Below the pieces are notes generated by a model, which saw only the letters and a program-made list of their open reading frames with translations, was not told the DNA's origin and did no database searches. A stretch of DNA of 64,000 nt, from the NCBI RefSeq assembly GCF_000230735.2, contig NC_019962.1, positions 2,046,001-2,110,000 on the forward strand, in the 5' to 3' direction. The DNA is from Natrinema pellirubrum DSM 15624 (GTDB lineage: Archaea > Halobacteriota > Halobacteria > Halobacteriales > Natrialbaceae). Every line of letters begins with the position of its first letter. The stretch's first letter is position 1. This document shows, one piece after another, positions 1-64,000 of the stretch. A program made the translations under genes and the position numbers.

Positions 1-812
1 TCCGGCGTGTTGAACATGCTCATGAACTGGTAGGAGACGTCTTTCGACCGGGCCGCGCCGTCGTTCGTAAAGCCCGGATCGGTGCTGTTCTCACCGATGC
101 CGACGACGCGAGCGCCCGTGGCCGCGACGTCGGCGTCGAACTGCAGGTAGTCGTCGAGGCGGTGGTCGAGGACGGCGTCGACTCCGCCGTCGGCCGCCTC
201 GCGGACGGCGTCGACCAGATCGTCCCGGCCGTAGTCAAGCACCGTCTCGGCACCGTAGTCGGCCAGTTCGTCGTGGTACTCCTCGGACGCGGTCGTGATC
301 ACCCGCGCGCTTACCGCGGCCGCGATCTGGACGGCCGCGTGGCCGACGCCGCCGGAGCCGCCGTGGACAAGACAGTACTCCGCGGGATCGAGGTCCGCGT
401 GGTCGATCAGCGCGCGCCAGGCGGTGACGGCGGCGACGCCGGCCCCGCCCGCTTCGGTGAGGTCCGCTCCGTCGGGGAGGTGAACCACTCGATCAGTCGG
501 GATCGTCGCGTACTCCGCATACGAGCCCTGGAAGCCGCCGTTACCGATGCCGGTACCGTAAACACGATCCCCTTCCGCGAAGTCCTCGACGGCTTCGCCG
601 GTCACCGCGACGGTCCCAGCCACGTCGACGCCGGGCGTAAACGGCACGTCGACCGGTTCGTACGAGCCGTCCCGGAAGTAGGTATCGACGGGGTTGATCC
701 CCGCCGCGGCGACCTCGACGAGCAACTCGTCGTCGGCCGGTTCGGGCCGGTCGATCTCCTCGACCTGCAGTACGTCCGCGTCGCCATGTTCGTGAAGGCG
801 TACAGCTCTCAT
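1..812 (-). CDS. MDR-family quinone oxidoreductase / alcohol dehydrogenase-like, C-terminus cut by window edge
   Basis: The open frame starts MRAVRLHEHGDADVLQVEEI at 812 and stays open to base 1, giving about 270 residues. Family members have about 320, so roughly 50 C-terminal residues lie outside the window. A GroES-like N-terminal domain is followed by the Rossmann signature GGSGGVGHAA near residues 151-160, which binds NADPH. The zinc-lobe cysteines of true alcohol dehydrogenases are absent, which favours the zinc-free quinone oxidoreductase (QOR) branch. Such enzymes reduce quinones or enones with NADPH in the cytoplasm; the substrate cannot be read from sequence. It is transcribed away from the small YbjQ-type gene that follows. 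Confidence 0.88.
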   Translation of the reverse strand, partial: MRAVRLHEHGDADVLQVEEIDRPEPADDELLVEVAAAGINPVDTYFRDGSYEPVDVPFTPGVDVAGTVAVTGEAVEDFAEGDRVYGTGIGNGGFQGSYAEYATIPTDRVVHLPDGADLTEAGGAGVAAVTAWRALIDHADLDPAEYCLVHGGSGGVGHAAVQIAAAVSARVITTASEEYHDELADYGAETVLDYGRDDLVDAVREAADGGVDAVLDHRLDDYLQFDADVAATGARVVGIGENSTDPGFTNDGAARSKDVSYQFMSMFNTP

Positions 813-891
813 CTCGTTCGAACACACGGATCGGGACGATAAAACGGTACACGTGACGGCAGGGAAGACGGGGCCACTCCGCGACCGGGCC

Positions 892-1221
892 CTACTCGCG
901 GCGGGTCCGCACCGCAGTACCCGAGATGTTGACCCAGAGCATCCCCTCGCGCATCTCCTCGTAATCGAAGCCGACGCCGACGACCGCGTCGGCGTCCAGT
1001 TCGGCGGCCTCCGCACGGAGATCCTTGAGTGCCTCTTCCCGACCCTGTTTGATCTTCTTCTCGTAGGAGCCGCTTCGCCCGCCGACGATATCGCGGATCC
1101 CGCCAGCGATGTCACTGACGACGTTCGCGCCGATGATCGCCTCGCCGGAGACGACGCCACAGTACTCCGTTACCGCTCGGTCTTCGATCTCGTCCGTCGT
1201 CGTGACGGTGATGTCTGCCAT
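892..1221 (-). CDS. YbjQ/UPF0145 family protein
   Basis: A 109-residue protein beginning MADITVTTTDEIEDRAVTEY. The pattern of a conserved VVSGEAIIGANVVSDI stretch, a basic helix (YEKKIKQGREEALKDL) and a C-terminal segment with DADAVVGVGFDYE is typical of the YbjQ/UPF0145 fold. This pentamer-forming family is sometimes described as heavy-metal-binding on thin evidence. No signal peptide or membrane segment is seen, so it is probably cytoplasmic. The full family length is present. It sits alone, with the same orientation as both neighbours, and its cellular role is unknown. Confidence 0.85.
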   Translation of the reverse strand: MADITVTTTDEIEDRAVTEYCGVVSGEAIIGANVVSDIAGGIRDIVGGRSGSYEKKIKQGREEALKDLRAEAAELDADAVVGVGFDYEEMREGMLWVNISGTAVRTRRE

Positions 1222-1289
1222 ACGCGAGAATGTGAACTCGACGACAGATAAAGCTGTAGGACAGCGAGAGAACGGGACCGACGAGAGAG

Positions 1290-2411
1290 CTACTGAACCG
1301 CCCGCGTCGCGTCGTCGATGATCTCGAGCGCCTCCTTCAGTTCCTCCGTCCCCGTCGCGTAGGACAGTCGTGCGTAGCCCTCGCCGTTCGTACCGAACGC
1401 GTCGCCGGGAACGACGACGACGCCGCGATCCAGCACTTCGTCACACCAGCCCTCGGGGACCTTCGGCATCGCGTAGAACGCGCCTTCGGGGGTGGGCACC
1501 TCGAGGCCGGCGTCGGTCAGTCCGTCGAGGACGAGATCGCGGCGCTGCTCGAAGGTCCCGACCATCTCCTCGACCGGTTCCTGGGGACCGGTCAGGGCGG
1601 CCTCGGCGGCGTACTGGGCCGGCGCGGAGGCACAGGCTTGCCCGTACTGGTGGACCCGCAGCATGCGCTCGATGCGACGATTGGAGCCGAGGACCCAGCC
1701 GAGCCGCCAACCGGTCATCGAGTAGGTCTTCGAGCAGGCGCTGACGACGACGACGTTGTCCGACTCGGCGAACTCGAGCGGCGATCGATGCTCGCCCTCG
1801 AAGACGATGTGTTCGTAGACTTCGTCCGAAATACAGAGGACGTCGTGTTCGTCGGCGATACGGGCGAACTCGCGCATGTCGGCCTCGCTCTGGACGGCCC
1901 CGGTCGGGTTCGCGGGACTGTTGACGACGAACGCCGCGGTCTCTTCGGTGATGGCGTCCTCGACGGCCGCGGGATCGAGGGTGAGGTCCTCCCGCAGCCC
2001 GACGGGCTTCGGCGTCCCGTCGGCGATGTGAGTCAGGGCGTCGTAGGAGACGAAGCCGGGATCGGGGAAGATGACCTCCTCGCCGGGGTTCACGTGGGCC
2101 TCGATCGCGAGATGCAGGGCCTCGCTCCCGCCGGAGGTCGCGATGATGTCGGCGGGATCGACCGCGAGGCCGTAGTCCCGATCGTACTTCGCGGAAATGG
2201 CCTCCCGGAGCTGGGGCGTCCCCTTGTTCGAGGTGTAGGCGTCCGCCTGTCCCGACTCGATGGCCTCGATGGCCCCGCGGCGGGCGTGGGCCGGGGTCGG
2301 GAAGTCCGGCTGGCCGAGGCCGAGGTTGATCGCGTCCTCGCCCGCGGCCTCGAAGACCTCCCGGATACCGCTGATCGACACCTGCTCGACTCGGTCTGCG
2401 AAATCAGTCAT
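1290..2411 (-). CDS. Class I/II pyridoxal-phosphate aminotransferase (aspartate aminotransferase type)
   Basis: A 373-residue fold-type I PLP enzyme of normal family length. The visible signatures are NSPANPTG (residues 164-171, cofactor and substrate binding), DEVYEHIVF (196-204) and SACSKTYSMTGWRLGW with the Schiff-base lysine at K228. It would move an amino group between an amino acid and a 2-oxoacid, probably with aspartate, glutamate or an aromatic or alanine-type partner; sequence alone does not decide. The ATG at 2411 gives a clean N-terminus (MTDFADRVEQVSISGIREVF). A DUF6517-like lipoprotein gene is divergent on the other side. Confidence 0.93.
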   Translation of the reverse strand: MTDFADRVEQVSISGIREVFEAAGEDAINLGLGQPDFPTPAHARRGAIEAIESGQADAYTSNKGTPQLREAISAKYDRDYGLAVDPADIIATSGGSEALHLAIEAHVNPGEEVIFPDPGFVSYDALTHIADGTPKPVGLREDLTLDPAAVEDAITEETAAFVVNSPANPTGAVQSEADMREFARIADEHDVLCISDEVYEHIVFEGEHRSPLEFAESDNVVVVSACSKTYSMTGWRLGWVLGSNRRIERMLRVHQYGQACASAPAQYAAEAALTGPQEPVEEMVGTFEQRRDLVLDGLTDAGLEVPTPEGAFYAMPKVPEGWCDEVLDRGVVVVPGDAFGTNGEGYARLSYATGTEELKEALEIIDDATRAVQ

Positions 2412-2557
2412 AGCTATACGGGGGGTATCGACCCCGATAACTCTTGATGTGTGAATCGCCTATCATCCGCCGTCGACGCTCAACGAGACCGGACAGTCTT
2501 GTCTGCGAGACTGAAGATGCCACAAGGAAGATGACCCTCGTGACGAAGGGACCAGTA

Positions 2558-3220
2558 ATGACTCCCTCTCGACGATCGCTGCTCGCCGCGGGCGCGACCG
2601 GTGCGATAGCGCTCACCGCCGGCTGTATCGATGTCGTTCTCGGGAACGAACCGCTCGAGTTCAGTTCCGACGCCGTCCGCCCGACCGACGACGCGCTCGA
2701 GGAGACGGGCTACGCGGAAGACGACGTCAGCCAGCGAACGATCGACCGCTCGGTCGAACTCCCCGGCGGCGTCGAGCGCCAGGTCGAGGCCTCGATCGCG
2801 ACGGCGATCTACTCGAAGGCCGTGGAGTATCAGGGCGAGGAACGCGACGGGGCCGCCTTCGCCGCCGTCTCCATCCCGGGGATGGAGGTCGCGGGCCGAT
2901 CGCTCAACCCGATCGACGATCTGTCCAACGAGGAGTTGCTCGACCGGTTCCTCGGCGAGTTCGAGGGCGGCCAGGGCGATATCAGTAACATCCGACACCA
3001 GGAGACGTTCGGCCTCGATATCCTCGGGGACGGCCGCGAGGTCGACCGGTTCCTCGGCGAGTCCGAACTCGGCGGCGAACCGATCGACGTCGAGATCAAA
3101 CTCACGTCCTTCGATCACGAGGGCGATCTGCTCGTCCTCCTTGGCACCTATCCGAAACTGCTCACCGAGGAATCGGCCAACGCCGAGGTCCTGCTCGAGT
3201 CCGTCGAACATCCAGCCTGA
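2558..3220 (+). CDS. Predicted exported lipoprotein, DUF6517-like
   Basis: From the ATG at 2558 the protein has 220 residues and begins MTPSRRSLLAAGATGAIALTAGC. This is a twin-arginine signal (SRRSLL) running into a lipobox LTAGC, so the mature protein should be lipid-anchored outside the membrane. In-frame starts further upstream (2444, 2531) would bury the signal and are rejected. The mature part is acidic, has no further membrane segments, and resembles the haloarchaeal DUF6517 proteins in size and layout. Function is unknown. It faces away from the aminotransferase gene. Confidence 0.85.
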   Translation: MTPSRRSLLAAGATGAIALTAGCIDVVLGNEPLEFSSDAVRPTDDALEETGYAEDDVSQRTIDRSVELPGGVERQVEASIATAIYSKAVEYQGEERDGAAFAAVSIPGMEVAGRSLNPIDDLSNEELLDRFLGEFEGGQGDISNIRHQETFGLDILGDGREVDRFLGESELGGEPIDVEIKLTSFDHEGDLLVLLGTYPKLLTEESANAEVLLESVEHPA

Positions 3221-3357
3221 CGACCGGCGACCGGGTCGCTCCGGCGGTTAGTTTGCGATTGGAACCTCGCCTCTCGAGCGGTCGGTAACCGAACGGCGAA
3301 GGCAGTACCGGAACCGACGACGGAAAAAGCGCGAATCAGTCGGAATCGACGGCGGTC

Positions 3358-4224
3358 TCAGTAGAACTCGCGGACGAGATCCATCGCGTCCTCGGGCGCG
3401 CCGTCGGGGATCTCGGACATGTCCTCGGTGACGCCGTGTTTCTCGTGGTACGGGACCGAGTTTTCGTCCTGATACATGACGCCCTGATACTCCTTCTCGC
3501 TGTCGAGGATGACCTCTTTGGCGGCCTCGTAGTCGTGGGGGTCGTGGTCCTCGTCTTCCTGCAGGTCAACCAGGCTGTCGCGGAAGTAGTCGTAGGTGTC
3601 GACGTCGTTGAACGTGACACAGGGACTGAAAACGTTGACGAAGCCGAAGCCGTCGTGTTCGATGGCCTTCTCGACGATCTCGGCGTGGCGCATCGCGTCG
3701 GAGCTGAACGACTGGGCGATGAAGGACGCGCCAGAGGCCAGCGCGAGGGCTAGCGGGTTGACCGGGGGCTGCTTGGGCCCTTCGGGGGTCGTCGAGGTCT
3801 CGAAGTCCGACCGCGAGGTCGGCGAGGCCTGGCCCTTGGTCAGGCCGTAGATGCGGTTGTCCATGACCACGTAGGTCATGTCGACGTTCCGGCGGACGGC
3901 GTGGACGAAGTGACCGGCACCGATCGAGTAGCCGTCACCGTCGCCGCCGGCGACCATGACCTCGATATCGGGGCGGGCCATCTTGACGCCGGTGCCGACC
4001 GGGAGTGCACGGCCGTGAACCCCGTGGAGGGCGTAGCTGTGCATGTAGGTCCCGATCTTGCCGGAACAGCCGATCCCGGCCACGACGAACGTGTTGTCGG
4101 GGTCGTTGCCGGTGTTGGCCAGCGCTTTCATCATGCCGTTCATCGTCCCGAAGTCGCCGCAGCCGGGACACCACGTTGGCTGTTTGTCGGATTTGAAGTC
4201 GGTGAATCGGACGTCGGAGCTCAT
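3358..4224 (-). CDS. korB: 2-oxoacid:ferredoxin oxidoreductase, beta subunit (KorB type)
   Basis: A 288-residue thiamine-diphosphate subunit. CPGCGDFG near residues 19-26 carries cysteines that bind the iron-sulfur cluster, and GGDGDGYSIGAGH followed by NRIYGLTKGQ is the ThDP/Mg motif. With the alpha subunit it oxidises a 2-oxoacid, probably 2-oxoglutarate (pyruvate is possible), to the acyl-CoA while reducing ferredoxin. Haloarchaea use this instead of NAD-linked dehydrogenase complexes. Its ATG overlaps the TAA of korA (TAATG), so the two are translationally coupled. The kor rather than por assignment is by general resemblance. Confidence 0.93.
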   Translation of the reverse strand: MSSDVRFTDFKSDKQPTWCPGCGDFGTMNGMMKALANTGNDPDNTFVVAGIGCSGKIGTYMHSYALHGVHGRALPVGTGVKMARPDIEVMVAGGDGDGYSIGAGHFVHAVRRNVDMTYVVMDNRIYGLTKGQASPTSRSDFETSTTPEGPKQPPVNPLALALASGASFIAQSFSSDAMRHAEIVEKAIEHDGFGFVNVFSPCVTFNDVDTYDYFRDSLVDLQEDEDHDPHDYEAAKEVILDSEKEYQGVMYQDENSVPYHEKHGVTEDMSEIPDGAPEDAMDLVREFY

Positions 4225-5978
4225 TATGCGGGTACCTCCTCAGTGAGTTTCTCGGTGATATCGTCTGCGAGTTCGTCGGCCTTGAATCGCACGCCGGTGT
4301 ACTTGTTGATCCGCTTGACGCGGGTCAACACGTCGTGTTCGATCACGTCCGCGAACTGCCCGGTCGCGTTACACTCGACGACGATCGTCTCGTCGGCGGC
4401 CTCGATCTCCTCGGTCAGGTCGGGCCGCGGGAAGATGTAGGGCACCGAGATCACGTGGACGTCGATCCCGTCCTCCTCGAGGTACTCGAGCGCCTCGACG
4501 AGCGCGCCCTCGTTCGATCCCCACGAGATGACGAGGTTGTCCGCGTCCGGATCGCCGAACTCGCGGTAGTCCCAGTCCTCGTTCTCTCTGGCGGTCTCGA
4601 CCTTGCGGTTGCGCTTGTCGACCTGCTGGACGCGTTCGTCCTCTTCCTCGGTCCGGCGACCGAGTTCGTCGTGTTCGAGGCCGGTAGACATGTGGGCAGC
4701 GTCGGTCGTGCCGGGGATGGCCCGCGGGCTGACGCCGTCCTCGGTGACGGCGTGGGCACGGAAGTGGCCCTGCGCGTCGAGCCACTCGTCGACCTCGTCC
4801 TCGTCGACGAGCTTGCCGCGGTCGATCTCGACCTCGCTCATGTCGAAGGCCTCCGGCGGGAACGTCTGCTCGGTGACCGACATCGCCAGGTCCGAAACCA
4901 GGAAGACCGGCGTCTGGTACTTCTCGGCGAGGTTGAACGCCTCGACGGTCTTCCAGAAGCACTCGGTGATCGACGTGGGGGCGACGACGAACCGCGGAAC
5001 CTCGCCGTGGCCGCCGTACAGTGCCATGTTGAGGTCGCCCTGTTCCTGCTTCGTCGGCATCCCGGTCGAGGGACCGGATCGCTGGACGTCGGCGATGACC
5101 AGCGGCGTTTCGCTGGTCGCGACGAGACCGAACGTCTCGGTCATGAGGTCGATCCCGGCTCCCGACGTGGCGGTCATCGCTCGAGCGCCCGCCCGTGCGC
5201 CGCCGAGTGCCATGTTGATCGCCGACAGCTCGTCTTCGGCTTGGACGACGTGGCCGCCGTAGTCCTCGATGCGCCCGGTCAGGTACTCCATGATCGAGGT
5301 CGCGGGCGTGATCGGATAGCCGGCGTAGAACCGGCAGCCGGCCGCGAGCGCGCCCATGCCGATGGCTTCGTTGCCGTTGAGCAGGACGTAGTCGTTGTCG
5401 GTGGTCTCGACGTTGTAGCCGAGGTGGCTCAGGTCGTAGTTCTCCTCGACGTACTCCTGGCCCGCGCGAGCGGCTTCCTTGTTGTTCTCGACGATCTTCG
5501 AGCCCTTGCCGCCGAAGCGCTTCTCGAGGGCCTCGTCCAGATACTCGACGTCGAAGCCGGTGATCTTACACGCCGCGCCCAGCGCGACGATGTTGCGCAT
5601 GATCGCACCGCCGGCCTCCTCGGCCAGCGATTTCAGCGGGACGTCGACCGCGGTCATTTCGTCGGGGATCTCCGCGTCCCACGAGCGCTCGCCGTCGTAG
5701 ATGATGGCGCTGCCCTCGTGGAGTTCGTCCAAGTTCTCGTCGATGGTCCGCTGTGTCAGGGCGACGAGAATGTCGAGGCGGTCCACGACGCTTTGGACCT
5801 GCTCGACGGACGTCCGAATCTTGTAGGCTGTGTAGCCGCCACGGATTCGAGACGCGAAGTCTTTGGAGGTGAATACGTGTCTTCCGGCCCGGGACAGTGC
5901 CTGAGCGAAGATTTTTCCGGTGGAGTCGATACCGTCACCGGCCTCGCCTCCGATCGCCCAGTTGAGATCCTCAGCCAT
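4224..5978 (-). CDS. korA: 2-oxoacid:ferredoxin oxidoreductase, fused gamma-alpha subunit (KorA type)
   Basis: A 584-residue protein from the ATG at 5978 (MAEDLNWAIGGEAGDGIDST). The first ~190 residues form the gamma domain (GGEAGDGIDSTGK) and the rest the pyrimidine-binding alpha domain with AGYPITPATSIMEYL; this gamma-alpha fusion is normal in haloarchaea. It pairs with KorB to oxidise 2-oxoacids with CoA and ferredoxin in the cytoplasm. A TATA-like CATTTATG box at 6000-6007 lies about 25 bases upstream of this ATG. This supports a leaderless transcript and argues against the eight-residue-longer start at 6002. Confidence 0.94.
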   Translation of the reverse strand: MAEDLNWAIGGEAGDGIDSTGKIFAQALSRAGRHVFTSKDFASRIRGGYTAYKIRTSVEQVQSVVDRLDILVALTQRTIDENLDELHEGSAIIYDGERSWDAEIPDEMTAVDVPLKSLAEEAGGAIMRNIVALGAACKITGFDVEYLDEALEKRFGGKGSKIVENNKEAARAGQEYVEENYDLSHLGYNVETTDNDYVLLNGNEAIGMGALAAGCRFYAGYPITPATSIMEYLTGRIEDYGGHVVQAEDELSAINMALGGARAGARAMTATSGAGIDLMTETFGLVATSETPLVIADVQRSGPSTGMPTKQEQGDLNMALYGGHGEVPRFVVAPTSITECFWKTVEAFNLAEKYQTPVFLVSDLAMSVTEQTFPPEAFDMSEVEIDRGKLVDEDEVDEWLDAQGHFRAHAVTEDGVSPRAIPGTTDAAHMSTGLEHDELGRRTEEEDERVQQVDKRNRKVETARENEDWDYREFGDPDADNLVISWGSNEGALVEALEYLEEDGIDVHVISVPYIFPRPDLTEEIEAADETIVVECNATGQFADVIEHDVLTRVKRINKYTGVRFKADELADDITEKLTEEVPA

Positions 5979-5999
5979 GTTATGAGGCCCCTTGCCCCC

Positions 6000-6007
6000 C
6001 ATAAATG
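6000..6007 (-). promoter_or_regulatory. TATA box of korAB
   Basis: CATTTATG on the minus strand, centred about 25 bases before the korA ATG. This is the usual spacing for a leaderless haloarchaeal transcript. Confidence 0.55.
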
Positions 6008-6244
6008 AAAAGGCTTCTGAAACCCCAAGCGGACCACCGCATCAGTGGTGGATATGTTCGGGATGGAAGGACAGTTGGTTATTAATCGTTAGGAATTGTG
6101 GGGCGAGAGTTTACGAGAGAAAGAAACACGGAAGCGAGTGAATGTGTGTGGTAATCACACAGTATCGTCCCCCACCGAAACGGCCGCTCGCGAGGGTCGC
6201 GGCGAACGGAACGCCTTTTCAATCCGCCGACGAACGGGTTCGAC

Positions 6245-6883
6245 ATGGATGGGACGCCAGTCACGGTCGCATCGGTCGGCGAGGTCGGTCCCGACACCGT
6301 CGCGCTCGAACTCGAGACGCCCGCGGGGTTCGATGCCCTCCCCGGGCAGTTCGTCCTCTTGCGGGCCGCCCCCGAGGACGAGGAGATCGCTCGCCACTAC
6401 ACGCTCTCCTCGCCGACGGTCGGCGAGACGTTCGAACTCACCGTCGGGATCGACCCCGAGGGCGACCTCTCGCCGTGGCTCGCGGGCCTCGAGGGCGGCG
6501 AGACCGTCCACGTCGAGGGCCCGTTCGGCCGAATCACCTACGACGACGACGGCGACGTCGTCGCCGCCGCCGGGGGTCCGGGGGTCGGTGCGGGAGTCGC
6601 GGTCGCCGAGGCCGCTCACGAGGCCGGTCACGACGCCACCGTGATCTATCAGGCCGACGAACCCGCCCACACCGATCGGCTCGAGGCGCTGTCCGACGCG
6701 GGCGCGACCGTGGTCTTTATCGATGACGGCGCGGCCGAGGAACTGGCCGATGCGATCGCGACACACCACGAGGACGGTCAGGTCTACGCATTCGGCTTCG
6801 ACGACTTCGTCACCGCTGTCGCGGACGCGATCGAGGCCGCGGGCGGCGATCCCGACGACGCGCTGATCGAGAACTTCGGGTAA
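6245..6883 (+). CDS. FAD-dependent ferredoxin/flavodoxin reductase-type oxidoreductase
   Basis: A 212-residue protein with a ferredoxin-reductase-like beta-barrel holding RHYTLSSP (the RxYS/T flavin-binding motif) and then a nucleotide-binding half with AAAGGPGVGAGVAVAEAA. Length fits the compact FNR family that lacks extra domains. It probably moves electrons between NAD(P)H and a small carrier; the partner is unknown. The ATG at 6245 follows a CTTTTCAA box at about -28. The neighbouring ferredoxin-dependent KorAB makes a ferredoxin link plausible but unproven. Confidence 0.8.
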   Translation: MDGTPVTVASVGEVGPDTVALELETPAGFDALPGQFVLLRAAPEDEEIARHYTLSSPTVGETFELTVGIDPEGDLSPWLAGLEGGETVHVEGPFGRITYDDDGDVVAAAGGPGVGAGVAVAEAAHEAGHDATVIYQADEPAHTDRLEALSDAGATVVFIDDGAAEELADAIATHHEDGQVYAFGFDDFVTAVADAIEAAGGDPDDALIENFG

Positions 6884-7081
6884 TCGGCCGGCTCACCGGC
6901 CACCGACTCGAGGTGGCGACGCCGTCACTCCCGCGACTCCGTTGATAACGTGACGCCGATCCCCTCGAGTGGGGTCAGTCCGGCCGCAACAGTTGCCTCT
7001 CTTCGAAACTGAAAGTCCGTCGATAGCACAGGTACGAAGCCGTGACAAAGGTGTTTATGCCCGATCGGTGTGGGAGCGCGT

Positions 7082-8017
7082 ATGCGACGTCGCGACCTCC
7101 TCGCGCTCACGACCGGAACGGCGTGTGGCCTGGCCGGCTGTGCCGACTCGCGGTTCGAGCGGCTCCAGTCGGAGCGGCCGGACGTCGACGGCTCGAGCGA
7201 CGACACCGATCGTCGGGGCAGCGAGTCCGCCGGGCCCGATGCGATCGTGGTCGGCAACCCCGATGAGGTACCGTTCCTCGAGGCCCACCCACCACACGAG
7301 TTCACCCTCCGCAACGACGGCGAGACCGAGCGGACGGTCGCCGTGGTCGTTTCGGCCGACGACGCTGACGGAAGTGACCCGATCGACGGCGACGGGGAGG
7401 ACGAACGGGACGAGCCACTGCTCGAGCGCGATCTCGATCTCGGGGCCGGCGAGGAACGGACGATCGTGTTTGTCGAGCCACGACCGTATACGGTCACGGT
7501 CACGTCGCGCCGCGACGGCGAGACGGGCGAGTCGACGGTCACCGACGGGATCAGTCGCCGGCCGTTCGATTGCGTTCGCTCTCGGACGACCGTCACACTC
7601 TCCGAATCCGGCACGGAGACGGAGTCGACGTCGTCGACGATCCCCTGCCCGGTGCCCGACGTAGCGGACGCATCGCTCGCGGTCGATGGCCGGGAGTGTG
7701 CGGGCCGGACCGACGGTGACGACGCGACCGTCGAGTTCGAAAACGAGCGTGTGCTGGTCGAGGGGTCGATCCGCATCCCGACGCCGTGTCACACCCTCGA
7801 GCTGGCCGACGTCACCGACGACGACGGTCGCGACCTGCTCGTGGTCACCGTCGCCGTCGGCGAACAGGAGGCCGAGACCTGCGTCGACTGCCTCGGGACC
7901 GCGGACTACGAGGTCGAGATCGATCTCGAGGGTCGGTATCCCGGCCGGGTCGCGGTCGTCCACGCGACCGGCGACGAACGGCGGGTGATCACCACGAACG
8001 AGTTCGCCGCCGGGTAG
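7082..8017 (+). CDS. Uncharacterised exported lipoprotein
   Basis: From the ATG at 7082 the protein has 311 residues and starts MRRRDLLALTTGTACGLAGC, a twin-arginine signal with lipobox GLAGC. A TTTATG box at 7054-7059 is about 26 bases upstream, favouring this start over the one at 7070. The mature protein is acidic and soluble-looking. It appears to contain repeated beta-sandwich-like segments (ERTVAVVVSADD, ERTIVFVEPRPYTVTV) and several paired cysteines (CPVPD, CVDC). No enzymatic motif is recognised; extracellular, membrane-anchored and of unknown function. Confidence 0.75.
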   Translation: MRRRDLLALTTGTACGLAGCADSRFERLQSERPDVDGSSDDTDRRGSESAGPDAIVVGNPDEVPFLEAHPPHEFTLRNDGETERTVAVVVSADDADGSDPIDGDGEDERDEPLLERDLDLGAGEERTIVFVEPRPYTVTVTSRRDGETGESTVTDGISRRPFDCVRSRTTVTLSESGTETESTSSTIPCPVPDVADASLAVDGRECAGRTDGDDATVEFENERVLVEGSIRIPTPCHTLELADVTDDDGRDLLVVTVAVGEQEAETCVDCLGTADYEVEIDLEGRYPGRVAVVHATGDERRVITTNEFAAG

Positions 8018-8090
8018 CCCGGCGGTCGGGCAGACGGGCTGCTTGTCCGGTGCAACCGCGAGCGACGGTCGCGCCGGAGACGAGTCCGTC

Positions 8091-8474
8091 TCAGTGTTCG
8101 ACGAGTTCGATCAGGATCCCGCCGGTGTCCTTGGGGTGGAGAAACGCCACCGAATGGCCCCACGCGCCCGGACGGGGGTCCTCGTCGATCAGCGTCACGT
8201 CGTGGTCCCGGACCGTCTCGAGGGCCCTCTCGATGTCGTCTGTCGCGAGCGCGAGGTGGTGGATTCCCGCCCCGTTGTCCTCGAGATAGCGCGCGATCGT
8301 CCCCTCCTCGATCGGCTCGAGCAGTTCGACATAGCCGTCGCCACAGTCGAGGAAGACAACGCGCATGCCGTCGAACACCTCCTCGTGAGCGACCTCGAGA
8401 CCGAAGAGATCGCCGTACAGCGTTGCGAGTCCCTGTGCGTCGTCGGTTGCGATGCCGGCGTGATCGAAGTGCAT
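8091..8474 (-). CDS. mce: Methylmalonyl-CoA epimerase
   Basis: A 127-residue vicinal-oxygen-chelate (glyoxalase-fold) protein beginning MHFDHAGIATDDAQGL. Metal ligands are visible as the H in FDHAGIA, the H in GIHHLALATDD and the E in the C-terminal ILIELVEH. It interconverts the S and R forms of methylmalonyl-CoA, so the product of propionyl-CoA carboxylation can be used by the mutase encoded just upstream on the same strand. The gap to that mutase gene is 159 bases, so they may share a transcript. Length is normal. Confidence 0.92.
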   Translation of the reverse strand: MHFDHAGIATDDAQGLATLYGDLFGLEVAHEEVFDGMRVVFLDCGDGYVELLEPIEEGTIARYLEDNGAGIHHLALATDDIERALETVRDHDVTLIDEDPRPGAWGHSVAFLHPKDTGGILIELVEH

Positions 8475-8633
8475 CGGCCTGTACTCCGGTCGATGGCCGT
8501 GTTACTGTTGTGATTTTTCGTGGCGTTTCGAGCCCGCACGGACCGGGAGACGGGCCCCAGTCGGACATCGACCGCGGAAAACGGGATATCGGGACGAAGA
8601 TTCGTTCGGTCGCAGTCGACGATTCGAGCGCCG

Positions 8634-10316
8634 TCAGACCGCGCCGGGCTGGTACTCGCCGAACTCGTCGCGCATGACGTTACAAATCTCGCCGACCGTC
8701 GCGTAGGCCTTGACGGCGTCGATGATGTAGGGCATCACGTTCCGGTCGCTTTGGGCCGCGTCCCGCAGCGCCTCGAGCGCCGCGTCGACGGCCTCGTCGT
8801 CCCGGCGTTCGCGGGTCTGCTCGAGGCTGTCGATCTGGCGCTGTTGGTCCTCCTCGGTGATCTCCTGGACGTCCATCTCGGGCTCCCCGTCCTCGCTCTC
8901 GAACTCGTTGACGCCGACGATGACGCGCTCTTTCTCCTCGATCTCCTTCTGGCGATCGAAGGCGGTGTCCTGAATCTGGCGCTGGACCCACTGCTGCTCG
9001 ACGGCCTCGAGCATACCGCCGCGTTCGTCGACCTCGTCTAAGATCTCGTATGCCTCTTCCTCGACCTCGTCGGTCAGTGACTCGACGTAGTAACTCCCCG
9101 CCAAGGGGTCGATGGTGTCGGCCGCGCCCGACTCGTGGGCGAGGATCTGCTGGGTCCGCAACGCGGTTCGGACGGACTCCTCGGTCGGCAGCGCAAGCGC
9201 CTCGTCTTTCCCGTTCGTGTGCAGGCTCTGGGTGCCGCCGAGGACGGCCGCCAGCGCCTGATAGGCGACGCGGACGACGTTGTTCTCGATCTGCTGGGCG
9301 GTCAGCATCGAGCCGGCCGTCTGGGTGTGGAACTTGAGCTGTTTGGACTTGGGGTCGTCGGGGTCGAACCGCTCGTCGATGATGTCGTGCCACATCCGAC
9401 GGGCCGCGCGGAACTTCGCGACCTCCTCGAAGATGTTGTTGTGGCCGTTGAAGAAGAAGGAAAGCTGCGGCGCGAACTCGTCGACGTCGAGGCCAGCCTC
9501 GATCGCCGTCTCGACGTACTCGATGCCGTTCCCGAGCGTAAAGGCGAGTTCCTGGGCGGCCGTCGACCCCGCCTCGCGGATGTGATACCCCGAGATCGAG
9601 ATGGTATTGAACTTCGGCGTCTCCTCGGCACAGAACTCGAAGATGTCCGTGATGATCCGCATCGACGCTTCCGGCGGGTAGATGTAGGTGTTGCGTGCGA
9701 TGTATTCTTTCAGGATGTCGTTTTGAATCGTCCCCCGAAGTTCCTCGCGGTCGACACCCTGCTGGTCGCCGACCGCGATGTACATCGCCAACAGCACCGA
9801 CGCGGGCGCGTTGATCGTCATCGAGGTCGAGACCTCGTCCAGCGGGATGCCGTCGAAGACGGTCTCCATGTCCTCGAGCGAGTCGATCGCGACGCCGGCC
9901 TTGCCGACCTCGCCGGCAGCCATGTCGGCGTCGGAGTCATAGCCCATCTGGGTCGGCAGGTCGAAGGCCATCGACAGCCCCGTCTGGCCCTCGTCGAGCA
10001 GGTAGTGATAGCGCTCGTTGGTGTCTTCCGGCGTCGAGAACCCGGCGTACTGGCGCATCGTCCAGAGCCGGCCGCGGTAGCCGGTCGAGTAGACGCCGCG
10101 CGTGTACGGCGGCTCGCCCGGATTGCCGAGATCGTCCTCGTAGTCGAGATCGCCCACGTCGTCGGGCGTGTAGAGCCGATCGACCTCTTGCCCCCCCGTG
10201 TCGGTCGTAAACGTTTCCTTGCGCTCGCCGAAGCGCTCGATGACGGGTTCGACTTCCGCCTCGTGCCACTCCTCCTTGCTGGCACGGATCTCCTCGAGTT
10301 CGTCGGGATCGAACAT
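8634..10316 (-). CDS. Methylmalonyl-CoA mutase, catalytic (large) subunit
   Basis: From the ATG at 10316 the protein has 560 residues ([20 protein letters not shown]). It has the substrate-binding barrel of the mutase family ([57 protein letters not shown]) but ends near the point where the cobalamin-binding domain would begin. Archaea usually encode that B12 domain separately, and no such gene is in this window. It converts methylmalonyl-CoA to succinyl-CoA, with the epimerase downstream as partner. The longer frame back to 10526 is basic and non-conserved and is rejected. Confidence 0.93.
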
Positions 10317-10434
10317 TATGATTACCGAGGACCGGCCGGGGCTTGAAGTTTGATGAACACGGCGAGATCTGCGGCCGGCGACGCGGTCGCGTCGCCGACG
10401 GCTCAGAGGGGTTCCTGTCCGACAGGAGACCGTA

Positions 10435-10785
10435 TCACACGCTGTCCTCGGGGTCGTGTCGGGCGGCCATCCGCGCAGCCTCCTCGGCGTAGCGCTCCTG
10501 GGTCGCCACGTCGTCGACGGTACCAAGCGAGTTCGGCGGCACGACCAGGCTGGCCTTCGTCTCTCGAGCGGGCCCGCCGAAGCTCGTCAGGGCCCGCTCA
10601 CGCCGGTGATACCGCCGGCCGTCTTCGGTTGCGTACACGAGGATGACGATGTTGAGTTCGTCGTCGCCGTAGGTTCGCTCGACGAGCCAGACGCGGACGC
10701 CGTCGTCATCGGCTGAGTCACCGTGATCCGCCGTCTCTCCCGCGTCGGTCCGGTCGCCCGTCTCGTCGGATCGGTTCGTCTCCAT
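10435..10785 (-). CDS. Hypothetical protein
   Basis: A 116-residue protein from the ATG at 10785 ([20 protein letters not shown]). The first ~35 residues are acidic and low-complexity. The remainder looks like a small beta domain ([34 protein letters not shown]) ending in a helix. There is no signal peptide or membrane segment, and I do not recognise the family. It lies downstream of and divergent from the next small membrane-protein gene, with which it seems to share a core promoter at about 10809-10818. Confidence 0.6.
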
Positions 10786-10808
10786 GAGAGTCACTTGCGT
10801 CGCCACGG

Positions 10809-10818
10809 CCACTTATGT
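10809..10818. promoter_or_regulatory. Shared divergent TATA-like element
   Basis: CCACTTATGT reads as a TATA-like box on both strands. Its centre is about 28 bases from the ATG at 10842 (plus) and about 29 bases from the ATG at 10785 (minus), so one element may serve two leaderless genes. Confidence 0.4.
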
Positions 10819-10841
10819 TTCGCGGCGTCGACAGCACGCGT

Positions 10842-11105
10842 ATGTCCGGCGACGCGTCGCTCGAGGAGTCCGCCGAGGCGTCGACGCCGGCCCGCGGCGG
10901 TGACGACCGTCGCCGCGCGGCCCGCTACGTCGCGCCGTTTCTGGTGATCGGGCTCGGGAACCTCCTGCTCTTGCTGGTGTGGGGGCTGGACCCGCTGTGG
11001 GCCTTCGCCGTTGCGCCGCCGATCGTCTTTCTCTGTGGAATTTGCTGGGTCGCGTTCCGCCACGGGTTCCACGAGCGCGCCGGCCGACCGGGCTCGAGTC
11101 GCTGA
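10842..11105 (+). CDS. Small membrane protein with two predicted helices
   Basis: From the ATG at 10842 the protein has 87 residues. After an acidic then basic cytoplasmic leader (residues 1-28) there are two hydrophobic helices, about 29-48 (APFLVIGLGNLLLLLVWGL) and 53-71 (WAFAVAPPIVFLCGICWVAF), and a short basic tail. No known domain is recognised. The start is supported by a TATA-like element about 28 bases upstream that is shared with the divergent gene. Role unknown. Confidence 0.65.
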   Translation: MSGDASLEESAEASTPARGGDDRRRAARYVAPFLVIGLGNLLLLLVWGLDPLWAFAVAPPIVFLCGICWVAFRHGFHERAGRPGSSR

Positions 11106-11125
11106 CGGAAGCGTCGCCATCCGAC

Positions 11126-11710
11126 TCATCGACCCGTGTCGTACTTGTACGTCGCCGACTCGGGGTCGATGCCGAAGTCCTCGGGCGACTCGTCGTCATC
11201 GGCCTCGGCCCGGCCCTCGGGGGCATGTTTGAACGCCTCGCGAAGCCGATCGGGGACCCGGAACTCGGCACCGTCGATCGTCAGCGGCTTCGCGTCCGGA
11301 TCCGACCCCTCACGCTTGGCCTCGAGCCGCTCCCGGAGGATCGACGGCAGCGCCGACTCGTCGACCCGCTGGAAGCCGAACTGGGCAAGGTATGCACCCT
11401 CGCCGGTCAGGGCGTAGACGGTGTCGAACCCCTCGTCGCCGGCGTACTCCACGAGCCGCTCGATGACGTGGGCACCGACGCCCTGCCCGCGCCAGCTCTC
11501 GAGGACGCCGATGCTGGTCAGTTCACAGACGTTGTCGCCCTCATCGGGCTTGTGAACGCGGATGCGGCCGAAGCCGGCCTTCTCGCCGGACGCTTCGTCG
11601 ATCGCGACGACGTAGTCGCGCGAGCGGAACGCCGTTTCGTCGAGCCCCATCGACTCGATGTGGTCGAGCAGCCAGACCTCTTCCCTGTTTTTCGCGTCCC
11701 GCACGTACAT
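11126..11710 (-). CDS. GNAT-family N-acetyltransferase
   Basis: A 194-residue protein from the ATG at 11710 (MYVRDAKNREEVWLLDHIES). The acetyl-CoA-binding signature RGQGVGAHVIERLVEYA begins near residue 74, preceded by the beta strand CELTSIGVL, as in GNAT enzymes. The last 60 residues form an extra acidic tail. This family moves an acetyl group from acetyl-CoA to an amine on a small molecule or protein; the acceptor is not predictable. It is convergent with the small membrane-protein gene on its left. Confidence 0.87.
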   Translation of the reverse strand: MYVRDAKNREEVWLLDHIESMGLDETAFRSRDYVVAIDEASGEKAGFGRIRVHKPDEGDNVCELTSIGVLESWRGQGVGAHVIERLVEYAGDEGFDTVYALTGEGAYLAQFGFQRVDESALPSILRERLEAKREGSDPDAKPLTIDGAEFRVPDRLREAFKHAPEGRAEADDDESPEDFGIDPESATYKYDTGR

Positions 11711-11839
11711 GCCTCGACGTAGGCGACGTGCGGCCAAAAGCGTTTGTGGGTTGGCAGGATCGCTCCGCGAGCGTCGGGGACGGCCGGTTCACCGGTCGAT
11801 AGCGAGCTGCCGGAACCGCGACACCGTGAGCCGAGCGAG

Positions 11840-12802
11840 TCAGGCGGCCGCTCGCCGCGTTTCCCGTTCCCGGTCTCGAGCGCGCTCGAGCAGCCGTTCG
11901 ATCCGGTCGTCCGTCGAGGGATGGGTCGACAGCAGCCGGCTCAGTGCGTCCTCGTCGTCGGTGGTGACGTACAGCGGTGCGAGCAGCCCACGCGGGGGCT
12001 CCGCGGCCCGCTGGATTCGGCGGAGCGCGCGAGCTAGCGCGACCGGCTTGCCAGTCACCGCGGCGGCCCGATCGTCGGCGGCGTACTCCCGGCGACGCGA
12101 GTGGGCCCGGACCAGCAGCGTCACGGCGATGAACGCGAACACCGCGCCCGACTCGAGTACCACCAGCAGCCGACCGAACGCCGTTCGCTGCCACGATCCT
12201 GGCCGCCCACGGAGCCACGCGACCGCCCGAGCGATCCCCGCGATCGGCAACAGGACCGGGGACAACACGAGAAAGCCGAGCCCGGCGAGCGTCCGGAAAC
12301 CGCTGTAGGCAAGCGTCTGCACGAACGCGTCGTAGCGCTCGAGGTGGGCGAGTTCGTGGGCCAGCAGCGCCTCGAGTTCGTCGGGCGAAAGCAGTCGGAA
12401 CAGCGATCGGTCGAGGACGATCGTCCCGTTGCGTGCCGTGCCCAGCGCGAAGGCGTTGGGCATCGGCAATCGTGCAAGCAGGACCGTCGGCGAGTCGACG
12501 TCCATCCGCGACTCGAGGCGATCGAGCCGGCGGAAGAGGTCAGGCGCGTGGGATCGGGGGAGTTCGACCGCCTCGAGGCTCGAGAGCAGTTGCGACGTGC
12601 CAAAGCGGTAGCTCAGTACGCCGACGACGACGGCGACAGTGACGATCAACGCGAGCGTGCCGAGTGGACCCGGTGCGGTCACCCGAAGGACCGACAGCAC
12701 CCAGTAGCTGACCGCGGCCAGCGCGAGGTACCACACCAGGACGGCGAGGCCGACAAGTGCCATCAGGAGCCGGGTCCCGTTTCCCGCTCGAGAGACGGAC
12801 AT
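11840..12802 (-). CDS. M48-family membrane metalloprotease (HtpX-like)
   Basis: A 320-residue protein from the ATG at 12802. Two N-terminal membrane helices (about 13-39 and 46-66) precede the zinc-protease domain with HELAH at residues 149-153. A third zinc ligand is the E of RREYAADDRAA downstream, and another hydrophobic pair lies between. HtpX proteins are membrane-bound and degrade damaged membrane proteins, with the active site in the cytoplasm. The frame extends upstream to 13108 but that part is a basic shadow of the next gene. It is convergent with nothing and follows the next minus-strand gene closely, possibly in one transcript. Confidence 0.9.
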   Translation of the reverse strand: MSVSRAGNGTRLLMALVGLAVLVWYLALAAVSYWVLSVLRVTAPGPLGTLALIVTVAVVVGVLSYRFGTSQLLSSLEAVELPRSHAPDLFRRLDRLESRMDVDSPTVLLARLPMPNAFALGTARNGTIVLDRSLFRLLSPDELEALLAHELAHLERYDAFVQTLAYSGFRTLAGLGFLVLSPVLLPIAGIARAVAWLRGRPGSWQRTAFGRLLVVLESGAVFAFIAVTLLVRAHSRRREYAADDRAAAVTGKPVALARALRRIQRAAEPPRGLLAPLYVTTDDEDALSRLLSTHPSTDDRIERLLERARDRERETRRAAA

Positions 12803-12923
12803 GGTTGTCGGTCGCGTGTAGGGAGGGCCGATTGAAACGGGTATCGGACGGCCCAACTCGATCGTTGTCGCTCGCCGACTCCCGATTCGCCCGGATGAGC
12901 GCCGGGACGCCGTCACGCCGACA

Positions 12924-13850
12924 CTACCCCGCCGACAGCGCCTCCTCGAGCCGATCTTCGATCGCGTCGAGTTCCGCGCGCAACTCCTCGCCCTCGGCGT
13001 CCGCGAGGTCGTCGATCCGGTCGGCCAGCCCCTGCAGGCGGGTGTACTTCTCGTCCTCGTCGACGCCGACCTTCTGGACGAAGACGTCCTCGTCGACGTC
13101 GTAGACATCGTCTTCCTCGAGGTCGGTCACGGCCAGTACGACGTCGAGTTTGTCCCGGTCGATGCCGGTGACCCACTCGCGGGGGATGCCGTGGTCGTCG
13201 AGGGCCTCGAAGATCGTCGCCTCGTCTTTCGGGCGCTGGCGCTCCCGCGTCGTCCGACGGACGGTGCCGTAGCGGCCGTGCAGCCGCTGGTCCGGCCCGA
13301 GTCGCTCGAGCAGCGGGTCCCGTGCCGAGCGCCGCAGGCGATCGGCCCCGTGCTGGGTATCGGAGGCCAGCACGTAGAGGTCGGTCAGCGCCTCGGTGTC
13401 GAGGGCGGCGGGCTCGTCGGCGTCGATCCGCTCGAGGACGGCGGCGAGCAAGCGGGCATCGTCGTGGACGCGCTCGGGCGGGTCCCGCGCGGCCGCCGCC
13501 GAGACGAGAAACGGACTCTCGCCGCCGGTGGCGTCGGGATCGTACCGAACCGCGTCGTTGTCGGCCGTGTACGCCGGGGCCAGCGTCAGGACGCTGGCGT
13601 AGGGCTCGACGCCCGGCTGAAGCCCCTCGATCGGGACCGCCCCCTCGTCGAGTCGCTCGAGGAAGACGACGAACTGCTCGCGCCAGAGCGGCCGCGTCTC
13701 GCCGCTGTCGCCGAACCGAACGACGAGCCGGTCGTCGTCGGTGCGCTCGATCCCGAATGGCCGCTCGGAGACCGGCGTCAGCAGCTCCGCACCCGGCTCG
13801 AGGGCCTCGCAGTGTCGCCGGAGGCTCGTCCAGGTGTCGTCGGGTTCCAT
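12924..13850 (-). CDS. Hypothetical acidic haloarchaeal protein
   Basis: From the ATG at 13850 (MEPDDTWTSLRRHCEALEPG) the protein has 308 residues. A CTTTTTC box at about 13877 gives leaderless spacing. The N-terminal half looks like a beta-rich domain, the middle is helical, and the C-terminus (DDVYDVDEDVFVQKVGVDED then LADRIDDLADAEGEELRAEL) ends in a predicted coiled coil. No membrane segment, signal or catalytic motif is recognised. It is upstream of the HtpX-like protease on the same strand, with a gap of about 120 bases. Function unknown. Confidence 0.7.
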   Translation of the reverse strand: MEPDDTWTSLRRHCEALEPGAELLTPVSERPFGIERTDDDRLVVRFGDSGETRPLWREQFVVFLERLDEGAVPIEGLQPGVEPYASVLTLAPAYTADNDAVRYDPDATGGESPFLVSAAAARDPPERVHDDARLLAAVLERIDADEPAALDTEALTDLYVLASDTQHGADRLRRSARDPLLERLGPDQRLHGRYGTVRRTTRERQRPKDEATIFEALDDHGIPREWVTGIDRDKLDVVLAVTDLEEDDVYDVDEDVFVQKVGVDEDEKYTRLQGLADRIDDLADAEGEELRAELDAIEDRLEEALSAG

Positions 13851-13927
13851 ACGCTGGCTACGCGGACGGGGCTGAAAAAGCGCGGCCACGAATCTGCCAC
13901 CGGGCCGTGACGGACGATCGCCGGGAC

Positions 13928-14581
13928 TCAGTCGACGAGCGAGGGGACGGCCGCGAGCGACGAGAGACGATAGGTCGGGTCGACCGCCGCGTCCGCCGAG
14001 TCCGTGTCGGACCGCGAGAGCAGCGCCGAATCGATCCCCGCGTTGTCGGCCGCCCGCACGTCGACGGCCCTATCGCCGACGTACAGCGCCGACTCGGCCT
14101 CGAGGTCGGCGAGTGCGGCCTCGATGTTCGTCGGATCGGGCTTGCGCCGGGCCAGGCCGGCCGGCGTCAGCGGACAGCCCCGAACCGTCTCGAACGGCGA
14201 TCGGAACCCGAACCGGTCGAGCAGCGTCGAGACGACGGTCGGATGGTTGTCGCTGACGATCCCGAGCGGAACCTCGAGCGAGCGGACCGCGGCGACGTCG
14301 TCGTAGGCCGAGCGCAGGCCTTGCTCGACGGACTCACACTGGGTCCGGACCAGTTCACGGGCCGCTCGCTCACAGAACGCGTCGGCCTCGATGCCGAGGT
14401 CCCGACACCGCGTCGCGACCGCATCGAAGTCGCCGGCCATCAACTCGCGGACCGTCTCCGCCGCCGGGCCCGACCGCCCAAGCCGCTCGTAGACTCGCTC
14501 GAGGGCGTCGGCCAGTCGCTGGCTCGAGGGCGTCTCGACCACGACGCCGTCGAAGTCGAACAGGACCGTATCGTACTGCAT
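13928..14581 (-). CDS. HAD-superfamily hydrolase (phosphatase)
   Basis: A 217-residue protein from the ATG at 14581, beginning MQYDTVLFDFDGVVVETPSS. The nucleophile and acid aspartates of the DxD motif are D9 and D11. Motif II is in LGIVSDNHP, the lysine is in RRKPDPTNIE, and the final acidic motif is in ALYVGDRAVDVRAADNAG. The helical cap is inserted after motif I (subclass I), as in phosphoglycolate-phosphatase-like enzymes. It should hydrolyse a small phosphorylated metabolite; the substrate is unknown. The AOR gene is divergent on the right. Confidence 0.9.
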   Translation of the reverse strand: MQYDTVLFDFDGVVVETPSSQRLADALERVYERLGRSGPAAETVRELMAGDFDAVATRCRDLGIEADAFCERAARELVRTQCESVEQGLRSAYDDVAAVRSLEVPLGIVSDNHPTVVSTLLDRFGFRSPFETVRGCPLTPAGLARRKPDPTNIEAALADLEAESALYVGDRAVDVRAADNAGIDSALLSRSDTDSADAAVDPTYRLSSLAAVPSLVD

Positions 14582-14691
14582 TCGTCTCGACGGTGTCCGC
14601 TCGCGGATCGTAAATCTGTCCGATCGAAACCGGTCGAACCGTCGTGTCACGACGACCCAAAGCTAAGGGGGTTCCCCTGCTATGAGGTATC

Positions 14692-16362
14692 ATGCTTCAC
14701 GCAGAAGGCCCGCTGCTCACCGTCGACGTGGGCGAGCGGACCGCACGCAGGACGGAAATCGACGAGCTGCTCGCGGACGCGATCGGGGGCCGAGCGGCCG
14801 CAACGGCGCTTGCCCACGAACGGATCCCCTTCGACGCCGACCCGTTCGGCCCGGAAAACCGGGTCTACGTCTCGACCGGGCCGCTCCAGCAGTCGCGGAT
14901 GTCGTTTACCGGTCGGATGAACATGACCGGGCTCTCGCCGCTGACCGACGGCCTCGTCTCGGCCAACGCCGGCGGCTATCTCTCGCGAAACTTCGTCGGA
15001 ACGGGAATCAGTGCCTTCGAGATCGTCGGCGAGAGCGACGAGTTGCTCGCTGTCCACGTCACGGATTCGGGCGTCGAGTTCGAACCGGTACCCGACCTCG
15101 AGGGGGCGACGGTGCCCGAGACCTCCGAGTACATGAGCGAACGCCACGATCTGGGCCCGGAACACTGCATCGCGATCGGTCCGGCGGGGGAGAACCAGGT
15201 GCGGTTCGCCTCGGCGATGACCTTCGACTCGCGAGCCTTCGGCCGCGGCGGGCTCGGCGCGATACTGGGCGCGAAAAACGTCAAGTGCGTCACCTTCGAG
15301 GGCGACGCCGAGCCGCCGGTCGAGATCCCGGACCCGCCGGAGTCGGAGATCCACCGCGAGGCGGCGACGGCAGACGACCGGATGCGCAGTCAGGGCACCG
15401 CGGGCGGCACCGAGTTCATCAACGACAACTTCTCGCTGCCGACGCGGTACTTCCGGGAGTACGAGTTCGAGGGGGCCGCCGACATCGGCGGCGACGCCGT
15501 CGAGGAAAAGAAGTACAAAAAGGGGGCCTGCTCGGCCTGTGCCTACGCCTGCAAACTCCCGACCCGCGACGAGGAGACCGGCCTCGAGACCGAGGGGCCG
15601 GAGTTCGAGACGATCTACGCCTTCGGCTCCATGCAGGGGGTCGACGACGTCGTCGACGTCATGCAGTCGAACGAACTCTGTGACACGCTGGGGATGGACA
15701 CCATCTCCGCGGGCGTCACGGTCGCGGCCTACCTCGAGAGCGAGGACGCGTTCGGCGATGCGGACCTCGCCCACGAGATAACTGAAAAGATCGCGTACCG
15801 TGAGGGGATCGGCGACCTGCTCGCGGAGGGCGTCGATCGCGCCCACGACGAGCTGGGGGTCGAGAACTACACCGTGAAGGGCATGGAGTTCGCCGCCCAC
15901 GACGGCCGCGTCCTCCACGGGCAGGGACTCTCTTACGCCGTCGCGAACCGCGGTGCCGACCACCTCTATGCCAGCATGCTGGCGCTGGAGTACAGCGGCG
16001 AACTCGATCCGCAGGGGACGCTCGGCAAGGCCGAGCGGCTGGTCGAGCGGGAGGACCTCGCCGCCTTCCTCGACACCGGCATCGTCTGCGTCTTCGGGCG
16101 CGACTACGCCACCCCGGAGCGACTCGAGACGCTGTTCGATGCCGACTGCGAAACGCTGCTCGAGGTCGGGGCTCGCACCGTCGAACTCGAGCGCCACTTC
16201 AACAACCGGCGGGGATTCGACCGCGAGGACGACGATCTCCCCTACGAGATCCCCGATCTCGACGAAGCGATCGGCGAGTACTACGCAGCGCGAGGCTGGA
16301 ACGACGACGGGACGATCCCGACCCGCGCGATCGAGTCGCCGCCAGCACCGTCCGCAGACTGA
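14692..16362 (+). CDS. Aldehyde ferredoxin oxidoreductase family protein
   Basis: A 556-residue AOR-family enzyme. It carries the [4Fe-4S] cysteines C280, C283 and C287 (CSACAYAC) and a fourth at C466 (GIVCVFGR), matching the CX2CX3C...C pattern of tungsten AORs. The N-terminal domain (GPLQQSRMSFTGRMNMTG and GRGGLGAILGAKNVK) contacts the bis-pterin cofactor. It would oxidise an aldehyde to its acid and pass electrons to ferredoxin, using tungsten or molybdenum. The ATG lies 28 bases from a GCTAAGG box. The convergent neighbour is a MoaD/SAMP-like protein, which may link it to pterin cofactor supply. Confidence 0.93.
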   Translation: MLHAEGPLLTVDVGERTARRTEIDELLADAIGGRAAATALAHERIPFDADPFGPENRVYVSTGPLQQSRMSFTGRMNMTGLSPLTDGLVSANAGGYLSRNFVGTGISAFEIVGESDELLAVHVTDSGVEFEPVPDLEGATVPETSEYMSERHDLGPEHCIAIGPAGENQVRFASAMTFDSRAFGRGGLGAILGAKNVKCVTFEGDAEPPVEIPDPPESEIHREAATADDRMRSQGTAGGTEFINDNFSLPTRYFREYEFEGAADIGGDAVEEKKYKKGACSACAYACKLPTRDEETGLETEGPEFETIYAFGSMQGVDDVVDVMQSNELCDTLGMDTISAGVTVAAYLESEDAFGDADLAHEITEKIAYREGIGDLLAEGVDRAHDELGVENYTVKGMEFAAHDGRVLHGQGLSYAVANRGADHLYASMLALEYSGELDPQGTLGKAERLVEREDLAAFLDTGIVCVFGRDYATPERLETLFDADCETLLEVGARTVELERHFNNRRGFDREDDDLPYEIPDLDEAIGEYYAARGWNDDGTIPTRAIESPPAPSAD

Positions 16363-16390
16363 GCCCGTTCGCCGCCCGTTATCCCGCCGC

Positions 16391-16672
16391 TCAACCGCCG
16401 TAGACCGATGGCACCAGCCGGATCACCGCGTCGGGATCGAGTTCGGTCTCGAGCCCCGCGAGATGGACGACGTTGCGTTGGTCCTTCGTGACGACCGTGT
16501 CCCCGGCCAGCCCCGCCCCGTCGTCGGCGACGAGTTCCCCCTCGAGGGCCGGAAACGCGGTCTCGAGGTCGGTCAGAAGGTCGCCGACGGTCTCTGCTTC
16601 GGTCTCGTAGCGAACGGTCTTCTCGCCGACCGCGTCGCGAAAGGGGCCGAAGAAGACGCACTCGAGTTGCAC
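16391..16672 (-). CDS. MoaD/ThiS-family beta-grasp protein ending in GG (SAMP-like)
   Basis: A 93-residue protein read from a GTG at 16672 (VQLECVFFGPFRDAVGEKTV). The frame has no good ATG, and TTTCAAG at about 16698-16704 is 28 bases upstream, which fits a leaderless GTG start. The family features are a VGDLLTDLE helix, TVVTKDQRNVVHLAGLETEL and a C-terminal VYGG. That terminal diglycine is what MoaD (sulfur carrier for molybdopterin) and the haloarchaeal SAMP protein modifiers need for adenylation by UbaA. By layout it most resembles SAMP3. It is tail-to-tail with the AOR gene, 28 bases apart. Confidence 0.82.
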   Translation of the reverse strand: MQLECVFFGPFRDAVGEKTVRYETEAETVGDLLTDLETAFPALEGELVADDGAGLAGDTVVTKDQRNVVHLAGLETELDPDAVIRLVPSVYGG

Positions 16673-16863
16673 GACCAACCGTTCGACGGGAGAGACCTTG
16701 AAATCGACGGGGCAAGCGCCGCGACGAACACGCAGTCGTGACGCTACGGACTCATTCGGGACTGCGCGTTGCCGAAGCCGGTCACGCTCGGCCGACGCCA
16801 TCCCGTCAGGAGCGTCGGCCGCGATCACAATCCTGTTGGACGTTCACTTCGGAGAGCCGACCA

Positions 16864-18072
16864 GTGGCAACGTCGACACAGCGCCGGCGGACGCTCTGGG
16901 TCGTGGTGGCCGCGGCGACGCTGACGGTCATGGCCGGGGCGATCCTCGGCCCGATCGTCCCCCAGATACGGGACGAACTCGGGGTATCGGGATCCGCGGC
17001 CGGCCTGATCATCACCACTCACGGCGGCGTGATCGTCCTCGCGAGCCCGGTCGTGGGAGCGCTCGTCGACCGGGTCGGGCCGCGTCGGCCCCTCGTGGGC
17101 GGCCTGTTCGTCTACGGGCTCGGCGGCGGCGCGGGACTGCTCGTCGATTCGTTCCTCCCGCTGCTTGCCTCCCGCGTCGTCCTCGGGCTCGGGACTGCCG
17201 CGGTGTATACGTCAGTGACCGTCCTCATCTACGATCTCTACGAAGGGCAGGCGATGGAGCGCGCGCTGGGCTATCGCAGCAGCGCGAACAGCGCCGGCGC
17301 GGCGGTCTGGCCCCTCGTCGGCGGCGCGGCCGGGAGCCTCGCGTGGAACGCCCCGTTCGGTATTTATCTCGTCGCCGTACCCCTCGGCCTGCTGGCCGCG
17401 GCGACGGTCCCCGAGGTGGGAGCCTCGAGCGGCGACGACGAAACGGCCGCGAACGGGAGCGGCCGGGCCGACGGGGCGGAACGCGGGGGCGGCGGCGTCC
17501 TCGCGGTTTTCCGGGACCGGCCGGCGCTCCCGCTGGTCTACCTGCTGTACTTCGGGGCGAACGCCCTGTTGTACGTGATCGTCGTCTACTATCCCCAACT
17601 GCTCTCCGGTATCGGCGTGACCTCGTCGCTGCGGATCAGCCTCTATCTGGCCGCCAACGGCGCTGCGGGCGGCGTCTCGGCGATCGCCTACGACCGACTG
17701 CTTGGCTACGCCGATCGGTCGACGCTCGTCTTCGCGGCCTTTGTCCTCTGGGCCAGCGGACTCGCGACCGCGACGGTCGTCGACACCGCTGTGGGCGCGG
17801 CCGTGCCGGTGGTCCTGTTCGGCCTCGGGATCGGTCTGGTCTTCCCGTCGACGTTCGCCTGGGTCGAAGCCCTCGTCCCGCCGGACCGACAGGGGCAGTT
17901 CAGTTCCTACATCGCCTCCGTCGGCTACACCGGACAGTTCCTCTCGCCGGTCCTGTTCGGTGCGCTCGTTCCCCTCGCGGGCGTCGACGGCGTCTTCGCC
18001 GCTGCCGCAGCGATCGCCGGTATCGCCGCCGTCGGACTGGGATCGAGCCGGCTCCGCGACGCGTCGTCCTGA
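16864..18072 (+). CDS. Major facilitator superfamily transporter
   Basis: Twelve hydrophobic helices are predicted in 402 residues. The loop-2 signature is partly visible in GALVDRVGPRRP, and RVVLGLGTAAVYTSV occupies the usual helix-4/5 region. I chose the GTG at 16864 because a GGAG motif precedes it by about 12 bases and the first helix starts soon after (RRRTLWVVVAAATLTVMAGA); the ATG at 16738 would add 42 basic residues overlapping the divergent SAMP-like gene. It is a proton- or sodium-coupled exporter or importer of unknown substrate in the cytoplasmic membrane. Confidence 0.87.
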   Translation: MATSTQRRRTLWVVVAAATLTVMAGAILGPIVPQIRDELGVSGSAAGLIITTHGGVIVLASPVVGALVDRVGPRRPLVGGLFVYGLGGGAGLLVDSFLPLLASRVVLGLGTAAVYTSVTVLIYDLYEGQAMERALGYRSSANSAGAAVWPLVGGAAGSLAWNAPFGIYLVAVPLGLLAAATVPEVGASSGDDETAANGSGRADGAERGGGGVLAVFRDRPALPLVYLLYFGANALLYVIVVYYPQLLSGIGVTSSLRISLYLAANGAAGGVSAIAYDRLLGYADRSTLVFAAFVLWASGLATATVVDTAVGAAVPVVLFGLGIGLVFPSTFAWVEALVPPDRQGQFSSYIASVGYTGQFLSPVLFGALVPLAGVDGVFAAAAAIAGIAAVGLGSSRLRDASS

Positions 18073-18128
18073 CCCCGTTCTCACCCCCCGGTCCTTTTGT
18101 CTGGGTGTGGATAGCCGGACCCGAATCG

Positions 18129-19709
18129 ATGTCGAATTCCATCCCAGCCGAGTCCCCGCGCCCCGAGTCGCTGTGGCTCGCCACGACTCCCACGACCGAG
18201 TACGGCCCGCTCGAGGACGGACTGACCGTCGACGCGGCCGTCGTCGGCGGCGGCATCACCGGCCTCTCCGCCGCGCTCGAACTGCAAGATGCCGGGCGGT
18301 CGGTCGTCGTCCTCGAGGCCGACAAGATCGTCGAGGGGACGACCGGGCACACGACGGCGAAGCTTACCTCCCAGCACGGACTGGTCTACGACCGGCTCGT
18401 CTCGCAGTTCGGCGAAGGGAAAGCGCGCCAGTACGCCGCGGCGAACGAGGCGGCGATCGAGACGGTCGAACGGCGCGTCGAGACGCTGGACATCGACTGT
18501 GACTTCCGCCGGACGCCGGCCTACACCTACGCCGCTTCGCCCGACGACCTCGGACAGATCCGCGACGAGGTCGCGGCCGCCCAGCGGGTCGACCTGCCGG
18601 CCTCGTACGTCGATGAGACCCCGCTGCCGTTCGACGTCCCCGGCGCGGTCCGCTTCGACGAGCAGGCCGCCTTCCACCCGCGGAAGTACCTGCTCGCGAT
18701 CGCCGAGCGGATCCACGACGACGGCGGCCACGTCTTCGAGGAGACCCGCGCGCTCGAGGTCGAGCCCGGGTCGCCGTGTCGCGTCGAGACCGACCACGGG
18801 ACCGTCGTCGCCGACGACGTGGTCGTCGCGACCCACTTCCCGGTTCTCGATCGGGCCGGTTACTTCGCGCGGATGCACCCCCACCGCGCGTACCTGCTGG
18901 CCGTCCGGATCGACGGGACGCCGCCGGAGGGGATGTACTACAACACGGCCTCGCCGGCGGCGACGATGCGGACGTACTCGGTCGCGAACGGCGGCGCAGG
19001 CGCGGGTGACGACGTGGACGACGAGGACGGCGATCTCCTGCTCGTGGGCGGCCAGAGCCACAAGCCGAGCGTCGACGGCGTCCCGACCTCCGAACGCTAC
19101 CGCCGCTGCGAGGCCTTCGCCCGCGAGCGCTTCGACGTGGCGTCGGTCGAGTACCGCTGGTCGACGATGGACTACTCCCCGGTCGACGACGTCCCCTTCA
19201 TCGGCCGGATCGATCCGCTCTCGGAGGGCGTCTACGTCGGGACTGGGTTCAAGGGCTGGGGAATGACGACCGGCACCGCCGCGGAAACGATCCTCGCTGA
19301 CTTGATCGTCGAGGGCTCGAGCCCGTGGGCCGACGTCTTCGACCCCCAGCGGTTCACCCCGAAGGCGTCGGCCAAGCGCTTCCTCAAGGAGAACGCGACG
19401 GTCGGTGGGAGCTTCGTCGGCGACCGGATCAAGTCCCTACTGGCCGCTCTCGGGGCCGACGGCGCTGCTGACCTGCCACGGGGTGATGCCCGCGTCGTCC
19501 GGCGCGCAAGCCAGCCCGTGGGACTCTACCGCGACGACGAGGGCACGACCCACGCCGTCTCGGCGACCTGTCCGCACATGGGCTGTCTCGTCCGGTGGAA
19601 CGACGCCGAACACACCTGGGACTGTCCCTGTCACGGCTCGCGGTTCTCCCACGAGGGCGAGGTGCTGTCGGGACCGGCGGTCGAGGGCTTGCTGTACCGG
19701 CAGCTGTGA
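18129..19709 (+). CDS. FAD-dependent oxidoreductase (DAO fold) with C-terminal Rieske [2Fe-2S] domain
   Basis: A 526-residue protein from the ATG at 18129. Residues ~35-410 form a D-amino-acid-oxidase-like flavoprotein (VVGGGITGLSAALELQDAG at the N-terminus, FIGRIDPLSEGVYVGTGFKG near the end). The last ~90 residues are a Rieske domain with cluster ligands C481, H483, C499 and H502 and a probable C486-C501 disulfide. Fused DAO-Rieske proteins of this kind are known in bacteria and haloarchaea; their substrate is poorly defined. The longer frame back to 16698 only runs through the MFS gene in another phase and is rejected. It is co-directional with the MFS gene. Confidence 0.9.
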   Translation: MSNSIPAESPRPESLWLATTPTTEYGPLEDGLTVDAAVVGGGITGLSAALELQDAGRSVVVLEADKIVEGTTGHTTAKLTSQHGLVYDRLVSQFGEGKARQYAAANEAAIETVERRVETLDIDCDFRRTPAYTYAASPDDLGQIRDEVAAAQRVDLPASYVDETPLPFDVPGAVRFDEQAAFHPRKYLLAIAERIHDDGGHVFEETRALEVEPGSPCRVETDHGTVVADDVVVATHFPVLDRAGYFARMHPHRAYLLAVRIDGTPPEGMYYNTASPAATMRTYSVANGGAGAGDDVDDEDGDLLLVGGQSHKPSVDGVPTSERYRRCEAFARERFDVASVEYRWSTMDYSPVDDVPFIGRIDPLSEGVYVGTGFKGWGMTTGTAAETILADLIVEGSSPWADVFDPQRFTPKASAKRFLKENATVGGSFVGDRIKSLLAALGADGAADLPRGDARVVRRASQPVGLYRDDEGTTHAVSATCPHMGCLVRWNDAEHTWDCPCHGSRFSHEGEVLSGPAVEGLLYRQL

Positions 19710-19775
19710 CGCTGTCGTCGCTGCCGATCGTTCGGGACGCGAACCGAGCGTAACGAGGCCGCGAAAGCGACCAAT

Positions 19776-20522
19776 CTACTCGAGCGACACCGATTCGAGG
19801 TCGATCCGACCGGGCTCCGGAACCGGCGCGTCAGACTCACTCGAGACGGCGTAGTCACCCAACTTCTCACCGTCGTTCGCGTCGCCCGGCAGCACGATCA
19901 CGGCCTTCGCGAGCAGCGGCGCGATCACGCCCGCGACGACGGTCCGGGGGTCGGACAGCGGCCCCCGGACCACGACGCGGTCGTCGGCCCCGAGGTCCGT
20001 CCCTTCGAGAACACCGTGTGCAGCCTCGAGGACCTGCCTGTGGGTGACCGTCCGCTCGCCGTCGGTCAGGATCGTGGTCTCGGGGTCGATCGAGAGCGGT
20101 GGGAACGACGGGTTCTCGCTCCACAGCCCCGCGTCGAAGTGATGGACGTCCGGGGCGTCGGGCTTGTCACCGTACCCGACCCGCTGGGCCCCCTGTGGGA
20201 GGTCGTAGGACTCGAGACGATCGACGGGCGCGACGAGCGTCCGGAAGTCGTCCTCATCCGCGAGATCCGTCGGGGGATCGAATCGGGTGGTCCCCTCGAG
20301 CAACGTTGTGCCGAAGAAAGCCAGCAAAGCGAGGGGGCCGTCGCCGACGACGCCGACGGTGACGCCCTTGCGAACGCCCGAGTGGCGCAGGAAGTTGCCG
20401 GCCTTCCACGCGGTCGTACACAGCCAGTGGTAGTCGTACTCCCGCCCCGTCGCGTCGACGAGGGCGATCCGGTCGTCCCGCAGCTCGCGGGTGAGCAGGT
20501 CGTCGACCGTCCCAACGTTCAT
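19776..20522 (-). CDS. Short AMP-ligase-like protein with two N-terminal-subdomain repeats
   Basis: A 248-residue protein from the ATG at 20522 (MNVGTVDDLLTRELRDDRIA). Residues ~17-84 resemble the start of acyl-CoA/acetyl-CoA synthetases (IALVDATGREYDYHWLCTTA, then GVRKGVTVGVVGDGPLALLA). A similar pattern recurs at ~149-214 (TTILTDGERTVTHRQVLEAA, then GADDRVVVRGPLSDPRTVVA). The phosphate-binding TSGTTGxPKG loop and the C-terminal lid are absent, so it cannot be a complete acyl-adenylating enzyme. It is often labelled acetyl-CoA synthetase; a structural or binding role is more likely. It is convergent with the Rieske oxidoreductase. Confidence 0.72.
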   Translation of the reverse strand: MNVGTVDDLLTRELRDDRIALVDATGREYDYHWLCTTAWKAGNFLRHSGVRKGVTVGVVGDGPLALLAFFGTTLLEGTTRFDPPTDLADEDDFRTLVAPVDRLESYDLPQGAQRVGYGDKPDAPDVHHFDAGLWSENPSFPPLSIDPETTILTDGERTVTHRQVLEAAHGVLEGTDLGADDRVVVRGPLSDPRTVVAGVIAPLLAKAVIVLPGDANDGEKLGDYAVSSESDAPVPEPGRIDLESVSLE

Positions 20523-20702
20523 ACTCGGGACTGGGGACCGCGGGGGAAAAAGCACGCCGACTCGCGTCGTCCATCTCGCCTTCGACTCCCGCTATACGGC
20601 GGGGTTCGGTCCGCGTCGCCCGCCTCATACGGTCTGTCAGTCATTGTCGGTGGGACCGCGACCGCCCTGCGGTCCCACCTGACATCGGGACAGCAAACCG
20701 TA

Positions 20703-21296
20703 TCAGTCGTCGGCGGCCGCCGGCTCGGCGTGATCCACGTCGGTCCCGAGGACCTCGAGGAACTCGGCGAGCCACTCGGGGTGGTCGGGCCAGGCCTGTC
20801 CCGTCACGAGGTTCCCGTCGCGGGTCACCTCGCCGGTCCACTCCGCGCCCGCGCCGCGGACGTCGGCCTCGAGCGCCGGATACCCGGTACAGGTTCGGCC
20901 CTCGAGGACGTCGGCCGCGGCGAGGATCTGGAGGCCGTGACACAGCGCCGCGACGGGTTTGTCTTCCGCGAAGAAGTGCCGCGTGATCTCGAGGACCTCG
21001 TCGTAGGTCCGGAGGTACTCAGGCGCGCGCCCGCCAGGGACGACCAGCGCGTCGTACTCGGACGGCTCGACCGCGTCGAAGTCGTGGGTCAGTTCGAACT
21101 GATGGCCCGGTTTCTCGGTATAGGTTTGGTCGCCCTCGAAGTCGTGGATCGCGGTCGGACAGGTGTCGCCAGCCTCCTTTTCCGGGCAGACGGCGTGGAC
21201 CTCATGGCCGATCATCTCGAGCGCCTGGAACGGGACCATTACCTCGTAGTCCTCGACGAAGTCGCCCGCGAGGAGCAGGATCCGATGTTCTGTCAT
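20703..21296 (-). CDS. DJ-1/PfpI family protein (class I glutamine amidotransferase-like)
   Basis: A 197-residue protein from the ATG at 21296 ([20 protein letters not shown]). The nucleophile elbow is [11 protein letters not shown], with the usual cysteine followed by histidine. The conserved acidic residue is in GDFVEDYEV, and [11 protein letters not shown] precedes the elbow. Family members act as cysteine hydrolases, glyoxalase III/deglycases or chaperones, and sequence alone cannot pick one. It is cytoplasmic, with no signal. It lies immediately downstream of dnaJ on the same strand, about 150 bases away, which would suit a stress role, but that is inference. Confidence 0.87.
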
Positions 21297-21448
21297 GGTA
21301 TTCCACACGGTAGTTCGGTCGCGATGATCATAACACGTGTTGGTTGTTATCACGACACTCAGCAGGGCGAACGGATAGCCGGTCAACTGAGAAACCCGCG
21401 CCGCTACTGCCCGACTCGAGACGAGGACCCGACCGGACTGTCGTCGGT

Positions 21449-22621
21449 TCAGAACGCCCGTTTGATCTTCTCGAAGAAGCCTTCCTTCACTTCGATCTCG
21501 TCGCCGCCGGCCTCCGCAAACTCCTCGAGGGCCTCGCGCTGGTCCTCGTTGAGACTCTCGGGGGTGACGACCTGGACTTTGACGTAGAGGTCGCCCTGCC
21601 CGCGGCCGCGCAGGCGGGGCATCCCCTTGCCCTCGAGGCGGAAGGTCTCGCCGCTCTGAGTACCCTGCGGGATCTCGAACTCGGCACCGCCCTCGAGGGT
21701 GGGGACCTCGACGGTGTCGCCGAAGGTGGCCTGCGGGAAGGAGACGGGAAGCCGGTAGCGCAGGTCGTCACCCTCGCGTTCGAACTCCTCGTGGTCGCGG
21801 ATCGAGACGTCGATCAGCAGGTCGCCGCGGGGGCCGCCTTCGGGACTGGGCGCGCCCTCGCCTTCCATCCGCAGCGTCTGGCCTTCCTGAATACCGGCCG
21901 GAACCTCGACGGTCAGCGTCGCCTCGGTGCGGACGTAGCCCTCGCCGCGACACTCGCCACAGGTCTCGGAGTAGATCGTCCCCTCGCCCTCACACCGGGG
22001 ACAGGCCGTCGTCTGCTGGACCCGGCCGAGCGGCGTCTGCTGGACCTGGGTCACCTGCCCGCGGCCCTGACACTCCGAACAGGTCTCGGCGTCGGCCTCC
22101 GGCGGGTGGCCCTCGCCCTCGCAGACGTCACACTCCTCGGGCCGCTCGACGGTGAACTGCTTTTCAGCCCCCTCGTAGGCCTCCTCGAGATCGATCTCGA
22201 GTTCGGTCCGCAGGTCCCGGCCCTTGCGTGGCTGCCGGCGGCCGCGTCCGCCGCCGCCACCGCCGCCGAAGACCTGTTCGAAGAGGTCGCCGAGACCACC
22301 ACCGCCGCCCATGCCGCCACCGCCCATCCCGCCGAACGGGCCGCCGCCCATGCCGCCGGCACCGCCGGCCTGGCTGGCGTCGAAACCGTGTTTCTCGGCC
22401 TGTTCGTAGCGGTCATGACCCATCCGGTCGTAGGCCTCACGTTTCTCCTCGTCGGTTAGGACCTGCTTTGCCTTCTGAATTTTCTTGAATTTCTCCTCGG
22501 CATCGGGGTCGTCGCTGACGTCGGGGTGATACTCGGTGGCCTTCGACCGATACGCCTGTTTGATCTCCTCGGCAGACGCGTCGGGGCTCACGCCGAGAAC
22601 GTCGTAGAAGTCCTCGCTCAT
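21449..22621 (-). CDS. dnaJ: Chaperone protein DnaJ (Hsp40)
   Basis: A 390-residue type I J-protein. It has an N-terminal J domain with the HPD motif (YHPDVSDD), a long Gly-rich linker ([16 protein letters not shown] around residues 85-115), and a zinc-finger region with four CxxCxGxG repeats ([32 protein letters not shown]). The two C-terminal substrate-binding beta domains follow. It delivers unfolded proteins to DnaK and stimulates its ATPase. dnaK lies upstream on the same strand, but separated by a 1.7 kb AT-rich islet encoding a halocin-like precursor, so dnaJ probably has its own promoter. Confidence 0.97.
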
Positions 22622-22990
22622 TCGTTGTGCAACCGATACTCGTCTGAGCCACTTGAAACGACCGCTCTACGGAAGATGCGATCCAGTTCGCCAGTTCCCA
22701 TTTACAGGCAACTCCAACTAATCCCGCAGTTCACCGCCGTCCGGTCAGAAGTTAAAATCCCCACCCTTATTCTGGGCACATAGTTACTAAATCTATAATA
22801 ACTAACTCTATAATTGATTATTAATAAACCTATTCTCCACTCCTACTATCCCAATATGATCACTTTCTAATTTTGACGAGGCACGTGTCGGTAACTCTTC
22901 TGGACCGATCCGCCCTACCTTGGAGGGCGGCTACGATAGCTGGTAGTGATTAGAGGAATACGGCCACGTCGGTTCGCAAACGAAGTGGAG
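22622..22990. other. AT-rich intergenic stretch between dnaJ and the halocin-like islet genes
   Basis: I find no convincing gene here. The part nearest dnaJ (22622-22740) is normal in base composition and presumably holds the dnaJ promoter; a TTTCAAG motif on the minus strand near 22655 is a weak TATA candidate. From about 22750 to 22880 the sequence becomes very AT-rich, with repeated CTATAAT motifs (near 22790 and 22810). A perfect 7-bp hairpin is at 22910-22930. The composition shift marks one edge of the islet. Confidence 0.6.
22910..22930. repeat. Inverted repeat (7-bp stem)
   Basis: CCGCCCT at 22910-22916 pairs with AGGGCGG at 22924-22930 around a 7-base loop. It lies past the end of the 65-residue membrane-protein gene, so it could end that transcript or mark an islet boundary. 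No T-run follows on the minus strand. Confidence 0.5.
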
Positions 22991-23188
22991 TTATGCTTCA
23001 ACCCACACATACCAGATAACTGCTGCGAATACTACAGCGAATACAAACGAGGTCCCGATAGATTCCGCTACGGACATCCCTCTATAGATGGCAATTACGA
23101 ACGATGCGGAAAAGGTAACGAAAAAATACACTACCGTTTTTTTCACTCTACTAGAATAGAACCCGTCATCTGATTGTTGATCACACAT
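22991..23188 (-). CDS. Small two-helix membrane protein downstream of the halocin-like gene
   Basis: A 65-residue protein from the ATG at 23188. After a charged leader ending in SSRVKK there are two hydrophobic helices, about residues 18-35 (VVYFFVTFSASFVIAIY) and 44-63 (IGTSFVFAVVFAAVIWYVWV); the basic leader suggests a cytoplasmic N-terminus. It starts 72 bases after the halocin-like precursor on the same strand, and no clear promoter of its own is visible, so co-transcription is likely. Base composition is as low-GC as that gene. A role in immunity or export of the peptide is possible but is guilt by association only. An opposing plus-strand frame at 22946-23173 lacks any such pattern. Confidence 0.65.
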   Translation of the reverse strand: MCDQQSDDGFYSSRVKKTVVYFFVTFSASFVIAIYRGMSVAESIGTSFVFAVVFAAVIWYVWVEA

Positions 23189-23260
23189 CGGTAGTGGGCT
23201 TTTCGTCAGCGATTCTGTACACGTGTGGCAATCACTCTTACGATCAAAAACGAGGGATAG

Positions 23261-24055
23261 TTAGCAGAATCCGCCTTCTTCACAGAGGTTTTCGTGTTGA
23301 AGACTATCGCTAACGGTACAATCGTTCGGGACTGCAACATGAGCGCAGACTATCGTCGCTACAACACCACAGCCTATTCCGGCTAGAGGCGTCCCAACAA
23401 AGCTGACCCCTGCACAGATAAGCCCCGTATTGGCGCTACATCCAACCCGACACAGTTCCCTCATTATCGTTGTACACTGACCACAACTAACACCGTTCCG
23501 GCCTTGAGGAGTTACAACCCCATCACGATCGCTAGAAGAGGTGGTAATCCTACCATTTTCTAATGTGGCTTCGGTAACTGTCTTCTTTATCTCACCGTTC
23601 TGTAGCCGGATTTCAGTTATTTCGTATGTCTCGTCGGCTATCGACTCCGACATTAACGCTTTAGAGTATGTAACAGATCCATTTTCAAGAGTAAATGTGA
23701 GATCGGCATCGACCGTCGAATCAGAAGAATCTAATGGAAATGAGATTATTGTTCCTGTTCTATCTTCCGTGGATTCACCATCCGTTATTTTATAGACGGA
23801 TGGTTCGTCTAGAATGTCGATCCAATCTTGATTGTCAAAGTACTCCTCATAGGTCAGATACTCGTTTGATTGGCGAACCCTAGACACGAGACTTGTTTTA
23901 TTATGCCTGCCTATTTCTTCTATTTCACCGGTTCGACTGCCTACAGAACCACTACCGATACCACTGAACGTTCCTATAGCAACTGAACTCATTGTAGTAC
24001 TTTTCAACACTTTCCGACGAGTAAGCGGCGACCTGTTTCTGTTGTCTTCCGACAT
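23261..24055 (-). CDS. Halocin C8-like microhalocin precursor
   Basis: A 264-residue protein from the ATG at 24055. Residues 11-30 form a twin-arginine export signal (LTRRKVLKS then a hydrophobic stretch). Residues ~41-185 are an acidic beta-rich propeptide. The last ~75 residues hold ten cysteines at 191, 194, 202, 206, 214, 229, 237, 246, 258 and 264 with a hydrophobic glycine-rich core. This matches halocin C8, a 76-residue secreted archaeal antimicrobial with ten cysteines cut from a similar Tat precursor whose propeptide (HalI) gives immunity. A TATA box at 24080-24088 favours this start over the GTG at 24079. GC content is far below its neighbours, suggesting transfer. Activity is inferred. 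Confidence 0.88.
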   Translation of the reverse strand: MSEDNRNRSPLTRRKVLKSTTMSSVAIGTFSGIGSGSVGSRTGEIEEIGRHNKTSLVSRVRQSNEYLTYEEYFDNQDWIDILDEPSVYKITDGESTEDRTGTIISFPLDSSDSTVDADLTFTLENGSVTYSKALMSESIADETYEITEIRLQNGEIKKTVTEATLENGRITTSSSDRDGVVTPQGRNGVSCGQCTTIMRELCRVGCSANTGLICAGVSFVGTPLAGIGCGVVATIVCAHVAVPNDCTVSDSLQHENLCEEGGFC

Positions 24056-24079
24056 ACAAATACCAATTATATTGTCCAC

Positions 24080-24088
24080 TATTTATAT
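24080..24088 (-). promoter_or_regulatory. TATA box of the halocin-like gene
   Basis: The minus strand reads ATATAAATA here, about 28 bases from the ATG at 24055. This is a near-ideal archaeal TATA box, predicting a strong leaderless transcript. Confidence 0.7.
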
Positions 24089-24293
24089 CCAATGGATAGT
24101 CGAACTATTGATTTAATAATCTGGTTTCTTGGTTTCAACCCTTCTCTATTTAGTTTCGAAATTACGATGGACCCCATTCACAACTCGAGGGACACATTTA
24201 CCATGCTCGTGCTAACCTTCTGTCGGGCGAAGAAATCTCCTCAAATTACTAGTTATTTCCGTCAAATTGGAAAACTCGCTCTGCGGTCGTATT

Positions 24294-24310
24294 CCGAGTC
24301 GGCGACTCGG
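24294..24310 (-). terminator. Hairpin downstream of dnaK
   Basis: CCGAGTC (24294-24300) and GACTCGG (24304-24310) form a 7-bp stem with a 3-base loop, ending 9 bases past the dnaK stop codon. Position suggests an end-of-transcript element. It would separate dnaK transcription from the halocin-like gene, and it also marks the right edge of the AT-rich islet. Confidence 0.55.
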
Positions 24311-24319
24311 ACTGGCCGC

Positions 24320-26254
24320 TTACTCCTCGTCGTCGTCCTCGAAGTCGACGTCCTCGAAGTCCGCATCGACGAACTCCTCGTCCTCGCCGCCGGCAGCGCC
24401 GGCTTCGGGGCCGGGGTTCGGACCGCCGCCCATGCCGCCCATTCCGGCACCGCCGGCACCTGCAGCGCCGCCTGCCGCACCGCCAGCGCCGCCAGCTGCA
24501 CCGGCACCGGCCTCCTGCTGGTAGATCTGCTTGCCGATCTCCTGCAGCTCCTCGCTCAGGGATTCGGTTGCGGACTCGATGTCGTCGGCGTCGGCTTCGT
24601 TGTCGTCGATCGTCTCCTCGAGATCCTCGATCGCGCCCTCGATGTCGGCGCGGAGATCGTCGTCGACCTGCTCGTCGTTCTCCTCGAGCAGCGTTTCCGC
24701 GCGCTGGATCGTCGCCTCGGCGGCGTTACGCGCTTCGATGCGCTCGCGCTTTTGCTGGTCTTCCTCGGCGTGTTTCTCGGCCTCTTCTTGCATCTTCTCG
24801 ATCTGTTCGTCGGAGAGACCGGCACCGCCCTCGATGGTGATCTCTTCGGTGGTCCCGCTGCCCTTGTCCTCGGCGGAGACGTTGACGATGCCGTTCTCGT
24901 CGATGGAGAACGTGACCTCGATCTGGGGCGTTCCGGCGGGGGCCGGCGGGATGCCGGTCAGGTGGAACTCACCGAGCATCTCGTTCTCCTCGGCCAGTTC
25001 GCGCTCGCCCTGGAAGACCCGGACCTGAACCGTCGTCTGGTTGTCCGCCGCGGTGGTGAAGATCTTCGACTCCTCGGTCGGAATCGTCGTGTTCTTTTCG
25101 ATGAGACGCTCGAAGAGGCCGCCCTTGACCTCGATCCCCAGCGAGAGCGGGGTCACGTCCAGCAGGACGATGTCGTCGACCTCGCCGCCAAGCACGCCGC
25201 CCTGGATCGCCGCGCCCAGCGAGACGGCCTCGTCGGGGTTGACGTTCTTCTGGGGCTCCTTGCCGGTCAGTTCTTCGACCTTCTCGCCGACCTGGGGCAT
25301 CCGCGTCGAACCGCCGACGAGCAGCACCTCGTCGATCTCGTCTTTCTCGTAGCCGGCGTCCTTGAGGGCCTGCTCGGTCGGCTCGACGGTCCGCTCGATG
25401 AGGTCGCTGGTCAGCGACTCGAACTTCGCACGGGTCAGCGACTCCTCGAGGTGGATCGGGCCGTCGTCGGTCGCCGTAATGAAGGGCAGGTTGATCTCGG
25501 TCTCCTTGCGCGAGGAGAGTTCGATCTTGGCCTCCTCGGCGGCGTCTTTCAGCCGCTGGAGGGCCTGTCGGTCGTCGCGGAGGTCGATCCCGTGTTCCGC
25601 CTCGAACTCCTCGGCGAGCCAGTCGATGATGGCCTCGTCCCAGTCGTCGCCCCCGAGGTCGTTGTCACCGTTGGTCGCGACGACCTCGTAGACGCCGCCG
25701 CCGAGATCGAGAATGGAAACGTCGAACGTCCCGCCACCGAGGTCGTAGACGAGGACGGTCTGGTCCTGATCGTCCTCGAGGCCGTAGGCCATCGAAGCGG
25801 CCGTCGGCTCGTTGATGATGCGCTCGACCTCGAAGCCGGCGATCTCGCCGGCGTCTTTGGTCGCCTGGCGCTGTCGGTCCGAGAAGTACGCGGGGACCGT
25901 GATGACGGCCTTCTCGACTTCGTCACCGAGATAGTCCTCGGCGTCGCGTTTGATCTTCTGGAGGATCATCGCCGAGATCTCCTCGGGCGTATACTCCTCG
26001 TCGTCGATCTCGACGGTGTAGTCTTCCTCGCCGATGTGGCGCTTGATCGACTGGATCGTCTTTTCGGGGTTCTGGACGGCCTGGTTCTTGGCCGGCTTCC
26101 CGACGAGTCGCTCGTCGTCGGAGAAGGCGACGACGGAGGGGGTGGTCCGTTCGCCTTCGGAGTTGACGATGATCTCCGGATCGCCGCCTTCCATCACCGC
26201 GAACGCGCTGTTCGTCGTGCCGAGGTCGATTCCGAGAATTTTGTTGCTCGCCAT
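24320..26254 (-). CDS. dnaK: Chaperone protein DnaK (Hsp70)
   Basis: A 644-residue Hsp70. The nucleotide-binding domain shows [13 protein letters not shown] (residues ~8-20), [13 protein letters not shown] and the connect-2 region GGSTRMPQV. The substrate-binding domain starts near [13 protein letters not shown]...[16 protein letters not shown], and the tail is Gly/Ala-rich then acidic (GGMGGG to DFEDDDEE). It binds exposed hydrophobic stretches in an ATP-driven cycle with DnaJ and the exchange factor GrpE. grpE lies upstream on the same strand with a 227-base gap carrying a separate TATA box, so dnaK can be transcribed alone. Full length. Confidence 0.98.
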
Positions 26255-26280
26255 CGTGGAGGGGTATTGTGCGCACTTTG

Positions 26281-26287
26281 TTTTAAA
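26281..26287 (-). promoter_or_regulatory. TATA box of dnaK
   Basis: TTTAAAA on the minus strand, centred about 30 bases upstream of the dnaK ATG. It gives dnaK its own promoter, separate from grpE. Confidence 0.6.
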
Positions 26288-26481
26288 GGTTACTAGCCGG
26301 GCTCGAAACCCGAATAAAAGCCCGATACGAGGGAGTAGCGGCTCGCTCGCGGCAGTTGGATCTCAGTAAAAACGGGCGGGGAGATCGGTCGATCGGCCCG
26401 CCGTGTCGGACCGGTGGTCGACTGTGAACCGGTCAGTTGCGTCGTCGAGACGGACAGAACGGCGATACTCTGAGAGAACGG

Positions 26482-27564
26482 CTATTCGTCGTCGGCGACT
26501 TCGCCGCCGAGTTCGATCGCCTCTGCGTCCTCTTCGCCGTCGTCGGCCGCCCCGTCGTCGGATTCGGCCGACTCCTCCTCGGTCCCGGACTCGCCGTCGT
26601 CGGCGCTCGAGCCGTCAGCGTCGCCGTCCGCATCGGCGCTCGAGTCCTCATCGTCGGCGAACTCCCCGTTCGAGACCGTGACCTGTGCGTTCTGGATGAC
26701 CTTGTCGCCCATCTCGTAGCCGGGCGTGTAGACGTCGGCGACGGTTCCCTCGGGCTGGTCGCTGTCGACCTGCATCATGACCTCGTGGCGCTGGGGATCG
26801 GTCGCGGTGCCAGGCTCGGGATCGATCTCGGTGACGTTCTCGTCCTCGAGGATGCGGTCGAACTCCTTGAGCGTCATCTCGACGCCCTCTTGCAGACTCT
26901 CGACGTCGTCGCTGTCCTCCTCGAGGGCGCGTTTGAGGTTGTCCCGGACGGTGATGAGCCGCTCGACGAGGTCCTCCGTCGCGCGGTCTTTGATCTGCTG
27001 TTGGCGCTTCTTGGCGCGTTTCTTGTAGTTCTGGAAGTCGGCCTGCTTGCGCTTGAGCCGGCTTTTCAAGTCCTCGACTTCCGCCTCGTATTCCTCGAGT
27101 CGGTCGTCGCGGGCCTCGAGTTCGTCCTGCAGGTCGCCGATGGTCTCGGCCTGTGACTCGACGCGTTGCTCGAGGTCCTCGAGTTCCTCGCGCTGGTGGC
27201 TGACGGTCCCGTTCAGATCGCGGGCCTCCTCGACGATCGAGTTGATCTGACGGGCGAGTTCGTCGTCGTACTCGGTGACCCGATCGAGGAGTCGCTGGAT
27301 GTCCTCGCTGGTTTCGGGTGCGTCAGTCTCAGCCGCGGCAGGGGCCGACTCGCTCTCGGTCGCGTCCCCGTCGGCGTCGGTCGTCGCCTCGCTCTCGTCG
27401 TCAGTTCCCGCGGGTTCCGCGTCCGACTCCTCGACGTCGGGAGCCGGCTCTGATTCCCCATCCGTCGAGACATCGGGGTCCGCCGCGGCCGTCTCGCCGT
27501 CGTCGGATTCCTCCTCGGACGGGACACCCGGGGCGGACGTCTCCGTGCCCTCGTCTTCGCTCAT
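26482..27564 (-). CDS. grpE: Nucleotide exchange factor GrpE with long acidic extensions
   Basis: From the ATG at 27564 the protein has 360 residues, much longer than the usual ~200. The first ~110 residues are Asp/Glu/Ser-rich. A long coiled coil follows (about 110-220, EELEDLEQRVESQAETIGDL and following), then the GrpE head with DNLKRALEE, GVEMTLKEFDRILEDENV and GTVADVYTPGYEMGDKVIQN. A second acidic tail of ~50 residues ends the protein. It releases ADP from DnaK and resets its cycle. The acidic arms are a common haloarchaeal elaboration. A TAATAAAA-type TATA box at 27586-27593 lies at leaderless distance. Confidence 0.95.
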   Translation of the reverse strand: MSEDEGTETSAPGVPSEEESDDGETAAADPDVSTDGESEPAPDVEESDAEPAGTDDESEATTDADGDATESESAPAAAETDAPETSEDIQRLLDRVTEYDDELARQINSIVEEARDLNGTVSHQREELEDLEQRVESQAETIGDLQDELEARDDRLEEYEAEVEDLKSRLKRKQADFQNYKKRAKKRQQQIKDRATEDLVERLITVRDNLKRALEEDSDDVESLQEGVEMTLKEFDRILEDENVTEIDPEPGTATDPQRHEVMMQVDSDQPEGTVADVYTPGYEMGDKVIQNAQVTVSNGEFADDEDSSADADGDADGSSADDGESGTEEESAESDDGAADDGEEDAEAIELGGEVADDE

Positions 27565-27585
27565 ATGGCTGTCAACGAACAGCGG

Positions 27586-27593
27586 TAATAAAA
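27586..27593 (-). promoter_or_regulatory. TATA box of grpE
   Basis: The minus strand reads TTTTATTA, centred about 26 bases upstream of the grpE ATG. This supports leaderless transcription from that ATG. Confidence 0.6.
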
Positions 27594-27721
27594 GGGTTGA
27601 GGTACCCGTGTCGGAGCCGCCGGCATCGCTGTGCCCATCTAGTCGCCCAGACCGCCCCATCTCCAGATTTGCCGTCCCGAGTACCCGACCGTATATGTGT
27701 ATCTACCCCCGACTGGGACGC

Positions 27722-29161
27722 GTGACGCGGAGCCCGAACGACGAGCCGACCTCGATCGAATGCCGGTACGAGGACGGGACGGTTCGGATCGACGGCCTCG
27801 AGACGGCACCGCTCTCGCCGTCGTCGCTCCGGGAGTCGGTCCCCGAACTCGAGGCCGATTCCCGAACCGGCTGCTGGCGCGTCCCTGCCTACCGCTACGC
27901 CGAACTGCGGGCGGCGCTGTGGCGGGCCGACGCCGCGGTCGAGGACCGCGTCCTCGATCTCGAGTCCGTCGCCAGCCTCACATCGGCCTACGAACTTCGG
28001 CCGTATCAGGAACGGGCGCTCGAGGCGTGGCTCGGGACCGACCGGTGGGCCGACGCGCCCGGGCCGGAGTCGCCCGCTCGAGCGCCCGCCGGCGTCCTCG
28101 AACTGCCGACCGGCAGCGGCAAGACCGTCATCGCCCTGAAGGCGATCGAGCGGCTCTCGGTCCCGACGCTGATCGTCGTCCCGACGATCGACCTCCTCGA
28201 GCAGTGGGAGCGAGAACTCAAGCGGGAGTTCGACACGCCGATCGGGCGCTTCGGCGGCGGCGAGCAACGACTCGAGCCGATCACCGTCTCGACGTACGAT
28301 TCGGCATATCTGAAGGCCGATTCGGTGGGAGACCGGTTCGGATTCGCCGTCTTCGACGAGGCCCACCACCTCGGCGGCGAGGGGTACCGCGAGATCGCAC
28401 GCTTGCTCGCCGCCCCCGCACGCGTGGGCCTGACCGCGACCTTCGAGCGCCCCGACGGTGCCCACGAGGTCGTCGAAGCCCTCGTCGGGCCGCTCGTCCA
28501 CCAGGTCGGCGTGGACGACCTCGCCGGCGACCACCTCGCGGCCTACGACCTCAAGCGCCTCAAGGTGTCGCTGACCCCCGAGGAGCGCGAGGAATACGAA
28601 CGAAACCAGGAGACGTTCACCGGCTATCTCGCGAGATCGAACATCGAGATGCGAAGCGGCTCGGATTACCAGGAACTGGTCAAGCGGTCGGGATCGGACC
28701 CCGAGGCCCGCGAGGCGCTGCTCGCGCGCCAGCGCGCACGGGAGATCATGTTTGGTAGCGAGGCGAAACTCGAGGCGCTGTCGGGGATCCTCGACGACCA
28801 CCGGGACGATCGGGTCATCGTCTTTACCGCCCACAACGACCTCGCGTACGACGTCAGCGAGCGGTTCCTGATTCCGACGATCACCCACCGGACCGGGACA
28901 GCGGAGCGTCGCGAGATCCTAGAGCGGTTCCGCGATGGGAGCTATACCCGGATCGCGACCTCGAACGTCCTCGACGAGGGCGTCGACGTCCCCGACGCGA
29001 ACGTCGCGGTCGTCCTCTCGGGCAGCGGTAGCGAACGGGAGTTCGTCCAGCGACTCGGGCGGATCCTCCGACCGAAGGCCGACGGCGGCCGGGCGGTCCT
29101 CTACGAGGTCATCACAGCCGATACCGGCGAGCAACGGATCGCCGCCCGACGGCGGGAGTAA
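27722..29161 (+). CDS. XPB/Rad25-type DNA helicase
   Basis: A 479-residue SF2 helicase from a GTG at 27722. Motif I is LPTGSGKTVIALKAIERL, II is FDEAHHLGG (DEAH), III is LTATFERPDG, and VI is QRLGRILRPK. The N-terminal ~90 residues match the damage-recognition domain of archaeal XPB. It would unwind DNA 3' to 5' in nucleotide excision repair and works with Bax1, whose likely gene is at 29992. A GTATATG box at 27691-27697 sits exactly 28 bases before this GTG; the ATG at 27695 lies inside that box and is therefore less likely. Confidence 0.9.
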   Translation: MTRSPNDEPTSIECRYEDGTVRIDGLETAPLSPSSLRESVPELEADSRTGCWRVPAYRYAELRAALWRADAAVEDRVLDLESVASLTSAYELRPYQERALEAWLGTDRWADAPGPESPARAPAGVLELPTGSGKTVIALKAIERLSVPTLIVVPTIDLLEQWERELKREFDTPIGRFGGGEQRLEPITVSTYDSAYLKADSVGDRFGFAVFDEAHHLGGEGYREIARLLAAPARVGLTATFERPDGAHEVVEALVGPLVHQVGVDDLAGDHLAAYDLKRLKVSLTPEEREEYERNQETFTGYLARSNIEMRSGSDYQELVKRSGSDPEAREALLARQRAREIMFGSEAKLEALSGILDDHRDDRVIVFTAHNDLAYDVSERFLIPTITHRTGTAERREILERFRDGSYTRIATSNVLDEGVDVPDANVAVVLSGSGSEREFVQRLGRILRPKADGGRAVLYEVITADTGEQRIAARRRE

Positions 29162-29295
29162 CGCGCCGAAGGGGCCCCACAGCGGGTCGTCACCGATCGA
29201 ATCGAGCGACTCCGACCGACCTTGGAGTCCACGTCGACCCACGCTCGAGGCGGCACAGTCCCGCGATCCGGCCCGTGTGGTCTTGTCGCGTCGCT

Positions 29296-29877
29296 TCAGT
29301 GGGTAACGTCTACGTTCCACTCCCCGCCGAGGTCCCCCCGCTCGGTCGTCTCGAACGAGCCGTCCTCGAAGCGCGTCACGCGGCCGGTCTCCTCGCTTAG
29401 CGTCAGCGTCGACACCACGTTCGGCCGCCGGGAGGTATCCAGTGCGCTCATGTGACGCGACCCCATCCAGTCCTCGTAGCCGGGGTCGTCCGGGTCCCCC
29501 GCCCCGCACTCGAGTTCGTCGGGTGAGAGGTCGGTAAACCGGACCAGTTGTTCCTGAACGACGCCGTCGACGCTGACGACGACGGCCCCGTCGCGGGTCC
29601 TCGCGACCTCCCGGGCCGTCTCGTAGAAGGCGTCGGGATCGAGACGGACGTCGTGACAGCGGTCCGTCGGCCACGTGTTGTCGCCCATCGGGTACGCGAA
29701 GTCCGCGACCGACGGCCCGATGACGACGGCGACGTACATCCCGGGACCTTTGACGTACTGTTCGTCCCACCGATCGAAGTCGATGCTGAGCGACTCGAGG
29801 GTGTGTTCCAGGCAGTCGACCAGTTCCCGAACCCCGTCGTGGGTCTCGTACGCGATCCGGAGCGACGAATCGTCCAT
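29296..29877 (-). CDS. dacZ: Diadenylate cyclase (DacZ-type, DisA_N domain)
   Basis: A 193-residue single-domain protein. The catalytic DGA motif is in RTRDGAVVVSVDG and the second active-site motif is GSRHMSALDTSRRPNVVSTL, both hallmarks of DisA_N diadenylate cyclases that join two ATP to make cyclic di-AMP. Size and lack of membrane helices match archaeal DacZ, which in Haloferax is essential and linked to osmotic balance. A TGATATTA box near 29906 gives leaderless spacing to the ATG at 29877. Unusually, it lies between and opposite to the XPB and Bax1-like genes. The RHM (not RHR) form at the second motif should be noted. Confidence 0.88.
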   Translation of the reverse strand: MDDSSLRIAYETHDGVRELVDCLEHTLESLSIDFDRWDEQYVKGPGMYVAVVIGPSVADFAYPMGDNTWPTDRCHDVRLDPDAFYETAREVARTRDGAVVVSVDGVVQEQLVRFTDLSPDELECGAGDPDDPGYEDWMGSRHMSALDTSRRPNVVSTLTLSEETGRVTRFEDGSFETTERGDLGGEWNVDVTH

Positions 29878-29991
29878 ACCGGAGGGTGGAACCGAACCGC
29901 CGTAATATCAGTGGCTGAGCCCCGTCGGCGAGGGCGATCGCCGGGTCTTCGTCCGGGCCACTTTTGCCGGTGCCGCGCCGACATCGGACGA

Positions 29992-31596
29992 ATGCTGACG
30001 AAGGACTTGCTGCGCGTCTCGCGGGCCGGCGGCGGCTACCACCCGCAGTTCGCCGGCCGCGACCAACGCCCGCTCGCGGCCAGGGTGATCGGCACCTATC
30101 AGGGCCACGTCGGCGAACCCCGTGGCGAACTCGAGGCCGCGCTGACGGAGTTGGAGCGCGGGACACCACGCGTCCCGGACGGCTCGAGCGGGGTGCCGCG
30201 AGAGCGCGGGGCCGACGACTTCAAACTCGTCCGCGGGCTCTCGGCGCTGCTCGAGCGCGAGGCGACGTTCGAGACCGACGCGGCGATCGACCCCGAACGG
30301 GCTCGCCGGGCGGCCTTCGAGGCCGCCGAGGCGGTCGGCGTCGTCACCGAGGACGAGCGGGCGATGGCGCTGATCCGGGCGGGCGAGTCGCTCGACGTTT
30401 CGGCCGACGACCTCGAGACCGCCCTCTACGCCGACCTCGAGGAGCGACAGGTCCTGACCGCGGTCGAGTCGCGCTGGGACCCCGACGGACTGCTCGCCCA
30501 GTACAACCTCTCGCTGGCCCAGACGGCGCTGTTCGACGCGACCGAAGTCCGTGTCCGCTCGAGTGATCCGAAGGCGCTGATCTCGGCGATCAAGCGCCTG
30601 CGACTGCTGTACGAGATTCGCCGACTCGAGGAGGAACCGACGCCGAGCGGCGGGGTTTCGGAGACGGACCTCGCGGACGGGATCGCCGAGCGGGAGGTCG
30701 TCGTGACCGGCCCGACCCGGCTCTTCCGGGCGACGCGGCGGTACGGCACCCGCTTTGCCCGGCTGCTGCGGACCGTCGCGTCGGCCGAGCGGTGGTCGCT
30801 CGAGGCGACGATCGACGACCGCGGGACCGAGCGGACGCTCTCGCTCTCCCACGATGATCCCGTTCGGGTGCCCGACGCCGAACCGGTCGCGGACGTCTCG
30901 TTCGACAGCGGCGTCGAGGCGGACTTCGCCGCCCGCTTTACGAACCTGGATCTGGACTGGGACCTCGTGCGCGAGCCCGAGCCGCTCGCGACGGGGACGC
31001 GGGTGATGATCCCGGACTTTGCGTTCGACTACGCCTACGGCGACTTCCGGCTCTACTTCGAGATCATGGGGTTTTGGACCCCCGAGTACGTCGAGAAGAA
31101 ACTCTCGCAACTGGCCGACCTCGAGGACGTGGACATGCTCGTGGCCGTCGACGAGTCGCTTGGCGTCGGCGAGGAGATCGCGGCCCGCGACCACCGGGCG
31201 ATCCCCTACTCGGGAACGGTCCGGGTCAAAGACGTCGCCGACGTCCTCCGGGAGTACGAACGCCAGCTGGTCGCCGAAAGCGCTGCCGCCCTGCCCGACG
31301 AACTCCGGCCCGACGAGGACGCGATCGCGCTCGAGGGGCTGGCCGAGCGCCACGGCGTCAGCGAGGACGCCCTTGCGGACGTCTCCGTCCCGGACCACGA
31401 GCGCGTCGGCCGAACGCTCGTCCGGCCGGCCGTCCTCGAGTCACTAGCCGACGCGATCGAGGCGGGGATGGCCCTCGAGGACGCCGAGGCGGTCCTCGAG
31501 GAGTACGGGATCGCCGACGCGAGCGCCGCCCTCTCGCGGCTGGGGTATCGCGTCGAGTGGGACGGGTTGGCCGGCGGGACGCTCGTCGAGCGCTGA
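29992..31596 (+). CDS. DUF790 / Bax1-like nuclease (XPB partner)
   Basis: A 534-residue DUF790 protein from the ATG at 29992 (MLTKDLLRVSRAGGGYHPQF). The N-terminal domain is helical. The nuclease core is visible in VMIPDFAFDYAYGDFRLYFE and IMGFWTPEYVEKKLSQLADL, with acidic metal ligands in the D-E pattern and a lysine of the PD-(D/E)XK type. Bax1 binds archaeal XPB and cuts DNA at the bubble edge during excision repair. The XPB gene is 830 bases upstream on the same strand, with the cyclase gene between. The last ~110 residues look like a helical extension. Confidence 0.9.
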   Translation: MLTKDLLRVSRAGGGYHPQFAGRDQRPLAARVIGTYQGHVGEPRGELEAALTELERGTPRVPDGSSGVPRERGADDFKLVRGLSALLEREATFETDAAIDPERARRAAFEAAEAVGVVTEDERAMALIRAGESLDVSADDLETALYADLEERQVLTAVESRWDPDGLLAQYNLSLAQTALFDATEVRVRSSDPKALISAIKRLRLLYEIRRLEEEPTPSGGVSETDLADGIAEREVVVTGPTRLFRATRRYGTRFARLLRTVASAERWSLEATIDDRGTERTLSLSHDDPVRVPDAEPVADVSFDSGVEADFAARFTNLDLDWDLVREPEPLATGTRVMIPDFAFDYAYGDFRLYFEIMGFWTPEYVEKKLSQLADLEDVDMLVAVDESLGVGEEIAARDHRAIPYSGTVRVKDVADVLREYERQLVAESAAALPDELRPDEDAIALEGLAERHGVSEDALADVSVPDHERVGRTLVRPAVLESLADAIEAGMALEDAEAVLEEYGIADASAALSRLGYRVEWDGLAGGTLVER

Positions 31597-31658
31597 CGGC
31601 TCCCGCCGGATGACAACGCCCCGGCCAAGTTACAAGTGCCCGCGCCGATAGCTCGGCC

Positions 31659-32627
31659 ATGAACGTCCTCGTCGTCGGCGGTGGTGGGACGATCGGCAGC
31701 ACCGTCGCGTACACGCTGGCGGTACAGCGTCCGGAGACGACCGTCACGCTTGCGGATCCCCAGACGGCCGTCACGACCGGCCATGCGATCGATCTGCGCC
31801 ACGCGCAGTGTCACGTCGCCACCGCGGCGGGGCGCCCGTCGTTCGGCGACGACCCGCCCGGCACCGTCACCGCGATCGATCCGAGCGCGTCCCCGGGCCC
31901 CGATCCGATCGACGCGGCCGACGCGATCGTCGTCACCGCAAGCGCCGCGCGCGACCCCGACAGCTTCGAACGGGGCGGTCGACTGTCGAACCTCGAGCAA
32001 AACCTCGAGATCGCCGCCGACATCGGCGAGTGGTTCGGCGAGGCCGACCCGACGCCGACGGTCGTGGCGGCCAACCCGACCGATCGGATCACCTACCGCC
32101 TGTGGGAGGCAAGCGGCTGGCCCCGCGAGCGGTTCCTCGGCTACTCCCTGTCGGAGACGGCCCGCATCGCGGACGAACTGGCCCGCCGGTTCGACACCTC
32201 GCCCGCCGCCGTCTCCTGTCCGGTCCTCGGCGAACACGGCGAACACATGGTCCCCGCGTTCTCGCGGGCGACCGTCGACGGTGAGCCGATCGATCTCTCG
32301 GCGACCGAGCGCGAGGCCGTCCTCGAGTACGTCCGCGACGTTCCCTACGACGTCATCGAGCGGCGGGGTCCAGAGGACTCCTCGCGGTGGGTCACGAGCC
32401 GCGGCGTCGCCACGATCGTCGCTCGACTGGCCGACGGCGGAACCGACGAACCGGTCTGTCTCTCGACCCCGCTTTCCGGCGAGTACGGGCTCGAAGGCGT
32501 CAGCGTGAGCGTCCCGGTCCGGCTCGACGCCGGCGGCGTCGGCGAGATCGTCGAGTGGGACCTGGCCCCGAACGAGCGGGACGGACTCGAGCGTGCTGCC
32601 GCCGCCGTTCGGCGCTCGCTGGCGTGA
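31659..32627 (+). CDS. Lactate/malate dehydrogenase-family protein with altered catalytic residue
   Basis: A 322-residue protein with the Rossmann motif VVGGGGTIGSTVAYTLA at the N-terminus. The catalytic histidine lies in GEHGEHMVPAFS. The family's catalytic Asp (in LDSARFR) is replaced by Glu at residue 166 (SLSETARIA), though the substrate-binding Arg of that motif is kept. The mobile loop (ASAARDPDSFERGGRLSNLE) also differs from classic MDH. It may act on a hydroxyacid other than malate or lactate, or be weakly active; the main malate dehydrogenase is presumably elsewhere. A GTTACAAG box precedes it at leaderless distance. Confidence 0.82.
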   Translation: MNVLVVGGGGTIGSTVAYTLAVQRPETTVTLADPQTAVTTGHAIDLRHAQCHVATAAGRPSFGDDPPGTVTAIDPSASPGPDPIDAADAIVVTASAARDPDSFERGGRLSNLEQNLEIAADIGEWFGEADPTPTVVAANPTDRITYRLWEASGWPRERFLGYSLSETARIADELARRFDTSPAAVSCPVLGEHGEHMVPAFSRATVDGEPIDLSATEREAVLEYVRDVPYDVIERRGPEDSSRWVTSRGVATIVARLADGGTDEPVCLSTPLSGEYGLEGVSVSVPVRLDAGGVGEIVEWDLAPNERDGLERAAAAVRRSLA

Positions 32628-32696
32628 TCCGGGCCGAAACCAACGTCTGTAGTGGACACCCTTAACCACCGGACCGCACTATTCCGAGACAGTCAC

Positions 32697-33149
32697 GTGT
32701 CCCATCAGTCTTCCACGGAATCGATTTCCCTCCTCCTCGTCGAAGACAACCCCGGCGACGTGCGGTTGATCGAGGAGGCGTTCAACACGGCGTCGTTCGA
32801 TGTCAGCTTGCACACGGAGGCCGACGGCGACGCCGCCCTCGAGTTCCTTCACGAACGGGCGGCGAGCGAGGACGGCCCCGAAGTGGACCTGATGTTGCTC
32901 GATCTGAACCTGCCCAGGACCGGCGGGTTCGAGGTCCTCGAGACGATCAAGGACGACCCGAAACTCGCGTCGCTGCCGGTGTTGGTCCTGACGAGTTCGG
33001 AAGCGACCGAGGACATCGTCCGGAGCTACGAACTGTGTGCGAACGCCTACCTGACGAAACCGACCGATCCCGACGAGTTCGCCGACATCGGCCGTGCGGT
33101 CGAGGCGTTCTGGGTCGAGGAAGCGACGCTGCCGCCGGTTCCCGGGTGA
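32697..33149 (+). CDS. Response regulator (receiver domain only)
   Basis: A 150-residue CheY-like protein read from a GTG at 32697, about 33 bases after a CTTAAC box. The acidic pair is LLLVEDNPGDVR, the phospho-acceptor Asp is in DLMLLDLNLPRTGG, the Thr/Ser switch is in VLVLTSSE and the Lys in AYLTKPTDPDEF. There is no output domain, which matches the Rcp1-type regulators common in haloarchaea. The histidine-kinase gene starts 91 bases downstream on the same strand, so the two probably form a two-component pair. The output target is unknown. Confidence 0.9.
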   Translation: MSHQSSTESISLLLVEDNPGDVRLIEEAFNTASFDVSLHTEADGDAALEFLHERAASEDGPEVDLMLLDLNLPRTGGFEVLETIKDDPKLASLPVLVLTSSEATEDIVRSYELCANAYLTKPTDPDEFADIGRAVEAFWVEEATLPPVPG

Positions 33150-33239
33150 GGACACGGAACGGTAACGCCGTCGGAGACGGACTGCCAGAACGTTTTTGCT
33201 CCCGTACTGCTACACCTCGGACGTTCTCATGGAGCGTCG

Positions 33240-34886
33240 ATGCCGGTGAACCCGATCGGACTCGGCTACGTGAGCGTCTTCCTCGTGACCGGGCTCGTCT
33301 GTCTGGGTGCGGTCCCGCGAGCGCGAACGGTCGGCGACGAAGCGGTCCGACGGGGGCTCGTCGGATTGCTGGTGACGACCGGTATCTGGGCGCTGCTCAA
33401 GAGCGCGTTCTTCGTGCTTCCGGACCCGTTCCGCGAGCCGTCGTATATCGTCGGCCTCGCCGTCGGCTTCTCCACGGTCTGGGCGTGGCTCTATTTCTGT
33501 TCCGCTTACACGGGGCGGGACTACCACCGCAACACCGCGTTGCGACGGCTCAGTGCGGGCGTCTTCCTCGGGGTCGTCGCGGTCAAACTCACCAACCCGC
33601 TGCACGGGCTCTACTTCACCGCCACGGAACGGACGACGCCGTTCGTCCATCTCGCGATCGAACACCAGTCTCTCCACTGGGCCGCGACCGGACTGTCCTA
33701 CGCGCTCGCAGCGACCGGGCTGTTCATGCTGTTCGAACGCTACCTCGAGTCGGAGTACGACACCCGTCCGCTCGCCGTTCTGACGGTACTGATCGGTCTC
33801 CCGGTCGTCTTCGATATGGTCGCACTCGCGATCCCGCAACTGATCGAGGCCATTTACGCGCCGATCGGCGTCGCCGCCTTCGTCGTCGGCGTCCTGTTCG
33901 TCTTCGAGCGGCGATTCCTCGCGGCCCAGTATACCGGCTCGGACGACGATGCGATGATCGTCCTCGACGACGACGGCCGGATCCGCGACTACTCCGCCGC
34001 TGCGACGGCCGCGTTCCCAGATCTCGAGGGGGCCGACGGCGAGCGGCTGTCAACCACCCTCCCGTCGGTGGCCGCCGTCGCGGAGAGCGACGAGCAACTC
34101 CTGAAGCGCAAGGAGGGTACCCAACGACGGTATTACCTGGTCTCGAACAGTTCGGTCACGCTCGGTAAAACAGCCAGTCGCGTCCTCGGGATCACCGACG
34201 TGACACAGGCGGAGCGACGCCGGCGCGAACTCGAGCGACACAACGACCAGCTCGAGGGGATTGCCGGCGCTCTCGCCCACGAACTGCGCAACATGCTGCA
34301 GATAATCGATGGTCGATTGGGGATCGCACGCCGACGGCTCTCGGCCGGAACGACCGAACGCGAGTCCGTCGACGCGGCCCTGGAGGCCAACGATCGGCTG
34401 TCCGAACTGGTGGAGGACTTCACGACGCTGACCAAGCACGGACAGACGGTCGAACGGCTCGAGACGGTCGACTTCGGAGCGGAGATCAGGGGCGTCTGGG
34501 CGACCGAAGCGACGGGTGATCTGGAGTTGACCGTCGACACCGACGGATGCCTCGAGGCGGATCCCCAGCGGTTTCGCGAACTCGTGCGCGACGCGATCGC
34601 CTTCGCGCAACTCAACGAGGCGCAGACGGTGACCGTCGCGCTCCGCGAGAACGGGTTCACCATCACCGACGACGGACGGCCGCCGATGGATTCCGTCGAC
34701 AGGTACTTCGAGTTCGGGGAGTCGGTCCCCGACGCCGAGTCGGGAATGAAACTCCCGAAGCTCCGGTCGTTCGTCCGGGTACACGGCTGGCGCGTCGACA
34801 TCGACACCGAGTACCGGGACGGGATTCGACTCGTCGTCTCCGACGTCGCCACGACCGTTGCGGAACCGCAGCCGCGTGACGCATAG
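33240..34886 (+). CDS. Membrane sensor histidine kinase with degenerate ATPase domain
   Basis: A 548-residue protein from an ATG at 33240 with GGAG nine bases upstream. About seven N-terminal hydrophobic helices (residues ~5-225) resemble the 7TM sensor region of haloarchaeal kinases. A PAS-like segment (AMIVLDDDGRIRDYSAAATA) follows, then the phospho-acceptor box AHELRNMLQIIDGR with H347. The ATPase part is weak: the N-box reads RELVRDAIAFA (Asp where Asn is expected), the G1 box is DDGRPPM, and the G2 loop is SGMKLPKL. It may phosphorylate or dephosphorylate the upstream regulator, or only sense. Confidence 0.87.
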   Translation: MPVNPIGLGYVSVFLVTGLVCLGAVPRARTVGDEAVRRGLVGLLVTTGIWALLKSAFFVLPDPFREPSYIVGLAVGFSTVWAWLYFCSAYTGRDYHRNTALRRLSAGVFLGVVAVKLTNPLHGLYFTATERTTPFVHLAIEHQSLHWAATGLSYALAATGLFMLFERYLESEYDTRPLAVLTVLIGLPVVFDMVALAIPQLIEAIYAPIGVAAFVVGVLFVFERRFLAAQYTGSDDDAMIVLDDDGRIRDYSAAATAAFPDLEGADGERLSTTLPSVAAVAESDEQLLKRKEGTQRRYYLVSNSSVTLGKTASRVLGITDVTQAERRRRELERHNDQLEGIAGALAHELRNMLQIIDGRLGIARRRLSAGTTERESVDAALEANDRLSELVEDFTTLTKHGQTVERLETVDFGAEIRGVWATEATGDLELTVDTDGCLEADPQRFRELVRDAIAFAQLNEAQTVTVALRENGFTITDDGRPPMDSVDRYFEFGESVPDAESGMKLPKLRSFVRVHGWRVDIDTEYRDGIRLVVSDVATTVAEPQPRDA

Positions 34887-34942
34887 CTCCGTCGTCGCCG
34901 AGACCGATCCCGACTGCGGCCGCGGATCGACCCGCCCGGCGC

Positions 34943-35506
34943 CTACGGCTCGAGGTCGCGTTGACGCCCCTTCGGTACCATCGAGCGGAGTTCGCCGTGG
35001 ACGTAGAGGCCGACGCCGATCGGCTCGCGTTCGCCCCGGTCGACGGTTTCACCGTCTCCCCCCGGTTGGCCCGTCGGCCCGACCCCGACGTCGTGGGCGG
35101 CGATCAGATAGCCCCAGTCGCCGTCCCACCGCTCGATCTCCTGATCCTCCCCCGCGGCGAACCGGCGAGCCTCCGCGGGCGCTAAGTCGATCACGCAGTC
35201 GGTCGCCGCGCGGCCGAACCGCTGGACGAAGTCGGTCGTGGGCTTCCAGTGTTCCTGGCGGGTGCGGAGACAGGTCATGCCGATGGCCTCGATCTCGAGC
35301 GGCGTCGACGCCTCGCCGCCGTAGAGCCAGATCTTGCCCGCGCCTTTCTCCCAGAACGTGTAGTCGTCGAAGGTCTCCGGCGGGATCCCGAACCGGTCGG
35401 CGAAGTAGTCGACGACCTCCTCGCGAGTTGCGCGGCCCTCGACGCTCCGCTCGTCGGCCGTGGCCGGCAGCCGATCGAACCGCTGGCCGTCGTTGTCGGG
35501 GCTCAT
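34943..35506 (-). CDS. Putative RNA-binding (PUA-like) partner of the m5C methyltransferase
   Basis: A 187-residue protein from the ATG at 35506. The region VVDYFADRFGIPPETFDDYT, the strand KIWLYGGEA and the end segment (PIGVGLYVHGELRSMVPKGR) recall the PUA-like modules linked to archaeal RNA methyltransferases, though I cannot prove the family. No membrane segment is seen. Its ATG overlaps the TGA of the methyltransferase gene (ATGA), so they are translationally coupled, and it may supply RNA binding that the enzyme lacks. The longer frame to 35611 only shadows that enzyme. Confidence 0.7.
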   Translation of the reverse strand: MSPDNDGQRFDRLPATADERSVEGRATREEVVDYFADRFGIPPETFDDYTFWEKGAGKIWLYGGEASTPLEIEAIGMTCLRTRQEHWKPTTDFVQRFGRAATDCVIDLAPAEARRFAAGEDQEIERWDGDWGYLIAAHDVGVGPTGQPGGDGETVDRGEREPIGVGLYVHGELRSMVPKGRQRDLEP

Positions 35507-36411
35507 GCGGTTACCTCCAGTTTCGCGACGAAGAAGCCGCCGGTGTCGTTGTGATGCGGGTAGATCCGGGCCGCCTTCTCGAGGCTCGAGTCGAACGACC
35601 GACCGTCCCACTCGGTCAGGCCGGGAGCGTGTTCGAGGCCGAGATCGAAGTCGACGACGCGACAGTCCTCCTCGTCCATGGCGTGTTGCACGACGGCTTC
35701 GTTCTCCTCGGGGGCGAACGTACAGGTCGAGTAGACGACCGTCCCGCCCTCGCGGGTGGCCTGGATCGCCCGACGGATGATCCCCTTCTGAATCCCTGCG
35801 ACCGAGGAGATGTGGCCCTCAGACCAGTTGTCCAGCGCGTCGGGGTTCTTGCGGATCGTCCCCTCACAGGAACAGGGCGCGTCGACGAGGGTCCGGTCGA
35901 ACTCGTCGAAGTCGAATCGGGACAGCGAGTAGTTCCGGGCGTCGGCGTTGGTCACCGCGAGGCTGGTCGCACCCAGCCGTTCGGCGTTAAAGCGCAGCGC
36001 CGAGATCCGCCCGAGGTTGTTGTCGTTCGCGACGACGGTTCCCCGGTCGTCCATCAGCGCAGCGATCTGGGTCGCCTTCCCACCCGGTGCGGCACAGCAG
36101 TCCCAGACCCGCTCGCCGGGTTCGGGATCGAGGACGACCGGCGGCACCGCCGAGACCTCCTCCTGCCCGTGGGTAAAGCCGTGAAACGAGGCCCACGTCG
36201 AGCCCGGCGAGTCGGTCTCGAGGTCCAGTACCCGGGGGTTCCAGTCGGCCTGTTCGTACGCGAGTCCCTCCGCCTCGAGGGTCGCGAGGGCCCGGTCGAC
36301 CGAGGCCTTGATCGTGTTTACGCGGACGGCGTTGCCAAGCGGCCGCCGACAGGCCGCCAGGAAGTCCTCGAAGTCGTCGATGATCGGTCGATACCGCTCG
36401 AGTGGCTCCAT
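35503..36411 (-). CDS. RsmB/NOP2/Sun-family RNA m5C methyltransferase
   Basis: A 302-residue protein from the ATG at 36411 (MEPLERYRPIIDDFEDFLAA). The S-adenosylmethionine motif is WDCCAAPGGKATQIAAL. The two catalytic cysteines are in VDAPCSCEGTIRKNP and VYSTCTFAPEENE, the hallmark of RNA 5-methylcytosine enzymes. Target RNA (tRNA or rRNA) is unclear. There is no attached PUA domain; the protein encoded just downstream, overlapping by 4 bases, may provide it. The frame extends to 36546 but lacks conserved sequence there. Confidence 0.93.
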   Translation of the reverse strand: MEPLERYRPIIDDFEDFLAACRRPLGNAVRVNTIKASVDRALATLEAEGLAYEQADWNPRVLDLETDSPGSTWASFHGFTHGQEEVSAVPPVVLDPEPGERVWDCCAAPGGKATQIAALMDDRGTVVANDNNLGRISALRFNAERLGATSLAVTNADARNYSLSRFDFDEFDRTLVDAPCSCEGTIRKNPDALDNWSEGHISSVAGIQKGIIRRAIQATREGGTVVYSTCTFAPEENEAVVQHAMDEEDCRVVDFDLGLEHAPGLTEWDGRSFDSSLEKAARIYPHHNDTGGFFVAKLEVTA

Positions 36412-36469
36412 CGACTGCGGGTTCGCGCGACTGGCGTTTGTGGGTTTCGAAGCGGCCGGCCCGACCGGC

Positions 36470-36721
36470 TCAGTCCCGGAACGGCGGGACCAGTTCGAAC
36501 GCCACCCCGGCGACCGCGACGCTGGCGACGAGCGCGGCGACGGCAACCGCCGTCGATCCGTCGACGAGAAGGCCCCGCACGCCGACGGCCAGAAACAGCA
36601 GCGAGAATCCCAGCAGCGAGAGGGTCCCGACGGCGTCGAAGATCGCGTCCGCGACTGCGGAGCGGCCGATCGCGTCGCGGTCCCGCCGTGTCTTCCTCGA
36701 CTCCGGATCGGTCGTCGTCAT
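36470..36721 (-). CDS. Small membrane protein, hypothetical
   Basis: An 83-residue protein from the ATG at 36721 (MTTTDPESRKTRRDRDAIGR). Two hydrophobic helices are predicted at about residues 32-52 (LSLLGFSLLFLAVGVRGLLV) and 57-75 (AVAVAALVASVAVAGVAFEL), after a basic cytoplasmic leader. A TTTATAT box near 36751 is at leaderless distance. I do not recognise a family. It lies upstream of the RNA methyltransferase on the same strand, about 60 bases away, and is divergent from the PAC2 gene. Confidence 0.65.
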   Translation of the reverse strand: MTTTDPESRKTRRDRDAIGRSAVADAIFDAVGTLSLLGFSLLFLAVGVRGLLVDGSTAVAVAALVASVAVAGVAFELVPPFRD

Positions 36722-36809
36722 CGTTGGACGAACCATCGGCGGCGATCGATATAAATCCTCGGGCGACGGGGACGAATCCGGCGACGGTATCGGCACACCC
36801 TGCCCCCGA

Positions 36810-36816
36810 TTTTAAG
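36810..36816 (+). promoter_or_regulatory. TATA box of the PAC2 gene
   Basis: TTTTAAG centred 28 bases upstream of the ATG at 36841. This supports that start in a much longer open frame. Confidence 0.55.
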
Positions 36817-36840
36817 CCGGTGACGTCCGTCGGTCCGAGC

Positions 36841-37587
36841 ATGGCAGGAATCCGCGTCCACGGCGAATCGGTCGCGCTCGAGGATCCAACGCTCGTCGAA
36901 GGGTTTCCGGGCGTCGGTCTCGTGGGCAAGATCGCGACCGACCACCTCATCGAGCAACTGGAAATGGAGTACTACGCGAGCGTCGGCTGCGAGGGATTGC
37001 CGCGGATCGGCGTCTACCGCGAGGGTGATCGGACCGCTCGACCGCCGGTCCGGCTCTACGCCGACGAGGAACACGATCTGCTGGCGCTGCGAAGCGACGC
37101 GCCGATCAGCGCCAAGGCCGTCGAGACCGTCGCGGACTGTCTGACCGGCTGGATCGTCGAGCAGGAGGCGACGCCGCTGTATCTCAGCGGCCTCCCCGCG
37201 GAGCGCGAGGACGGCGAACGGCCCGATCTCTACGGGATCGCGACCGGGGACGCCGGGGAGCGACTCGAGGACACTGACGTGGCGACCCCACCGGAGGACG
37301 GCGTCATCACCGGGCCGACGGGCGCGTTGATCAACCGCGCCGCCCACGAGGACTACGGCAGCCTCGGCTTCGTCGTCGAGTGCAACCACCGGTTCCCCGA
37401 CCCCGAGGCCGCGAGCGTCCTGCTTGAGGACGCCATCGCCCCCGTCGCCGGCCTCGATATCGACGTGAGCGAACTGGTCGACCGCGCCGAGGAGATCCGG
37501 GCGAAACGGGAGCAGTTGGCCCAACAGATGCAGGCGATCGCACAGGAGGAGAGTTCGCAGGCCCAGCCGTTGCGGATGTATCAGTAG
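36841..37587 (+). CDS. PAC2-family (proteasome assembly chaperone-like) protein
   Basis: A 248-residue protein from the ATG at 36841. The family signature GFPGVGLVGKIATDHLIEQL begins at residue 21, and the C-terminus (AEEIRAKREQLAQQMQAIAQ) is a predicted coiled coil. Archaeal PAC2 proteins resemble eukaryotic proteasome assembly chaperones and are proposed to aid 20S assembly; direct function here is unproven. The frame upstream to 34858 is open by chance, antisense to real genes, and the TATA box at 36810-36816 fixes the start. It is cytoplasmic. Confidence 0.88.
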   Translation: MAGIRVHGESVALEDPTLVEGFPGVGLVGKIATDHLIEQLEMEYYASVGCEGLPRIGVYREGDRTARPPVRLYADEEHDLLALRSDAPISAKAVETVADCLTGWIVEQEATPLYLSGLPAEREDGERPDLYGIATGDAGERLEDTDVATPPEDGVITGPTGALINRAAHEDYGSLGFVVECNHRFPDPEAASVLLEDAIAPVAGLDIDVSELVDRAEEIRAKREQLAQQMQAIAQEESSQAQPLRMYQ

Positions 37588-37696
37588 CGTCGATCGCCGA
37601 CCGAGGCGGAGAGACGGCTCAGTCGTGGGACATGCCACCACGTCTGCCGGGTGAGAGACCGAATCGCCTTTGGCTCTTCAGCCGAACTAACTAGTA

Positions 37697-38494
37697 ATGA
37701 GAGTCGCACAGCTCGGGTCGGGAGAGCCGGAGATCGCAGTCGTCGCAGGCGTTCACGGGGACGAACCCTGTGGCGTCCGGGCCGTCGAACGGCTGCTCGA
37801 CGAGCGCCCGACCGTCGAACGGCCCGTCAAGCTCATCGTCGCCAACGAGGAAGCGCTCGAGCGACGGGTTCGATTCATCGACGAGGATCTCAACCGTGCG
37901 TTCCCCGGCGATCCGGACGCGACGACCCACGAGGGCCGCCTCGCAACCGAACTGGTCGACGAACTCGAGGGTTGTCTAACCTTCTCGATGCACTCGACCC
38001 AGAGCCACGCCGAACCGTTCGCCGTCGTCAACGGCGTCAGCGAGACGGCCGAGGAGATCGTGCCACAGCTGCCCGTGACGGCAATGGTCGAGACGAGCAA
38101 CTTCGCGGAGGGGCGACTGTTCGCCGAGATCGACACGGTCGAGGTCGAGTGTGGGCTCCAGGGCTCGGAGACGGCCGCCGAGAACGCCGACCGGCTGACG
38201 CGGGCGTTTCTGACCGCCGTCGGCGTGTTACCCGGCGATACGGTCCGACGCGACCTCCCGATCTACCGGCTCACGGACGTCATCAGCAAGGAACAGGCCG
38301 ATTCCTACGAGGTGTTCGTCGAGAACTTCACCGAGGTCGAGGCCGGCGATTCCTTCGCCGCCGCCGACGGCGACGAGCAGGTCGCCGACGAGTCGTTCTA
38401 TCCCGTCTTAATGTCCCCGAACGGCTACCGGGACGTCTTCGGCTACGCCGCCGAGAAACTCGACGTCCTCGAGACGCCGGCGTCGGCCGACTAG
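37697..38494 (+). CDS. Succinylglutamate desuccinylase/aspartoacylase-family zinc hydrolase
   Basis: A 265-residue protein with zinc ligands H20 and E23 in AGVHGDEPCG and H99 in SMHSTQSH, plus the DLNRAFPG motif (residues 64-71) that holds substrate. These define the aspartoacylase branch of M14-like hydrolases, which cleave N-acyl amino acids. The exact substrate in haloarchaea is unknown. The C-terminal ~100 residues form the usual beta-domain (LPIYRLTDVISK, ending near VFGYAAEKLDVLE). It stands alone between the PAC2 gene and a glutaredoxin gene, all on the plus strand. Confidence 0.9.
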   Translation: MRVAQLGSGEPEIAVVAGVHGDEPCGVRAVERLLDERPTVERPVKLIVANEEALERRVRFIDEDLNRAFPGDPDATTHEGRLATELVDELEGCLTFSMHSTQSHAEPFAVVNGVSETAEEIVPQLPVTAMVETSNFAEGRLFAEIDTVEVECGLQGSETAAENADRLTRAFLTAVGVLPGDTVRRDLPIYRLTDVISKEQADSYEVFVENFTEVEAGDSFAAADGDEQVADESFYPVLMSPNGYRDVFGYAAEKLDVLETPASAD

Positions 38495-38602
38495 ATCGCC
38501 CGGGTTCCCTGTGCCAACGGTGTGTCCGGCCGGCGGTCGCGACCGACCGGCGTGAGTGCCGATGACGCAAGGCATATCCCCCTTACCGCCCTACGGACGA
38601 GT

Positions 38603-38947
38603 ATGGAGTTCCCACCGAACCAGGGTCTCGATCAGGACGAAGTCGACGAACAGGTCGCCGAGGCGCTCGAGGAAAACGAGGTCGTCCTCTTCATGAAAGG
38701 GACCGAACTGATGCCCCAGTGTGGCTACTCCCGCAAGGCGCTTGGCCTGATCGACCAGCACCGCGACGAGTTCGAGACCGTCGACGTCCTCGACTCGCTC
38801 GACGAGTACCGACAGGCACTCTCGGAACACAGCGGCTGGGAGACGATCCCCCAGACGTTCGTCGACGGCGAGTTCGTCGGCGGCTCCGACGTCCTCGAGG
38901 AACTCGAGGAACGGGACGAACTCGCGGAGACGCTCGAGACCGCGTAG
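38603..38947 (+). CDS. Monothiol glutaredoxin (Grx4/GrxD type)
   Basis: A 114-residue protein from the ATG at 38603. The active site is CGYS at residues 40-43 (MPQCGYSRKALG) and the thiol-binding TIPQTFVDGEFVGGSDVL segment follows. KGT before the active site is the lysine motif of class II monothiol glutaredoxins, which bind and deliver [2Fe-2S] clusters using a low-molecular-weight thiol. Haloarchaea lack glutathione but make gamma-glutamylcysteine, which the GCS2 genes of this window may supply. There is no signal, so it is cytoplasmic. Confidence 0.9.
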   Translation: MEFPPNQGLDQDEVDEQVAEALEENEVVLFMKGTELMPQCGYSRKALGLIDQHRDEFETVDVLDSLDEYRQALSEHSGWETIPQTFVDGEFVGGSDVLEELEERDELAETLETA

Positions 38948-39068
38948 GGCCGGCCCACTGGCGTGACCCATATACTCGAGTTGATATCTCACGCATTTAA
39001 TAGCAGCTCATATAAGTCACGCCCTCGTAGTAACAGATCACGACTATCGCCGTACACACCTTCCCACA

Positions 39069-39653
39069 ATGTCAACAGAGGAATCCAGACACGTATATCG
39101 GCTGCATTCGACCCTTGAACTGCCCCTCGAAGACCTTCGAGAACACATCGACGAGGCGAGATATCCCGACGGGATCGACGACGTCGAGATCACGCGACGC
39201 AACAACACGCTGATCCTCAAGGCCGTCGCCGAGGATCAGTCGGTCAGCAAGTACACGCCGACGGCCCAGCTCAAAGCCAGCGTCACCGAAAACCGGGTCT
39301 ACGAGGAAGACCCCGACGAGCGGCGACAGAAGTCGTTCAGCTGGGACGAGGAAGAGGAAGAGGAGATCGAGTCGGAACTCGTCGAGTTCGCCGCGTTCAA
39401 AGGCGACCGCGAGACGGTCCTCCAGAACTCGCTGTTGCAATACGAGATGTTCCTCGTCCTCTGTGAGATCGCCGAGGCCGCCGAGAAGGGGACACTGACG
39501 GCCATCTCGGAACGCGACGGCGACCTCGATGCGACCCGGATCGTCGACGGCGAACCCCGCCCCGCGGACATCGAAGTCGTCGAGGGGCCCCGCGACACCG
39601 GCTCGGGGCAAGGCGGCGTCAACTGGCGGGACAACAAGTTCATCACGGACTGA
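39069..39653 (+). CDS. Conserved haloarchaeal protein of unknown function (DUF7110-like)
   Basis: A 194-residue acidic protein. The N-terminal ~75 residues (HVYRLHSTLELPLEDLREHI, then ITRRNNTLILKAVAEDQSVS) look like a small alpha/beta domain. A run of glutamates follows near 96-104, then a helical region (FAAFKGDRETVLQNSLLQYE). It may belong to the DUF7110 group, but I am not certain. No signal, membrane helix or catalytic motif is seen. An AT-rich stretch with CATATAAG lies about 60 bases upstream, so this gene probably has an unusually long leader of about 30 bases. Confidence 0.72.
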   Translation: MSTEESRHVYRLHSTLELPLEDLREHIDEARYPDGIDDVEITRRNNTLILKAVAEDQSVSKYTPTAQLKASVTENRVYEEDPDERRQKSFSWDEEEEEEIESELVEFAAFKGDRETVLQNSLLQYEMFLVLCEIAEAAEKGTLTAISERDGDLDATRIVDGEPRPADIEVVEGPRDTGSGQGGVNWRDNKFITD

Positions 39654-39759
39654 ACTCGGTTCGACCCGACAGAGCGGAGCCGTTGGTCGGTCCGTTCTCT
39701 TCGCCGGAAACCCGAAGTGGCAACTGTAACGGCTACACGCACCGTACGGATGCGACGAA

Positions 39760-40326
39760 TCAGGTCTCGGCGTCGGTCGCGCTGATCTCGAGGTCGATTG
39801 AGTCCCCGTCAGAGACCGTCCCGGGAATCTGGCTCGTTCCGTACCCGGCATCGAGTGCGAGCCCCAATTCCGCCGACTCTTCTTGCGAGAGAAGCACGTG
39901 ATTTTCGGGTTCGTCGAGCCGATCAATCGCTTCGGGACCGTCGAAGCCGCCGTCAGGAAAGAGAACGACGCCGCCGGTCGGAGAAACCGTCGCGGACAAC
40001 TCGATCTCGTTGGCCGACTGATTCTCCGCCTTGATGAGTTTGGGAAACCCGGTAACGGACCCGTCGTTTACACCTAGTCCCGGATCGGAAGTACCGTTAT
40101 CGACCTCGGTGATCTCGACGGTGATCGTCCCGTCGCTCTCGCCCGTGACGAACCCGCCGTCGTCTCCGGAGCCAGGTGCGAGCCGCAACAGCGCCGCGTC
40201 GTCGACTGCGGTCGACACGGTGACACCGCGCTCGGCTTCAGTCCGGCTGAACGCACCGGTCCCGAAGGCCACCCCACCACCGGCGGTGAGAGCCCCCAAC
40301 CCAACCAGAACCGTTCGTCGTTTCAT
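39760..40326 (-). CDS. Exported DUF1102-like protein
   Basis: A 188-residue protein from the ATG at 40326 (MKRRTVLVGLGALTAGGGVA). The twin-arginine signal is followed by AFGTGAFSRTEAERGVTVST, typical of the haloarchaeal DUF1102 family of secreted beta-sandwich proteins. No lipobox cysteine is present, so it is probably released or wall-associated. A TATTAAAG box near 40357 gives leaderless spacing. It is divergent from another exported protein whose start is about 115 bases away; the pair may form an envelope or surface structure, but function is unknown. Confidence 0.78.
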   Translation of the reverse strand: MKRRTVLVGLGALTAGGGVAFGTGAFSRTEAERGVTVSTAVDDAALLRLAPGSGDDGGFVTGESDGTITVEITEVDNGTSDPGLGVNDGSVTGFPKLIKAENQSANEIELSATVSPTGGVVLFPDGGFDGPEAIDRLDEPENHVLLSQEESAELGLALDAGYGTSQIPGTVSDGDSIDLEISATDAET

Positions 40327-40441
40327 TCGGTGGTCACTCTCGAGCGCTCCTATCAATCTTTAATACTATAGATACATAACCGTTCTGTATCGACCGAAAA
40401 ACGGCTCGCGAGCACGAACGGACAGCCGAAAATAGCCTCGC

Positions 40442-40948
40442 ATGAACCGACTCGTCTCCGCGTTCGGTCTCCTGTTGATCGTTCTCGGCGTCGCTCTCGG
40501 CAGCGTTCAACTCGGTGCGTTCGATCAGGTCGTCGCCGAACGGGACGCCTCCGTGAGCGTCGCCGGAGAGGACGAGGCATATCTCTCGATACAGGATGAG
40601 TACCGTGGGCGCACTGTGCGGAACTATCTTTGTATCTTCCTCTGTTTTTCATACGACGGACCCCGGACAGTCGCTACCCTCGAGAACAGGTACGTCACCG
40701 ACTACTCTCCCCTCAATGTCGAAGTCGACACCGTCGGAGGTGCGTCTGACGACACTCTCGAGGTTAGCCAAGCACCAACAACATTGTCCGAAGGGGAGGC
40801 CCGCAATGTCGTGGTCTCGTGTTCGGGGACCACTACGGCCGACGGAACGGGTGACGTCACGCTTCTCGTCGACGTTTCCGAGCCGGTCTACATCCACCAG
40901 AAAACAACGATTCAGGACGTGTCGTACGACTGTGCCGCCGGCTATTAG
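40442..40948 (+). CDS. Exported protein, partner of the divergent DUF1102-like gene
   Basis: A 168-residue protein starting MNRLVSAFGLLLIVLGVALG, a Sec-type signal or membrane anchor, followed by a beta-rich extracellular part. Four cysteines (YLCIFLCFS, VVVSCSG, SYDCAAGY) could form disulfides outside the cell. The region ARDASVSVAGEDEAYL-like (beginning near residue 32) resembles the DUF1102 fold of its divergent neighbour. Base composition is slightly lower in GC than the surroundings. Function unknown. Confidence 0.68.
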   Translation: MNRLVSAFGLLLIVLGVALGSVQLGAFDQVVAERDASVSVAGEDEAYLSIQDEYRGRTVRNYLCIFLCFSYDGPRTVATLENRYVTDYSPLNVEVDTVGGASDDTLEVSQAPTTLSEGEARNVVVSCSGTTTADGTGDVTLLVDVSEPVYIHQKTTIQDVSYDCAAGY

Positions 40949-41685
40949 GCGAGCCGGTCCTCCCACTCCTCGGCGGTCATCGATTCGCCGGTGACGCCAT
41001 CCGGTCCCTGTGCCGCGAGCAGCGCGGCCGCGTCGTCCATCACGTCGGGCTGGAGGATCTCCCCGCGCTCGTCGTCGGGCAGGTGTTCCCAGATCCGCGT
41101 GTTGACGCGGCCGCCGGGGTCGATCGCGTTGACGTTGATTCCCTCGTCCTCAACCTCGAGCGCGACGGCCTGGGTAAAGCCCTCGAGCCCCCACTTCGAG
41201 GTGATGTAGGCCGCGGCGTCGGGGATCGCGTACCGGCCCAGCCCCGAGGAGACGTTGACGACGTTGCCCGAGTTCTGGTCGGCCTCGAGCATCGTCTCGA
41301 GGACGCGCTTCGTAAACAGATAGACGCCCTTGACGTTGACATCCATAATCGTATCCCACTCCTCCTCGTCGGTCTCGACGAGCGAGCGGCGCTCCTCGCC
41401 GAAGCTGAGCCCGGAGACACCGGCGTTGTTGATGAGCGTGTCGACGCGCCCGAACCGCTCGAGGGTCGCCTCGACGACGCGGTCGACGTCGTCGGCCTCG
41501 CGGACGTCCGCCGGGACGACCAGCGTCTCGCCGGCCGCCTCGTCGGCGACGGTCTCGAGTTCGTCCTCGCTGCGAGCCGTGAGGACGACGTTCGCGCCCC
41601 GTTCGGAGAGGGCAAGCGCCATCGAGCGTCCGAGTCCCTTGCTCGCACCGGTGACGATGATCGTCTCGTCGTTGAGTGTGGTCAT
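40945..41685 (-). CDS. Short-chain dehydrogenase/reductase
   Basis: A 246-residue SDR. The cofactor motif is TGASKGLGRSMALAL (residues 12-26), then INNAGVSG, and the catalytic Ser-Tyr-Lys is VNVSSGLGRY followed by AAYITSKWGLEGFTQA. The Rossmann pattern with a basic residue after the second strand (TARSEDE) suggests NADP(H). The substrate is unknown; 3-oxoacyl-ACP reductase-like naming would be unsupported. It ends in a 4-base overlap with the end of the plus-strand exported-protein gene (convergent). Confidence 0.92.
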   Translation of the reverse strand: MTTLNDETIIVTGASKGLGRSMALALSERGANVVLTARSEDELETVADEAAGETLVVPADVREADDVDRVVEATLERFGRVDTLINNAGVSGLSFGEERRSLVETDEEEWDTIMDVNVKGVYLFTKRVLETMLEADQNSGNVVNVSSGLGRYAIPDAAAYITSKWGLEGFTQAVALEVEDEGINVNAIDPGGRVNTRIWEHLPDDERGEILQPDVMDDAAALLAAQGPDGVTGESMTAEEWEDRLA

Positions 41686-41780
41686 CTGACCGATCAGTTA
41701 CGGGCCCATCGAGTAATACGTTCGCCCGTGGCGGGTCGAACCGGCCGCGGCGAGCGAGTCGCGGTTCGGTCGTCGAGCGG

Positions 41781-42893
41781 TCAGTCACTGGGTATGCGGC
41801 CGGCCCGTCGAACGTCGTTCGCGAGGCGTTCAGCGTACTCGAGTCGGAGTCGACGCGCCGCCTCGCGGTCGACCGGGCCGCGGCCACCGATATCGTGGGC
41901 GATCGGCTCGTAGGTCGCGACCTCGAATCCCATTCGCTCGAGGTAGGACCGCACCGCGTCCGCGTCCAGCCCGTCCCGGATCGCGGCGTTGACGTGTTCG
42001 ATGACGGCGTCGAAGGTCGGCAGGACGATCTCCTCGTCGGTCACCCGGCCGGTGTCACCCTCGATCCGGACCTCGGCCCCGCGGAGTCGGTCGACGACGG
42101 TGGCCAGCCGGTCCGCCAGTCGGACGACCTGACTCGGGAGGGCGGTGTCGGGCGAGCGCCACTCGACGGTTTCGAACGACTCCCGGATCTGGACCGGCGT
42201 CCAGACGGCGCTTTCGGGATCGAACTGCGCTCGGATCGTGGACCGATCGATCCCCGCGTCGACGGCTGCCGTCACGAAGTCCTCGTAGCGCCGCTCGAGT
42301 CGGCGCGTCCACTCCTCGGTGTCGTCGACGTAGGGCCAGAGCCGTCCCTGATGGGGGACGTCGTCGTAGGCCATCCAGCGGTAGAGCTTCGAACGCGCGC
42401 CAGTCGCCAGGTTCCGGCCGCGGAAGTACGGCGCGGAGTTGACCAGCGCCAGCGCCGGATCGAGCGCGATGAACGTATTCAACTGATCGACCGCCCGTCC
42501 CGGCTGTTGCTCGACGTGGATGTGGGTCCCCGCACAGTGGCGGACGTACTCGAAGTCCTCGCCGATGACCCGCTCCTGAACGCGGGTCCTGTCGCTGGGC
42601 CGATCCGCAATCTCGCCGTGGTTGATCGGCGTCGCGAGCGGGACCAGTCCCAGCCCGCGTTCGTCCGCTCGCTCGAGGACGGCCCCGAGCCGCTCGTACA
42701 GTTCCTCGCGCAACTCGGCGGTCGACTCACAGGGCGTCGTCTTGATCTCGAGCAACGGCTCGACGAACTCCCGTTCGGCACCCGGCGACGCCTCGACGAG
42801 ATCACCCGGTTCGACGAGCCGGCCCCGGTCGTCGACGACCCAGTACTCGACCTCGATGCTCCGTCGTATCGGCGTGGATTCGTGTGCTGACAC
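41781..42893 (-). CDS. Glutamate-cysteine ligase-like protein (GCS2 family), paralog
   Basis: A 370-residue protein of the GCS2 carboxylate-amine ligase family. SIEVEYWVVDDRGRLVEPGD occupies the ATP/Mg entry (usually GIExE), and AGTHIHVEQQPGRAVDQLNT carries the metal-binding histidines. The family joins glutamate to cysteine or another amine. A second GCS2 gene at 56139 looks closer to haloarchaeal gshA, and the SIEVEYW entry differs from its GIEEECF. This copy could therefore use another substrate. It is cytoplasmic, and its ATG at 42893 gives an intact N-terminus. Confidence 0.85.
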   Translation of the reverse strand: MSAHESTPIRRSIEVEYWVVDDRGRLVEPGDLVEASPGAEREFVEPLLEIKTTPCESTAELREELYERLGAVLERADERGLGLVPLATPINHGEIADRPSDRTRVQERVIGEDFEYVRHCAGTHIHVEQQPGRAVDQLNTFIALDPALALVNSAPYFRGRNLATGARSKLYRWMAYDDVPHQGRLWPYVDDTEEWTRRLERRYEDFVTAAVDAGIDRSTIRAQFDPESAVWTPVQIRESFETVEWRSPDTALPSQVVRLADRLATVVDRLRGAEVRIEGDTGRVTDEEIVLPTFDAVIEHVNAAIRDGLDADAVRSYLERMGFEVATYEPIAHDIGGRGPVDREAARRLRLEYAERLANDVRRAGRIPSD

Positions 42894-43123
42894 GGTTGGT
42901 AGTCGCGATCACGGCTCGAGTGGCCGAGCGACGCCGTCCTCGGCCACAGACCTATGCTAACACTCGATATGAGAACCTCTCTCGAACGATGGCAAGAACC
43001 TTTCGTGACGGGAAATATTCGCCAGACAGCTCGTCGGGTCGGCCGCTCGCGGTCCGAAGTCCCGACAGGCGTTTCCGCCGACCCAAAGGATTTACAGTTC
43101 CTAATTACATCTAATTACACGAG

Positions 43124-44095
43124 ATGACCGAGAACTTCCCCGACTACGTCGACGTCGATTACGACGACGGCAACGGCGAAGACCCCGAGGACTACCAGCA
43201 CATTCAGGACAAGATCGAGAAGGCCATCGAGGTCACCCGCGAGGGGCTCGAGTCCTACGAGAACCCGGCCGTGATGTGGACCGGCGGCAAGGACTCGACG
43301 CTCACGCTGTATTTCATCAAAGAGGTCGCCGACCGCTTCGACCTCGAGGTACCGCCCGCGGTCTTCATCGACCACTACCAGCACTTCGACGGGATCCACG
43401 ACTTCGTCGACCACTGGGCCGACGAGTGGGACCTCGAGGTCATCTACGCGCGCAACGAGGACGTCGGCGCGTACGTCGACGAACACGGCTTAGAGCCCGG
43501 CGACGACATCGACATTTCGGAACTCTCCGACCACAACCAGCACCACGTCCGGGAGATCCTCGAGTACGAGGAGGACACCTTCCCGTTCCTGCTGGATACC
43601 TACGTCGGCAACCACCTGCTGAAGACGGTCGCGCTCAACGACGCCCTAGAGGAGTACGACATCGACGGCGTCATCTCCGGCGTCCGCTGGGACGAACAGG
43701 AGGCCCGCGCCGACGAGACGTTCTTCTCGCCGCGACACGATCCCGACATCTACCCGCCCCACGACCGCATCCAGCCCATCCTGCAGTTCGACGAGGCCGC
43801 CGTCTGGGACGCCTTCTGGAACTTCGTCGTACCGGACACGGTCGAGGACTTCCCCGAGGAGGGCTACGTCCCCGAGGCCGACGACGACCTCCCCGAGGGC
43901 GTCACTCAGGAAGACGTCCCGATCTCGCCGAAGTACTTCGCCGGCTTCCGCTCGCTGGGCAGCGAAGTCAGCACCGAAAAGTCCGACGAGGACCCCGCCT
44001 GGCTGCAGGACCTCGAGGGGACGACCGAACGCGCCGGCCGCGCCCAGGACAAGGAAGACCTGATGGAGCGCCTGCGCGACCTCGGCTACATGTAG
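43124..44095 (+). CDS. PAPS reductase/ATP-sulfurylase-family PP-loop protein
   Basis: A 323-residue protein with the PP-loop WTGGKDSTLTLYFI (motif at residues 53-59), which binds ATP pyrophosphate. It belongs to the PAPS reductase/CysD superfamily; the VISGVRWDEQEARADETFFS segment and C-terminal acidic tail are family features. It may adenylate or reduce sulfate, or activate another substrate; the CysH active-site cysteine motif is not seen, so true PAPS reduction is doubtful. A TTTACAG box at about 43093 fits a leaderless start at 43124. Confidence 0.86.
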   Translation: MTENFPDYVDVDYDDGNGEDPEDYQHIQDKIEKAIEVTREGLESYENPAVMWTGGKDSTLTLYFIKEVADRFDLEVPPAVFIDHYQHFDGIHDFVDHWADEWDLEVIYARNEDVGAYVDEHGLEPGDDIDISELSDHNQHHVREILEYEEDTFPFLLDTYVGNHLLKTVALNDALEEYDIDGVISGVRWDEQEARADETFFSPRHDPDIYPPHDRIQPILQFDEAAVWDAFWNFVVPDTVEDFPEEGYVPEADDDLPEGVTQEDVPISPKYFAGFRSLGSEVSTEKSDEDPAWLQDLEGTTERAGRAQDKEDLMERLRDLGYM

Positions 44096-44230
44096 GCCGT
44101 CGGCGCCGCCGCTCGTTCGCCAGCTAACTACCCGTTTCTTCCGGTTGCAGCGTCTCGAGGAGTGTCGACGGTGACAACGTCGTGATCACCGGTCTTCAGG
44201 AGAGAACGCAGTCCGGGTCGAACCCGTTCG

Positions 44231-44425
44231 TTATCGGCCCGTTGCGCGGTACTCGCCGTGTTTGACGCCGATGGCGAGCATGATCAGTCCGAAGGCGATC
44301 ATCGACGGTGCGACCATCATCAGGACGGTCTCCGTCGCCATCATCGGCGCGGCGACGAGGCCGCCGACGCCGATCACGATTATCGCGAGGAACGCGGCCG
44401 CCGTCGTCGTCTGGTTGAACTCCAT
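44231..44425 (-). CDS. Small two-helix membrane protein (DUF7333-like)
   Basis: A 64-residue protein, MEFNQTTTAAAFLAIIVIGV at the start. Two hydrophobic helices are predicted (about 8-28 and 33-54) and a short basic tail (KHGEYRATGR) suggests the ends face the cytoplasm. It resembles small haloarchaeal proteins grouped as DUF7333, an attribution I hold loosely. A CCATTAGG box near 44452 is at leaderless distance. Function unknown. Confidence 0.7.
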   Translation of the reverse strand: MEFNQTTTAAAFLAIIVIGVGGLVAAPMMATETVLMMVAPSMIAFGLIMLAIGVKHGEYRATGR

Positions 44426-44505
44426 GGGCGACCGTTAGGACAGGGGCCCCTAATGGTATCGGGAATCGGCAGTCCGTTCACGTCGGTTGGGAGAAGGGAA
44501 ACAGC

Positions 44506-45276
44506 CTACTGCGAGGGGCGAACAAGGTTCGCCAACGCGACGACGACCCCGAAGAACCAGCCCAGCGGGAACGAAATCCCGAGCCACATCCCGGCGTAGG
44601 CCGCCCCCTCGAGCGTGAAGTTGCTCCGGAGATACTCGTTGAGGCCGCCGACGACCAACACGTTGTCCAGCGCCCAGGCGGCGAACTCGTAGCTGGGGTC
44701 GAGGATGTACGGATGCAGCGATGGCGTGACCAGGGCGGCGACGACCGGCGGCAGGAACAACGCCGTCATCGCGAAGGGGTAGGCGAAGACGACCGTCGTC
44801 CCGCGGCCGCCGACCTTCGTCGCCGACGCGGCGAGCGCGGTCGCGACCGTCGCGACGCCGCTTGCCGCCGCGACCGCAAGCACCGCCTCGAGGGGGATAT
44901 CGACCTGTTCCATGTACGACATCGCCCCCCAGGCGATCGTCAGGAGGCCCCAGCCGAGCAGGGCGATGCCGGTAACGCCGACGATACCCAGCCGGGTCCG
45001 TGTCGAGTCGAGTTTCGCCGCGTAGTAGCGGGTCGCGAGGCCGAGGACGGTAAGCGGGTAGAGGAGGAGCAAGCCGACGACCCCGAGCGCGCTCCAGCCG
45101 TGATAGGCCACCTTCTGTGGGAGGCTCTCGGGTTGCCACTTGCCCATGACGGAGTGGCCACGGCCACGTTGCCTGGGGAAGACGATCTCCATCCAGGCCC
45201 CGTGTAACCGCTGGATGTCGGCTCTGACCGCGCCGACGAGCCCACCGCCGCCACCGCTTCGTGAGCGGGTAGACAT
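44506..45276 (-). CDS. Multi-pass membrane protein, hypothetical
   Basis: A 256-residue protein starting MSTRSRSGGGGGLVGAVRAD. After a basic cytoplasmic segment of ~60 residues there are about five hydrophobic helices (e.g. WSALGVVGLLLLYPLTVLGL, LGIVGVTGIALLGWGLLTIA, EAVLAVAAASGVATVATALA, FAYPFAMTALFLPPVVAALV, and one near the end). No transport or enzyme signature is recognised. It sits next to the small two-helix gene on the same strand. Function unknown. Confidence 0.72.
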   Translation of the reverse strand: MSTRSRSGGGGGLVGAVRADIQRLHGAWMEIVFPRQRGRGHSVMGKWQPESLPQKVAYHGWSALGVVGLLLLYPLTVLGLATRYYAAKLDSTRTRLGIVGVTGIALLGWGLLTIAWGAMSYMEQVDIPLEAVLAVAAASGVATVATALAASATKVGGRGTTVVFAYPFAMTALFLPPVVAALVTPSLHPYILDPSYEFAAWALDNVLVVGGLNEYLRSNFTLEGAAYAGMWLGISFPLGWFFGVVVALANLVRPSQ

Positions 45277-45379
45277 ACGCGAGCCAAAAAGCCGGCGTAC
45301 CGTAAACTTTCCTTCTCTTTCTTTGCGAACGACAGGTCGATACCGGACGGAAAAACGCGACTCGCGACTGTGGCTCCGC

Positions 45380-46222
45380 TCAGTTCCAGGGTGCGAAGTC
45401 GGGGTCGACTTCGCGGCTCGTCTCGTCGATCGCGTCGATCGCGTCGATATCCTCCTGCTCGAGGTCGACCGTCAGCGAGGCCCAGTTATCGCCGATGTGG
45501 TCCTCGCCGGTCGCCTTCGGGATCGCCGTGACGCCTTTCTCGCGGGCCCAGGCGAGGCTGACCTGTGCTTCGGTGACGCCGTGTTTCTCGGCGATCTCCT
45601 GGATTTCCGGCTGGTCGAAGACCTGCCCGCGGGCCAGCGGCGAGTAGCCGACGACCTCGACGTCGTCGTTCTCGCAGGCTGCTCGGATCTCCTCCTGGGG
45701 AAGGAGCGGGTGGAGTTCGACCTGGTTCGCAAATATCGGGGCGTCACAGACGTCGACGGCTACCTCGAGGTCCTCGGGGCGGAAGTTGCTCACGCCGACG
45801 TTCTCGATCAGGCCCTCGTCGTACAGTTCCGAGAGCGCCGAGAGGGTCCCCTCGGGGTCGTACTCGCCGGCCGGCCAGTGGACGTAGAGCAGATCGACGT
45901 AGTCGACGCCGAGCCGGTCGAGACTCGCACGGGCCGTCTCGAGGACGTCGTCGTGGTCGAGATTCGAGATCCAGACCTTGGTCGCGAGGAAGATCTCCTC
46001 GCGATCGACGTCGGCGGCGGCGATCCCCTCGCCGACCGCTTCCTCGTTGTCGTAGGCCTGGGCAGTGTCGATGTGGCGATAGCCCGTCTCGAGGGCCGTA
46101 CGGACGCTCTCGGCACACTGCTCGGGATCGTCGTTCTGCCAGGTTCCCAGACCGAGCATCGGCATGCCGTTCGCTGTCGGACACGTTTCGGGTGCGACTG
46201 TCTCGGCGTCGTTCGTTCCCAT
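45380..46222 (-). CDS. Aldo/keto reductase
   Basis: A 280-residue TIM-barrel oxidoreductase. The catalytic tetrad is visible as D and Y in HIDTAQAYDNEEAVGEG, K in EEIFLATKVWISN and H in LLYVHWPAGEYDPEGT. NADPH binding is in IPKATGEDHIGDN near the C-terminus. It reduces aldehydes or ketones such as 2,5-diketogluconate-like sugars; the specific substrate is not predictable. It is cytoplasmic. A CATTTTCG box near 46250 is at leaderless distance. It is divergent from the TRIC-like gene. Confidence 0.92.
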   Translation of the reverse strand: MGTNDAETVAPETCPTANGMPMLGLGTWQNDDPEQCAESVRTALETGYRHIDTAQAYDNEEAVGEGIAAADVDREEIFLATKVWISNLDHDDVLETARASLDRLGVDYVDLLYVHWPAGEYDPEGTLSALSELYDEGLIENVGVSNFRPEDLEVAVDVCDAPIFANQVELHPLLPQEEIRAACENDDVEVVGYSPLARGQVFDQPEIQEIAEKHGVTEAQVSLAWAREKGVTAIPKATGEDHIGDNWASLTVDLEQEDIDAIDAIDETSREVDPDFAPWN

Positions 46223-46365
46223 ATGCAGGAAGTGGGCCAGCGAGCGAAAATGGGTTTGGGTTGCGGAGAGCGAGTCGGGTGTCCGCTGGTGATCGGAACG
46301 GGAACGCCGCGCGCCGGACCGAGCGATGCGTAGCGCTCAAGGCCGTTCCGGACGGAGACTCCCTC

Positions 46366-47016
46366 GTGATACGGGACGTCGCTACCGCAGTACTCGCCGA
46401 CCCGTTCGTCGCGATGAACGCGGTCGGGTTGGTCGCGTTCGCGCTCGTCGGCGCGAGCAAGGCGATCCGCGAAGAGTACGATCTGTTCGGGATCGCGGTC
46501 GTCGGCCTCGCCACGGCCTTCGCCGGCGGCGCGACGCGCGATCTCCTCGTCAATCGCGTCCCGCTCGCGCTGAGCGATCCCACGGAGATCGGCCTCGGAC
46601 TCCTCGGCATCGCCCTGGCGATCGGACTCAGCATCGCTCTCGAGTCGCCGGATGATCACCCGGTCACGCTCGTCTCGGACGCCGTCGGCCTCGCCGCGTT
46701 TACCACGGCCGGGGCCATCGTGGCGTCCGGAGCCGGCGTCTCGAGTTTCGGTGTCGTCGTCATCGCGACGATCAACGCCGTCGGCGGCGGCGCGATCGCC
46801 GACGTCCTGCTGGACCGGCCGCCGTTCATCCTGTTCGAGGACTTCTACGCGAGTTGCGCCGTGCTGGGCGGAACGACCTACTGGATCGTGGCGACCGTCG
46901 GCGCGTCGGGAACCACTGCCGCGGCCGCCTGCGCCGCGATAACCGTCGGGAGCCGACTGGCCGCGGTCACGTACGGCTGGGCGCTCCCGACGGCACAGCG
47001 GTTCGAGTCGATCTGA
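46366..47016 (+). CDS. TRIC/UPF0126-family cation channel-like membrane protein
   Basis: A 216-residue protein from a GTG at 46366 with a GGAG motif about 9 bases upstream. It consists of two similar halves of three helices, each with the signature GGxxxDxL: AFAGGATRDLLVNRVP and AVGGGAIADVLLDRPP. This duplicated design defines the TRIC/UPF0126 family of trimeric cation channels, which conduct potassium or other small ions. The frame extends upstream to 46192 through the aldo-keto reductase start and is not real there. It lies in the cytoplasmic membrane. Confidence 0.86.
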   Translation: MIRDVATAVLADPFVAMNAVGLVAFALVGASKAIREEYDLFGIAVVGLATAFAGGATRDLLVNRVPLALSDPTEIGLGLLGIALAIGLSIALESPDDHPVTLVSDAVGLAAFTTAGAIVASGAGVSSFGVVVIATINAVGGGAIADVLLDRPPFILFEDFYASCAVLGGTTYWIVATVGASGTTAAAACAAITVGSRLAAVTYGWALPTAQRFESI

Positions 47017-47033
47017 GCGCCGGCAGCGACCAC

Positions 47034-48458
47034 CTAGTCGTAGAGCCCGTCCCATGGCCGCTCGCGCTCGAGGGCCGCACTCACCGCGAGGACGTCGTCG
47101 TCGGCAAAGCGGCGACCGACCAGTTGCAGGCCGACGGGACCGCCGCGCTCGGTCAGCCCGGCGGGGGCCGAGGCGACGGGGTGGCCGGTCCAGTTGAACG
47201 GCCAGGTCATGGGCCACTCCCAGGCCTCGGCCTCGAGATCGGCGTGGAGGGAGACATCGGCCGCCGACAGCGTCGGGGCCACGAGCAGGTCGTAATCGGC
47301 CAGTACGTCCTGAACGGCGTCGTACACGCCAGTGCGGACGATCCCCGACCGGGCGACGTCAGCGGGCCCGTGATCGTCGGCGACGTGGAGCATCGCAAGC
47401 AGGCTGTCCGAGACCTCGTCGGATTGTGCCCGAAAGTCGACGCCGTGGGCCTCCTCCATGACCGTCGCACTCTCGAGGACGGAGGTCGTATACGCCGGCA
47501 TCGCGGCCTCGCTCAGTTCGGCCATCGAGTAGCCGTGATCGACGCTGATCTCGTCGACGGTCGCACCCGCGTCCGCGAAGGCGGTCACCGCGTCGTCGAC
47601 GACCGCACGCACCTCGTCGGCGACGGGGAAGACGTCGAGGTCGGGGCTGTAGGCGATCCGGTAGTCGTCGATCGATCGCTCGACCGCGTCCCGATAGTCG
47701 ATCTCGACGGGAACGCTGTTGGGATCATCGGGGTGGGGATCGGCCATGATCGACAGCAACAGGGCGGCGTCGGCGACGGTCCGGGTCATCGGCCCCTTCG
47801 TGGTGTGCTGGAGCTCCCGGCCGAACGCGCTCGGACGGCCGTCATCGGGTACCAGCCCGAACGTCGGTTTGAACCCGTAGACGCCACAGGCCGCGGCCGG
47901 GATGCGAAGCGACCCGCCCGCGTCGCTGCCGGTCGCAATCGGGGCCATCCCGGCCGCCAGTGCCGCCGCCGAGCCCCCGGAGGAGCCCCCGGCGTTCAGG
48001 TCGGGATCGATCGGCGACGCGGTCGCCCCGATTACCTCATTGTCGGTCGTCCCCTTGTGGCCCAGCTCCGGCGTGTTCGTCTTTCCGATCACGATCGCGC
48101 CGGCATCCTCGAGCCGCTGGACGATCGCCGAGGTCCGGTCAGCGACGTGGTTGGCGAACAGCGCCGAGCCGTACGTGTGTCGGACGCCGGCCTTCAGCGC
48201 GCCTAAGTCCTTCAGCGCGAGCGGGACCCCGTGGAGCGGGCCCACGTCCGCGCCGTCCTCGAGCGCGGCGTCGGCCTCCGCCGCCGCATCGCGGGCCGCC
48301 TCTGCACAGACCGTGACGAAGGCGTTGATCTCGCCGTCGCGCTCGTCGATTCGCTCGAGGTGGGCCTCGACCGCCTCGGTCGCGGTGACGTCGCCGTTCC
48401 GAATGCGAGCCGCGAGAGCCGTCGCGGAGAGTCGCGTGAGTTCCGTTTCGGATGACAT
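47034..48458 (-). CDS. Amidase (amidase-signature family)
   Basis: A 474-residue amidase from the ATG at 48458. The Ser-cisSer-Lys triad is K83 in PLALKDLG, S159 in NAGGSSGGSAAAL and S183 in GSDAGGSLRIPAA. The family hydrolyses amides, and GatA-like members transamidate Glu-tRNA. With no neighbouring gatB or gatC, a free amidase or peptide-amidase role is more likely. It is cytoplasmic. A CATATATC box near 48487 fits a leaderless start. It is convergent with the TRIC-like gene, with stop codons 17 bases apart. Confidence 0.9.
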   Translation of the reverse strand: MSSETELTRLSATALAARIRNGDVTATEAVEAHLERIDERDGEINAFVTVCAEAARDAAAEADAALEDGADVGPLHGVPLALKDLGALKAGVRHTYGSALFANHVADRTSAIVQRLEDAGAIVIGKTNTPELGHKGTTDNEVIGATASPIDPDLNAGGSSGGSAAALAAGMAPIATGSDAGGSLRIPAAACGVYGFKPTFGLVPDDGRPSAFGRELQHTTKGPMTRTVADAALLLSIMADPHPDDPNSVPVEIDYRDAVERSIDDYRIAYSPDLDVFPVADEVRAVVDDAVTAFADAGATVDEISVDHGYSMAELSEAAMPAYTTSVLESATVMEEAHGVDFRAQSDEVSDSLLAMLHVADDHGPADVARSGIVRTGVYDAVQDVLADYDLLVAPTLSAADVSLHADLEAEAWEWPMTWPFNWTGHPVASAPAGLTERGGPVGLQLVGRRFADDDVLAVSAALERERPWDGLYD

Positions 48459-48542
48459 ACCGGGTGAACGACACCGTCCGTGATATATGTTGGCTCGGGT
48501 TTCGACGACATGGATCGTCAAGAAACGATTGGCGGGGCACAG

Positions 48543-49028
48543 CTACTCCTCGAGCCCCGCGGCGTACGCGAAGTCGGCGTCGGTGGCGACCGGGGCCTCC
48601 CCGTCGATTTCGATTTGCCAGCCCTCGAGAACCGCGGGGTCGTCGAGGGCGTTGGTCAGCGTCGTCCGGACGGCGAGGAGGTCGACGCCGTAGTAGTCGT
48701 TGGGTACTCCCCGGAGGTACTGCAGCGCGGTCTCGAACAGGCTCCGCATTCCGTCGTCGTTCCCGAAATCGAAGTGCTTGTAGGCTCCGGCTGCGACCTG
48801 CACGAGTCCGTGACAGAAGGCGCTCTCGGTGGAACCCCGCCCGTAATTGTACCATTCCGCTTCGAAGCAGTCGTGTGACTCGTGGTACGCGCCCGCGTTG
48901 TAGCACGCGACGCCGTGGACCGTCGCCCGGCGGAGCGTCGCGTGGTCCCAGCGACCCGCCTCTGGATCCCATCCGGTCGGGGTTCCGGCGGGCGGCTCGA
49001 CCGTCGGGTCCCGGGTGTGGTCGTCCAT
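48543..49028 (-). CDS. DUF309-domain protein
   Basis: A 161-residue protein from the ATG at 49028. The DUF309 signature is [20 protein letters not shown] (starting near residue 43), followed by [20 protein letters not shown], a mostly helical fold with conserved His, Glu and Trp that could bind a metal. Function is unknown in any organism I can name. It is cytoplasmic. The small zinc-ribbon gene is divergent, about 100 bases away. Confidence 0.87.
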
Positions 49029-49098
49029 ACCCGACCGAACGGTCGAGCGCCGGAAACCTCCATCGGTCACTTCAGGCGGCGAGTGTGTAAGCACCGCC

Positions 49099-49104
49099 TT
49101 TATT
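49099..49104 (+). promoter_or_regulatory. TATA box of the small zinc-ribbon gene
   Basis: TTTATT centred 28 bases upstream of the ATG at 49130. It supports a leaderless transcript for this very short gene. Confidence 0.5.
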
Positions 49105-49129
49105 CGGATGTGATCCCTTACGTCGCAGT

Positions 49130-49258
49130 ATGGAGCATCCGTACGGCCGCTGCCAGCACTGCGGGGAACGCCTCTACGCCCATATCGAGGGCGACTACCA
49201 GTGTGTGAACTGCGACCGGCGCTACACCGAGGCCGACCTCGAGACGCGGGCCGTCTGA
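49130..49258 (+). CDS. Small zinc-ribbon protein, 42 residues
   Basis: A very short open frame of 42 residues, beginning [20 protein letters not shown]. Two CxxC pairs, C8/C11 and C25/C28 (CQHC and CVNC), are spaced as in a zinc ribbon. Such micro-proteins are abundant in haloarchaea and are thought to bind nucleic acid or protein, with roles unknown for most. Codon use is normal and the TATA box at 49099-49104 fits. It lies between the DUF309 gene and tRNA-Leu. Confidence 0.72.
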
Positions 49259-49346
49259 GTCAGGCGTCACTCGTGGCCCGCCGCCATCCCCGACGACGGG
49301 ACGGAACGGATCCGTTTTCGGGCCACCGCCGATCCGAATCGGACGA

Positions 49347-49351
49347 TTTAA
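49347..49351 (+). promoter_or_regulatory. TATA box of tRNA-Leu
   Basis: TTTAA centred about 32 bases upstream of the mature tRNA 5' end, as expected for an archaeal tRNA promoter. Confidence 0.4.
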
Positions 49352-49380
49352 CCTCCGGGCGGCCCCAGAGGAAGACGCGT

Positions 49381-49463
49381 GCGAGGGTAGCCAAGCGGTC
49401 AACGGCGGCGGACTCAAGATCCGCTCTCGTAGGAGTTCGTGGGTTCGATCCCCTCCCCTCGCA
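49381..49463 (+). tRNA. tRNA-Leu (anticodon CAA)
   Basis: The 83-base gene folds as a class II tRNA. The acceptor stem GCGAGGG pairs with CCCTCGC and the discriminator base is A. The anticodon stem GCGGA/TCCGC closes a CTCAAGA loop with anticodon CAA, reading UUG. A long variable arm (about TCTCGTAGGAG) and the T loop GTTCGATC follow. No intron is seen and the 3' CCA is not encoded. A hairpin 16 bases downstream could end transcription. Confidence 0.95.
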
Positions 49464-49478
49464 CTCACCATAGTGCGC

Positions 49479-49499
49479 GGCAAGACGGAGCGTCTTGCC
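49479..49499 (+). terminator. Hairpin after tRNA-Leu
   Basis: GGCAAGACG and CGTCTTGCC form a perfect 9-bp stem around GAG, beginning 16 bases after the tRNA. A terminator or processing structure is likely; there is no strong T-run after it. Confidence 0.5.
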
Positions 49500-49635
49500 C
49501 TCGCAAACTTCTGCCGACCGACGAAACGGACAGCAAACGCTGTGTCCGCTCGAGTAACGCGAACGCTACGATGGAACGTGGTTCCGATCTGTGGATATCA
49601 CGACCACTTTTCCGGCCCGGCCACCGAGAACGGAC

Positions 49636-50433
49636 ATGAGCGAAGCCACGTCCCGCCGCGAGGCCGTCGCGGTTCGCGCGGCCGCGGCGGGAGCCGCCGT
49701 CGCGGCCGACTCGTTCCGGACCGACCTCGAGATCGAGTCGAAAGACCGGGAAACCGACGTCGTCACGCAGGTCGATCGCGACGCCCAAGAGCGAGTCATC
49801 GAGACGATTCGGGAGACGTTCCCGGACGATCGCGTCGTCGGCGAGGAGGAGGACGCGTTGAAGCAGGTCCCCGAGTCGGGGCCGGCCTGGATCGTCGATC
49901 CCATCGACGGAACGAACAACTACGTCGACGGGTCCCGGGCGTTCGGCACCGCCGTCGCGGCCGTGATCGACGGTGAGCCGGTCGCCGCCGCGTTCGACTG
50001 CCCCGCACTCGGGGACGTCTACCGGGTCGGCCCCGACGGCATCTCCCGAAACGACGAGTCGCTGTCGGTCAGCGACTGCGACGATCCCGCGGCCGCCACC
50101 GTCTGCCCGACGTTCTGGTGGGGCCGCGACCGGCGCGACGAGTACGCCGCCGCGACCCGGGCGATCGTCCAGCGGTTCGACGACATGCGTCGGTACGGCT
50201 GCGCCCAACTCGAGCTGGCGATGGTCGCCTCGGGCGCGCTCGAGGGGACGCTGACCAACGTGCGGGCCAACCCCTGGGACACCGTCGCCGGCGTCGGCAT
50301 GGTCCGCGAGGCCGGCGGCGTCGTCACCGACCTCTCGGGGGAGCGCTGGCGACACGACAGTGAGGGACTGGTCGCCTCGAACGGCGAGATTCACGACGCC
50401 GTCCTCGCGGCAGCCCGGGAGATCGACGGCTGA
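49636..50433 (+). CDS. Inositol-monophosphatase-family phosphatase
   Basis: A 265-residue protein from the ATG at 49636. Metal ligands are visible in GEEED (residues 69-73), DPIDGTNNYV (88-97) and NPWDTVAGV in the last third, the three signatures of the IMPase/FBPase superfamily. In archaea these enzymes often dephosphorylate inositol-1-phosphate or fructose-1,6-bisphosphate; the precise role here is open. An ACTTTTCC box at leaderless distance supports the start. It is followed on the same strand by a DUF63 gene. Confidence 0.9.
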   Translation: MSEATSRREAVAVRAAAAGAAVAADSFRTDLEIESKDRETDVVTQVDRDAQERVIETIRETFPDDRVVGEEEDALKQVPESGPAWIVDPIDGTNNYVDGSRAFGTAVAAVIDGEPVAAAFDCPALGDVYRVGPDGISRNDESLSVSDCDDPAAATVCPTFWWGRDRRDEYAAATRAIVQRFDDMRRYGCAQLELAMVASGALEGTLTNVRANPWDTVAGVGMVREAGGVVTDLSGERWRHDSEGLVASNGEIHDAVLAAAREIDG

Positions 50434-50529
50434 GACGGTCCGTCCCACGGCGCTCGTCGACGGGCAATCGTGAGTGTCAGGCGGGCTGAAATCGGAAACG
50501 GTAAGCGCCCCCCACTACGGGATTCCGGT

Positions 50530-51657
50530 ATGGACGATTTCATCGACCGGTTCGGGGCCGAGCGCGTCTGGGCCGCGACCGTCGCCACGCTCGCGGTCGC
50601 CGTTACCCTCGGGGCGGTGATCTTCCCCCAGCGGGTGTACGTCGAGTTCATCTGGCAGTACTTCTGGGGCCCCGTCGTCGCCGACGCACACAGCTGGAAC
50701 TGCGTCGCCTGGGCCGGCGGCGAACAGGTTCCCTGCACCGAAGCGGCCGCCAACGCCGGACCGACGGCCGAGCCCGGCTACACGTTCGTCTCCTATGCCG
50801 GCTACATCCCCACGCTGGTCCTGTTGCTGATCGGGATCATCTTCCTCGTGCGCCGGCTCGAGATCGAGCGGTATCGTGCGGGCTTTTTCGCCCTGTTCCC
50901 GTTCATGCTCTTTGGCGGGGCCCTGCGCGTCGTCGAGGACGCCAACGCCGCCGCCTACGAGTACGCCGGCGAGATGGCCATCCAGCTCCCGTGGTCGGGG
51001 TTCATCATCAGCCCGCTGATCTACTTCACCGTCTTCTTCATCGCGCTCTTTGCGGTCGTGACCTCGGTCTGGCTCGAGCGCAACGACTACGTCTCGGGCT
51101 ATGAGTATCCGCTGGCCGGCATCGGAGCTACCGTCCTGACGGTCACGGTCGCGTATCTGGCCTACACGGCAGCGACGGAGCCCTACGCGGAGTTCTACCC
51201 GCTGATCCCGCTTGTCGTCCTCGTCGGGGCGACCGTCGCGACGGCGATCACCTGGTTCGGGATCGAAACGTACGCGCCGGAACTGAACCGCGGCACCCGA
51301 TACATGGGGATCGTGGTCATCTGGGCCCACGCGGTCGACGGGGTCGCGAACGTGATCGGCCTCGATTGGGCGACGACGCTCGGCCTCCCGGCCAACCTCG
51401 TCCCGAAACACCCGATCAACCGCGCCATCGCCAACACGACTGCGGACGTGTTGCCCGCCGATGTGGTGTCGGCGACCGGCTCCGCGTGGCCGTTCCTGCT
51501 GGTGAAACTCGCCGCCGCCGTCTTCGTCATCTGGATCTTCGACGAGACGGTCTTCGAGGACAGCCCGCGCTACGCCGTCTTGCTCATGATCACCGTCGTC
51601 GCCGTCGGCCTCGGCCCCGGGACCCGCGACATGCTGCGGGCGACGTTCGGCGTGTAA
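50530..51657 (+). CDS. DUF63-family multi-pass membrane protein
   Basis: A 375-residue protein from the ATG at 50530 with about eight to nine predicted helices spread across its length. The [14 protein letters not shown] segment and the [14 protein letters not shown] loop match archaeal DUF63 proteins. This family is restricted to archaea and has no proven function. A GGTAAG-type box lies near 50502 at leaderless distance. It follows the phosphatase gene on the same strand with a gap of about 95 bases. Confidence 0.87.
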
Positions 51658-51793
51658 GCGACTCGGTTCCGTTTTCCGCGGCTCGAGTACGTCGACAGAC
51701 GCCGGAAATCACTCGTCTCGACGCTCGCGAACTCGGGAAGAGACGGGTTCAAAAAACGGGCAGTAGCAGGCGTCTCTCAACGACGGCCGACCG

Positions 51794-51976
51794 TTACAGG
51801 TCGTCGGCTTCCGCGCTGTCGTCGGCTTCGCCACGGAATCCCTCGAGTGCCGCATCGAAGTGCGCCTGAGTAAGCACCACGTCCTCGACTGCCGTCGGCG
51901 TCTCCTCGGACTGAGACGGCACTGTTCGGACCGTGGAACTGCCCGCTCGTCGTTTCGGGAACGCATTTACAACCAC
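51794..51976 (-). pseudogene. Possible remnant of an AAA-type ATPase C-terminus
   Basis: A 60-residue frame ends with a segment (EDVVLTQAHFDAALEGFRGE, then an acidic tail) that resembles the last helices of CDC48-type AAA ATPases. The part before it is basic and not conserved, and the frame runs into the promoter of nop5 on the opposite strand. It could be a degraded gene end, a short real gene, or chance. No promoter is seen. Confidence 0.28.
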
Positions 51977-51994
51977 GGGGTCTACCCTGCCACA

Positions 51995-52894
51995 ATGACC
52001 GACGAGACCGACGCCGCGACGGCGGGCTGGTTCTCCGACCTACAGCCGGGGGATCTCGAGGCCGCCGCCGACGCGATCACCGAGGGCAGTGCCGAAGCGC
52101 CGCGGGAGTGGCCAACCGCAGCCGTCGAGGACGGCTACGCCGACTCGAGGGACGACTACTACGACCGGCTTCACGAGGCGACGATGGCCGCAACTCGCGA
52201 AGCGGTCCGCAAGCGCGAGCGAGCCGACGACCAGCAGCTGGTCCACGCGATCAGAGCCATGGACGACTGTGAGCGGACGGCCAACGAACTCGCCGAACGC
52301 TTGGCGGAGTGGGCCGGCACCGTCGACCCCGATGCGGGGACCGGTGTCGAGTACGCGCGACGACTGGCGAGCGACGACGAGGACGGGCTCGAGGAGCCCG
52401 CGATTCGATCGCTGGCCGAACGGGTTGCCGGCCTCGCGGACGAGGCCGACGAACTCCGGGAGTTCGTCGAGCGCCAGACGCCGGCCGTCGCGCCGAACCT
52501 CTCGGCGCTGGCCGACCCCGTGCTGGCGGCGCGGCTGATCTCGCTGGCCGGCGGCCTCGAGGCACTCGCGAAGAAACCCAGCGGCACGGTACAGGTGTTG
52601 GGCGCGGAGGACGCGTTATTCGCCCACCTGCGGGGCCACGCTCCCTCGCCCAAACACGGGATCATCTACACCCACGACGCGGTGCGGGGGACCCACCCCG
52701 ACGAGCGCGGTTCGGCGGCGCGTGCGGTCGCGGGGAAACTCGCTATCGCCGCCCGCGTCGATCACTACTCGGGCGACCTGAAGCCGGAACTCGAGGCCGA
52801 ACTCGCCGAGCGGATCGAGACGATTCAGGCGCGAAACGCGGATGGGGACGGTGGAGACGAGGCGGCGACCGACGGAGGTATCGACGATGAGTGA
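51995..52894 (+). CDS. Nop5/Nop56-58 core protein of box C/D sRNPs
   Basis: A 299-residue protein from the ATG at 51995. The Nop domain signature (PNLSALADPVLAARLISLAG, then GLEALAKKPSGTVQVLGAED) binds L7Ae-bound C/D RNA, after a central coiled coil. It scaffolds the sRNP that 2'-O-methylates rRNA and tRNA, with fibrillarin encoded next. A TTTACAAC box centred 28 bases upstream fits a leaderless start. Its end overlaps the fibrillarin start by 8 bases, so the pair is translationally coupled. Full length. Confidence 0.95.
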   Translation: MTDETDAATAGWFSDLQPGDLEAAADAITEGSAEAPREWPTAAVEDGYADSRDDYYDRLHEATMAATREAVRKRERADDQQLVHAIRAMDDCERTANELAERLAEWAGTVDPDAGTGVEYARRLASDDEDGLEEPAIRSLAERVAGLADEADELREFVERQTPAVAPNLSALADPVLAARLISLAGGLEALAKKPSGTVQVLGAEDALFAHLRGHAPSPKHGIIYTHDAVRGTHPDERGSAARAVAGKLAIAARVDHYSGDLKPELEAELAERIETIQARNADGDGGDEAATDGGIDDE

Positions 52895-53522
52895 GGCCCT
52901 GCCGGCGGGGGTCCAGCGCCGCGAGTTCGACGGGACCGAGCGGCTCGCGACGCAGGGCGAACCGGTCTACGGCGAACCGACCGATGGGGAGTGGCGCGCG
53001 TGGAACCCGAACCGGTCCAAGCTCGGCTCGATGCTCGAGCTGGGCATGGACACGGGCCTCGAGGGCGGCGAGACGGTCCTCTATCTGGGGGCCGCCAGCG
53101 GGACGACCGTGAGTCACGTGGCCGACTTCGCCGGCCCGACCTACGCCGTCGAGTTCGCCGCGCGGCCGGCCCGGGACCTGCTCGAGGCCGCGGAATCGCG
53201 GGATCGACTCTTCCCGCTGCTGAAAGACGCCCGGAAGCCCGAGAGCTACGCCCACGTCGTCGAGTCCGACGTCGACGTGATCGTCCAGGACGTGGCGACG
53301 CGCGGGCAGGCGCGGGTCGCGCTCGAGAACCGGCGGTTCCTGGCTGACGACGGGCGATTGCTGCTGGCCGTGAAGGCCCGGAGCGAGGACGTGACTCGAG
53401 CCCCGGAAGACGTGTTCGAGGACGTTCAGGCGGAACTGGCAGAGGGATACGAGATCGTGGAGACGGAACGGCTCGAGCGGTATCATACGGATCATCTCGG
53501 GATCGTTGCGCAGTCGCTGTGA
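52887..53522 (+). CDS. flpA: Fibrillarin-like rRNA/tRNA 2'-O-methyltransferase
   Basis: A 211-residue protein from the ATG at 52887. The N-terminal domain is short and the methyltransferase core has VLYLGAASGTTVSHVADFAG (SAM binding) with DVIVQDVATRGQARVALENR. It transfers a methyl group from SAM to ribose 2'-OH of RNA guided by C/D sRNAs, in complex with Nop5 and L7Ae. It overlaps the nop5 stop by 8 bases. The upstream extension to 52842 is not needed. Confidence 0.96.
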   Translation: MSEALPAGVQRREFDGTERLATQGEPVYGEPTDGEWRAWNPNRSKLGSMLELGMDTGLEGGETVLYLGAASGTTVSHVADFAGPTYAVEFAARPARDLLEAAESRDRLFPLLKDARKPESYAHVVESDVDVIVQDVATRGQARVALENRRFLADDGRLLLAVKARSEDVTRAPEDVFEDVQAELAEGYEIVETERLERYHTDHLGIVAQSL

Positions 53523-53565
53523 GGTGATCCCAGCGCGATTTTGATCCGGTACCGCCGGCTGCGCC

Positions 53566-54081
53566 CTACAGTCTCAATTCTTCCATGTCAGCTACCTTCT
53601 CCGGGAACTGTTTTCGCTTCGCTTCGATTTCGTCTTCGCTATAGTGGTCCAGCATTGCCTCGTGGTCGTACTCAACCCGAATTGACATATAACAGACATC
53701 ACCTTCATCACTCAGCCACTTTGGGAGATGCGCGGGGTCTAATTGAATCTGAGCGACCAAGTCATCAGTAGTGAGAGTGTACAATTTGAAGGCCGGAGCA
53801 TCGAATGCGAAGCCAAAAATCCGGCCTACAAACTGTTGTATTGAGACATCAGATCTGACGGACGGAGAGATAGAGAACGCTTCATCGGAGACCGACAGGG
53901 AGACCGTGTGCGATGCTCCGAGATATCGTCCATTCGCTGGCATGAGGTGGGGTGGATACTGTAAATCTTCAGAGAACCGTTTGCCACCGGTAGATCTTAG
54001 ATACATTATTCCCACAAGGTCGTCGTTGTGAAAGAATTCCAACTCCTCGTAACTCGTCTCGAACTCTATTGTTTCGTTCAT
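53566..54081 (-). CDS. Hypothetical protein with atypical base composition
   Basis: A 171-residue protein from the ATG at 54081 (MNETIEFETSYEELEFFHND). It is soluble-looking with mixed alpha/beta character (DLVGIMYLRSTGGKRFSEDL, FVGRIFGFAFDAPAFKLYTL) and a charged C-terminal helix. GC content is visibly below that of neighbouring genes, hinting at transfer. A TATTTTAG box at 54105-54112 is 27 bases from this ATG. The frame runs on upstream to 54264 with a possible helix, but the promoter lies inside that part, so I reject it. Family not recognised. Confidence 0.68.
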   Translation of the reverse strand: MNETIEFETSYEELEFFHNDDLVGIMYLRSTGGKRFSEDLQYPPHLMPANGRYLGASHTVSLSVSDEAFSISPSVRSDVSIQQFVGRIFGFAFDAPAFKLYTLTTDDLVAQIQLDPAHLPKWLSDEGDVCYMSIRVEYDHEAMLDHYSEDEIEAKRKQFPEKVADMEELRL

Positions 54082-54458
54082 GGTGCCATAAACACAAACA
54101 ATCCCTAAAATACTGCTGCAGAAGTACTGGAGAAGAAGCAGTACCGTAGCTGCTCGTCTGGGATTTCCGGAACCGGACGTTTCAGCGGACGTTGGAGTTC
54201 GGTCGAGAACGGTTCCCGATTTTTCTTTCCTCACGTGAGAGACGAACCCAGCCGGTACACTCATGACCGTTCGTGTGGGGTGTTAACGCAGCCGTTCGTG
54301 GGAGCGGCTTCAACTAGTCACTGAGTTACCGAGTCCCACCCGGGCCACCCCGGCCCTGTTGTCGCGGCACTCGACTCCGACGAGACAAATCCGTCGAGCC
54401 ACGGACGAACGGCCGCATACTAACTACTATATGATCGGTCGTGGTACGCGAGCGTGGT
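54082..54458. other. Intergenic region between two divergent genes
   Basis: About 377 bases without a credible gene. It contains the TATA box at 54105-54112 for the minus-strand hypothetical gene and, near 54427-54432, CTATAT at leaderless distance from the acyl-CoA synthetase ATG. The first half is AT-rich and continues the atypical composition of the hypothetical gene. I see no repeat or RNA gene. Confidence 0.6.
54105..54112 (-). promoter_or_regulatory. TATA box of the AT-rich hypothetical gene
   Basis: The minus strand reads TATTTTAG, centred 27 bases upstream of the ATG at 54081. It argues for that start and a leaderless mRNA. Confidence 0.55.
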
Positions 54459-56051
54459 ATGTCAGAACACCCCACTATCGGCGACACGCTCGAGGGGACG
54501 GTCGAGCGCCACCCCGACCGGGACGCGATCGTCTATCCACGGAAGGACCAGCACTGGACCTACGCCGAGTTCGACAAGCGGGTCAATCGGCTGGCCAACG
54601 CCTTGCTCGAGGCCGGCATCGAGAAAGGGGATCGAGTAGCGACGGTACTGTACAACGGCTCCGAGATGGCCCTGACCGTCTACGCCTGCGCGAAGATCGG
54701 CGCGGTCTTCACCCCGCTGAACTTCCGGCTGCCGGCGGGGGAGATCGAGTACATCGTCAACGATGCCGAGGCCGAGCTGGTGCTGTTCGAAGCCGACACG
54801 CGGGAGGCCGTCGAAGGTGCCAAACCCGACCTCGAGACCGTCTCGGAGTACGTGTTCATCGACGACGACCGCGAGGCGGTCCCCGACTACGCCCGCGGGT
54901 TCTACGACCTGCTCGAGTCGGGTTCTCCGGAGAAGCCCGACGTTCGCGTCGCCGAAGACGACGTGTACGCCTTTATTTATACGTCGAGGACGACGGGCCG
55001 GCCGAAGGGCGTCGTCCACGAACACCGCGATATGGTCGAACACAACCTCCTGTGTATCGCGGAGGGGAAGATGACCCGCGACGACGTCGGACTGTCGGTG
55101 ATGCCGCTGTATCACTGCGCCGAACTCCACTGTAACCTCTTCCCGCGGATCCACCGCGGCGCGACCAGCGTCATCCACCACGAGTTCGATCCGGAGGCGA
55201 CGCTCGAGGCGGTCGAGGAACACGGCGTCACGCTCCTCTTTGCGGCCCCGACGGCCTGGAACGCGCTATCGATGACCGCCGCCGAAGCGGACGTCGACGT
55301 TGCCTCGCTCCGGCTCGGCCTCTACGGCGCGGCCCCGATGCCCGAACAGGTCCTCGCGAACTGCCGGGAGTACCTCTGTGACGACTATCTGCAGGCGTAC
55401 GGGATGACCGAGATCGGCCCGGCCGGCGTTTTCCAGCCACCCGAGGACCAGCTTTCGAAACAGGGGTCGGCCGGCCTGCCGGCGCTCAACCATCGGCTGC
55501 GGATCGTCGAACCTGACGCCGATCCGGACGCTGAAGTCGAGCCGGGAGCGATCGGCGAGATCCTGATCGCCAGCCCCTGTACGATGCGCGAGTACTGGAA
55601 CCGACCGGAGGCGACCGCGGAGTCGCTGCGCGAGGCCGACGGCACGACGTGGTACTACACCGGCGATCTGGGCTATCGCGACGACGACGGCTACCTCTAC
55701 GTCGTCGACCGCAAGGACGACATGATCGTCTCCGGCGGCGAGAACGTCTATCCGGCCGAGGTCGAGGACGCGCTCTTTGCCCACGACGCCGTCGAGGAGG
55801 CGGCCGTCGTGGGCGAACCCGACGACGAGTGGGGCGAGCGGGTCGCCGCCTACGTCGTCGCCGACGGCGTCGAGGCGGCGGACCTCGACGCGTTCGTCCG
55901 CGAGAGTGACCAACTGGCCGACTTCAAGCGGCCACGGACCTACTACTTCGTCGACGAACTCCCCAAGAACCCCAGCGGGAAGGTCCAGAAGTTCAAGCTC
56001 CGCGAGGACGAGGCCGACCTCGAGCCCGAACCCGAGACCGTCACGTCCTGA
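54459..56051 (+). CDS. Acyl-CoA synthetase (AMP-forming), P-loop Gly replaced by Arg
   Basis: A 530-residue ANL enzyme from the ATG at 54459. The phosphate-binding loop reads IYTSRTTGRPKGVVHEH, with R177 where nearly all relatives have Gly. The aromatic motif is QAYGMTEIGP, the hinge region GDLGYRDDDGYLYVVDRKDD, and the lid lysine is in LPKNPSGKVQKFKL. It activates a fatty or other carboxylic acid with ATP and CoA; the acid is unknown. The CTATAT box 30 bases upstream fits the start. The Arg arises from AGG where GGG would give Gly. Confidence 0.88.
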   Translation: MSEHPTIGDTLEGTVERHPDRDAIVYPRKDQHWTYAEFDKRVNRLANALLEAGIEKGDRVATVLYNGSEMALTVYACAKIGAVFTPLNFRLPAGEIEYIVNDAEAELVLFEADTREAVEGAKPDLETVSEYVFIDDDREAVPDYARGFYDLLESGSPEKPDVRVAEDDVYAFIYTSRTTGRPKGVVHEHRDMVEHNLLCIAEGKMTRDDVGLSVMPLYHCAELHCNLFPRIHRGATSVIHHEFDPEATLEAVEEHGVTLLFAAPTAWNALSMTAAEADVDVASLRLGLYGAAPMPEQVLANCREYLCDDYLQAYGMTEIGPAGVFQPPEDQLSKQGSAGLPALNHRLRIVEPDADPDAEVEPGAIGEILIASPCTMREYWNRPEATAESLREADGTTWYYTGDLGYRDDDGYLYVVDRKDDMIVSGGENVYPAEVEDALFAHDAVEEAAVVGEPDDEWGERVAAYVVADGVEAADLDAFVRESDQLADFKRPRTYYFVDELPKNPSGKVQKFKLREDEADLEPEPETVTS

Positions 56052-56138
56052 TCGCACGAGCGGGACGGCCGGCCGACGTTCCGGCCGAACGCTCCGACTC
56101 CAAACCGTATTTACTGTCGGCGTCGAAAAGGCGATACG

Positions 56139-57221
56139 ATGGAACGCGGGTCCCGAGAGTCGTTTACGCGCATGGGTACGTTGGGGATCGAGGAGGAGTG
56201 TTTCGTCGTCGACGAGGACGGTCGCCCCACCAGCGGGACCGACGACCTCGTCTACGAACACGACCCGCCCGAGATCCTCGAGGGCCGACTCGATCACGAA
56301 CTGTTCAAGTTCGTCATCGAGACCCAGACGCCGCTGATCGAGGACCCCGACGACGCCCGCGACTCGCTGCTTGCGATCCGGCAGGCATTAGTCGACCACG
56401 CCCAGGCACACGGCTACCGGATCGCCGCCGCGGGCCTTCACCCGCTGGCGAAGTGGCAGGAACTCGAACACGCCGAGAAACCCCGCTATCGGGCACAGCT
56501 CGACCGGATCCAGTATCCCCAGCACCGGAACACGACGGCGGGGGTCCACGTCCACGTCGGCGTCGACGACGCCGACAAGGCGGTCTGGATCGCCAACGAA
56601 CTGCGGTGGTACGTGCCGATCATGCTCGCCCTCTCGGCAAACTCGCCGTACTGGAACGGGTTCGACACCGGGCTCCAGTCCGCCCGCGCGAAGATCTTCG
56701 AGGCCCTTCCCAACACCGGCATGCCGACCCACTTCGAGGACTTCGAGGCCTTCGACCGGTTCGAGCGCCGGATGCTCGAGACGGACTCGATCAACGACCG
56801 GGGCGAACTCTGGTACGACGTCCGACCCCACACCGCCCACGGCACCGTCGAGTTACGAACGCCTGACGGCCAGGCCGACCCCGATGTCGTGCTGGCGTTC
56901 GTCGAGTACGCCCACGCGCTCGTCGAGGCCCTGGCCGAGGAGTACGAGGACGGCGCGACCGGCCACGATCACCGGCGGGAACTGCTCGACGAGAACAAGT
57001 GGCGCGCCATCCGGTACGGACAGGACGCGTCCTTCATCGACCGCGAACTCGAGGGGACCGTCGAACTGGGCGAACTCGTCGACCGGGAGTGTGAACGACT
57101 CGGAATCGACGGGATCAAACGGGTCTACGAGCGCGAGAGCGGCGCTGACCGCCAGCGCCGGCTGCTCGAGGACGAGGGGCCGGACGCGCTGTGTGACTCG
57201 CTGTTTCTGCAGACCGAGTGA
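56139..57221 (+). CDS. gshA: Glutamate-cysteine ligase (GCS2 family)
   Basis: A 360-residue GCS2 protein. [15 protein letters not shown] (starting near residue 16) is the ATP/Mg motif, [20 protein letters not shown] carries metal-binding histidines, and [20 protein letters not shown] lies late in the fold. Haloarchaea use this enzyme to make gamma-glutamylcysteine, their main low-molecular-weight thiol, which accords with the glutaredoxin in this window. A TATTTACT box at 56108-56115 centres 27 bases upstream. A related paralog lies at 41781. Confidence 0.9.
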
Positions 57222-57276
57222 CGACCCCCACAAAGGTTTAACTCCGCGGGAAGCCTCCACCTGTACGAGAAAACAC

Positions 57277-57906
57277 ATGAGTTTCGACGACACTGACGAG
57301 GGTCCGGTCGACGGCGAGGGAGACGAACCGCTCGAGGACCACGACGTCGTCGAGCCGGGTGGAGAGCGCCGTAATCCGACGGTCGAAGAACTCGACCAGC
57401 GGCTGATCGACCTGCTCTCGTGGATCCTCGATACGGAGACCCGCGCGAAGATCTACGTGTTCCTGCTCGCGAACCCGGGGAGTACGTCCGAGGAGGTCGC
57501 GAAGGGGACCGGTCTCTATCCCAGCACCGTCCGCGAGGCGCTGGCGGAACTCCACGAGGAAGAACGGGTCACGCGGGAGAAACGGGAAAACGAGGGGGCC
57601 GGCAACAACCCCTACGAGTACACCGCGATCCAGCCCAGCGAACTCGTCGGCGGTGTCGTCGACCAGGTCCAGGCGGAACTGAACACGATCTTCACGCTCG
57701 ATCGTATCGTCGATCGGGAGGCCGACCGCGGGACGCCGCCCGATCTCGAGGACGAGACCGAACCGGTGACGATCACGATCGACGACACGGCACCGACCCG
57801 CGAGTCCGACGAGTCGGACGACGCCGACGTCATCGAGTTCGAGGATGAGACGGACACGGACCCCATCGGGACGGATGCCGACGACCCGGCGGACGGCGAC
57901 GAGTAG
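57277..57906 (+). CDS. Winged-helix transcriptional regulator (TrmB/ArsR-like)
   Basis: A 209-residue protein from the ATG at 57277. After an acidic leader of ~45 residues, the DNA-binding domain spans about 45-110 (AKIYVFLLANPGSTSEEVAK, GTGLYPSTVREALAELHEEE) with a wing near ENEGAGNNPYEYTAI. The C-terminal ~80 residues are acidic and unstructured, with no ligand domain visible. It would bind DNA in the cytoplasm; the target is unknown. A TTTAA box (57237-57241) predicts a leader of ~12 bases. It follows gshA on the same strand and could control it. Confidence 0.82.
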   Translation: MSFDDTDEGPVDGEGDEPLEDHDVVEPGGERRNPTVEELDQRLIDLLSWILDTETRAKIYVFLLANPGSTSEEVAKGTGLYPSTVREALAELHEEERVTREKRENEGAGNNPYEYTAIQPSELVGGVVDQVQAELNTIFTLDRIVDREADRGTPPDLEDETEPVTITIDDTAPTRESDESDDADVIEFEDETDTDPIGTDADDPADGDE

Positions 57907-57918
57907 TCGGGAGCCGAC

Positions 57919-59049
57919 TTACGCCTCGCGGACGAGCGGGACCGGCCGCTCGAGTTCGAGATCTCGATCGACCGCCGTCGCAGTCATGGTCGGCCAGCGA
58001 TCCGTCGCCGTCAGGACGTCGATCCCGTCGTCGGTGACGAGCGCCGTATCCTCGCTTTTCGCGCCCTGTACTGTGGGGTTCCACGCGTAAGCCATCGGCG
58101 CTTTGACGGGCGCATCATGGCCGGGCGTGGCGATCCACTCCCGACCGGCGAAGCCGGCGGCCCCGCCCTGGTGGTGATGTCGCCACTCGCCCTCGTAGCC
58201 GACCGCGTCGTACGCATCCTGTATGGCCGCGAACACGGCTCCTGCGGTACCGCCGGTGGTTCCGCTGCCGTCGGTCTCACCATCGATGGCCGCCGCCTGC
58301 GTCGCCGCCAGCGCCGTCGTCTCCACGCGAGCGGCCGCTCTGTGGCGCTCCTCGAGCCAGGCCGGCGGGTCGAACGCCACGGTTCGGGTACAACTCGCGT
58401 GGAGACCGCCCCGTTCGGCGGTCACGGAGACGAGGACATAGTCGCCGAGTTCGGCCTCGGTCGGGGTGTAGTGGCGGTAGCGCTGGACGCGTTCGGCACC
58501 GCCGACCAGAACCACCGGCGTCTCGATGTTCCGGGCCGACAGCGCGACCTGCAGCGCCGAGGCGACTTCGTGTTCCGTATCGTCGCGCTGTAGCTCCCGA
58601 CAGACCGATTCGACGGCGGCCGCCGTCTCCTCGCCGAGGTCGCGGTAGCGCTCCCGGTCGCGCTCGGTCAACGGCTGGCGCAGCGCGGTCGGATCGACGC
58701 GCTCGAGGCCCGGGACCTCGATGTCCGCGGCCGCCCGTTCGTCCGGGCCGACGCGCTCGGCGATCGCCGCGGCCAGCGACGACGCGTGCCAGGGGAACTC
58801 GACGACCGACACCGCGTCGGCATCGAGGTCAGGGAGTTCCTCGGCGACGATGCGATCGGCCTCGATGTTGTTCGCCACGAGCGTGATCTCGGTCCCGTCG
58901 TACCCGACGGCGGCGACGCCGGCGTCGCCCTCGCGGTCGACGACGTTGTTCCCGCCGGTGAGCCATGCGAATGCGTTCGGCCGAGCGAACCAGACCGAAT
59001 CGAGTCCGGTGGACTCGAGGTGGGCCTCGAGCCGGTCGTGTTTGTCCAT
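57919..59049 (-). CDS. Creatinase/M24-fold protein with most metal ligands lost
   Basis: A 376-residue 'pita-bread' M24 protein from the ATG at 59049. The N-terminal creatinase domain starts RLEAHLESTGLDSVWFARPN, and the catalytic-fold half starts near residue 125. Of the five usual metal ligands only the histidine region (HHHQGG, 291-296) and one Glu (E333 in KSEDTALV) remain. The two Asp positions are S208 (VLVSV) and C220 (ASCTRT), and the other Glu is N324 (AWNPTV). It is unlikely to be a dinuclear aminopeptidase; a creatinase-like metal-free hydrolase is possible. Confidence 0.82.
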   Translation of the reverse strand: MDKHDRLEAHLESTGLDSVWFARPNAFAWLTGGNNVVDREGDAGVAAVGYDGTEITLVANNIEADRIVAEELPDLDADAVSVVEFPWHASSLAAAIAERVGPDERAAADIEVPGLERVDPTALRQPLTERDRERYRDLGEETAAAVESVCRELQRDDTEHEVASALQVALSARNIETPVVLVGGAERVQRYRHYTPTEAELGDYVLVSVTAERGGLHASCTRTVAFDPPAWLEERHRAAARVETTALAATQAAAIDGETDGSGTTGGTAGAVFAAIQDAYDAVGYEGEWRHHHQGGAAGFAGREWIATPGHDAPVKAPMAYAWNPTVQGAKSEDTALVTDDGIDVLTATDRWPTMTATAVDRDLELERPVPLVREA

Positions 59050-59178
59050 ATCGGGTGCTTGCGAGGCCGCGTCTTGAATGCGGCGAACGCCGGTCTGCGG
59101 GGTCCCGTGAGGGAGCCACAAGAACGGTATCCCGCCCCGATTCCCAGCGAATCGGACGACTCGGTCAACCTAAGTAGG

Positions 59179-59194
59179 GGCCGTCCTAACGGCC
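59179..59194. repeat. Short palindrome before the heme A synthase gene
   Basis: GGCCGT (59179-59184) and ACGGCC (59189-59194) flank CCTA. This 6-bp hairpin or dyad lies 11 bases before the GTG of ctaA and could be a regulatory site; a chance match in GC-rich DNA is also possible. Confidence 0.3.
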
Positions 59195-59204
59195 GCTAGA
59201 GACC

Positions 59205-60083
59205 GTGTCGTACGATAATCACACGCCCGACTCGAGGTTTCGATCGTTGATCGATCGGTTCGGCTTCCCGCACCTGCTGACGGTAACGCTCGCGCTGGTC
59301 GCGACGACGATCCTGCTGGGGATCGCCGCGAAGGCGACGGGCTCCGGGCTGGCCTGCGAGGCCAACTGGCCGCAGTGTGACGCCGGACCGTTTAACCTGT
59401 TCCCAGCGAACCTCCCGAGTTTCTACGAGTGGTTCCACCGCTTCGTCTCGATGTTCGCCGGCTTCGCCATCATCGGCTCCGCGATCGCCGCCTGGCGACT
59501 GCCCGATATCGACCGAAACGTGGCCGGCCTGGTCGTCCTGGGGATGGTCCTGACGCCGGTCCAGGTCGCGCTCGGTCGCGAGACGGTCACCACGTACACG
59601 ATGGATATCCTCTCCTTGCACTTCTGGACGGCCGTCACCATCTTCACCCTGTTTCTGGTCGCGACCGTCCTCGTGTGGGCACACCGACTGACCGGCCGCC
59701 ACGTCGCCGCCGCGCTCGTGCTGGGGCTCGTCGCCCTGCCCGTCCACGTCGCGCTCAGCCCCGTCGTCGGCTCGGCGCTCTCGAGTTACTCGCCGACGAT
59801 GCAGATGGCCCAGTACGGTGTGACGCTCGTCCTGCTGGGTGCGGCGATCGTCGCCGCGATGGTCGGTCGTCGCCGCCTGACGGGTCGCGCCGTCATCCCG
59901 CTGCTTGCGGCACCGCCGATCGTGATCGCCGTCCTCTTCTTCGGCCGGCAAGCGATCAACCCCGCGCTCGAGGTGCCGTACCTCGTCGCGGTGGCCGTCT
60001 CGCTGGTCTCCTTCCTCGCCGGACTGGTGCTTACCCGCTCCGCGAACGCGACCGAGGGTGGCGCCGACGCGCTCTCGCCCTGA
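59205..60083 (+). CDS. ctaA: COX15/CtaA-type heme A synthase
   Basis: A 292-residue protein with about eight membrane helices, read from the GTG at 59205. The first half has the heme-ligand histidines H78 (EWFHRFVSMF) and H139 (LSLHFWTAV) and the paired cysteines C51 and C58 (CEANWPQC) known in CtaA. The second half has the matching helices but lacks the expected histidines (AQYGVTL, PYLVAVAV). It converts heme O to heme A for cytochrome oxidase in the membrane. Asymmetric loss of one heme site may be a lineage trait. Confidence 0.88.
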   Translation: MSYDNHTPDSRFRSLIDRFGFPHLLTVTLALVATTILLGIAAKATGSGLACEANWPQCDAGPFNLFPANLPSFYEWFHRFVSMFAGFAIIGSAIAAWRLPDIDRNVAGLVVLGMVLTPVQVALGRETVTTYTMDILSLHFWTAVTIFTLFLVATVLVWAHRLTGRHVAAALVLGLVALPVHVALSPVVGSALSSYSPTMQMAQYGVTLVLLGAAIVAAMVGRRRLTGRAVIPLLAAPPIVIAVLFFGRQAINPALEVPYLVAVAVSLVSFLAGLVLTRSANATEGGADALSP

Positions 60084-60124
60084 CCGGGTACGGACCGGAC
60101 CCGCCACCGTTCTTCCGAGTCGGA

Positions 60125-60616
60125 TCAGCCCATAACCACGACGATCGCGGCCCCCGTGAGAATCGAGCCAAGACCCAGTCCGAACAGTCCGTAGTTCGCG
60201 ACCGGGTTCGCCGCGGTCGTCACCTCGAGGGAGTAGCGTCGCCGCGAGAGGGGCCAGAACGGGCGGACGCCCATCGGCGTCAGCGCGTCGACGAACAGAT
60301 GGGAGCCGACCGAGACGAAACCGACGAGGAAGGCGAAAGTCACGAAGCCGACGTCGGCGAAGGCCGAGGACGCGTCGACGAGGACGCCGGTGATCGTCGC
60401 GAGGCCGATGCCGACCAACAGCGCGAACGGGATCGTATGGGTCGGCCCGCGGTGGTCGATCAGCGGGAGCCGGTGGTCGTAGTCCGGCAGCGTCGAGAGC
60501 GCGACACAGACGAGGCCGCCGACGATCGCGACCTCGCCGTAGCCGCCCACGGCGATGATGGTGCCAAGCGGTGCGTACGCCGTGAGCGCACCGCCGTAGT
60601 GGCCCACCTGATACAT
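60125..60616 (-). CDS. YdjM-like membrane-bound metal-dependent hydrolase
   Basis: A 163-residue protein from the ATG at 60616 (MYQVGHYGGALTAYAPLGTI). The sequence STLPDYDHRLPLIDHRGPTH and the later SHLFVDALTPMGVRPFWPL carry the His and Asp motif of the YdjM/LexA-induced membrane hydrolase family, on about four helices. A TTTATG box (60641-60646) on the minus strand lies 27 bases upstream of this ATG, so I prefer it to ATGs at 60625 and 60643. Function is unknown; it sits in the membrane. Confidence 0.8.
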   Translation of the reverse strand: MYQVGHYGGALTAYAPLGTIIAVGGYGEVAIVGGLVCVALSTLPDYDHRLPLIDHRGPTHTIPFALLVGIGLATITGVLVDASSAFADVGFVTFAFLVGFVSVGSHLFVDALTPMGVRPFWPLSRRRYSLEVTTAANPVANYGLFGLGLGSILTGAAIVVVMG

Positions 60617-60784
60617 GTGCGACATGATCGGCCAACGGGGCATAAAGCCACCGCCATCCGCCCGCGAACGGCGGACAGGGCGATACCGGCCCGGAGCGTA
60701 CCCAGTAGCGAACGGGACCGGTGGCGGGCGGCCCCGTTCGCCGCGACCGATGCGGTTTTGATCGCGAACCGCCTCCGAACGGCT

Positions 60785-61423
60785 GTGCGAAACGTTACGG
60801 ACAGGACGAGCAACCCGTTCGGACTGCGTGCGCCGGTCGACCGCTCCGACCCCGAGGACCGGGCCGCCGTCTTCGGCTACGGCGACGCCAACGCCGACTT
60901 CCACGTGATCGGCGACTATCCCGGCGTCCATGGCGGCGAAACGACCGGGATCCCGTTCACCGAAACTGAGGCCGGACTCGCCGTCCAGGACGTCGTTCGC
61001 GCGGTCGGGTTCGCGAGCGGCTCGTCGGACGGCCCCGTCCTCGAGAACTGTTTCTGGAGCTACGTCTACCTCTGTAGCCTGCCCGCGGACGAAGCGCCGA
61101 CCGACGACGACTACGCCGACCTCGAGCGGTTTTTCGACGCCGAACTCCGCGCGATCAACGCACATATCCTCCTGCCGGTCGGTGCCCGTGCGACCGACCG
61201 GGTCCTCCGGGAGTACACGACCCAACGCCGTCGGTACGACGACACCCTCGAGATGGCTGCGCTACACGCCCGCGAGATCCGCGGACGAGGGGTACTGGTC
61301 GTTCCGATCAGGGAGCCAAGCGAGTGGATCGACGGCGACCGCGAGGCGATCGTCTCGCGGCTCGAGGCCCTGCTCGCGAGCGATTACCGGCAGACGAAAG
61401 GAGTCGCGACGACGGTCGGCTAA
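60785..61423 (+). CDS. Uracil-DNA-glycosylase-family protein
   Basis: A 212-residue protein from a GTG at 60785, about 28 bases after a TTTTGA box. The UDG-like first motif is FHVIGDYPGVHGGETTGIPF (residues 39-58) and the second is HILLPVGARATDRV. The fold appears complete, but the water-activating residue of classic UDGs is not clear, so the substrate may differ from uracil. It overlaps the cupin gene tail by four bases (convergent). Cytoplasmic. Confidence 0.78.
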   Translation: MRNVTDRTSNPFGLRAPVDRSDPEDRAAVFGYGDANADFHVIGDYPGVHGGETTGIPFTETEAGLAVQDVVRAVGFASGSSDGPVLENCFWSYVYLCSLPADEAPTDDDYADLERFFDAELRAINAHILLPVGARATDRVLREYTTQRRRYDDTLEMAALHAREIRGRGVLVVPIREPSEWIDGDREAIVSRLEALLASDYRQTKGVATTVG

Positions 61424-61722
61424 TCGGTCTTCGGGGCGAAAACGAGCAGTGCCGTACTCGCCTCGCGCGCGTACGGAGAGATGTCCTGATCACCGTCGAA
61501 CCGAGCGATATCGCCCGGCTCGAGGTCGTAGACCTCGTCGCCGAGGGTGAGTTCGACGGCTCCCTCGAGCAGGTGGAGGACGACGTTCGACTCCGGATGG
61601 CGGTGTTCGGGAACACGCTGCTCCTCGGTCAACTCGAGACGGACGGTTCGTGGCGTCTGTACGTCGAAGACTTCTGCGTGGGGCGCATCGTCGAGGCGCT
61701 CGAGCGACGTGACTTCGGGCAT
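61420..61722 (-). CDS. Small cupin-domain protein
   Basis: A 100-residue protein from the ATG at 61722 (MPEVTSLERLDDAPHAEVFD). The two cupin motifs are PEHRHPESNVVLHLLEGAVE (metal-binding histidines) and DLEPGDIARFDGDQDISPY. A second set of metal ligands is partial. Such single-domain cupins bind metals or small ligands and are often regulators or isomerases; none can be named. It is convergent with the UDG-like gene, their ends overlapping by 4 bases. Confidence 0.83.
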   Translation of the reverse strand: MPEVTSLERLDDAPHAEVFDVQTPRTVRLELTEEQRVPEHRHPESNVVLHLLEGAVELTLGDEVYDLEPGDIARFDGDQDISPYAREASTALLVFAPKTD

Positions 61723-61915
61723 ATACGAATCGAAACGGGTCGTGGACTTATACCTCCGGACGAATCGGTTCGACCCGATCGACGACGTAGCCGGCGCGCT
61801 GTCGGCGGTGGAGCCGATCGGCAGTCGAATACACGACATCCCAAGACGTTCTATTTGAACTGAATCCTTGTTTCCGACGAAAAGTTAAACTGAATGCGTA
61901 ATGATGGAGTTTCGT

Positions 61916-63277
61916 ATGGAGGTCATCAATCCGGCCACCGGCGAGCGAGAGCGGACGGTCGAGGAGCATACCGAATCCGACGTCGACGACGCCCTCGAGC
62001 GGGCAACGGCGGCCTACGAGGAGTGGCGGGACCGACCGATCCGCGAGCGTGAGGAACTGCTCGCGGCCGCAGGGGACGTGCTTCGCGAGAACAAGCGCGA
62101 GTACGCCGAGACGATGACCCGGGAGATGGGGAAGCCGATCTCGCAGGCGATCGCCGAGGTCGAGAAGTGTGCCTGGGTCTGTGACCACTACGCCGAACAC
62201 GGCAGCGCCTACCTCTCGGCCGACGGCCATCCGAGCCCGCCGGGCTCGTCGGTCGAGACGGTCTACGATCCGCTCGGTCCGATCCTGGCGGTGATGCCGT
62301 GGAACTTCCCGTTCTGGCAGGTGTTCCGATTCGCGGCACCCCATCTCACGTCGGGGAACGTCGGGCTGCTCAAGCACGCTTCGAACGTCCCCGGCTGCGC
62401 GCAAGCGATCGAGGACGTGTTCCGAAAAGCGGGCTATCCCGAGGACGTCTTCCAGACGCTGCTGATTTCCTCGGATCTTGTCGACGACGTCATCGAAGAC
62501 GACCGCGTCAAAGCCGCGACCGTCACCGGCAGCGGTCCGGCCGGTCGCGCCGTGGCTTCGACGGCGGGCGACCAACTCAAAAAGTCCGTCCTCGAGCTGG
62601 GCGGGAGCGACCCGTTCGTCGTTCTCGACGACGCCGATATCGAGGCCGCGGCCGAGACCGGCGCGTGGGCGCGCAACCAGAACGGCGGTCAGTCCTGCAT
62701 CGCCGGCAAGCGATTCCTCGTCCACACCGACGTCTACGACGGGTTCCTCGAGGCCTTTGTCGACGAGGTCGAGTCGCTGACCGTCGGCGATCCGACGGAC
62801 GGGGAGACGGATATCGGCCCGCAGGCCCGGGCGGACCTCATGGACGAACTCCACGCACAGGTCGAGGCCAGTGTCGCGGCCGGTGCGGAGCTACTCACCG
62901 GTGGCGAACCGCTGGACCGCGAGGGCGCGTTCTATCCGCCGACCATCCTCGCGGACGTTCCCGAGGGCTGTCCGGCCGACAGCGAGGAGACGTTCGGGCC
63001 GGTCGCCGCGGTCTACGAAATCGACGACGAGGACGCCCTCGTCGCCAAAGCCAACGACACCGAGTTCGGCCTCGGGGCGACCATCTGGACGGAAGACCGC
63101 GAGCGCGGCCGACGGCTCGCCCGCGAGATCGACGCGGGCTGTGTCTACGTCAACCAACTCGTCAAATCCGATCCGCGGGTTCCCTTCGGCGGCGTCGGGG
63201 AGTCGGGCTACGGGCGCGAACTCGCGCGAGAGGGCATGCTCGAGTTCGTCAACCGGAAGACGGTCTGGGTCGAGTGA
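61916..63277 (+). CDS. NAD(P)-dependent aldehyde dehydrogenase (succinate-semialdehyde type)
   Basis: A 453-residue enzyme from the ATG at 61916. Catalytic residues are E227 in SVLELGGSDPFVV and C261 in NQNGGQSCIAGKR, with the fold cofactor motif VTGSGPAGRAV near 203-213. It best resembles the GabD/succinate-semialdehyde dehydrogenase group, which oxidises short semialdehydes to acids with NAD(P). A GTTAAAC box (about 61884-61889) is 28-30 bases upstream of this start, favoured over ATG 61901. It is cytoplasmic. Confidence 0.91.
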   Translation: MEVINPATGERERTVEEHTESDVDDALERATAAYEEWRDRPIREREELLAAAGDVLRENKREYAETMTREMGKPISQAIAEVEKCAWVCDHYAEHGSAYLSADGHPSPPGSSVETVYDPLGPILAVMPWNFPFWQVFRFAAPHLTSGNVGLLKHASNVPGCAQAIEDVFRKAGYPEDVFQTLLISSDLVDDVIEDDRVKAATVTGSGPAGRAVASTAGDQLKKSVLELGGSDPFVVLDDADIEAAAETGAWARNQNGGQSCIAGKRFLVHTDVYDGFLEAFVDEVESLTVGDPTDGETDIGPQARADLMDELHAQVEASVAAGAELLTGGEPLDREGAFYPPTILADVPEGCPADSEETFGPVAAVYEIDDEDALVAKANDTEFGLGATIWTEDRERGRRLAREIDAGCVYVNQLVKSDPRVPFGGVGESGYGRELAREGMLEFVNRKTVWVE

Positions 63278-63317
63278 GCAGCTGAGACACCCGTTCGAAC
63301 CTGCTCACCAGTCCTGT

Positions 63318-64000
63318 TCGCTTTCCGTCGACGACCCGCCGGCCGTCGGTCGGGAGGTCGTCGCGATCGGCAACCCCTTCGATCTCGAGGGGACGCTCAC
63401 CACGGGGATCGTCAGCGGCGTCGACCGGTCGATCCCGGCACCGACCGGCTACAGCATCCCCGACGCGATCCAGACCGACGCCGCGGTCAACCCGGGCAAC
63501 AGCGGCGGCCCGCTGCTGACGCTGGAGGGCGCGGTCGCCGCGGTCATCAACTCCGGCGGCGGGGACAACGTCGGCTTCGGCATCTCCGCGGCACTGACCG
63601 AACGCGTCGTCCCCGAACTCGTCGAAGACGGGGCGTACGACCACTCGTTTCTCGGCGCGTCGTTCACCGACGTCACGCCCGCCGTCGCGTCCGCGAACGA
63701 CCTCGCGGACCGCGGCGGGCTACTCGTCGTCGATATCGTCGGCGGCGGGCCGGCGGCCGGCGTCCTCGAGCCGAGTCCCGGAACGGAGTACACCGGTCGG
63801 AGACGCGTGCCCGTCGGCGGTGACGTTCTTCTCGCCGTCGACGGGACGGCACTGGCGACGAAAGAGGACCTCGAGCGCTATCTCGCGCTCGAGACGCGAC
63901 CGGGCGATACCGTCGAGTTGACCGTCCGCCGCGACGGCACCGAACGGTCCGTCTCGCTCGAACTCGGGACCCGTCCCGCGCGTCGCGGGCCGTACCGATA
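63318..64000 (+). pseudogene. 5'-truncated HtrA/DegP-type serine protease (S1C-PDZ), running off the window
   Basis: The frame reads VDDPPAVGREVVAIGNPFDL, then the catalytic serine in NPGNSGGPLLTLEG, and a PDZ-like domain (FLGASFTDVTPAVASANDLA, then VGGDVLLAVDGTALATKEDL). The N-terminal signal and the catalytic histidine and aspartate are missing, and no in-frame start lies before the domain. The open frame merely continues back into the aldehyde dehydrogenase gene in another phase. It is thus likely a gene that has lost its 5' half. No stop is reached by base 64000. Confidence 0.75.

What the first reader, a model, noticed from the sequence alone, without database searches (positions are those of the whole stretch)
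23261..24055. Halocin C8-like antimicrobial precursor between dnaK and dnaJ
The 264-residue Tat-type precursor ends in a domain with exactly ten cysteines spaced 3, 8, 4, 8, 15, 8, 9, 12 and 6 residues apart. As I recall the published 76-residue halocin C8, its spacing is 3, 8, 4, 8, 14, 8, 9, 9 and 6, with similar flanking residues (GCSA, then an ICxG.., IVC). The order of domains (Tat signal, acidic propeptide, Cys-rich peptide) also matches. The primary sequence otherwise differs strongly, so this would be a new family member.
Basis: partly seen in the sequence, partly recalled or inferred. Interest (0 to 1): 0.86.

Follow-up and report, generated by a model that had tools for sequence, protein, structure and literature searches.

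The report
Halocin C8-like toxin with immunity partner
A salt-loving archaeon carries, between two ordinary chaperone genes, a gene for a secreted cysteine-rich antimicrobial peptide precursor of the halocin C8 family, and right behind it a tiny uncharacterised membrane protein that most likely protects the producer; such toxin-plus-membrane-protein pairs turn up throughout the family, which was thought to need only one gene.

Summary
The 264-aa protein has a Tat-type N-terminus and ends in ten cysteines with the stated spacing. Residues 191-264 match TIGR04449 (halocin C8-like domain) at 48.1 bits against a cut-off of 24, so it is a divergent member of that family. The same genome carries three more members, one very close to halocin C8 itself.

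The new part lies beside the gene. A 65-aa two-helix membrane protein (m65, 23188-22991, minus) starts 72 bp downstream. Short multi-helix ORFs sit directly downstream of 21 of 47 non-redundant halC8-like genes, against 4 of 140 control genes. They fall into several families that track the toxin clades, and occur almost only at such loci. In two relatives m65 is intact at dnaK-dnaJ while the toxin gene is reduced to a remnant of its 3' end. In Halobacterium salinarum R1 an IS element truncates the toxin gene while its partner is intact.

Best reading: a two-gene toxin/immunity module, with the HalI-like propeptide known from halocin C8 plus a dedicated small membrane immunity protein that I did not find described. 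Antimicrobial activity, processing and immunity are inferred and untested.

The parts
23261..24055 (-). halC8-like precursor gene, 264 aa
   Evidence: ORF; TIGR04449 48.1 bits vs cut-off 24, E 1.8e-12; dN/dS 0.18 against the orthologue in genome G180
23927..24055 (-). Tat-type N-terminal region, residues 1-43 (TRRKVLK)
   Evidence: twin R conserved in at least 90% of 31 relatives; low-confidence/disordered in the model
23522..23926 (-). propeptide (HalI-like) domain, residues 44-178: N-terminal helix-loop-helix (50-61, 64-76) followed by a beta-rich domain
   Evidence: AlphaFold2 pLDDT mostly 84-98; dN/dS 0.26 for residues 1-185
23498..23521 (-). linker, residues 179-186, presumed processing region
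   Evidence: residues 179-186 below pLDDT 50; the cleavage site itself is inferred by analogy to halocin C8
23264..23497 (-). predicted mature ten-cysteine peptide, about residues 187-264
   Evidence: TIGR04449 residues 191-264; dN/dS 0.048 for residues 186-264; four helices in the model
24081..24087 (-). TATAAAT box 32 nt upstream of the ATG, consistent with a leaderless haloarchaeal transcript
   Evidence: sequence; function inferred
22991..23188 (-). m65: 65-aa two-helix membrane protein, candidate immunity protein
   Evidence: ORF; two hydrophobic segments; helical hairpin 5-35/40-64 in the model; dN/dS 0.14-0.22 against three other species; orphan copies in G004 and G091 next to a hal remnant
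24320..26254 (-). dnaK, conserved flank
21449..22621 (-). dnaJ, conserved flank

Best explanation
The locus is a two-gene halocin (toxin/immunity) module inserted between dnaK and dnaJ. The first gene encodes a folded precursor that is exported by the Tat pathway. An unknown extracellular protease cuts the flexible linker near residues 179-186 and releases a disulfide-rich peptide of about 78 residues that attacks the envelope of related haloarchaea. The N-terminal propeptide keeps the peptide inactive and may, like HalI of halocin C8, bind it. The second gene, m65, encodes a two-helix membrane protein that protects the producer at its membrane. Shown here: family membership of the domain, precursor layout by model, purifying selection on both genes, recurrent and specific linkage of small membrane proteins to this toxin family, and partner retention after toxin loss. 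Inferred: export, cleavage, killing, and that m65 is the immunity protein.
For: TIGR04449 match. Model with folded propeptide, disordered linker and ten-Cys helical domain. Mature part far more constrained than the propeptide, dN/dS 0.048 vs 0.264. Multi-helix ORFs of 45-160 aa within 150 bp downstream on the same strand: 21/47 non-redundant hal genes vs 4/140 control genes, p 2.6e-11; 0.07 expected in dinucleotide shuffles. Partner family tracks hal clade, 0 of 20000 permutations. Several pairs keep hal plus partner while sharing no other flanking gene. Partner specificity: the 125-aa family has 5/5 hits beside hal, and the 68-aa family 5/6 at a hal locus, in a 391-genome sample (with places). 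Toxin lost, partner kept: m65 in G004 and G091 with a decayed hal 3' end, score 53 vs shuffle maximum 26-29; ISH30-interrupted hal with intact 68-aa partner in H. salinarum R1; a hal-less pair of partner genes in G191. [quoted passage not shown]
Against: No activity data. Published halocin C8 needs no second gene: its propeptide HalI is the immunity protein (title of Sun et al. 2005, cited). About 20 of 47 hal loci have no small two-helix ORF within 150 bp by my criteria, including the halocin C8 clade, whose 70-aa partner lies about 1 kb upstream. Membrane partners could serve export or maturation. The G004/G091 toxin loss is probably one event, and m65 constraint between those two is weaker (dN/dS 0.49, few changes).
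Confidence: 0.62

Rival explanations
1. One-gene halocin as published for halocin C8: the propeptide is the only immunity determinant and m65 is unrelated or accessory.
For: Halocin C8 precedent (titles of Sun 2005 and Mei 2008, cited in PMC11509114). The model has a helix-loop-helix at the start of the propeptide (50-61/64-76), as the Mei 2008 title reports for HalI.
Against: Does not explain the strong, family-wide, clade-specific linkage of small membrane proteins, nor their retention after toxin loss.
Confidence: 0.18
2. m65-type proteins help export, fold or process the precursor, or form a second subunit of the toxin, rather than giving immunity.
For: Tight same-strand linkage in about half the loci. 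bPH_2 proteins at some loci have been implicated in transport as well as immunity of leaderless bacteriocins. One clade (L057/L060/L068) shares a larger set of neighbouring genes.
Against: Orphan m65, an orphan pair in G191, and an intact partner beside IS-cut hal are not expected for a maturation factor or co-toxin. The precursor has its own Tat signal.
Confidence: 0.12
3. A secreted disulfide-rich protein with a halocin C8-like domain but a non-antimicrobial role (signal, envelope or adhesion protein).
For: No activity test exists for this subfamily; only about 17-22% identity to the halocin C8-clade precursors.
Against: All ten Cys conserved; patchy accessory distribution, 42 of 391 genomes; AT-rich island; partner retention after toxin loss.
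Confidence: 0.08

Closest known systems
Halocin C8 / ProC8 (Natrinema; 283-aa precursor, 76-aa peptide; PMC11509114)
   Same: Tat precursor, N-terminal propeptide, C-terminal ten-Cys peptide with near-identical spacing. A close relative of it is encoded elsewhere in this genome (L062).
   Different: Only about 17-22% identity over the precursor; longer Cys5-6 and Cys8-9 loops; a dedicated small membrane gene directly downstream.
HalI, the halocin C8 immunity propeptide
   Same: The propeptide occupies the same place and the model shows an N-terminal helix-loop-helix.
   Different: Immunity by this propeptide is untested, and m65 is an additional candidate.
Small membrane immunity proteins of class II and leaderless bacteriocins; bPH_2 proteins of leaderless bacteriocin clusters
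   Same: Short membrane proteins beside the peptide gene; bPH_2 proteins occur beside some halC8-like genes.
   Different: m65 and the 125-, 68- and about 60-aa partners tested match no Pfam or NCBIfam family above cut-off; archaeal; toxin exported by Tat.
Protease-activated halocins HalH4 and HapP (PMC12893001)
   Same: Secreted precursors presumably activated outside the cell by proteolysis.
   Different: Unrelated sequences; the protease for the C8 type is unidentified.

Membership tests
TIGR04449 halocin C8-like domain family | HMM score above the curated cut-off | tested here: met
   48.1 bits vs 24, E 1.8e-12, model positions 1-69 of 69
TIGR04449 halocin C8-like domain family | ten conserved cysteines in order at the C-terminus | tested here: met
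   eight Cys invariant and two at least 90% conserved in 31 aligned members; spacing as in halocin C8 except the Cys5-6 and Cys8-9 loops
Halocin C8 (functional halocin) | Tat-type signal on the precursor | tested here: met
   TRRKVLK; twin R at least 90% conserved; judged from the motif, no signal-peptide predictor was run
Halocin C8 (functional halocin) | folded propeptide separated by a linker from the Cys-rich peptide | tested here: met
   AlphaFold2 model, mean pLDDT 79.7, disordered 179-186
Halocin C8 (functional halocin) | cleavage and release of the mature peptide | not testable with these tools
   needs mass spectrometry of culture supernatant
Halocin C8 (functional halocin) | inhibition of other haloarchaea | not testable with these tools
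   needs an activity assay
Halocin C8 (functional halocin) | immunity conferred by the propeptide of the same gene (HalI) | not testable with these tools
   only placement and modelled helix-loop-helix agree
Known bacteriocin immunity families (for m65) | match to a curated immunity model | tested here: not met
   no NCBIfam hit; only sub-threshold Pfam hits

The most novel reading that the evidence does not exclude
The halocin C8 family is, as a rule, a set of two-gene toxin/immunity modules with rapidly diversifying dedicated membrane immunity proteins (65-aa m65, 68-aa, 70-aa, 115-aa, 125-aa and bPH_2 types). [quoted passage not shown] Even true halocin C8 would have a conserved small membrane partner, the 70-aa ORF about 1 kb upstream. 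Orphan immunity genes would persist in strains that lost the toxin.
Probability: 0.5. Interest if true: 0.72.

Novelty: new variant of a known kind. Interest (0 to 1): 0.58.

Why it matters
Halocin C8 is described as the best-characterised halocin at the molecular level (PMC11509114), and its self-protection has been ascribed to the propeptide alone. A dedicated, clade-matched set of membrane partners gives named candidate immunity genes, including orphans, that can be tested in genetically tractable haloarchaea. They would predict which strains resist which halocin and show how archaeal peptide warfare diversifies. For the window itself it turns an unannotated 65-aa ORF into a testable immunity gene.

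Tried and rejected
Plasmid and phage records: no match to this protein; viral contigs: none for it or for the halocin C8-like precursor, so no evidence of viral carriage. PDB sequence search: nothing. Fold search of the precursor: no E below 0.001 and best VIA Z 5.6, not interpretable as a relative. The family alignment was too divergent for pattern scanning; a single-protein scan named only Natrinema pallidum. Weak matches of m65 (E above 0.01) lie mostly in long ORFs of about 500 aa and were discarded as unrelated membrane proteins. The sigma-70 promoter scan is not meaningful for archaea. The key halocin C8 papers (Sun 2005, Mei 2008, Besse 2017, Kumar 2021) were not read: Mei 2008 was tried and is not held, the others I know only as citations. 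I therefore cannot exclude that a membrane partner has been mentioned there. Four library searches for halocin immunity showed no such report among titles and abstract starts.

Full report
Observation. The gene is real but lies on the minus strand, 24055 down to 23261. It encodes 264 residues with a twin-arginine motif (TRRKVLK) and ends in ten cysteines spaced 3-8-4-8-15-8-9-12-6. The NCBIfam model TIGR04449 (halocin C8-like domain) matches residues 191-264 end to end at 48.1 bits, against a curated cut-off of 24 (E 1.8e-12). That this sequence equals published halocin C8 is my recollection; length and genus agree with PMC11509114.

Where it sits. The gene and a second small gene fill the dnaK-dnaJ gap. 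The gap has 45% G+C in a window of 66.5% and is the only place in the window where 500-bp stretches fall below 48%. Natrinema pallidum DSM 3751 has the same insertion (hal 99.6% identical, m65 identical). A second genus of the same family (genome G180) has it too (hal 80%, m65 57%). Two further genomes of the window's genus have m65 but no hal gene, and 40 other dnaJ-upstream regions fetched from the family have neither; most of those show a short gap (in three of them dnaK was not in the stretch). So it is an accessory insertion. The genome has three further TIGR04449 genes, one very close to halocin C8.

Anatomy and selection. An AlphaFold2 model on 31 relatives (mean pLDDT 79.7) shows a disordered N-terminus, a confident domain from residue 44 to 178 that begins with a helix-loop-helix and continues as beta strands, a disordered linker 179-186, and four helices carrying the cysteines. 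Against the G180 orthologue dN/dS is 0.26 for residues 1-185 and 0.048 for 186-264: the peptide is the strongly guarded part. A TATAAAT box lies 32 nt before the ATG.

The partner. m65 starts 72 bp after the hal stop on the same strand. It has two hydrophobic segments, is modelled as a helical hairpin (moderate confidence, pTM 0.50) and is under purifying selection (dN/dS 0.14-0.22 against other species). It matches no Pfam or NCBIfam family above cut-off. I then asked whether this is general. In 47 halC8-like loci made non-redundant at 80% identity, a 45-160-aa ORF with at least two hydrophobic segments lies within 150 bp downstream on the same strand in 21, against 4 of 140 control genes from the same stretches (p 2.6e-11). 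Dinucleotide shuffles of the downstream DNA predict 0.07. Counting both strands gives 27/47 vs 10/140. The partners form several families, which follow hal relatedness (mean hal identity 0.36 within vs 0.19 between partner families; 0 of 20000 permutations reach it). In L067/L140, L054/L076, L053/L075 and L137 with L186, L079 or L046, hal and partner are kept while no other flanking ORF is shared, so the pair behaves as a unit. Conversely, the 125-aa partner family has five matches in the 391-genome sample, all beside a hal gene. The 68-aa family has six, five of them at hal loci (with places). Other hal loci (L063, L126, L128; similar sequences in L130 and L073) carry bPH_2 proteins. [quoted passage not shown]

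Why immunity rather than export. First, genomes G004 and G091 of the same genus keep an intact m65 at dnaK-dnaJ but lack the hal gene. The DNA just before their m65 aligns with the last codons and stop of hal (score 53 against at most 26-29 for shuffles). The toxin was deleted and the partner stayed; the two genomes probably share one event. Second, in Halobacterium salinarum R1 plasmid PHS3 an ISH30 element cuts the hal gene before its last four cysteines, while the 68-aa partner beyond the IS is identical to that of strain GN101, where hal is whole. Third, genome G191 has two partner genes side by side with no hal gene within the 3.2 kb read. Retention after toxin loss is the usual signature of immunity genes and is not expected of export or maturation factors. 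It is not proof.

What is known. For halocin C8 a single gene is said to direct production and immunity, the propeptide HalI being the immunity protein (titles of Sun 2005 and Mei 2008, cited in PMC11509114 and PMC12893001). The propeptide here may do the same, and both layers could act. The halocin C8 clade itself has a conserved 70-aa membrane ORF about 1 kb upstream, homologous to partners in the sister subfamily. I found no description of these partners in the open library, but the main halocin C8 papers were not available to me.

Limits. Control genes were not matched for base composition (the shuffles address this). Hydrophobicity was scored with a simple Kyte-Doolittle window. Gene starts are first-start guesses. 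All function is inferred.

Verdict.

Noticed in passing
L039 (own genome C1:354391-354606, minus): A fourth TIGR04449 gene in the same genome has an in-frame TAA just before its last residues (reads ...FD*CC); bPH_2 proteins lie beside it (L063).
   Followed up: partly
L062 2831-3256 (minus) and L058 7197-7409 (+): A conserved 70-aa two-helix membrane ORF about 1 kb upstream of halocin C8-clade genes, homologous to partners in another halC8-like subfamily.
   Followed up: partly
L187 3031-5816 (H. salinarum R1 plasmid PHS3): ISH30 interrupts a halC8-like gene and separates it from an intact 68-aa membrane partner.
   Followed up: yes
L156 (genome G403), dnaK-dnaJ gap: Another low-GC insertion (813 bp, GC 0.48) holds an unrelated-looking 83-aa two-helix ORF without a halC8-like gene; the gap may be a recurrent site for small cargo.
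   Followed up: no
L191 1498-2013 (genome G191): Two different halC8 partner families (68-aa and 70-aa types) side by side with no toxin gene nearby.
   Followed up: partly
L057 3115-3870 and 5653-8532: The L057/L060/L068 clade shares further neighbours: a wHTH regulator upstream and large ORFs downstream without Pfam match, perhaps a longer operon.
   Followed up: no
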